Of a DNA stretch of 24,517 bases, positions 1 through 24,517 are shown one piece after another. The DNA is from a virus. The DNA is taken from IMG/VR virus record IMGVR_UViG_3300035703_000402, positions 1-24,517 of that record; one strand, written 5' to 3'. The notes under the pieces were generated by a model that ran no database searches, was not told where the DNA came from, and saw nothing but the letters and a program-made list of their open reading frames with translations. Position 1 is the first letter of the stretch, and each line of letters begins with the position of its first letter. Position numbers and translations under genes: made by a program.

Positions 1-2
1 CA

Positions 3-719
3 AGAGTTGATGGGACTGGTTCTTTCACTGAAAGAATGTTTATTGGCACCAATGATGTTATAAATACTTATTCATCTATAAATGCTACAGCAATAACTGC
101 TTCTGTTTTGACAGCAAATGTTATAACTTCTTCTGTTATATTAACAGGTTCAACAGCTTTATTTACAACTATAACCGGCTCAACTGTGACAGGAACCACA
201 ATGCTGGCTGCAACTTATCAAGCAGGTGCTGGGAGTGTTGCTGCTGTATCGTATGGGTTTGGAGCTGTTGGTGTTGATACAGGTATTTTTAGACCAGCAG
301 CAAATACTGTTGGTTTTTCAACAAATGGTGCTGAAAGAATGCGCCTCACAACTACATCCCTGTTTTTTACCGCTTCATTGACTGGTGGCGTTTTAACTGG
401 AAGTTCCATATACGGTCAAACCACAGAATTAAATAATCAAACTGCAGCAAATTATTCTCTTCAAGGAACTGATGGATCGGCGTTAGTAAATATGAGTTCT
501 TCTGCTGCTAATACTGTAACTGTTCCAACAGGATTACCAATTGGATATACAGTAAATATTTGTCAAATGGGAACAGGACAAACAACAATTAGTGCTTCTG
601 TTGGTGTTACCATTTATAATCGCCAGAGCCACACAAAAACAGCAGGACAATTTGCCGTAGTATTGCTACGAGGAACTGCTTTGAATACTTATGTGTTGTC
701 TGGTGATACAGCAGCCTAA
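3..719 (+). CDS. Tail-fibre-type protein, 3' part (start lies outside the window)
   Basis: The reading frame is open from the first complete codon at position 3, so the ATG at 36 is internal: the residues before it (GTGSFTERMFIGTND) match the interior of the fibre gene at 15658 (GTGSFIERMFIGTND, residues 207-221). The visible part has Thr/Ser/Gly-rich beta repeats of the type LTGSTxLFTTITGSTVTGTT, then the fibre motif DTGIFRP...GFSTNGAERMRL. The last ~100 residues (from NNQTAANYSL to the end) look like the C-terminal domain common in phage fibres, with NTVTVPTGLPIGYTVNI and a final LSGDTAA. The role is probably host recognition or a structural fibre, from family resemblance only. The C-terminal domain differs from that of the 15658 paralogue. 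A Shine-Dalgarno site and a micro-gene follow closely. Confidence 0.8.
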   Translation, partial: RVDGTGSFTERMFIGTNDVINTYSSINATAITASVLTANVITSSVILTGSTALFTTITGSTVTGTTMLAATYQAGAGSVAAVSYGFGAVGVDTGIFRPAANTVGFSTNGAERMRLTTTSLFFTASLTGGVLTGSSIYGQTTELNNQTAANYSLQGTDGSALVNMSSSAANTVTVPTGLPIGYTVNICQMGTGQTTISASVGVTIYNRQSHTKTAGQFAVVLLRGTALNTYVLSGDTAA

Positions 720-746
720 TTATTTGTAATAGATAAAGGAAATTAT

Positions 747-863
747 ATGGCTTTAGTATTTAAAAGACCTGCTCCTGCTCCTGCTCCGGCACCAGCTCCT
801 GCTCCGGCACCAGCTCCTGCTCCGGCACCAGCTCCTGCTCCGGCACCTGCTCCGGCGCCATAA
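747..863 (+). CDS. 38-residue Ala-Pro repeat micro-protein
   Basis: A short frame begins ATG at 747, seven bases after an AAAGGA Shine-Dalgarno site at 735-740. It encodes MALVFKRP followed by exactly fifteen Ala-Pro dipeptides and a TAA stop. An Ala-Pro stretch of this length should be a stiff, extended, unfolded rod, as in TonB-type linkers (established for such sequences). No membrane segment or signal peptide is visible. It sits 27 bases after a fibre gene and in the same direction, so it may be co-transcribed with the late structural genes. I do not recognise the family. The well-placed ribosome site and in-frame repeat argue for a real gene; the small size and simple repeat argue for caution. 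Confidence 0.55.
   Translation: MALVFKRPAPAPAPAPAPAPAPAPAPAPAPAPAPAPAP
771..860 (+). repeat. 18-bp tandem repeat encoding Ala-Pro
   Basis: Four consecutive 18-bp units (GCTCCTGCTCCGGCACCA, the last ending in T) run from 777 to 848, flanked by partial units. Each unit encodes three Ala-Pro pairs, so a change in copy number keeps the frame. The stretch is far richer in G+C than its surroundings. Confidence 0.9.
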
Positions 864-871
864 ACAGTTTT

Positions 872-900
872 AGTTTTATAATTAAAACTTTTAAATTTTA
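872..900 (+). terminator. AT-rich hairpin followed by T/A tract, possible weak terminator
   Basis: AGTTTTA (872-878) and TAAAACT (883-889) can form a perfect 7-bp stem around a 4-base loop, followed by TTTAAATTTT. It lies between the structural block and the recombination block, where a transcription boundary would make sense. The stem is almost all A-T pairs, so a functional terminator is uncertain. Confidence 0.35.
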
Positions 901-903
901 AAC

Positions 904-909
904 TATAAT
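904..909 (+). promoter_or_regulatory. Possible -10 box (TATAAT) before the resolvase gene
   Basis: A perfect TATAAT lies seven bases upstream of the ATG at 916. No convincing -35 hexamer is seen about 17 bases upstream. A transcript starting there would be nearly leaderless, and the resolvase gene indeed has no Shine-Dalgarno site. In AT-rich DNA such a match can arise by chance. Confidence 0.3.
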
Positions 910-915
910 ACCTAA

Positions 916-1431
916 ATGATTTTAGGTCTCGATATATCAACAAGTTGTACCGGTGTAACTATTATTGATAACACCGGTAATCTTGTTTTGAATACTTGTT
1001 GGAAATTGAAAGAAGATGATGTTTTTGACAAACTTCAACGGGCAAAAAAAGAAATAAATCAATTAAAAAATAAATATCCAATAACCGAAGTGTTTGTTGA
1101 AGAAAGTCTTCAAGCATTTCGACCTGGATTTTCATCTGCCAAAACAATTCTTTCACTTGCCAAATTCAACGGTATTCTTTGTTGGATGATTTGGGAAGAA
1201 ATGGGAATAAAAGTTAAATATATTGGTTCAACAACAGCAAGAAAAAATTGTGGAATAAAAATTATCAAAGGAACTCCAGCCAAACAACAAGTTATGGATT
1301 GGATGTTACAAAATCAATCTTGGTTTAAAGTAGAGTATAAAAAAAATAGTACAAATATAAAAGATCATTATTATGATATGGCCGATAGTTGGGTGATAGC
1401 AAGAGCAGGCTACTTGACACTTAAAAAATGA
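916..1431 (+). CDS. RuvC-like Holliday junction resolvase
   Basis: This 171-residue protein should cut branched DNA intermediates such as Holliday junctions during replication, recombination or before packaging. The RNase H-like fold typical of RuvC shows in the N-terminal strand LGLDISTSCTG with the first catalytic Asp at residue 6, in the second acidic site FVEES (Glu62/Glu63), and in the C-terminal DHYYDMADSWVIA (Asp150, Asp154, Asp157), where the last catalytic acids fall in the family. Length fits the family (RuvC is about 170 residues). In T4 this job is done by the unrelated endonuclease VII (gp49), so this would be a replacement. The start has no Shine-Dalgarno site. It opens a four-gene + strand block with primase and nuclease/ATPase genes. 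The exact substrate is inferred. Confidence 0.8.
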   Translation: MILGLDISTSCTGVTIIDNTGNLVLNTCWKLKEDDVFDKLQRAKKEINQLKNKYPITEVFVEESLQAFRPGFSSAKTILSLAKFNGILCWMIWEEMGIKVKYIGSTTARKNCGIKIIKGTPAKQQVMDWMLQNQSWFKVEYKKNSTNIKDHYYDMADSWVIARAGYLTLKK

Positions 1432-1449
1432 AATGATAAGTTCTGTTGG

Positions 1450-2391
1450 ATGTCCGATCAGAAAAAAGAAGAAATATTGATCGATATTCTTGGCTCTCCC
1501 CATCGTTCTGGTGGGGAGTTATTGTTTTATTGTAAGAAATGTAATCATCATAAACCAAAACTCTCCGTAAACGTCCGTAAAAATGTTTTTAAATGTTGGG
1601 TGTGTAATTTCACAGGAACAACTCTAAGGAGGCTTGTAAAGCGTTATGGTTCATATAAACAGAAACAAGAATGGGGTAAGTATGATGACAAAATTGATTT
1701 GTCTTCCACTTCTCTTACAGATACTTTATTTGGAGAACAAGAAGCAGATCAAGCACTACTTAACCTGCCTAAAGAATTTATTACCCTGACTGGTAAGCAT
1801 AACTCTCTTTCTAATGTTCCTCTTCGATATCTATATGAGCGAGGGATAAGCAAAGAAGATATTTTAAAATGGAAGATTGGTTATTGCCCCGACGGAGAAT
1901 ATGCTGGCCGAGTTATTGTTCCAAGTTTTAACCTTGATGGTAAAATAAATTATTTTGTTGCCCGTTCATACCGAGATGATTGGATGAAATATAAAAATCC
2001 ACCACTCCATAAGAACTCGATTATCTTTAACGAACTTTATATTGATTGGGACAGCGATTTGACCTTGACTGAAGGCGTATTTGATGCTATTGTAGCGGGT
2101 AATGCTATACCCCTTCTCGGTTCAACTTTACCCGAAACCAGCCGCTTATTTCAAGAGGTTGCGAAACACGACACGCCGATTTATGTTGCGCTTGATCCGG
2201 ATGCGGAAAAGAAAGCGAAGTATCTAATCCGCGATATGCTCCAGTATGGAATAGAACTTTACAAGATCGATGTTCGTGGTTTCCAAGATGTTGGCAGTAT
2301 GACGCGAGAACAATTTAACGAAAGAAAAGCAACGGCTCTTCCAATGACAGCAGAAAGCTTATTTAAATATCAATTACAAGGAATCGTATGA
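1450..2391 (+). CDS. DNA primase (zinc finger plus TOPRIM)
   Basis: This 313-residue protein probably makes RNA primers for lagging-strand synthesis. An N-terminal zinc-binding site is visible as Cys28-x2-Cys31 and Cys49-x2-Cys52, like the zinc domain of DnaG and T4 gp61. The catalytic TOPRIM core follows: LTLTEGVFDA with the key Glu208, and ALDPDAEKKA with Asp249 and Asp251. The central stretch (residues 120-175, RYLYERGISKED... AGRVIVPSFN) also matches DnaG-type primases. No helicase domain follows, so the helicase must be encoded elsewhere. The ATG at 1450 is chosen because it gives the whole zinc finger; ribosome binding is weak (GTTGG). The stop codon overlaps the next gene as ATGA. Confidence 0.85.
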   Translation: MSDQKKEEILIDILGSPHRSGGELLFYCKKCNHHKPKLSVNVRKNVFKCWVCNFTGTTLRRLVKRYGSYKQKQEWGKYDDKIDLSSTSLTDTLFGEQEADQALLNLPKEFITLTGKHNSLSNVPLRYLYERGISKEDILKWKIGYCPDGEYAGRVIVPSFNLDGKINYFVARSYRDDWMKYKNPPLHKNSIIFNELYIDWDSDLTLTEGVFDAIVAGNAIPLLGSTLPETSRLFQEVAKHDTPIYVALDPDAEKKAKYLIRDMLQYGIELYKIDVRGFQDVGSMTREQFNERKATALPMTAESLFKYQLQGIV

Positions 2392-2531
2392 AAATTTTTA
2401 TTGTTATAGATCGCTGGTACAGCAACACAGATTTGATTGCTTGTTTCCGGCGCCGTGAAGAAGCAGAAAAATTTATCAACAATCAAACTAACTCACGCAA
2501 TTTTTCTATCATAGAAATGGATGTAAAATGA
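2388..2531 (+). CDS. 47-residue protein linking primase and nuclease genes
   Basis: This small frame shares ATGA overlaps with both neighbours: its ATG (2388) overlaps the primase stop and its TGA (2529-2531) overlaps the ATG of the next gene. Such double overlap strongly suggests a translated, coupled gene. The sequence begins MKIFIVIDRWYSN and contains CFRRREEAEKFI followed by FSIIEMDV, a strand-helix-strand pattern. It resembles small DUF7336-type domains by general shape only. There is no signal peptide, membrane segment or metal motif. The function is unknown; its place suggests an accessory role in DNA metabolism. Confidence 0.7.
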   Translation: MKIFIVIDRWYSNTDLIACFRRREEAEKFINNQTNSRNFSIIEMDVK

Positions 2532-5500
2532 TTAAACTCGCCCATATAAGTGACACCCACGTCAGAAACTTAAAATATCACGACGAATATAAAATTATTT
2601 TCAATAAAATTTTTGATACTCTCCGCGAAGAGAGACCAGACTATATCGTCCATACGGGCGATATCGCTCATACAAAAAATCAAATCTCACCAGAATTCGT
2701 TGAGATGTGTTCTTGGTTTCTAAAAGAACTTGCCGATATTGCTCCAACATATATAATCCTTGGAAACCACGACTGTAATTTAAAAAATGATACTCGCCAA
2801 GACAGTATTTCTCCTATTGTTTCTGCTCTTAATCATCCAAATCTTACACTATGGAAATACTCCGGTGAGAGATTGATTGGTGATAAGCTTGCGTTTAATG
2901 TAATGTCCTTGATTGACGAGGACAAATGGACTAAACCAAGTGATCCAAACCGGATTAATATTGCTCTTTATCACGGAGCGATTGCTGGTGTATCAACCGA
3001 TATTGGTTATACCCTAGAACATTCAGACCACGATGTAACTATTTTTGAAGGTCACGATTATGCTCTTTTAGGGGACATCCACAAAACAAATCAAATAGTT
3101 GATACAGAAGGTCGTGTTCGTTATGTAGGAAGTACCGCACAGCAGAACCACGGTGAAACTGATGATAAAGGTTTCTTAATTTGGGAAATTGAAGATAAAA
3201 ATAAATTTGATGTTCGTCATATTGTTATTCCTCATCCTCGTCCATTTATCACAATCAAGCTTGATGAAAATGGAAAGTTTGATGAAAGTCTACACATCAA
3301 GCCAGATGCTCGTATTCGTGTTGTCTGCGAACACAATCTTTCTGTAAGTGATATTCGCAAATCTATTGATATAATTAAGGTAAAATTCCTACCTGAAAGT
3401 GTATCGTTCCTCAATAAAGCAACAGAGCGTATTGATATTAGTGATACAATCAAAAAGATTGATACAGAAGATCTACGTAATCTACAAACACAAGAAAAAC
3501 TGTTGCGTGAATACCTCAAAGACTTTAATCCAACTGAAGATGTATTACAAAAAGTATTTGAGATAAATAAAAAATACAATACAATTGCCGAAGAAAACGA
3601 AGAGGTTTCTCGCAATGTTCGTTGGTCGCTAAAATCTCTTAAATGGGATAATCTATTCAATTATGGAACTGGAAACAAAATAGATTTCGAAAAACTACAA
3701 GGTGTTGTTGGCGTATTTGGTAAAAACTTCTCGGGCAAATCAAGCATTATTGATAGCCTGCTTTGGGGAATTCAAAACTCAACCAGCAAGAATGTTCGTA
3801 AAAATGTAAATATTATCAATCAAAATCAGCAATCTGCTAAAACAGAAGTTCAAATCACTGTTGATGATAAACTTTATATTATTGAACGAACAGCAGAAAA
3901 ATATTTAAAGAAACTTGCTGGCGAAGAAACACTTGAAGCAAAAACAGATGTTAATTTTAGTGTTTGTGATGCTGCAGAACAAGAAGATTGTATTACTTAC
4001 GAAAAGGGCAATCTAAATGGTCTTGATCGTAACGAGACAGATAAAAATGTTCGCAAAATATTTGGAACATTAGAAGATTTTCTTTTTACCTCTATGGCTT
4101 CTCAGCTTGGTTCGCTTGATTTTATCAACGAAGGCTCAACTCGTCGCAAGGAAATTCTTGGTAAATTCCTTGATCTTGAACTGTTTGCTAAAAAATATAA
4201 ACTATCAAATAACGATGCTACAGAACTAAAGGCAGCACTAAAACGCCTTGAGAGCAAAGATTTTGATAAAGAAATTGCTGAAACTCTTATTAGAGGCTCA
4301 GAGGCTAAAAAACAGGCTGAAATTCAAACAGCCGAATGTGAAGAAATAAAAGGTGATATTTCTAAATTAACAGATAATATTAATAATATTAATGTTGAAA
4401 TTGCTTCTTTTCCCAAGATAGATGTAGTTGATATTGATAGCGCCAAATCTTCACTAAACAAAACACAAAACGATATTGAGGCTTGGCGTAAAGATATCTC
4501 TACAAATACAAAATTTATTGAAGAAAAACAATCAGCATTAGATAATGCCGCAAAACTTATTGCTGATATTAAAATTGAAGATTTAAATAAAAAGAAAGAG
4601 GTATTAGCAGATAAAAATAAAGAATTAGAAAAAGCATTACGCGAAATAACTGATATAGAAAAAGACATCTTACGAGATCAAAAAGCAATCAAAATCCTTG
4701 ATGAAGTACCTTGTGGCGATAGTTTCCCCACTTGTAAATTCTTAACTGATGCTTTTGCTAAAAAAGATGATTTAGAAAAGAAAAATGATCTTGTAAATAT
4801 TTCAAGTAACAAAAAACAACAGATCGAAGAAGACATCAAGGCATTAAAGCCAGATGAGATAGAAAAATCAATCACAACTCGAAATATTATTTTGGAAAAA
4901 ATCCGAAATATGGAAAGCATTATTTCGAACAAGAAACTTGAGAGTGAAAAACTAAATGGTAAAATTATTGTTTCAATTGGTTTGGTTGAAAAATTAGAAA
5001 AGAAAATTGAAGATTATTATAAAAATGAAGAAACAGCATTAAAACTAAAAGAATTAAACGACAAAAAAGCCGAACTATTAGCAGACAAAACAAAATTAAC
5101 AAAGAAACTTGCTGAGTGTGAAGCAGCAATTCTAAAACTACACCGTGAATATGGCTCATTAGAACAAAAATACGCAGATCTACAGGCTTCAAAAGCAGAA
5201 CTATTAAAACTGCGTGATGAATATGCGGCAATCGCTATGTTTGAAAAGGCGATGCATAGCAACGGTATTAGTTATGATATTATTCGCAAGAAACTACCAG
5301 TAATCAACGAAGAGATTTCTAAAATATTATCAAATATCGTTAATTTCGAAATCTTTTTTGAAGATGATGGTAAAAAACTTGATATTCTTATCAAACATCC
5401 AAAATACGATGCTCGACCGCTAGAACTTTGCTCTGGTGCCGAAAAGAGCCTTGCTGCTATGGCTATTCGTCTTGCTCTAACAAAAATAACATCACTTCCA

Positions 5501-5701
5501 GTAAGCGATATTATGATACTTGACGAACCTGCTACTTCACTTGACGAAGAAAATATGGAAGGTTTTATGAGAATAATTGATATGCTAAAAGCCAATTTTA
5601 AGATAATTATACTTATATCTCATTTGCCCGAATTAAAGGACATAGCAGATATACAAATAACTATTGATAACGTTGATGGTTACGCACACGTGGAGGCATA
5701 A
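2528..5701 (+). CDS. Fused Mre11/SbcD-type nuclease and Rad50/SbcC-type ATPase (T4 gp47-gp46 equivalent)
   Basis: One 1057-residue chain carries both halves of the Mre11-Rad50 complex, which processes DNA ends for recombination. The N-terminal metallophosphoesterase (about 1-240) has Asp9/His11, HTGDIAH (Asp45), LGNHD (Asn80, His81), YHG (His149) and LLGDIHK (Asp183, His185). The ATPase starts near residue 365: Walker A GKNFSGKS (398-405), Q-loop near Gln526, a long coiled coil (about 560-900) with a central turn bearing Cys729 and Cys736, the signature LCSGAEKS (967-974), Walker B IMILDEPA (Glu1000) and H-loop His1032. In T4, E. coli and most organisms these are two genes. The usual CxxC zinc hook is replaced by a C-x6-C arrangement, and the usual GHxH metal motif reads GDIH. 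A second recombination factor (UvsX type) is not in this window. Confidence 0.92.
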   Translation: MIKLAHISDTHVRNLKYHDEYKIIFNKIFDTLREERPDYIVHTGDIAHTKNQISPEFVEMCSWFLKELADIAPTYIILGNHDCNLKNDTRQDSISPIVSALNHPNLTLWKYSGERLIGDKLAFNVMSLIDEDKWTKPSDPNRINIALYHGAIAGVSTDIGYTLEHSDHDVTIFEGHDYALLGDIHKTNQIVDTEGRVRYVGSTAQQNHGETDDKGFLIWEIEDKNKFDVRHIVIPHPRPFITIKLDENGKFDESLHIKPDARIRVVCEHNLSVSDIRKSIDIIKVKFLPESVSFLNKATERIDISDTIKKIDTEDLRNLQTQEKLLREYLKDFNPTEDVLQKVFEINKKYNTIAEENEEVSRNVRWSLKSLKWDNLFNYGTGNKIDFEKLQGVVGVFGKNFSGKSSIIDSLLWGIQNSTSKNVRKNVNIINQNQQSAKTEVQITVDDKLYIIERTAEKYLKKLAGEETLEAKTDVNFSVCDAAEQEDCITYEKGNLNGLDRNETDKNVRKIFGTLEDFLFTSMASQLGSLDFINEGSTRRKEILGKFLDLELFAKKYKLSNNDATELKAALKRLESKDFDKEIAETLIRGSEAKKQAEIQTAECEEIKGDISKLTDNINNINVEIASFPKIDVVDIDSAKSSLNKTQNDIEAWRKDISTNTKFIEEKQSALDNAAKLIADIKIEDLNKKKEVLADKNKELEKALREITDIEKDILRDQKAIKILDEVPCGDSFPTCKFLTDAFAKKDDLEKKNDLVNISSNKKQQIEEDIKALKPDEIEKSITTRNIILEKIRNMESIISNKKLESEKLNGKIIVSIGLVEKLEKKIEDYYKNEETALKLKELNDKKAELLADKTKLTKKLAECEAAILKLHREYGSLEQKYADLQASKAELLKLRDEYAAIAMFEKAMHSNGISYDIIRKKLPVINEEISKILSNIVNFEIFFEDDGKKLDILIKHPKYDARPLELCSGAEKSLAAMAIRLALTKITSLPVSDIMILDEPATSLDEENMEGFMRIIDMLKANFKIIILISHLPELKDIADIQITIDNVDGYAHVEA

Positions 5702-5941
5702 ATGAGTATGGCTAAATATAAACAGCAGGTATTAGATAAAATAGTTGGAAAAATGGTAAGTAGAAAACTACTTGTATGGTTAGTTGCTACTGCCGGTGTT
5801 CCATTTGGTTTTATAAATGGTGAAGATTGGGTACAAATAAGTATGGTTTATATTGGAACTCAAGCAGTTGCTAATTTCGCAATCGATTATGCTAGAGCAA
5901 GAGCAGGCCAGTCAGCCACAAATAACCCAGAAGGTTTATAG
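5702..5941 (+). CDS. Small membrane protein, possible holin
   Basis: This 79-residue protein begins five bases after a GGAGG Shine-Dalgarno site (5692-5696). Two hydrophobic segments are visible, about residues 22-38 (LLVWLVATAGVPFGFI) and 43-61 (WVQISMVYIGTQAVANFAI), separated by a short acidic turn, and followed by a basic then polar tail. Size and two-segment layout fit class II holins, but many phage membrane proteins look like this. The next two genes encode an anchored coiled-coil protein and an exported protein, a set compatible with a lysis cassette. No endolysin is seen next to it. The holin call is an inference from context. Confidence 0.5.
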   Translation: MSMAKYKQQVLDKIVGKMVSRKLLVWLVATAGVPFGFINGEDWVQISMVYIGTQAVANFAIDYARARAGQSATNNPEGL

Positions 5942-5948
5942 TAAAATA

Positions 5949-5990
5949 AGTCGCCTTGCCTTTAATGTGCTGGCGATTATTTTATTTATA
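5949..5990 (+). terminator. Hairpin with T-rich tail after the small membrane gene
   Basis: GTCGCC (5950-5955) can pair with GGCGAT (5972-5977), including one G-T pair, with a loop of about 16 bases, followed by a T-rich run (TATTTTATTTAT). It may be a weak terminator or a processing site in the 84-base gap before 6026. Confidence 0.35.
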
Positions 5991-6025
5991 AACATTATAT
6001 TTGAAATATTTTCAGGGAGAGATGA

Positions 6026-6400
6026 ATGAAATTCGTAAAATCAGTTCTTAAAACAGTAGAAAAATATTGGTATTTAATTGTTATTTTAGCCTTAACTGCT
6101 TTAGTTTTGGTTGTTAGTTTTGTGGAAAATTCAAAATTAGCAACTCTGGTTCGAACTTTAAAAGATACTGCTGAAAATTACAGAAACAGAGTTGATACAA
6201 TCGATAATTTGTCTGATAAAAAGGCAAAAAAAGACAAACAAGCAACTAAAAAATATGAAGAAAAAGTTAAAGAAATAGAAGAAAAAAGAGAAAAAGAATT
6301 AGAAAAAGTTAGTGCTAAAAAAATTGAGGTTGTAGAAGAATTAAAGGATAAATCTGCTGAAGAATTGGCAAAAAAAATGAAAGAAGAGTTTAAACTATGA
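6026..6400 (+). CDS. N-terminally anchored coiled-coil protein, possible inner-membrane spanin
   Basis: This 124-residue protein has one hydrophobic segment near the N-terminus (about 15-33, YLIVILALTALVLVVSFV). A highly charged Lys/Glu-rich helix follows to the end, almost certainly a coiled coil. This is the layout of inner-membrane spanins of the Rz type, which bridge to the outer membrane at lysis, but no sequence-specific signature is seen. The ribosome site is AGGGAGA at 6014-6020. The gene is coupled to the next one by an ATGA overlap. A role in lysis is inferred from topology and neighbours; a structural or tethering role is equally possible. Confidence 0.45.
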   Translation: MKFVKSVLKTVEKYWYLIVILALTALVLVVSFVENSKLATLVRTLKDTAENYRNRVDTIDNLSDKKAKKDKQATKKYEEKVKEIEEKREKELEKVSAKKIEVVEELKDKSAEELAKKMKEEFKL

Positions 6401-6825
6401 GAACAATATTGTTTTTATTAACATTCCTATTTGCGAATACATCATTGGCGCAAGTTGCCCTAGAAAAAGGTCAGCCAGCACCAGAAGCAGGCGTATTCTT
6501 AACAAAAGAACAAGCAGCGAAAATACTTGCTGAAAAACAATTCGCAGAACAAGTTTGTAAAATAAACCAAGAAGCAATGATCTCAACAGAAAAAAATAAA
6601 TGTTATTTTGATAAAGAATTATTGAAAAATGAATTATCATATGAAAAAAGCAAGTATGACGAGATAAGTAAATTAAGAGATGTTCAAGAGAATAGATTAT
6701 ACGATACCGTTTCTGATAGTGGCGATAATCTATATTGGTTTGCTGGTGGAATTGTGGCTGGTGCCGCCACAGCCGCCGCTGTATCCATAAGCATAGTTTT
6801 AGTTATTAATCAGGTAGGTCAATGA
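6397..6825 (+). CDS. Exported protein with C-terminal membrane segment
   Basis: This 142-residue protein starts with a signal-peptide-like segment (MRTILFLLTFLFANTSLA, likely cut after Ala18). No lipobox Cys is present, so it is not a lipoprotein. A motif GQPAPEAGVFLTKEQAAKI (25-43) follows; GxPAPxxGVxL motifs recur in small exported phage proteins, some near lysis genes (recalled, not checked). Two cysteines (54 and 69) could pair in the periplasm. A charged helix leads to a Gly/Ala-rich hydrophobic segment (about 113-137). The ATG overlaps the previous stop as ATGA. It may work with the 6026 protein in envelope disruption, but this is inferred. Confidence 0.5.
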   Translation: MRTILFLLTFLFANTSLAQVALEKGQPAPEAGVFLTKEQAAKILAEKQFAEQVCKINQEAMISTEKNKCYFDKELLKNELSYEKSKYDEISKLRDVQENRLYDTVSDSGDNLYWFAGGIVAGAATAAAVSISIVLVINQVGQ

Positions 6826-7220
6826 CGGATTGGGATAAAATAGCAGCAATAGAACGAGCCGTAAAAGAAAAATACGGTGAAAATGCTATTCATAATCCAA
6901 AAGCAAATTGGAATGAAGAAAAAGAAGCAGATTATATAAAACAAGTAAAAGAGCAAGCAAAATTAATAACAGAAAAATCCCAAAACCAAGAAACAATACA
7001 GGAAAATGGGTTTTTATTAAAGAAAAAACTATTTACTACGAAAACCAGCAGGGTTTGTCCTGTGAAAGATTGTAAGCGTTATTCTTTTAGTTTAAAAGAT
7101 GATGTTTATATGAATAAGTTTGATTGTTGTTACGAGTGTTATATAAAATTTGTTGAAGGTCGAGAAGAACTTTGGCAAGAAAGAAAGAAGGTGATGTTAG
7201 ATGGTAGTGACAAAACTTGA
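6822..7220 (+). CDS. Zinc-ribbon-like small protein
   Basis: This 132-residue protein is charged and helical in its first half (Lys/Glu/Gln-rich). Its second half carries a Cys cluster: Cys79-x4-Cys84, then Cys102-Cys103-x2-Cys106, spaced as in a zinc ribbon. There is no catalytic motif. The ATG overlaps the previous stop as ATGA, and the 3' end overlaps the next gene by 20 bases. I do not recognise a family; DNA- or protein-binding is a reasonable but unproven guess. Confidence 0.55.
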   Translation: MTDWDKIAAIERAVKEKYGENAIHNPKANWNEEKEADYIKQVKEQAKLITEKSQNQETIQENGFLLKKKLFTTKTSRVCPVKDCKRYSFSLKDDVYMNKFDCCYECYIKFVEGREELWQERKKVMLDGSDKT

Positions 7221-7392
7221 AGAAGTACTAAAAGTACTAGAAGGCTGTAAAGCAGACGCAGTAAAAGTTGATAAGGGAAACCGATCAGCCGCTACTCGTC
7301 TACGCAAAGATGCTGCTGCGGTTGCTAAACTGCTAAAGGAACTTCGCGTTGCCGCTTTGGAAACAGTCAAAGAAACAAAAGAAAAAGCGTGA
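7201..7392 (+). CDS. Histone H1/Hc1-like DNA-binding protein
   Basis: This 63-residue, Lys-rich and Ala-rich helical protein contains KGNRSAATRLRKDAAAVAKL (25-44). That matches the conserved core of the bacterial/phage histone H1-like family related to chlamydial Hc1 (pattern KGNKxAxxRxRK...L.K...R). Such proteins bind DNA without sequence preference and can compact it. The start at 7201 has AAGG at 7188-7191, nine bases upstream, and overlaps the previous gene by 20 bases. It sits just before the packaging genes, so roles in condensing phage DNA or acting on host nucleoid are both possible. The family assignment rests on one motif. Confidence 0.6.
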   Translation: MVVTKLEEVLKVLEGCKADAVKVDKGNRSAATRLRKDAAAVAKLLKELRVAALETVKETKEKA

Positions 7393-7419
7393 AAATAAAC
7401 CTCAAGGAGACGGTAATAA

Positions 7420-7950
7420 ATGGCTGACTTAATGGAAGTAATAAAGGGTATATCCCAAGTAATGGCACAAACTTATGATGGTGCTCGCGATGAAAAAGGT
7501 GAACCAATAAAAACAGGTTTGCGCCGTGAAGATGTTCCTCCACTTACCAGCTGTGAATGCCGTCTCCTTGATGGATTTAGGGCAAGAGTAACACATTATT
7601 CAGATAAAAATAATTCTTTTCCCTGTTTGGTTATGAGCTATCAATCAGAATTAAAATTAGAAGAAGCCCATAATCCAAAACTTGGCGAAAATGTAGAAGA
7701 TCATATATCTGAAGCTCTTAAGTATCTTAAAAAAGAATTCAAAAAAGTAACTGGTAAAGAATTAAGCGTTGAAAAGCACGGTGATGTAAAAATGCTTGTT
7801 GAAGAGCTTTCGAAAATAAGAGTATTTGTTACCGCGCAATGTCATTATAAAATTAGTGGCGTCGATATGCCAAAATTAGAAGATAAAAAAGATGTTGAAC
7901 GCAGCGAACAATTACAAAAATGGCTTAAATTAGGTGGATTTAAAAAATGA
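7420..7950 (+). CDS. Unrecognised protein upstream of the terminase
   Basis: This 176-residue soluble protein begins after a strong AAGGAG site (7404-7409). It has mixed helical and strand content, two close cysteines (CEC, 45-47), and a C-terminus reading QKWLKLGGFKK. That tail resembles the end of the scaffold protein (RWLKLAGIK). No catalytic motif or membrane segment is seen. In T4-like genomes the small terminase (gp16) lies just before the large one; this gene or the next could fill that place, but I see no sequence evidence for it. It is coupled to the next gene by an ATGA overlap. Confidence 0.6.
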   Translation: MADLMEVIKGISQVMAQTYDGARDEKGEPIKTGLRREDVPPLTSCECRLLDGFRARVTHYSDKNNSFPCLVMSYQSELKLEEAHNPKLGENVEDHISEALKYLKKEFKKVTGKELSVEKHGDVKMLVEELSKIRVFVTAQCHYKISGVDMPKLEDKKDVERSEQLQKWLKLGGFKK

Positions 7951-8408
7951 AAATAACCAAATCACGCTTATTACAAATAATTCGAGAAGAAGTTGAATTT
8001 CATCAAAAGAATTTACAAGAAAATTTTTTTGAACTTGATGAAGAAACTTTAGAAGAGTTATCTAAAGAAGAAGGCGAAGAAGCTATAGATCAAGAGATAC
8101 AAACAGATCGAGAAGCTGGAAACCTAGAAGAAGTTGAAAAGGTAAAACACAAAGGTAAAGAATACAAAGCCTCAGCAGCTACAATGAAAGCTATTCGTGG
8201 CGGAGCTGGTGGAGCAGGTAAGGTAACTCCAGCTGAATTCAAAAAAGCAGTTCAACAAGCAAAAAGCTGGGCCGATGATCCGGAAGCTGTTGCTGCTGCC
8301 GGAAGAATTGTAGCAAAGAAAAAAGCTGGAACAATGGAAGAAGCTGATGTCGAAGAAGACAAGTTATTTGATCCGAAAACAAAAAAACCGATTAATAAAT
8401 CAAAATGA
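7947..8408 (+). CDS. Acidic head-associated protein candidate with targeting-like N-terminus
   Basis: This 153-residue protein starts MKITKSRLLQIIREEVE, nearly the same as the start of the 14001 protein (MKVTKEQLQKIIKEELE). The sequence includes I-R-E, matching the (I/L)-x-E consensus cut by T4-type prohead protease. An acidic stretch follows (residues 30-65), then a Gly/Ala segment (IRGGAGGAG) and an Ala/Lys-rich helix. The C-terminus is polar and basic (KTKKPINKSK). It lies directly before the terminase gene, with the junction TGATATATGA. I infer a virion or prohead-core role; no enzymatic motif is visible. Confidence 0.6.
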   Translation: MKITKSRLLQIIREEVEFHQKNLQENFFELDEETLEELSKEEGEEAIDQEIQTDREAGNLEEVEKVKHKGKEYKASAATMKAIRGGAGGAGKVTPAEFKKAVQQAKSWADDPEAVAAAGRIVAKKKAGTMEEADVEEDKLFDPKTKKPINKSK

Positions 8409-8411
8409 TAT

Positions 8412-10010
8412 ATGAGTTATGTTCTTACAAAAGATCAAGTCAAGGAAGAAATAAAAAAGTGTGGTCGTGATCCATCATACTTTATTAATAACTTTTGTAA
8501 GATCGCTCACCCAGAAAAAGGTTTAATTCCATTCAGTCTTTATGGTTATCAAAGCGAAACCATAAAAGATTTCGAAGATTTCCGTTTTAATATAGTTTTA
8601 AAAGCCCGCCAGTTAGGTTTATCGACCGCTGTTGCGGGCTATATTGCTTGGATGTTACTTTTTCGTCGCCAAAAGAGTGTTCTTGTTGTTGCTACAAAAC
8701 TTGATGTTGCTGCCAATCTTGTTAAAAAAGTTAAAAAAATGATAAAGAATGTACCAGATTGGTTGCGTATTGCCGAAATACATATCGACAATAGAAATAG
8801 CTTTGAATTAAATAATGGTTCTTGGATCAAGGCTTCTTCGACAAGTGAAAGTGCCGGACGCTCTGAAGCGTTAAGTTTGCTTGTAATCGACGAAGCAGCT
8901 TTCGTTGATGGTATGGAAGAACTATGGAAAAGTATATTCCCAACACTATCTACAGGTGGTCGTTGTATTGCTATATCAACTCCAAATGGCGTCGGTAACT
9001 GGTTCCACGAAACTTATATAAATGCCGAAAATGGTGCTAATGATTTTCACGCTATTAAATTAAATTGGGACGCTCATCCGGATCGCGATCGTGATTGGTT
9101 CGAAGCAGCAACCCGCAATATGAACCGTCGAGATATAGCACAAGAATACGAGTGTTCGTTTAATGCTTCTGGTGAAGGTGTAATAAATTCTCAAGATCTA
9201 CAAGAAATAAGAGAAGGCGTATTAGAACCAAAATATCGTACCGGTTTTGATCGTAATTATTGGATATGGGAAGAAGCAAAGCCAGAATTTACATACTTAA
9301 TGGTCGCAGATGTTGCCCGTGGCGATGGAAAAGATTATTCTGCTTTTCACGTAATCAAACTCCAAACAATGGAACAAGTCGCTGAATATCAGGGTAAATT
9401 AGCGCCAGATATTTATGCGGATATGTTGCTTCAGACAGGAAAAGAATATAATAAGGCTTTGTTGGTTGTAGAAAATAATAATATTGGATATAATGTTCTC
9501 GATAAATTAATTGAGCGACAATATCCAAATCTTTATTATTCAGTAAAATCAACGCACGAATTCGTAGAGCAATTACAAGCAGAAAGTATGACAAATAGTG
9601 TTCCTGGTTTCACAACAACATTAAAAACTCGACCGCTTATTGTTGCTAAACTTGAAGAATTTATTAGAAATAAAATAATTAAGATATATTCAAATCGATT
9701 AGTTGAAGAACTATCTACTTTCATTTGGAATAATGGCCGACCAGAAGCAATGAAAAATAGAAATGACGATTTAACGATGTCTATGGCGATTGCTTGTTGG
9801 GTGCGAGATACTGCTTTATCAACATCGCAAAGAGATGTTGAGTATACAAAGGCAATGTTTAATGCTATAACTATGGCAAATACACGAGTACAGACTAAAA
9901 TACCAGGTCAAATCGGTTATAATAAAAGTTATTCGTTAGACGAACAAAAAGTTAATACAAGAGAACTAAAAGAATTTTATAAAATGTATGATTGGCTCTA
10001 CAAGGGATAA
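8412..10010 (+). CDS. 17: Terminase large subunit (T4 gp17-like)
   Basis: This 532-residue packaging motor pumps DNA into the prohead and cuts it to length. The ATPase domain has the variant Walker A KARQLGLST (64-72), Walker B LLVIDEAAF (Asp160, Glu161) and coupling motif ISTPNG (188-193). The C-terminal RNase H-like nuclease has VADVARGDGKDYS (Asp300), VENNNIGY (Glu354) and NRNDDLTMSMAIA (Asp452/Asp453). The length is slightly shorter than T4 gp17 (610). No Shine-Dalgarno site precedes the ATG; the previous stop is three bases away (TGA-TAT-ATG), suggesting re-initiation. The portal gene follows four bases after the stop. Confidence 0.95.
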   Translation: MSYVLTKDQVKEEIKKCGRDPSYFINNFCKIAHPEKGLIPFSLYGYQSETIKDFEDFRFNIVLKARQLGLSTAVAGYIAWMLLFRRQKSVLVVATKLDVAANLVKKVKKMIKNVPDWLRIAEIHIDNRNSFELNNGSWIKASSTSESAGRSEALSLLVIDEAAFVDGMEELWKSIFPTLSTGGRCIAISTPNGVGNWFHETYINAENGANDFHAIKLNWDAHPDRDRDWFEAATRNMNRRDIAQEYECSFNASGEGVINSQDLQEIREGVLEPKYRTGFDRNYWIWEEAKPEFTYLMVADVARGDGKDYSAFHVIKLQTMEQVAEYQGKLAPDIYADMLLQTGKEYNKALLVVENNNIGYNVLDKLIERQYPNLYYSVKSTHEFVEQLQAESMTNSVPGFTTTLKTRPLIVAKLEEFIRNKIIKIYSNRLVEELSTFIWNNGRPEAMKNRNDDLTMSMAIACWVRDTALSTSQRDVEYTKAMFNAITMANTRVQTKIPGQIGYNKSYSLDEQKVNTRELKEFYKMYDWLYKG

Positions 10011-10014
10011 ATAA

Positions 10015-12120
10015 ATGCCGGATAATAAACCAATAAATAAAAATGATTATAGAAATATGATGCCTTCTAGGAGAGGTGCTGTCAACCAAGATCGCAGTCC
10101 TTATAATCCACAAAATTCTCTTTTTAAGAGATTAACAAAATTATTCTCCGGTCCAATTGTTAATCGTCGTCAGCAAAATTATAAAAGCGAAAGACGCCGC
10201 AGATTAGATAAATATAAATTTCAATCAGCTCAAGGACAGCAGTTTAAGAAGTCTTCGTATAATCCATTTGATTTCGTACATTCTCAAAGTATGGCTAATC
10301 AAAACCGTGCTGAAAGATATGTTGACTTTGAGCAAATGGAATACACACCAGAAATAGCATCAGCATTGGATATATATGCTGATGAAATGACTACCAGTAA
10401 TTCACTTGAAAAAGTATTAACAATCGATTGTCCTAATGAAGAAATCAAAAATGTTCTTCACGGCCTTTATTATGATATTTTAAATATTGAATTTAATCTT
10501 TTCGGTTGGTGCCGAACAATGTGTAAGTTTGGTGATTTTTTCCTTTACTTGGATATTGACGATAAAGATGGTGTAAAAAATGCTATCGGTATTCCTCCAT
10601 ATGAAGTTGAGCGTATTGAGGGTGAAGATGAAAAGAACCCAAACTACGTTCAATTTCAATGGAATAGCGGTGGTATGACGTTTGAAAACTGGCAGATGGG
10701 TCACTTCCGTATTCTTGGAAATGATAAGTATGCTCCATATGGAACAAGTATATTAGAAGCTGCTCGTCGTATTTGGCGCCAATTAACCTTGTTAGAAGAT
10801 GCTATGATGGCTTATCGTATTGTTCGTTCAGCCGAACGTCGTGTTTTCTATGTTGATGTTGGAAACGTTGCTCCTAATGATGTCGAGCAGTTCATGCAGA
10901 AAGCAATGACCGCATTAAAGCGTAACCAAGTTGTTGATGAAAAAACAGGTCGTGTAGATTTACGTTATAATCCTCTTTCAATTGAAGAAGACTATTTTAT
11001 TCCAGTTCGCGGTCAGCAATCAACAAAAATAGAAAGTCTTGCTGGCGGTCAATATACCGGAGATATTGACGATGTAAAATATCTACGAGATAAACTATTT
11101 TCTGCTATTAAAATTCCTCAAAGTTATCTTGCCCGTGGTGAAGGTGGAGAAGAAGATAAAACAACTCTAGCCCAAAAAGATATTCGATTTGCTAGAACAA
11201 TTCAGCGTCTTCAGAGATCTGTTATCAGTGAATTAGAAAAGATTGGAATTATTCATCTTTTCGTTCTCGGTTATAGAAATGAAGATTTAATTAAATTTAA
11301 GTTAAGATTAAATAATCCAAGTAAGATTGCTGAGCTGCAGGAACTTGAAACTTGGAAAACAAAATTCGAAGTCGCAGCTGCAGCAACAGAAGGATATTTC
11401 AGTAAGCGTTGGGTAGCAAAGAAAATCTTTGGTCTATCAGATGAAGAATTTCTGCGTAATCAGCGTGAAATGTTCTTTGACTTTAAGTTTAAAGCTGCTG
11501 TTGAAAAAGCAGGCACAGAAGCACAAGCTCCAGGAGGAGATGAAGATGCTGGATTGGCCGCTGGTTCATCAGGGTTAGAAACTGGAGGAGGTGCGCCAGC
11601 AGAAGAATCACCAGCAGGTGGAATTGATTTAGGTGCTCTTACTTCTGAACCAGAAGGAACACCAGCCGAAACTCCAGCAGCTGAAACACCAGCAACAGAT
11701 ACTGGCTCGGCCGGTAGTGAAAGTCCACTATTGGCAGCTCCCGGCAAACGAGACGATAGATTAACTTCTACTCCCGCCTCAAAAGGTAAAATGTATTTAC
11801 CGGTAAAATATCGTGGTGGAGATAAGCGTCCTGCTGGAGCTAGAACGCGCAATTATCAATCTAAATTTAACAAAGAATTGAGCGGCGGCTCAATGAGAAA
11901 TGTCTGGGGTTCAGGCACACAAGATTTATTTGGATTGGGTAATGGTATTTATGAAGAATATGAAAATAGTTATAGTAAAGAAATAATTAATGAAAGCGAT
12001 CATTCTAAAGAAACAGATTTAATCGAAGAAAAAATTATGTCTAATAATGATAACTTAAAAAAACTATTGAATTCTTTGGAGAAGAAAACAGCAACAAGGA
12101 AAGAAAACGATGAAGAATAA
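10015..12120 (+). CDS. 20: Portal protein (T4 gp20-like) with long C-terminal extension
   Basis: This 701-residue protein should form the twelve-subunit ring at the head vertex through which DNA enters. The gp20 family is recognised from MEYTPEIASALDIYADEMTT (108-127), EAARRIWRQLTLLEDAMMAYR (about 248-268), the RSAERRVFYVDVGN segment and IKIPQSYLARGEGGEEDKTT (366-384). T4 gp20 is 524 residues; this one adds about 200 at the C-terminus, starting with a low-complexity Gly/Ala/Pro/Glu stretch (about 500-575), then a basic segment and an acidic helical tail. AAGGGA at 10002-10007 serves as ribosome site. The 3' end overlaps the next gene by 11 bases. Confidence 0.93.
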   Translation: MPDNKPINKNDYRNMMPSRRGAVNQDRSPYNPQNSLFKRLTKLFSGPIVNRRQQNYKSERRRRLDKYKFQSAQGQQFKKSSYNPFDFVHSQSMANQNRAERYVDFEQMEYTPEIASALDIYADEMTTSNSLEKVLTIDCPNEEIKNVLHGLYYDILNIEFNLFGWCRTMCKFGDFFLYLDIDDKDGVKNAIGIPPYEVERIEGEDEKNPNYVQFQWNSGGMTFENWQMGHFRILGNDKYAPYGTSILEAARRIWRQLTLLEDAMMAYRIVRSAERRVFYVDVGNVAPNDVEQFMQKAMTALKRNQVVDEKTGRVDLRYNPLSIEEDYFIPVRGQQSTKIESLAGGQYTGDIDDVKYLRDKLFSAIKIPQSYLARGEGGEEDKTTLAQKDIRFARTIQRLQRSVISELEKIGIIHLFVLGYRNEDLIKFKLRLNNPSKIAELQELETWKTKFEVAAAATEGYFSKRWVAKKIFGLSDEEFLRNQREMFFDFKFKAAVEKAGTEAQAPGGDEDAGLAAGSSGLETGGGAPAEESPAGGIDLGALTSEPEGTPAETPAAETPATDTGSAGSESPLLAAPGKRDDRLTSTPASKGKMYLPVKYRGGDKRPAGARTRNYQSKFNKELSGGSMRNVWGSGTQDLFGLGNGIYEEYENSYSKEIINESDHSKETDLIEEKIMSNNDNLKKLLNSLEKKTATRKENDEE

Positions 12121-12955
12121 ACATAACAAAAAAAGAAATACTGCTTTCCTTTATGAAATTATTGTTCGCGAAATTACAAATAGTATTTTAGAAAAAAACG
12201 AACAAAAGAAAAAATTTCTAATAAATGTATGTAAAGCTTTTTTCTCTAAAAATTCTGTTTTGAAAAAAGAATTAGATTTATATAAGGCTGTTAATGAGGC
12301 ATATGAGATGCCAAATAATTTGGCAGAAAAATTGCTAAATGAAGCAAAATATCAATATGATTTATTGAATAAAAAAGCTATCTTTAACGAACAAACAAAA
12401 TTAATAAATATTTTAAATAAAATATCAGACGGAAAGATGTTTAATACTTTTGTACCAGATTATAAAAATTTGGCTACAATTTCACAAATATTTAATAATA
12501 CGACTTCTATCAAAGAAAAAGTTCTTTTAGAAAGTGCTCTTGTTTCGAAAATGGTCTCCTCGCCAGAAAACGCAGAAAAAGAAAAACTTCAAACTGTTGA
12601 TGCTTTGGCTTATAAGTTATTCGTTAAAAAATTTAACGAGCAATATGGAGATACCCTTCTAAAAGAGCAAAAAGAATTATTAACAAGATATGTAATGAGT
12701 TTTGCTGATAATGGAATTGAATTTAAATTATTTTTAAATGAAGAAATAGAAAGATTAAAAACTTCTTTAAAACAAAGCCTAACAAGCAAACAAATAAACG
12801 AAGATAAGTTTCTCAACGAAAAAACAAACATTGTTTTAAACAAAATAGAACAGTACAATAAAAGAGCAATAGACGAAAAAATGGTTCAAGAGGTTTTAAA
12901 AATTCAAAGCTTAATAAAAGAAATAAACTCAGAGGAAACAAATAAAAATGGCTGA
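12110..12955 (+). CDS. Unrecognised helical protein between portal and protease
   Basis: This 281-residue protein is rich in Lys, Glu, Asn and Leu and appears almost entirely alpha-helical, with a likely coiled coil in the last 80 residues. It has no signal peptide, membrane segment, cysteine cluster or catalytic motif. The start follows AAGGA at 12096-12100 inside the portal gene, and the end overlaps the next gene by 8 bases. In T4 this position (between genes 20 and 21) holds small prohead-core genes 67 and 68. This protein is longer, and a similar core role is only an inference from place and composition. Confidence 0.65.
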   Translation: MKNKHNKKRNTAFLYEIIVREITNSILEKNEQKKKFLINVCKAFFSKNSVLKKELDLYKAVNEAYEMPNNLAEKLLNEAKYQYDLLNKKAIFNEQTKLINILNKISDGKMFNTFVPDYKNLATISQIFNNTTSIKEKVLLESALVSKMVSSPENAEKEKLQTVDALAYKLFVKKFNEQYGDTLLKEQKELLTRYVMSFADNGIEFKLFLNEEIERLKTSLKQSLTSKQINEDKFLNEKTNIVLNKIEQYNKRAIDEKMVQEVLKIQSLIKEINSEETNKNG

Positions 12956-13532
12956 TATCAATGTTAAAATAACTGATGAAGACCCTCAGCCAGATCAAGC
13001 AACAGGATTTCAACAGCCAGCACAACAAGAAAAACCAGAAACTCCACCGCAGCTTTTTACAGTTAAATTAAAAGCTAGAAGAACACTTGATGGGAATATT
13101 GTTGTTTCGGATCATCCGGATATCGACATTGTTGTTATGCCGGAAAAAATGAGAGTTATTGCTTTTTCGCGGGACAATTTTGACGATCACATTTATCAAA
13201 CACAAGATCGATTAATGAAATATCTTATCAAAAAAGGTGTTGCTATGCCTGATAGTGTTGCCGGTGGAAATGTATATGGCTCATTAGAAGCAAAAATAAT
13301 AAAACCAGCACAAGAAATACCAATTGATAATTTACTTCTTATGTTGCTATCAAAATGGATTGACAGTGAGAAACCATCTTTTGTTTATCAAAAAGCAATT
13401 GATGATGTTTATACGGATAGAATTACCGAACCAGATGATAAAGAAAGCACTGAACTTGGTGATGTTTCCGCAGCACAAGAAAAAGGCTCAGTACCAATTC
13501 ATCAGGTCCGCCGTTATGCTTATGGTTTGTGA
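12948..13532 (+). CDS. Unrecognised soluble protein between portal and protease
   Basis: This 194-residue protein starts with a Gln/Pro/Asp-rich flexible segment (residues 8-35). A compact region follows with strands such as LFTVKLKARRTLDGNIVVSD and a helix IYQTQDRLMKYLIKKG. The C-terminus is acidic, ending HQVRRYAYGL. There is no membrane segment or catalytic motif. It is translationally coupled on both sides (8-base overlap upstream, TGATG downstream). It is probably a head-assembly or virion protein from its position; I do not recognise the family. Confidence 0.6.
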   Translation: MADINVKITDEDPQPDQATGFQQPAQQEKPETPPQLFTVKLKARRTLDGNIVVSDHPDIDIVVMPEKMRVIAFSRDNFDDHIYQTQDRLMKYLIKKGVAMPDSVAGGNVYGSLEAKIIKPAQEIPIDNLLLMLLSKWIDSEKPSFVYQKAIDDVYTDRITEPDDKESTELGDVSAAQEKGSVPIHQVRRYAYGL

Positions 13533-13840
13533 TGGATAAAATATTAATTTTTATATTAAGTTGTGCTGGCTTAACACAAATTTTGTGCTATGCCAGTATT
13601 CTTAATTGGTTTAGGCCAACAAAAGGTTTGCTTGGTGAACTATTCCGCTGCAGTATGTGTGTTGGATTTCACGTTGGCTATTCAATGTTCGCTGTTTTTT
13701 GGTTTACCGGTGTTTGTTTGTTTCCGAATTTTATTGTTGGAGCATTTGTTTTTGCTCTTATTTCTTCACTTTGTAGTTATATTTTAGATAAAAGTTTTAA
13801 TGATGAAGGAATAACAATAAATTTAAAGAACAAACACTAA
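13532..13840 (+). CDS. Membrane protein, DUF1360-like
   Basis: This 102-residue protein has three hydrophobic segments (about 4-22, 44-61 and 66-84) and a motif FRCSMCVGFHVG with Cys40-x2-Cys43. That pattern (C-x2-C-x-G-F-x-V-G beside a membrane segment) is typical of the DUF1360 family of small phage and bacterial membrane proteins, whose function is unknown. I choose the ATG at 13532, which overlaps the previous stop as TGATG, over the GTG at 13529. A membrane protein among head genes might anchor prohead assembly to the membrane, as proposed for T4 gp40, but that is only an analogy. Confidence 0.65.
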   Translation: MDKILIFILSCAGLTQILCYASILNWFRPTKGLLGELFRCSMCVGFHVGYSMFAVFWFTGVCLFPNFIVGAFVFALISSLCSYILDKSFNDEGITINLKNKH

Positions 13841-13873
13841 TTAGAGAATATTTATAAAGTACGAGGTCTTTAT

Positions 13874-13987
13874 ATGAATTTACTAGATCAAAATATTCGC
13901 AAGTGGTTCCTTCCACAAACCAACAGCCGCAGATGCTGTAAGGGTAGCTGTATCGTGCGGGTTGCGCCCGCATTAAATATTTTTTAA
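13874..13987 (+). CDS. Possible 37-residue ORF in the gap before 14001
   Basis: ATG at 13874 is preceded by GAGGT (13863-13867). The frame reads MNLLDQNIRKWFLPQ, then a Cys/Arg-rich stretch (SRRCCKGSC) and a stop at 13985. A competing frame over the same bases, open from 13888 to a TAA at 13975, reads KIFASGSFHKPTAADAVRVA and then VSCGLRPH, which looks equally protein-like but has no start codon. Either a small protein, a frameshifted gene, or a structured RNA region without coding role is possible. Three hairpins cover the same stretch. Confidence 0.3.
   Translation: MNLLDQNIRKWFLPQTNSRRCCKGSCIVRVAPALNIF
13903..13985 (+). other. Cluster of three hairpins; the last resembles a terminator
   Basis: Stem 1: GTGG/CCAC (13903-13906 with 13913-13916). 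Stem 2: ACAGC/GCTGT (13923-13927 with 13935-13939). Stem 3: TGCGGG/CCCGCA (13956-13961 with 13967-13972), followed by TTAAATATTTTTT, so it could end transcription before the 14001 gene. This stretch is visibly richer in G+C than its surroundings. It may be a structured leader, a terminator/attenuator, or part of a small coding sequence. Confidence 0.45.
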
Positions 13988-14000
13988 AGAGGATTTATCA

Positions 14001-14339
14001 ATGAAAGTAACAAAAGAACAATTACAAAAAATTATCAAAGAAGAATTGGAAGAAATGGTTAAAGAAGAAGGTGAAATGGATGAAGCATTGGGCGGCTTTT
14101 TAAGAGGTGCTGCTGGTGCTCTCGGCGGTAAAGTTGCTGGTGCAGGTCGTGCTGTTGGTGGTGCTTTACAACGCGGCGCCCAAGCTGTAGGCAAACAGGT
14201 TGGAGATATCGCGCAAGCCGGTAAACAAATGAGTGTAAAACAGGATATTACAAACGCTCAGAAAAAAGTAAATGCCTTACGAGCACAGCTACAGCAAGCA
14301 GAACAAGAATTATTAAATCTCCAGGCTAACGCTGAGTGA
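14001..14339 (+). CDS. Small glycine-rich protein with targeting-like N-terminus, candidate head-internal protein
   Basis: This 112-residue protein begins MKVTKEQLQKIIKEELEEM, sharing layout with the 7947 protein and ending in I-K-E, an (I/L)-x-E protease site. Residues about 30-73 are Gly/Ala-rich with repeated GxxxG spacing (GGFLRGAAGALGG and GRAVGGALQRGAQAVG), a pattern found in membrane-active or tightly packed helices. The last 35 residues form an Ala/Gln/Leu-rich coiled coil. The ribosome site is AAGAGG upstream. The gene lies immediately before the prohead protease. A role as a protein loaded in the head, and perhaps delivered with DNA, is inferred by analogy with T4 internal proteins. 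Confidence 0.6.
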   Translation: MKVTKEQLQKIIKEELEEMVKEEGEMDEALGGFLRGAAGALGGKVAGAGRAVGGALQRGAQAVGKQVGDIAQAGKQMSVKQDITNAQKKVNALRAQLQQAEQELLNLQANAE

Positions 14340-14342
14340 TAT

Positions 14343-14945
14343 ATGAATAAATTTCTACTCCGTGAATACTTTGAACTTTGTGAAGGCGGTGTCTGTCAAG
14401 ATCTATTGACAGAGGCTGAAAAAGTATTTGTTAAAAACGGAGGAATGATGCTTACTGGCGTTATGCAGCGAGCAGACGCCAAAAATGGTAATGGCCGTGT
14501 ATACCCAGAAAATATCCTTCGACGCGAAGTAGAAAACTATAAGAAACTTGTTGCTGAAAATCGTGCCCTTGGAGAACTCGACCACCCAGATGAGAGTGTA
14601 ATCAATTTAAAAAACGCTTCTCATATTGTTACAGATATTTGGTGGAACGGGAAAGATGTTATGGGTAAAGTTAAAATATTAACAACCCCATCAGGTCAAA
14701 TATTAAAATCACTTGTTGAAAGCGGAGTTAAACTAGGCATTTCAAGTCGTGGCCTTGGTAGTGTCAGAGAAAAAGCCGGTTTAACTTATGTTGAAGATGA
14801 TTTTCAACTTATTTGTTTTGATTTTGTAAGTGAGCCTTCAACAGTTGGCGCGTTTATGAATTTAAGTGAAAGCAAAAAGTCTCCAAACATTTTTAATAAA
14901 TCTGATAGAATAAATCGTCTGTTAAATGACATAATAGGTGATTAA
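14343..14945 (+). CDS. 21: Prohead maturation protease (T4 gp21-like)
   Basis: This 200-residue serine protease should cleave scaffold and capsid precursors after (I/L)-x-E. It shows the conserved LTGVMQRADAKNGNGRVYP region, ALGELDHP with catalytic His81, and GISSRGLGS (132-140) with the nucleophile at Ser134 or Ser135, as in the herpesvirus-type S78/U9 proteases. VSEPSTVGAF (162-171) closes the core. A DLLTE site (20-24) near the N-terminus may be an autoprocessing point. The junction with the previous gene is TGA-TAT-ATG with no Shine-Dalgarno site, the same ten bases as before the terminase gene. The next gene overlaps as TAATG. Confidence 0.92.
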   Translation: MNKFLLREYFELCEGGVCQDLLTEAEKVFVKNGGMMLTGVMQRADAKNGNGRVYPENILRREVENYKKLVAENRALGELDHPDESVINLKNASHIVTDIWWNGKDVMGKVKILTTPSGQILKSLVESGVKLGISSRGLGSVREKAGLTYVEDDFQLICFDFVSEPSTVGAFMNLSESKKSPNIFNKSDRINRLLNDIIGD

Positions 14946-15394
14946 TGAAGAAAAGTGAATTAAAAGAATTAATTAAACCAATTGTAAAAGAATGTGTTGA
15001 AGAAAGCGTACAAGAAATACTGCTTGAAAGCGGTTTATTATCTGCTGTTATAAAAGAGGTTATGAAAGGTGCTCTGCCGATATTGACAGAGACAAAATCA
15101 CAACCAGTTCAACAGCAACCAGCAAAGCAACAAAAGCCAACACAAAACAATGAATTGTTAGAACAATTAAAACGAGAAAGAGAAGAAATGACTAGTGAAT
15201 TTCGAAAACAAAATTCAGAAGTCAATAAAACAATGTCAATGAAAGTTGGAGGTGTTGATGTTTTTAGAGATACAAAACCAGCACCTGCGACAGTACAAGA
15301 AAGTGTAGCAAATCCATTGGGTGGAGTATCGCCAAACGATCCTGGTGTTGATATAAGTAAATTATTTGGTAGAAAGAAATTTAATATCATTTGA
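14945..15394 (+). CDS. Probable prohead-core or virion protein after the protease
   Basis: This 149-residue protein starts with an amphipathic helix (MKKSELKELIKPIVKECVEE) that continues to SVQEILLESGLL, where L-L-E could be a maturation cleavage site. A Gln/Pro-rich linker (about 51-68) leads into a charged coiled coil (about 69-95). The C-terminal part is Pro/Gly-rich and ends DISKLFGRKKFNII. The start overlaps the protease stop (TAATG). No enzymatic motif is seen. Its location beside the protease and its N-terminus suggest a scaffold-associated role; I cannot name the family. Confidence 0.6.
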   Translation: MKKSELKELIKPIVKECVEESVQEILLESGLLSAVIKEVMKGALPILTETKSQPVQQQPAKQQKPTQNNELLEQLKREREEMTSEFRKQNSEVNKTMSMKVGGVDVFRDTKPAPATVQESVANPLGGVSPNDPGVDISKLFGRKKFNII

Positions 15395-15409
15395 TATTAC
15401 GAGGAAAAA

Positions 15410-15613
15410 ATGAAAGTAAGTTCAGACGAAGTCGACGGAAATGTCGAAAAAATGATAAGGCGTTTTTTAAAGAAAACAAAGAAAATGAGAATTGTTGAAG
15501 ATTGCTATGATCGTAGATATTATGTTAAGCCATCTCAAGCAGAGCATACAAAAAGAAGGGCCAAAGAAAGAGCTTTAGAAAAAGAAAAAGCAGCTCTTCC
15601 AAAAGAAGAATAA
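15410..15613 (+). CDS. rpsU: Ribosomal protein bS21-like
   Basis: This 67-residue basic protein matches bS21 in order and spacing of conserved residues: IRRFLKKTKK (16-25) aligns with the ALRRFKR... region, IVEDCYDRRYYVKPS (28-42) with the ...RRxFYEKP core, and the Arg/Lys/Ala-rich helix after it with the bS21 tail. bS21 binds the small ribosomal subunit near the anti-Shine-Dalgarno end of 16S rRNA and aids initiation. Phage-encoded bS21 copies are known from environmental phages, where they are thought to exchange with the host protein. Here it sits among head and fibre genes with GAGG ahead of the ATG. Another small basic family could mimic the pattern, but the match is good. Confidence 0.75.
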   Translation: MKVSSDEVDGNVEKMIRRFLKKTKKMRIVEDCYDRRYYVKPSQAEHTKRRAKERALEKEKAALPKEE

Positions 15614-15618
15614 AAAAC

Positions 15619-15658
15619 TACCTATATACAGGTATTAAAGGTGTCTATAGGTATTAAA
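15619..15658 (+). repeat. Inverted and direct repeats just before the fibre gene
   Basis: TACCTATA (15619-15626) can pair with TATAGGTA (15646-15653). AGGTATTAAA occurs twice, at 15630-15639 and 15649-15658, the second ending at the A of the start codon. The stem would cover the only AGG near the fibre start, so it could affect translation of the 15658 gene. The effect is inferred. Confidence 0.5.
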
Positions 15659-17226
15659 TGGCAAAAATATTTATCAAAGATGGACAAATTTCAAGTTCCG
15701 CTGGGATTAGTATTCCTGGCAATTTGTCTATTCCTGGTAATGTAACTATTTCTGGTAATGTAGTACTTGGAGATAATTTTACAGATACCCTAACAGTTAA
15801 TTCTAGTGCTACATTTAACGATGATTTAACTGTTTCTGATATATTATCTGGTTCTATTGGTAGATTTACAATTGTAACTGCTTCATTTACTGGTAGTGGC
15901 GCAGGTTTATATAATTTAACTGCTTCTGGTATTAATAATTTTACAAATGATGTAAGAGCGCAATTTAGTGCCGGAACAAATATAACAATTGTTGGTGGTG
16001 TTATATCTTCGACTGCAGCAGGTGGAGGCGGTGGAACTCCTGGCGGCTTAGATACAAACATACAATTTAATAGTGGCAGTACTTTTAGTGGTTCGAATAA
16101 TTTAATTTATAATTATATAACAAATACTTTGAGCGGTACAACTGCTCAGTTTACAGATATAATAACCAACACTATTACAGGTTCCAGTATCAATATCACT
16201 GGAACTCTTTCTGCTTCTTCTGCGCAATCTATAATAAAATCAGATCAAGGCATATCATTTAGGACGAGAGGTAATGGCACAGGTTCTTTCATAGAAAGAA
16301 TGTTTATCGGTACAAATGATATTATTAATGCTTATGCTTCTTTGAATACCAATTCTGTAACTGCTTCTGTTTTAACGGCTAATGTGGTAACTGCGTCTGT
16401 TACTTTAACTGGATCAATTGCTTTATTTACAACATTAACCGGCTCTACCGTAACCGGAACAACATCTCGTTTCACAACCATAACTGGCTCGACTATAACT
16501 GGTTCTAGTATAATTGGTACAACTTCTACATTTAACACATATCAAGCAAGTGCCGGAAGTACTTCCGCAGTATCATATGGATTCGGTTCTTCTGGCATCG
16601 ACACCGGGTTATATCGACCAACCACAAATGTTCTTGGCATAGTCACTAACGGCGCAGAAGCAGTTAGATTTGTAAATGAAACAAGTGGCGCTCAAATACA
16701 AATGGATTCTCGTGGTGGCACTGCAGGTGCTCCCACTCTTACTTGGTATTTAGATAATAATACTGGTATTTTTAGACCAGAACAGGATACAATTGGTTTT
16801 ACAACAAACGCAACAGAAAGAATGCGTATAACAAATACACAAACATTAATTTCTGGTAATCTTGTTATATCTGGTTCTGGCACGATTACTGGTTCAACCG
16901 CGCAATTTACAAATATAATAGGCACCTTTACCACAACGGCACAAAATATTACAGAAACTTCAAACATAACAAATGGAATAATGTATTTTATTTCTGCTGC
17001 TACGGCAGCTTATACTATTAATTTGCCGGCGCCTATCTCTGGCGGTAATTTATATTTAATAAGAACTGATGCTACCGCTTATATCATAACTATAAGCGGT
17101 CATATAAACGGAACACCAAATACAAACAACAATACTTGGTTTCCAGCAAGTACAGCAGATAGAAGAGTTGTGTTGGTTTCCAATGGAACAAGCTGGTATC
17201 CAATAATAGCCGGAACAGTCTCATAA
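15658..17226 (+). CDS. Tail-fibre-type protein, beta-repeat rich
   Basis: This 522-residue protein is dominated by Thr/Ser/Gly/Ile/Asn and beta-strand repeats. It opens with GNLSIPGNVTISGNVVLGDN (21-40) followed by DTLTVN, a module repeated in other fibre genes here. A glycine hinge (AGGGGGTPGG, 121-130) is followed by LxGTTAQFT/TGSTVTGTT repeats (about 155-290). The motif DTGLYRP...VTNGAEAVRF (315-337), repeated as NTGIFRP...TTNATERMRI (368-391), is common in phage fibres. The C-terminal domain (about 428-522, ending SWYPIIAGTVS) differs from that of the paralogue at the left edge, although the bodies match closely. It is probably a trimeric receptor-binding or head fibre. Ribosome binding is weak. 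Confidence 0.78.
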   Translation: MAKIFIKDGQISSSAGISIPGNLSIPGNVTISGNVVLGDNFTDTLTVNSSATFNDDLTVSDILSGSIGRFTIVTASFTGSGAGLYNLTASGINNFTNDVRAQFSAGTNITIVGGVISSTAAGGGGGTPGGLDTNIQFNSGSTFSGSNNLIYNYITNTLSGTTAQFTDIITNTITGSSINITGTLSASSAQSIIKSDQGISFRTRGNGTGSFIERMFIGTNDIINAYASLNTNSVTASVLTANVVTASVTLTGSIALFTTLTGSTVTGTTSRFTTITGSTITGSSIIGTTSTFNTYQASAGSTSAVSYGFGSSGIDTGLYRPTTNVLGIVTNGAEAVRFVNETSGAQIQMDSRGGTAGAPTLTWYLDNNTGIFRPEQDTIGFTTNATERMRITNTQTLISGNLVISGSGTITGSTAQFTNIIGTFTTTAQNITETSNITNGIMYFISAATAAYTINLPAPISGGNLYLIRTDATAYIITISGHINGTPNTNNNTWFPASTADRRVVLVSNGTSWYPIIAGTVS

Positions 17227-17334
17227 ACAAATTACCATTTCTCGCAATAAAACGACATAGATTTTAATAAAATTAATTACTAATTATTATCACATATAAT
17301 CAGCCTCGTGCTGGTGTATATGCTTTCTTTATTT

Positions 17335-17340
17335 AAGGAG
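17335..17340 (+). promoter_or_regulatory. Strong ribosome binding site of the 17351 gene
   Basis: AAGGAG lies ten bases before the ATG. A TATAAT at 17295-17300 in the same 124-base gap could be a -10 box, but no good -35 is seen. The site supports the 17351 start and high expression. Confidence 0.6.
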
Positions 17341-17350
17341 ATTTTTTAAT

Positions 17351-18919
17351 ATGTCAAAACAAAAAGGTTTTGCGGTTATATCCGGATCTGGCACAGTAGT
17401 TGCCAAGATTATGGAAAATGGTACAGTTGTATTCGGTCAAGGTAAGCCAGTTAATATGCGTGTTAGCGGCAACCTCGTGCTTGATCTCGAAGGTCAATCA
17501 GGTGGTGCTGGCAAGGTTATGCACGTTGCTGCTAATGGTTCAGCTTCATTAGCACAAGTTCAGGCACAATATGTTACAGTAAGTGCCGTCAGTGGTGCCG
17601 CTGGTGGTGATGTTCAAGCAGTACTCCAATCATTACAGAGTAACATTAATGCTCTCAATACTGATAATACTGCTGATCTATCAAGTTTGGAAACCCGTCT
17701 ATCAAACGAAGAATCCTCAAGAACTTCTGGCGATAGTAGTCTACAAACTCGTTTATCAAGCGAAGAATCAGCAAGATCTTCAGGTGACAGCAGCTTAACA
17801 ACCCGCTTATCAACTGAAGAATCAGCTCGCGTAAGTGCCATCAGCAGCTTAGAAACTGCTGTTGATAACAGAATTGACACTCTAGTCGGCGGCGACGGTG
17901 TTCTTTCTGGTACACTAAGCACAATCGTTGCTATCCAGGAATTCCTAGATGGTGACGGCGCCGGCGACGTAGTTTCAGGCATTAGTGATCTAACTTCAAA
18001 AGTTAATGAACTAACTGCTAGTGCTGCAAGTCTTCAAACACGCATTTCAGTCGAAGAATCAACTCGTTCTTCAGCTGACAGCAGTCTAGAAGTTCGTCTA
18101 TCGAATGAAGAATCAAGCCGTACTTCAGGTGATGGCAGTCTAACAACTCGCCTATCAAGTGAAGAATCAGTAAGAGCCGCAGCTGACAGCAGTCTACAAA
18201 CTCGCTTATCAACTGAAGAATCCGCAAGAGCTTCAGCTGATAGCAGTATTGATAGTCGTGTTTCTTCAGAAGAATCAGCAAGAACAGCTGGTGATTCAAG
18301 TCTAACAACTCGTCTATCAACTGAAGAATCAGCAAGAACAGCTGCTGATACAAGTTTGACAACTCGTTTGTCAGGCGAAGAATCAGTAAGAGCTTCTGCT
18401 GATAGTAGCTTACAGACCCGTTTATCAAGTGAAGAATCCGCAAGAGCTTCAGGTGATAGCAGTCTAACAACCCGTCTATCAAGTGAAGAATCAGCTCGCG
18501 CAAGTGGCGATGCTTCATTAGATACACGTATTGATACACTAGAAAGTGTTCTAATCGTAGGTACAGCTGGCGAAGTAACTGTCAATGGCAGTGAATCAAC
18601 TTCAGTTGGCCTAAGTGGTACAATTACAATCGGTCTACCAGACAATGTTACAGTTGCTGGCAACCTAACTGTAAATGGTAACGCAACACTTGGTGACAGT
18701 TCAGCCGATCAAGTAACAGTAAACGGTAAGTTCCGTGCTCCGAAGTTTACTGCTATTACAATCCCAGCTGCTTATACCAGTGGCGATCAGTCAGCTAACA
18801 ACGGTCATATGTTCTATCTCGATGCAGCTGATGACGCTGTACCAGCTTTCCCACAAGGCCAGAAATGGTACTTCTGTGAAGATGGTGAATGGCACGCAAG
18901 TCCATTCTTCGCTGAATGA
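17351..18919 (+). CDS. Fibre protein with twelve 18-residue repeats, likely abundant virion component
   Basis: This 522-residue protein begins with a short beta module (MSKQKGFAVISGSGTVVAKI) whose pattern recurs at the start of the 19046 protein. Residues 109-163 hold three, and 225-386 nine, copies of an 18-residue unit of the type DSSLxTRLSxEESARASG, probably an alpha-helical trimeric shaft. The two blocks are joined by about 61 residues. A beta module follows (NVTVAGNLTVNGNATLGDSS, 451-470), and then a C-terminal domain with HMFYLDAADD and KWYFCEDGEWHASPF. Codons end in C or G more often than in neighbours. A strong ribosome site and a strong terminator frame the gene as a single unit. Its place beside capsid genes could mean a head fibre or decoration, but a tail fibre is equally possible. 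Confidence 0.75.
   Translation: MSKQKGFAVISGSGTVVAKIMENGTVVFGQGKPVNMRVSGNLVLDLEGQSGGAGKVMHVAANGSASLAQVQAQYVTVSAVSGAAGGDVQAVLQSLQSNINALNTDNTADLSSLETRLSNEESSRTSGDSSLQTRLSSEESARSSGDSSLTTRLSTEESARVSAISSLETAVDNRIDTLVGGDGVLSGTLSTIVAIQEFLDGDGAGDVVSGISDLTSKVNELTASAASLQTRISVEESTRSSADSSLEVRLSNEESSRTSGDGSLTTRLSSEESVRAAADSSLQTRLSTEESARASADSSIDSRVSSEESARTAGDSSLTTRLSTEESARTAADTSLTTRLSGEESVRASADSSLQTRLSSEESARASGDSSLTTRLSSEESARASGDASLDTRIDTLESVLIVGTAGEVTVNGSESTSVGLSGTITIGLPDNVTVAGNLTVNGNATLGDSSADQVTVNGKFRAPKFTAITIPAAYTSGDQSANNGHMFYLDAADDAVPAFPQGQKWYFCEDGEWHASPFFAE
17675..17839 (+). repeat. 54-bp coding repeat, block 1 (three units)
   Basis: Three tandem units encode residues 109-163 of the fibre protein, with consensus SSLxTRLSxEESxRxSG. 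The first unit carries one extra residue. The copies diverge mainly at synonymous positions. Confidence 0.85.
18023..18508 (+). repeat. 54-bp coding repeat, block 2 (nine units)
   Basis: Nine exact-length 54-base units encode residues 225-386; a degenerate tenth (DASLDTRIDTLES) follows. Eighteen residues equal about five turns of helix, as expected for a rigid coiled-coil shaft. Gain or loss of units would stay in frame. Confidence 0.85.
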
Positions 18920-18945
18920 ACAAATAATTTTTAATTAAATTATTT

Positions 18946-18977
18946 AGCCGGCATCCTTCGGGGTGCCGGTTTTTTAT
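18946..18977 (+). terminator. Strong rho-independent terminator
   Basis: CCGGCATCC (18948-18956) pairs with GGGTGCCGG (18961-18969) over nine pairs (one G-T), closed by a TTCG tetraloop and followed by TTTTTTT. It lies 27 bases after the 17351 gene and should end its transcript. Confidence 0.93.
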
Positions 18978-19004
18978 TGATAAAATGCTATTTATTTGGT
19001 TAAA

Positions 19005-19018
19005 ACGCAAATTTGCGT
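19005..19018 (+). promoter_or_regulatory. 14-bp perfect palindrome, possible operator
   Basis: ACGCAAATTTGCGT is a perfect palindrome in the gap between the terminator and the 19046 gene, 27 bases before its ATG. It could be a protein-binding site or a small RNA hairpin. No binding protein can be named. Confidence 0.35.
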
Positions 19019-19045
19019 GATATTTAGTGAATAAGCGAGTGAGAA

Positions 19046-19597
19046 ATGACTAAAGGTTTATGTGTAGCGAGCGGAAGTGTAAAAATACACAAATTATTAA
19101 ATGATGGAACGGTAAGTTTAAGTGGATCAGTACAAATAACTGGCTCATTATTACCTGAAGGTGATGCCACTAGAACAATAGGTTCAGAGCAAAATAGATG
19201 GGCGGACATATACGCTCAGCAAACAACTGTTGGCGCTGTATTCGAAACCGGTTTAACAACCGAAAAATTAGGCGAATATCCTACTGGAACTGTAGTTGTG
19301 TGGGAAAATGGAAAAGCAGTTCCTTGTATATCAGAAGAAGACAACAGGGTTGTTGGAGTTACTTTATTGGGAAAAGATCAGCCAATAATATTGGGCGCTG
19401 AATATATCCTTGTAACCGGAAAAATAAAATCAGGTGACTGGATTGTTACTAGTGAAAAGTGCGGTCACGGAAAAGCTGCTAAGATAAGAACTATGTTTGG
19501 AATAAAAAGAGACTTATTTGGAAAAGTTATAGGTCAAGCACTAGAAAATGCTGAAGGTGACAGCAATTTAATTAAATGTTTTATTAAGAAACTATAG
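19046..19597 (+). CDS. Short fibre-related protein with C-terminal beta domain
   Basis: This 183-residue protein starts MTKGLCVASGSVKIHKLLND followed by GTVSLSG, similar in pattern to the first 30 residues of the 17351 protein. GDATRTIGSEQNRWADIYAQ (39-58) is a linker motif found in many phage fibres. The rest (about 79-183) resembles the C-terminal beta domain seen in fibres and in Peptidase_G2-like autoproteolytic or chaperone domains: GTVVVWENGKAVP, VVGVTLLGK, VTGKIKSGDWIVTS and IGQALENAEGD. I cannot confirm a catalytic residue, so proteolysis is not claimed. It lacks the long shaft of its neighbours and may be an adaptor or fibre tip. The ribosome site is weak (GTGAGAA). Confidence 0.65.
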   Translation: MTKGLCVASGSVKIHKLLNDGTVSLSGSVQITGSLLPEGDATRTIGSEQNRWADIYAQQTTVGAVFETGLTTEKLGEYPTGTVVVWENGKAVPCISEEDNRVVGVTLLGKDQPIILGAEYILVTGKIKSGDWIVTSEKCGHGKAAKIRTMFGIKRDLFGKVIGQALENAEGDSNLIKCFIKKL

Positions 19598-19675
19598 TTT
19601 TATGCGCATTTATGGTATGTTACTAAAAATAAAACTATTTAATTGAGTAAAAGTGTATTTTCGGGAGTATTTTTA

Positions 19676-20950
19676 ATGAGTAGTTCAAAACTATTAGAAC
19701 AAGCAATCGTCGACGCACAAGCACTGCGAGATTCAGCGTACAAAAACGCACAAGCGGCACTTGTGGAAAAATTTGCTCCGCAAATTAAAGAAGCAGTAGA
19801 AAAACTATTAGAACAAGAAGAAGATCCTGCTGCTATGGCCGGCTCACCAGAAGATGCTCTTGCTGCTGATATTCCAGCTGGAACTGATTTTGGTGGTGCT
19901 CCACCAGATACTTCCGATAAAGGATTTGTGGCAGGAGCGGCAAAAGATGTGCCCTTGGCAGCTACAGATGGAGAAAAACTTTGTCCTTGCCCTGATGACG
20001 AAGAAGAAGTAACTCTTCAATTAGACCTTTCTAAATTAGCAGATGAACTACAAATTGGAAAAGAAGCTGAAGAAGATAATTTAAATCAGCAGCCGATGTT
20101 AGGCGGAATGATGGATCAGCCACCAGCCGTCGGTGGTGCTGCTTTAGCTGAAAATTTAGAATTCGAAGGGATTGAATTGGAAGAAGCCGAAGAATTAACA
20201 GAAGTTGATTTAGACGAAGTTCTTTCAGAAGTCGATGAACCAGAGGCCGATGAAGAAGAAGACGATAAAAATTATAGAAGTGCTTCCGGCCAAGAATTAG
20301 ATAGAATGACAGGCAAATCAAAAGCAGAAAGAAATCCACTTGTTGATGACGATACTTTCCTAGAAGAAGAAGTTTTGGAACTCGAAGAAAGTGAAGAAGA
20401 ATTAAAAAATCCCAAAAAAGCTGATTTAAACAAAGAAGGAAAACTTTCATCTTATGAAAAGAAACGTGGTAAAGCCATAGAAAAATCTATGGGATTAAAA
20501 GAAACAAAACAATTACTACAAGCATCTCAAGCTCTCCTTAAAGAAGTCGAGAACAAAGATGTAAAAATTCAAAAACTTTTGGAAGAAAATAAAAAATTCT
20601 CTTCCACAATAGAAGAAATGTCATTAGCACTTAAAAAACTTGAAGAAGTTAATACATTAAATGCTAAACTTTTCTATCAAAATCAGATCTTGAAAAGCGC
20701 CTCCTTGAATGAGCGACAAAAAACACATATTGTCGAAGCTGTTTCAAAGGCTGATTCTGTAAGCGAAGCAAAAGCGGTATATGAAACATTAGTCAATTCA
20801 GTGGGTGGTCCAGCTGAAAAGGAACGTTCACCAAAATCACTGAATGAAGCGATTAATAAAACAAGTTCATTCCGTTTGCCTCACAAACAAGCAGAACAAC
20901 CACACGATCCAAATAAAGATCGTTGGTTAAAATTAGCCGGTATTAAATAA
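19676..20950 (+). CDS. 22: Prohead scaffolding protein (T4 gp22-like)
   Basis: This 424-residue protein should form the inner core on which the capsid assembles and then be degraded by the protease. It is very acidic (Glu/Asp-rich between 100 and 245), with a helical start (SSKLLEQAIVDAQALRDSAY), a coiled coil (about 280-330) and a conserved basic end DRWLKLAGIK. Many (I/L)-x-E sites are present, as expected for a gp21 target. Residues 250-261 (DLNKEGKLSSYE) fit an EF-hand calcium loop. The longer frame starts at TTG 19643, but ATG 19676 has GGGAG eight bases upstream and is preferred. The capsid gene follows 29 bases later. T4 gp22 is shorter (269 residues). Confidence 0.83.
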   Translation: MSSSKLLEQAIVDAQALRDSAYKNAQAALVEKFAPQIKEAVEKLLEQEEDPAAMAGSPEDALAADIPAGTDFGGAPPDTSDKGFVAGAAKDVPLAATDGEKLCPCPDDEEEVTLQLDLSKLADELQIGKEAEEDNLNQQPMLGGMMDQPPAVGGAALAENLEFEGIELEEAEELTEVDLDEVLSEVDEPEADEEEDDKNYRSASGQELDRMTGKSKAERNPLVDDDTFLEEEVLELEESEEELKNPKKADLNKEGKLSSYEKKRGKAIEKSMGLKETKQLLQASQALLKEVENKDVKIQKLLEENKKFSSTIEEMSLALKKLEEVNTLNAKLFYQNQILKSASLNERQKTHIVEAVSKADSVSEAKAVYETLVNSVGGPAEKERSPKSLNEAINKTSSFRLPHKQAEQPHDPNKDRWLKLAGIK

Positions 20951-20979
20951 TACCAAATATATTCACAGGAGTTATTAAA

Positions 20980-22674
20980 ATGTCAGTTATCAAAAAATTA
21001 ACAGAAGGTGTCGTTAAGCGTGACCTCGAAAAAGAAGGCGGCGCTCTAATGTCAAAATGGTCGGATACAGGTCTACTTGAAGGTATTGGCGATGAAAGAG
21101 CCAAAGCTTCAATGGCCCGTCTATTAGAAAATCAAGCACAAGAGCTTCTACGCGAAGCAAATACAATGAGTGGAGGTGATGTAGAAGGCTTTGCTGCCGT
21201 GGCGTTCCCAATAGTACGCCGTGTATTCGGTAGCTTAATCGCCAATGAACTTGTTAGCGTTCAGCCAATGAGTTTGCCAAGCGGTCTAATCTTCTTCCTC
21301 GACTTTACTTTTGAACGTGATCGTGGCGCAAATCTACAGGGTTCCTCACTATTTGGTGGTGGCGTTGTAGGCTCACAATTGACCGGCGGTGTAAGCCTCT
21401 CAGGTGTTAATGCTGAAAATTCACTTCGCGCATTAAATCAAGGTTACTCACTTCCAACCGGTTCAGGCAACGTTACATTAAGTTCAGCAGTTGCCTCAGG
21501 TACCTTTGGTGCCGGTGGAGCACTAGATAAGCTATGTAAGTTTGATGCTGACTTTGTCAGTGGCACAACCAATGTTGCTGTATTCACTGTTCCAGTCAGC
21601 TCACTAACCACACTAGATAAGAGTAGTTTGATCGCTATCAACGCTACACTAGCAAGTGGCTCACTTGTTCGTCGTCTAAGTGCCAAGACTGATTCAACCG
21701 GTCTTGTCGATGTTGGTGGCGATACTTATACACACGTTCGCCTTGTTGTTGCCAGCCTAGATGGTTCAGTAAGTGCTGCTGCTCTCGCAACCAATGCTGG
21801 TTCCCGTGCCGCAAGTTGGCCGATTGCTGATGTTATCGGCAACGTTGGTACTTCAATTGGTGCTGTCGTTGCTTCACAGGTCACTTTCGAAGGTGAACCA
21901 GCAATACCAGAAATTGACATCAAAGTTGACAGTGTCGCTGTAACTGCTAAGAGTCGCAAACTCAAAGCAAAATGGACACCAGAACTCGGTCAAGATCTAA
22001 ATGCTTATCATAACCTTGATGCCGAAGTTGAACTAACAAGTATCCTATCAGAACAAATTGGTCTAGAAATAGATCAAGAAATGTTAGGCGAACTTGTCAA
22101 AGGTGCTACCGCAGCAACACTATACTGGTCACGCCGTCCAGGTAAATTCCTTGATCGTGTAACCGGTGCTCCTATTGCTGGCGAAGCAACCGTTGGTGCT
22201 GGTGGTGCTGACTTCACTGGTAATGTTAGTATGTGGTACGAAACACTCGTTGAAACAATCAATGATGTAAGTGCTGCTATCCACCGCAAAACACTTCGTG
22301 GTGGTGCTAACTTCGTTGTTTGCGGACCAGAAGTTGCTAACATCCTTGAATTTACAACTGGTTTCCGTGCCAATGTAGTTCACGATGATGCCAAGGGCAC
22401 AATCGGCGCAGTCAAAGCCGGTTCATTAAGCAAGAAATGGGATGTATTCGTTGATCCATACTTCCCACGTAATCTTGTTCTAGTTGGTCGTAAGGGCAGT
22501 AGCTTCCTCGAAAGTGGATTCGTATATGCTCCATATGTCCCACTACAGGTTACACCAACCATCTTTGGTACTGAAGATTTCGTACCACGTAAGGGTGTTA
22601 TGACCCGTTACGCCAAGAAGATGGTGCGCCCAGATCTTTACGGCCTTGTCGTAGTCCAAGATCTAATTGGCTGA
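20980..22674 (+). CDS. 23: Major capsid protein (T4 gp23-like)
   Basis: This 564-residue protein forms the head shell. It matches gp23 in FPIVRRVFGSLIANELVSVQ (76-95) followed by PMSLPSGLIF, and in EPAIPEIDIKV...KLKAKWTPELGQDL...LDAEVELTSILSEQI. An N-terminal propeptide of about 59 residues is expected to be removed; ELLRE|ANTMSGG (cut after Glu59) fits the L-x-E rule and falls near the T4 site (65). Residues about 115-300 form a Ser/Gly/Ala/Thr-rich region longer and more variable than in T4 (521 residues), probably an inserted surface domain. AGGAG lies eight bases before the ATG. Codons are more C/G-ending than in most neighbours, and a strong terminator follows, all consistent with very high expression. 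Confidence 0.95.
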   Translation: MSVIKKLTEGVVKRDLEKEGGALMSKWSDTGLLEGIGDERAKASMARLLENQAQELLREANTMSGGDVEGFAAVAFPIVRRVFGSLIANELVSVQPMSLPSGLIFFLDFTFERDRGANLQGSSLFGGGVVGSQLTGGVSLSGVNAENSLRALNQGYSLPTGSGNVTLSSAVASGTFGAGGALDKLCKFDADFVSGTTNVAVFTVPVSSLTTLDKSSLIAINATLASGSLVRRLSAKTDSTGLVDVGGDTYTHVRLVVASLDGSVSAAALATNAGSRAASWPIADVIGNVGTSIGAVVASQVTFEGEPAIPEIDIKVDSVAVTAKSRKLKAKWTPELGQDLNAYHNLDAEVELTSILSEQIGLEIDQEMLGELVKGATAATLYWSRRPGKFLDRVTGAPIAGEATVGAGGADFTGNVSMWYETLVETINDVSAAIHRKTLRGGANFVVCGPEVANILEFTTGFRANVVHDDAKGTIGAVKAGSLSKKWDVFVDPYFPRNLVLVGRKGSSFLESGFVYAPYVPLQVTPTIFGTEDFVPRKGVMTRYAKKMVRPDLYGLVVVQDLIG

Positions 22675-22690
22675 TAACTGGTTACAAAAT

Positions 22691-22730
22691 AAAGAAAACC
22701 CGTCTGAAATATGGCGGGTTTTTTCTTTTT
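22691..22730 (+). terminator. Strong rho-independent terminator after the capsid gene
   Basis: AAAACCCG (22695-22702) pairs with CGGGTTTT (22715-22722), with a 12-base loop that could close further, followed by a T-rich run (TTCTTTTTT). It lies about 20 bases after the capsid stop codon. Confidence 0.93.
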
Positions 22731-22735
22731 TAATA

Positions 22736-22743
22736 TATAAATC
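22736..22743 (+). promoter_or_regulatory. Possible T4-type late promoter (TATAAATC)
   Basis: TATAAATC differs by one base from the T4 late-promoter box TATAAATA. It lies after the capsid terminator and about 94 bases before the LamG-type gene, which otherwise needs its own promoter. The surrounding DNA is AT-rich, so a chance match is possible. Confidence 0.35.
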
Positions 22744-22836
22744 ACTATTTATTATATGTTTTGTCGAGGGATAAATTAAGTTGATAAAATTCCAATAAAA
22801 CAATCACAAAGGCACAGTCGAGGAAAATAATGCGAA

Positions 22837-23595
22837 ATGTTTTTTTATAGCGAACCAACTCCAGTTTCTCACGTAGATTCGAATTTAAAATTATTTTTAG
22901 ATCCTTCTTCGCCAACTGGCTCTTCTATAACACTATACAACGGAGCAGCAGTATCAAGTTCTGGTGGTGTTGATACATTTTATTTAGATGGCGTAAATGA
23001 TTATGCTAATCTTACTGGTTCATTAAATACAATAACTCAGAAAGCTTTTACGATATCTATGTGGGTAAAGATGACATATGACAACACTAGTAAACATCAG
23101 GTTGTTATGACAAATCGACTTCCAACAATGCCAACATTAGAACGTGGATTATACATTGGAATTTTTAATGGTATTGTAGTAGCTAGTATTAGAAATTATC
23201 CATATAATGGACCAGGTGAAGGAGAATATAGAGTAGAGACTTCAACAACAAGAGAGGGAAGAGCTGATGACGAGAATTGGAACAACATAGTTGTAACTTC
23301 CGATGGAGGGCAATTAGCTCCTGGCTATAATCCTGGCGGTAGTCGTTATAGTCAAAATATTAAATTATTTTTAAATAATTTACAAAGCTCCGGCGCAAGC
23401 TACAATCAAGGCGCCGCATCGCTATGGTTACACAGCAACACTTTACAACTCGGTTTCTCAAGTAATAGTCAATTTAATGGTGCTTATTCTCCATATAACG
23501 GACATATTTCAAATATATTAATTTATGATAGAGAATTATCTCTTGCTGAAATACAACAGAATTATGATGCTTTTAAAGCTAAATTTGGAAGATAA
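22837..23595 (+). CDS. LamG/concanavalin A-like protein, probable adhesin or fibre component
   Basis: This 252-residue protein is a single jelly-roll domain of the LamG_3 type. Typical strands are visible in order: LKLFLDPSSP (17-26), DTFYLDGVNDYANL (46-59), FTISMWVK (71-78), NWNNIVVTS (147-155), NIKLFLNN (174-181), LQLGFSSN (203-210), and the closing HISNILIYDRELSLAEIQQN (223-242). Such domains often bind carbohydrate. It begins MFFYSE, as does the next gene, suggesting a shared attachment or assembly signal. There is no secretion signal, so it is probably part of the virion. AGGA lies about 12 bases before this ATG; an earlier ATG (22830) in another frame gives only six residues. Confidence 0.8.
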   Translation: MFFYSEPTPVSHVDSNLKLFLDPSSPTGSSITLYNGAAVSSSGGVDTFYLDGVNDYANLTGSLNTITQKAFTISMWVKMTYDNTSKHQVVMTNRLPTMPTLERGLYIGIFNGIVVASIRNYPYNGPGEGEYRVETSTTREGRADDENWNNIVVTSDGGQLAPGYNPGGSRYSQNIKLFLNNLQSSGASYNQGAASLWLHSNTLQLGFSSNSQFNGAYSPYNGHISNILIYDRELSLAEIQQNYDAFKAKFGR

Positions 23596-23610
23596 AAGGA
23601 AATAATCACA

Positions 23611-24517
23611 ATGTTTTTTTACAGTGAAGCAATAGAAGAAATAATACAACAAATAATATTAAATCAATGGACTGAAGGACAAATACTTTCTGGTTCACTG
23701 GCAACAAGTATTGGTGATAATTTTGGTAAGTCTGTTGCTATTAATTCTGCTGGAAATCGAATTGTTGTTGGTGCTTGGAATGACGAACCACAATCTGGTT
23801 TCAGCGATGGTCTTGCTTATGTATTCATAAGCGGAGCAAATGGTTGGGTACAACAACAAATACTTTCTGGTTCATTAGTGGGTCAACAAGATTTTTTTGG
23901 AAATTCTGTTGCTATTAATTCTGCCGGAGATCGAATTATTGTTGGTGCTCTTTATGACGAAAAAGCAACTGGAAATTCCAATACTGGTCTTGCTTATATA
24001 TTTGTTAGCGGAGCAAATGGCTGGGTAGAACAACAAGTGCTTTCTGGTTCATTGGCAACTGGCAGCACTAACTTTTTTGGAGAACCAGTTTCAATGAATG
24101 CCGCTGGAGATCGTGTTGTTGTTGGTGCATATTATCAAAATAGTCGTGCTGGTCTTGCTTATGTGTTTGTTAGTGGAACTGGTGGCTGGATCGAACAACA
24201 TATACTTTCTGGTTCTAGGGCGGTCGATCACGACGATCGATTTGGTAGTGCGGTATCTATTAATTCTGCCGGAGATCGAATTATTGTTGGTGCTTGGCAA
24301 GATGAATTACAAAATTATAACGGCCACGGATTGGCTTATATATTTGTTAGCGGAACAAATGGCTGGACTGAAAACAGCATTCTTACTGGTTCTACTGGAT
24401 TAGATCCCGGCGATGGATTTGGAGTTTCAGTATCATTAAACTCTGCTGGGGATCGAGCTGTTGTTGGTGCTTGGCAAGATCAAAGTGCTACCGGTCAACA
24501 ATATGCTGGTCTTGCTT
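23611..24517 (+). CDS. FG-GAP beta-propeller protein, 5' part (continues past the window)
   Basis: The frame is open from the ATG at 23611 to the last base, giving 302 residues so far. The first six residues (MFFYSE) equal those of the preceding LamG-type gene. After about 20 residues come five repeats of 55-60 residues, each with FG(x)2-3V(A/S)xNxAGDRxVVGA, then GLAYVFVSGxxGW and (I/V)LSGS; the FG pairs fall at 38, 96, 156, 211 and 270. This is the FG-GAP blade pattern of integrin-type seven-bladed propellers, usually used for binding ligands or calcium. At least two more blades would be expected beyond the edge. AAGGAA upstream supports the start. A host-binding or fibre role is inferred from its neighbours. 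Confidence 0.82.
   Translation, partial: MFFYSEAIEEIIQQIILNQWTEGQILSGSLATSIGDNFGKSVAINSAGNRIVVGAWNDEPQSGFSDGLAYVFISGANGWVQQQILSGSLVGQQDFFGNSVAINSAGDRIIVGALYDEKATGNSNTGLAYIFVSGANGWVEQQVLSGSLATGSTNFFGEPVSMNAAGDRVVVGAYYQNSRAGLAYVFVSGTGGWIEQHILSGSRAVDHDDRFGSAVSINSAGDRIIVGAWQDELQNYNGHGLAYIFVSGTNGWTENSILTGSTGLDPGDGFGVSVSLNSAGDRAVVGAWQDQSATGQQYAGLA

Follow-up and report, generated by a model that had tools for sequence, protein, structure and literature searches.

A shared N-terminal peptide on unrelated proteins of aquatic T4-like phages as a probable head-targeting propeptide

The window (the whole stretch of viral DNA analysed, 24,517 nucleotides from an uncultured T4-like phage) carries head genes of T4 type, together with two genes whose products share an N-terminal peptide, called the tag in what follows. 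The features, all on the plus strand, are these:

7420..7950, +, protein encoded just upstream of the 7947 gene; its C-terminus, QKWLKLGGFKK, is a C-terminal peptide shared with gp22
7947..8408, +, tagged protein 1 (153 aa), encoded immediately before TerL; begins MKITKSRLLQIIREE and has L/I-x-E at residues 14, 25 and 32
7947..7991, +, tag of protein 1, residues 1-15 (DNA pattern match)
8412..10010, +, large terminase subunit (PHROG 2, E=9.4e-54)
10015..12120, +, portal protein gp20 (PF07230, E=4.6e-78)
14001..14339, +, tagged protein 2 (112 aa), encoded between gp20 and gp21 (the position of T4 genes 67/68); N-terminus MKVTKEQLQKIIKEE
14001..14045, +, tag of protein 2, residues 1-15 (DNA pattern match)
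14343..14945, +, S77 prohead protease, gp21 homologue (PF03420, E=1.7e-30; PHROG 207); carries LLTE|A near its own N-terminus, at residue 24
14945..15394, +, conserved protein encoded immediately behind gp21; weak tag MKKSELKELIKPIVKE; LLE|S at residue 28
19643..20950, +, gp22-like scaffold, 435 aa, with many L/I-x-E sites and the C-terminus DRWLKLAGIK; identified from its position and composition, with no family match
20980..22674, +, major capsid protein gp23 (PF07068, E=3.2e-69)

According to the alignment, LRE|A at residue 59 of the gp23 of the window is conserved and falls on the cleavage position of T4 gp23. The gp21 homologue is presumed to be the enzyme that processes the tags. With the C-terminal motif, L-x-E was present in 6 of 9 cases against 3.2 ± 1.4, which is not significant.

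The original prediction was that the proteins starting at 7947 and 14001 begin alike and are otherwise unrelated. Both reading frames and both N-termini are as claimed, with MK[IV]TKxxLxxIIxEE in common, and no similarity was seen beyond the tag, as judged by eye. The BLOSUM62 score of their residues 2-18 was 45, the best among all 325 pairs of the 26 N-termini of the window (mean -13.3, sd 11.0), the next best pair scoring 29. Furthermore, the DNA pattern of the peptide matched twice in the window, against no match for the control read backwards. Orthologous tagged genes of the 7947 protein are present in three other records (G027, G028 and L413). The weaker version of the peptide, also noted before, was seen in the 14945 gene, which is conserved directly after gp21 among relatives; the corresponding slot of other phages is occupied by a protein with a strong tag.

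Regarding the second tagged protein, its tag is followed by GEMDE|ALG, and relatives have GEL(D/E)E|GFL at the corresponding place. It gave no PHROG or Pfam match above noise, and there was no sequence or profile match with gp67 or gp68, the likeness to these being one of position only. Its AlphaFold model is all helix at low confidence (pLDDT 53) and uninformative on the fold. The Gly-rich body of this protein had been singled out as membrane-active in appearance and especially interesting. We rejected this reading because the feature is not kept in most relatives; actually, those with near-identical gp21 have unrelated, often non-Gly-rich bodies at this place.

The shared peptide is real and its scale is far larger than first noted. 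A scan of IMG/VR matched at least 120 stretches and gave at least 190 tagged ORFs, and at least 710 distinct tagged proteins were collected in aquatic T4-like phages. Of the 879 matches in all loci fetched, 867 are at a start codon and 12 at another codon. Among the matches listed, up to about 26 genes per genome are tagged, and 690 tagged bodies fell into 436 unrelated BLAST groups (an earlier subset of 171 gave 145 groups). The conserved residues of the tag are encoded by all their synonymous codons, therefore conservation acts at the peptide level; a nucleotide-level element was ruled out, since synonymous codons vary freely. We found no enrichment of a T4-type late promoter upstream of the tagged genes.

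The bodies are often short and poor in recognisable domains. Most of them are acidic, the median net charge being -5, and 23% have a positive charge. The domains that could be recognised, YkuD, pentapeptide repeats and sigma-70 region 2, are distinct from one another, so that the peptide is not always followed by the same conserved domain. PADLOC, run on 150 tagged proteins, returned two weak single matches, MTase_II (2.7e-5) and ZorA (3.3e-4). The pentapeptide repeats behind the tag are suggestive only as to an anti-defence function. Such a set of proteins could in principle be a single gene family in which the N-terminal domain is conserved and the C-terminus evolves fast, given that the tag presumably spread by duplication and recombination and that some bodies do group, the largest single-linkage group holding 107 of the 690. 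We consider plain paralogy very improbable, because in an alignment of 150 tagged members only the first 15 columns align, mean identity falls from 9.7/14 in the tag to 0.9/14 in residues 31-44, distinct known domains follow the tag, and near-identical genomes exchange bodies wholesale.

We also rejected a bacterial origin of the tag: 11 stretches were matched in 257 Gb of GTDB genomes, and the majority lay on viral-looking MAG contigs that were short or carried several tags. Among cultured phages, tblastn with a 23-residue peptide found no tag, for which the low-complexity filter is possibly responsible; the strict DNA pattern was absent from nine INPHARED relatives, and the full-length 7947 and 14001 proteins as queries gave no match. 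The direct searches being empty, the support from named phages rests on a different tag, that of Flavobacterium phage immuto, the nearest cultured relative. In corresponding gene slots its proteins share the N-terminus FDLKKFLVENKLT, which ends in L-x-E. The immuto genes with FDLKKFL lie upstream of terL and after gp21, and a gene with MKKSQ lies in the gp20-gp21 gap. In this phage, whose host is Flavobacterium sp. LMO8, the FDLKKFL genes start at 1803, 103762, 117587 and 118588, with a variant at 125197, and MKKSQ genes at 102250, 102836, 113144 and 123311. The FDLKKFL tag is unrelated in sequence to the MKITK tag and carries two L-x-E sites; the two were never found together in one locus, among 430 loci. 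A third class, MKLLLENWRKYLxE, resembles T4 MKTYQEFIAE and is the only one to fit the same regex, which in T4, as a positive control, returns only ipIII and ipII. In this class HAD hydrolase domains begin right after L-x-E. The conservation of its L-x-E is not independent evidence, because the terminal E was in the search pattern; the independent evidence is the N-terminal position and the unrelated bodies.

The specificity of T4 gp21 for L/I-x-E and the role of the CTS in T4 have been described (PMC9026906). The I-x-E that the original prediction placed at the end of the shared peptide is near-invariant at tag residues 12-14, which is partly by construction because it belongs to the search pattern. 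A second site, [LIM]xE[AGSQ] at residues 16-35, often near residue 22, was present in 153 of 435 bearers, against 41.8 ± 5.8 in shuffled sequences (z=19), while the control motifs [LIM]xD and [LIM]xQ gave z=-0.4 and z=-1.9. In the proteins with no site at residues 20-22, [LI]xE is still enriched in residues 16-26 (z=11). A strict second [LIM]xE is absent from residues 17-45 in 129 of the 435 bearers (about 30%). The P1' of the second site is enriched in A, G, S and Q. At the first site it is usually E, unlike gp23, which in this clade has [LIV]xE|[ASTQ] at the T4 cleavage position in the alignment; the gp21 proteins of the clade have L(T/S)E near residue 24 in 30 of the 30 N-termini listed. 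The removable part had been put at 14-16 residues and is likely longer, about 20-29 residues in many bearers.

An S77 protease is present in 23 of 28 tagged records against 2 of 29 arbitrarily chosen ones (Fisher p=4e-9), and the five tagged records that have none are possibly fragments. Restricted to records of at least 100 kb, the counts are 13/14 and 2/4, the control records being mostly smaller, and the link partly reflects the T4-like nature of the tagged phages. The tagged genes lie on the same strand as gp21 in 23/23, and some adjoin portal gp20 and gp21. Among 17 loci whose gp21 is at least 90% identical, 16 have a tagged gene upstream of it, and the bodies at those loci are near background identity in all 15 compared; where gp21 is 98% identical, near relatives retain the tag on unrelated bodies.

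The tag might instead be a docking helix for a target other than the prohead (the replication compartment, host RNA polymerase, the membrane or the tail), with the S77 link a clade marker and L-x-E part of the helix. Large tagged arrays do lie far from head genes (in G006 at 38-60, 88-90 and 105-109 kb, with gp21 at 178 kb), bodies with sigma-70 region 2 or pentapeptide repeats could be ordinary intracellular effectors, and it is sequence comparison that ties the tag to heads. Nevertheless, for such a helix an L/I-x-E site with an A/G/S/Q bias would serve no purpose, gp20/gp21 are flanked by tagged genes, and the unrelated immuto-type tag has its two L-x-E sites as well. We therefore regard non-prohead docking as unlikely.

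In our opinion, MK[IV]TKxQLKxIIKEE with about the next 5-14 residues is very probably a removable N-terminal head-targeting propeptide, like the CTS of T4 and of new sequence. The original idea of a different but equivalent tag finds good comparative support in the unrelated bodies, the head-gene slots, the L/I-x-E sites, the S77 proteases of the tagged records and the immuto slots. The amphipathic helix of the tag would dock the tagged proteins into the prohead core, after which gp21 would cut behind L/I-x-E, using the site at residues 12-14, the one near residue 22 or the two together. The processed bodies would remain in the head, and at least some would probably be ejected with the DNA. 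We take the bearers encoded beside gp20/gp21, at 14001 and in the 14945 slot, for probable prohead-core proteins and those in arrays elsewhere for probable exchangeable cargo.

A narrower form of this explanation, with overlapping confidence, is that the tagged proteins are scaffold or core parts only (like gp67, gp68 or gp22), lost by degradation or expulsion before the DNA is packaged rather than injected. We find it doubtful. In its favour, the tagged genes between gp20 and gp21 and behind gp21 correspond to the T4 67/68 region, the bodies are often short with few known domains, and the 14001 protein is predicted, at low confidence, to be all-helical. However, core parts should be conserved, yet the bodies are unrelated and many per genome; some have folded domains such as YkuD, and in the third class the HAD hydrolase domains stand directly behind L-x-E.

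Extending the propeptide reading, aquatic T4-like phages may run a general protein-loading code, in which dozens of exchangeable proteins per phage would be delivered with the genome; we propose this tentatively, with slightly less than even confidence. Its N-terminal address tags would number three or more, unrelated to one another (MKITKxQLKxIIKEE, FDLKKFLVENKLTxNSRLLNE and MKLLLENWRKYLxE), and RWxxLAGI may be a C-terminal counterpart. The prohead core would recognise all of them, and gp21 would trim most. Candidate cargo would be cell-wall enzymes, a sigma-like factor, DNA-mimic-like pentapeptide repeats and HAD hydrolases.

Head-loaded proteins are known in detail in T-even phages, namely three small internal proteins and Alt. 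If the tag is reliable, hundreds of hypothetical proteins from aquatic phage metagenomes could be recognised by sequence alone as candidates for head packaging and possibly injection, and our results suggest that loading many exchangeable head proteins may be a major strategy of these phages. Immuto is a cultured phage in which the tag idea can be tested directly, and short tag peptides are candidates for packaging foreign proteins.

Among the closest known counterparts is the CTS of T4 IPI-III and Alt, MKTYQEFIAE|A, cut by gp21, which likewise is a short MK...I/L-x-E N-terminus on unrelated bodies in an S77 head. However, the tag described here is longer and has two L/I-x-E sites, and the two peptides are not alignable beyond MK and I-x-E, with no sequence homology shown. 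T4 has a handful of bearers, whereas here there are up to about 26 per genome, some flanking gp20/gp21; T4 internal proteins are basic, whereas the tagged bodies are mostly acidic. T4 genes 67 and 68 share with the 14001 gene a place between gp20 and gp21; the 14001 gene differs by its tag and exchangeable body. In phage P1, N-terminal residues of DarB suffice to bring a reporter into the head, and the cargo counters host defence (PMC9024508); this N-terminal packaging signal differs in sequence, protease system and its few bearers. In phiKZ and SPN3US the propeptides of ejected head proteins are removed by the prohead protease (PMC5694885), although these are often longer than 100 residues, the protease is of family S80 and no common short tag stands on unrelated bodies. 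Finally, the immuto proteins share with the tagged proteins the arrangement of one N-terminus on unrelated bodies, corresponding slots, the L-x-E end and an S77 phage, and have a different peptide.

The IMG/VR record, which is complete in the window (24,517 bases), encodes a T4-like head module with the following members:

start 8412, TerL, by profile match
start 10015, portal gp20, by profile match
start 14343, S77 prohead protease gp21, by profile match
start 19643, gp22-like scaffold, by position and without a family match
start 20980, gp23, by profile match

Both proteins for which the original prediction proposed a shared N-terminal head-targeting peptide are present as described, one directly upstream of TerL (start 7947) and the other between gp20 and gp21 (start 14001). 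Their N-termini are by far the best pair in the window (score 45, versus a mean of -13 and a standard deviation of 11 over 325 pairs). Regarding the rest of the window, a single ORF of 1057 amino acids (2528-5701) encodes both a calcineurin-type phosphoesterase and an SMC/RecN ATPase. It is a naturally fused counterpart of gp47 and gp46 (Mre11-Rad50 type), for which T4 has two separate genes. A phage-encoded ribosomal protein S21 homologue (15410-15613; PF01165, 8e-9) lies between gp21 and gp22, as it does in Microcystis phage Mel-JY01, and a short inter-ORF gap holds an imperfect array of 14 copies of the hexamer CCTGCT (768-853).

The tag defines a large family at the level of the N-terminus but not of the whole protein. 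At least 120 stretches of IMG/VR matched a degenerate DNA pattern encoding MK[IV]TKxxLxxIIxEE (the MKITK tag), and searching with a profile built on residues 1-16 brought the collection to at least 710 distinct tagged proteins. In the collected loci 867 matches were at start codons and 12 elsewhere. The original prediction had proposed testing whether ORFs starting with the tag have unrelated bodies, and they do: 690 bodies, taken from residue 26, fell into 436 BLAST groups, the largest single-linkage group having 107 members. Mean identity was 9.7/14 within the tag versus 0.9/14 at residues 31-44, only MKITKxQLKxIIKEE survived as consensus when 150 diverse members were aligned, and codon choice within the tag is free. 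The number of tagged genes per genome ranges from 3 to around 26, and these often form head-to-tail arrays (around 26 in 289 kb of G006, 12 in 191 kb of G001 and 11 in 105 kb of G011). When recurrent N-termini were sought de novo, the tagged ones were recovered, with 0 control matches in the MKITK genomes.

In all 257 Gb of GTDB genomes the tag pattern occurred in 11 stretches only, most of them on viral-looking contigs, short or with several tags, within MAGs. Two contigs binned as bacterial have 7-8 tags each, namely a 305 kb contig of MAG TMED69 (L187/L192/L194) and a 101 kb contig of a Halobacteriovorax MAG (L188/L190). The former, which encodes an S77 protease as well, is probably a large phage that binning wrongly placed in the MAG.

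In a set of 28 tagged records, each 22 kb or longer, 21 encoded gp23 and 23 encoded S77; for S77, the count in IMG/VR records picked arbitrarily was 2 of 29 (Fisher p=4e-9), although the association partly reflects mere membership of the T4-like phages, because the control records were mostly smaller. The tags were on the same strand as gp21 in 23/23 records. A tagged gene lay in the interval upstream of gp21 in 16 of the 17 loci with gp21 at least 90% identical; in other loci it came directly after gp21, where the window has its 14945 gene. Relatives with 98% identical gp21 keep the tag (12/15 residues) and have bodies at near-background identity to the 14001 body, which amounts to body exchange behind a fixed tag.

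T4 gp21 cleaves after L/I-x-E, and the propeptides of 10-19 residues of the T4 internal proteins are their capsid-targeting sequences (PMC9026906). In the tagged phages, gp23 has a conserved [LIV]xE followed by [ASTQ] exactly at the T4 cleavage position, and L(T/S)E was found near residue 24 in all 30 gp21 N-termini inspected. The tag itself has a first candidate site, I-x-E, at residues 12-14. A second one, [LIM]xE[AGSQ] within residues 16-35, was present in 153 of 435 group representatives versus 42+-6 after shuffling (z=19), while the controls [LIM]xD and [LIM]xQ were at or under expectation there; its position varies from residue 19 to 23, and A, G, S and Q are favoured at P1'. In the protein upstream of gp21, the window's near relatives keep a hydrophobic-x-E then G or A around residue 28 (GEL(D/E)E before GF, and GEMDE before AL in the window).

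The strict MKITK tag was not found in Flavobacterium phage immuto, the closest cultured relative, which has its own tag in four genes starting like MENFDLKKFLVENKLTxN and one variant (MENNFDIHKWQAKFLKE). Two FDLKKFL genes immediately precede terL, the position of 7947 in the window, and the variant follows gp21 directly, in the position of 14945; the gene placed like 14001 starts with an MKKSQ peptide resembling the 14945 N-terminus. This second class, FDLKKFLVENKLTxNS(R/K)xLxE, comprises loci L555-L674 and immuto (MW353176). With a pattern not requiring ATG, 149 of 154 IMG/VR matches began 3-4 residues after an ATG, and 113 bodies gave 57 unrelated groups. L-x-E falls within residues 10-13, a second hydrophobic-x-E is at residues 23-29 in 56/57 (z=10), and S77 was found in 13/13 records of at least 38 kb. 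The two tags occurred together in 0/430 loci, and that of immuto is an independent parallel to MKITK.

A third class, MKLLLENWRKYLxE (L710-L825, G009 at 33.7-48 kb, and G001), begins one residue after the start codon in 169 of 184 matches, is borne by 87 unrelated body groups and shares a locus with MKITK in 29/129 loci; S77 was found in all ten of its records that were 130 kb or longer. The core of a HAD hydrolase starts only a few residues past L-x-E in several of the proteins with this tag. A C-terminal peptide, [RK]WxxL[AG]G[ILF], is found in the scaffold and also in eight further protein groups. It occurred 41 times in 1.9 million residues, 38 times at the C-terminus or at most 10 residues from it. 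The window has it at 20921-20950 (end of the gp22-like ORF) and 7918-7950 (end of the 7420 ORF), and it is also in L221, L215, L232, L379 and L095. It may be the C-terminal counterpart of the tag; an L-x-E ahead of it is suggestive, short of significance.

Most MKITK-tagged bodies gave no domain match. The recognised ones are pentapeptide repeats, DUF6321, sigma-70 region 2 (residues 56-113) and a YkuD L,D-transpeptidase (residues 67-212), all beginning past around residue 50, clear of the tag; PADLOC gave two weak matches only. The tagged protein of 383 amino acids with sigma-70 region 2 (L118:2124-3272, minus strand; Pfam 9e-11) might possibly be a head-packaged sigma factor.

The best explanation is that the tag is a head-targeting propeptide working like the T4 capsid-targeting sequence. 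It would direct the proteins into the head and be cleaved off, and the proteins would be present in the virion and injected. Tagged proteins encoded next to gp20/gp21 probably belong to the core, and those encoded in arrays are probably cargo. The tag peptides are without mention in the phage papers searched, a coverage that leaves out many subscription journals. Homology to the T4 sequence is not demonstrable and the likeness is one of proposed function. Regarding layout, MKLLLENWRKYLxE has that of T4 MKTYQEFIAE, and a regular expression for this layout, run on the T4 genome, retrieved ipIII and ipII and nothing else.
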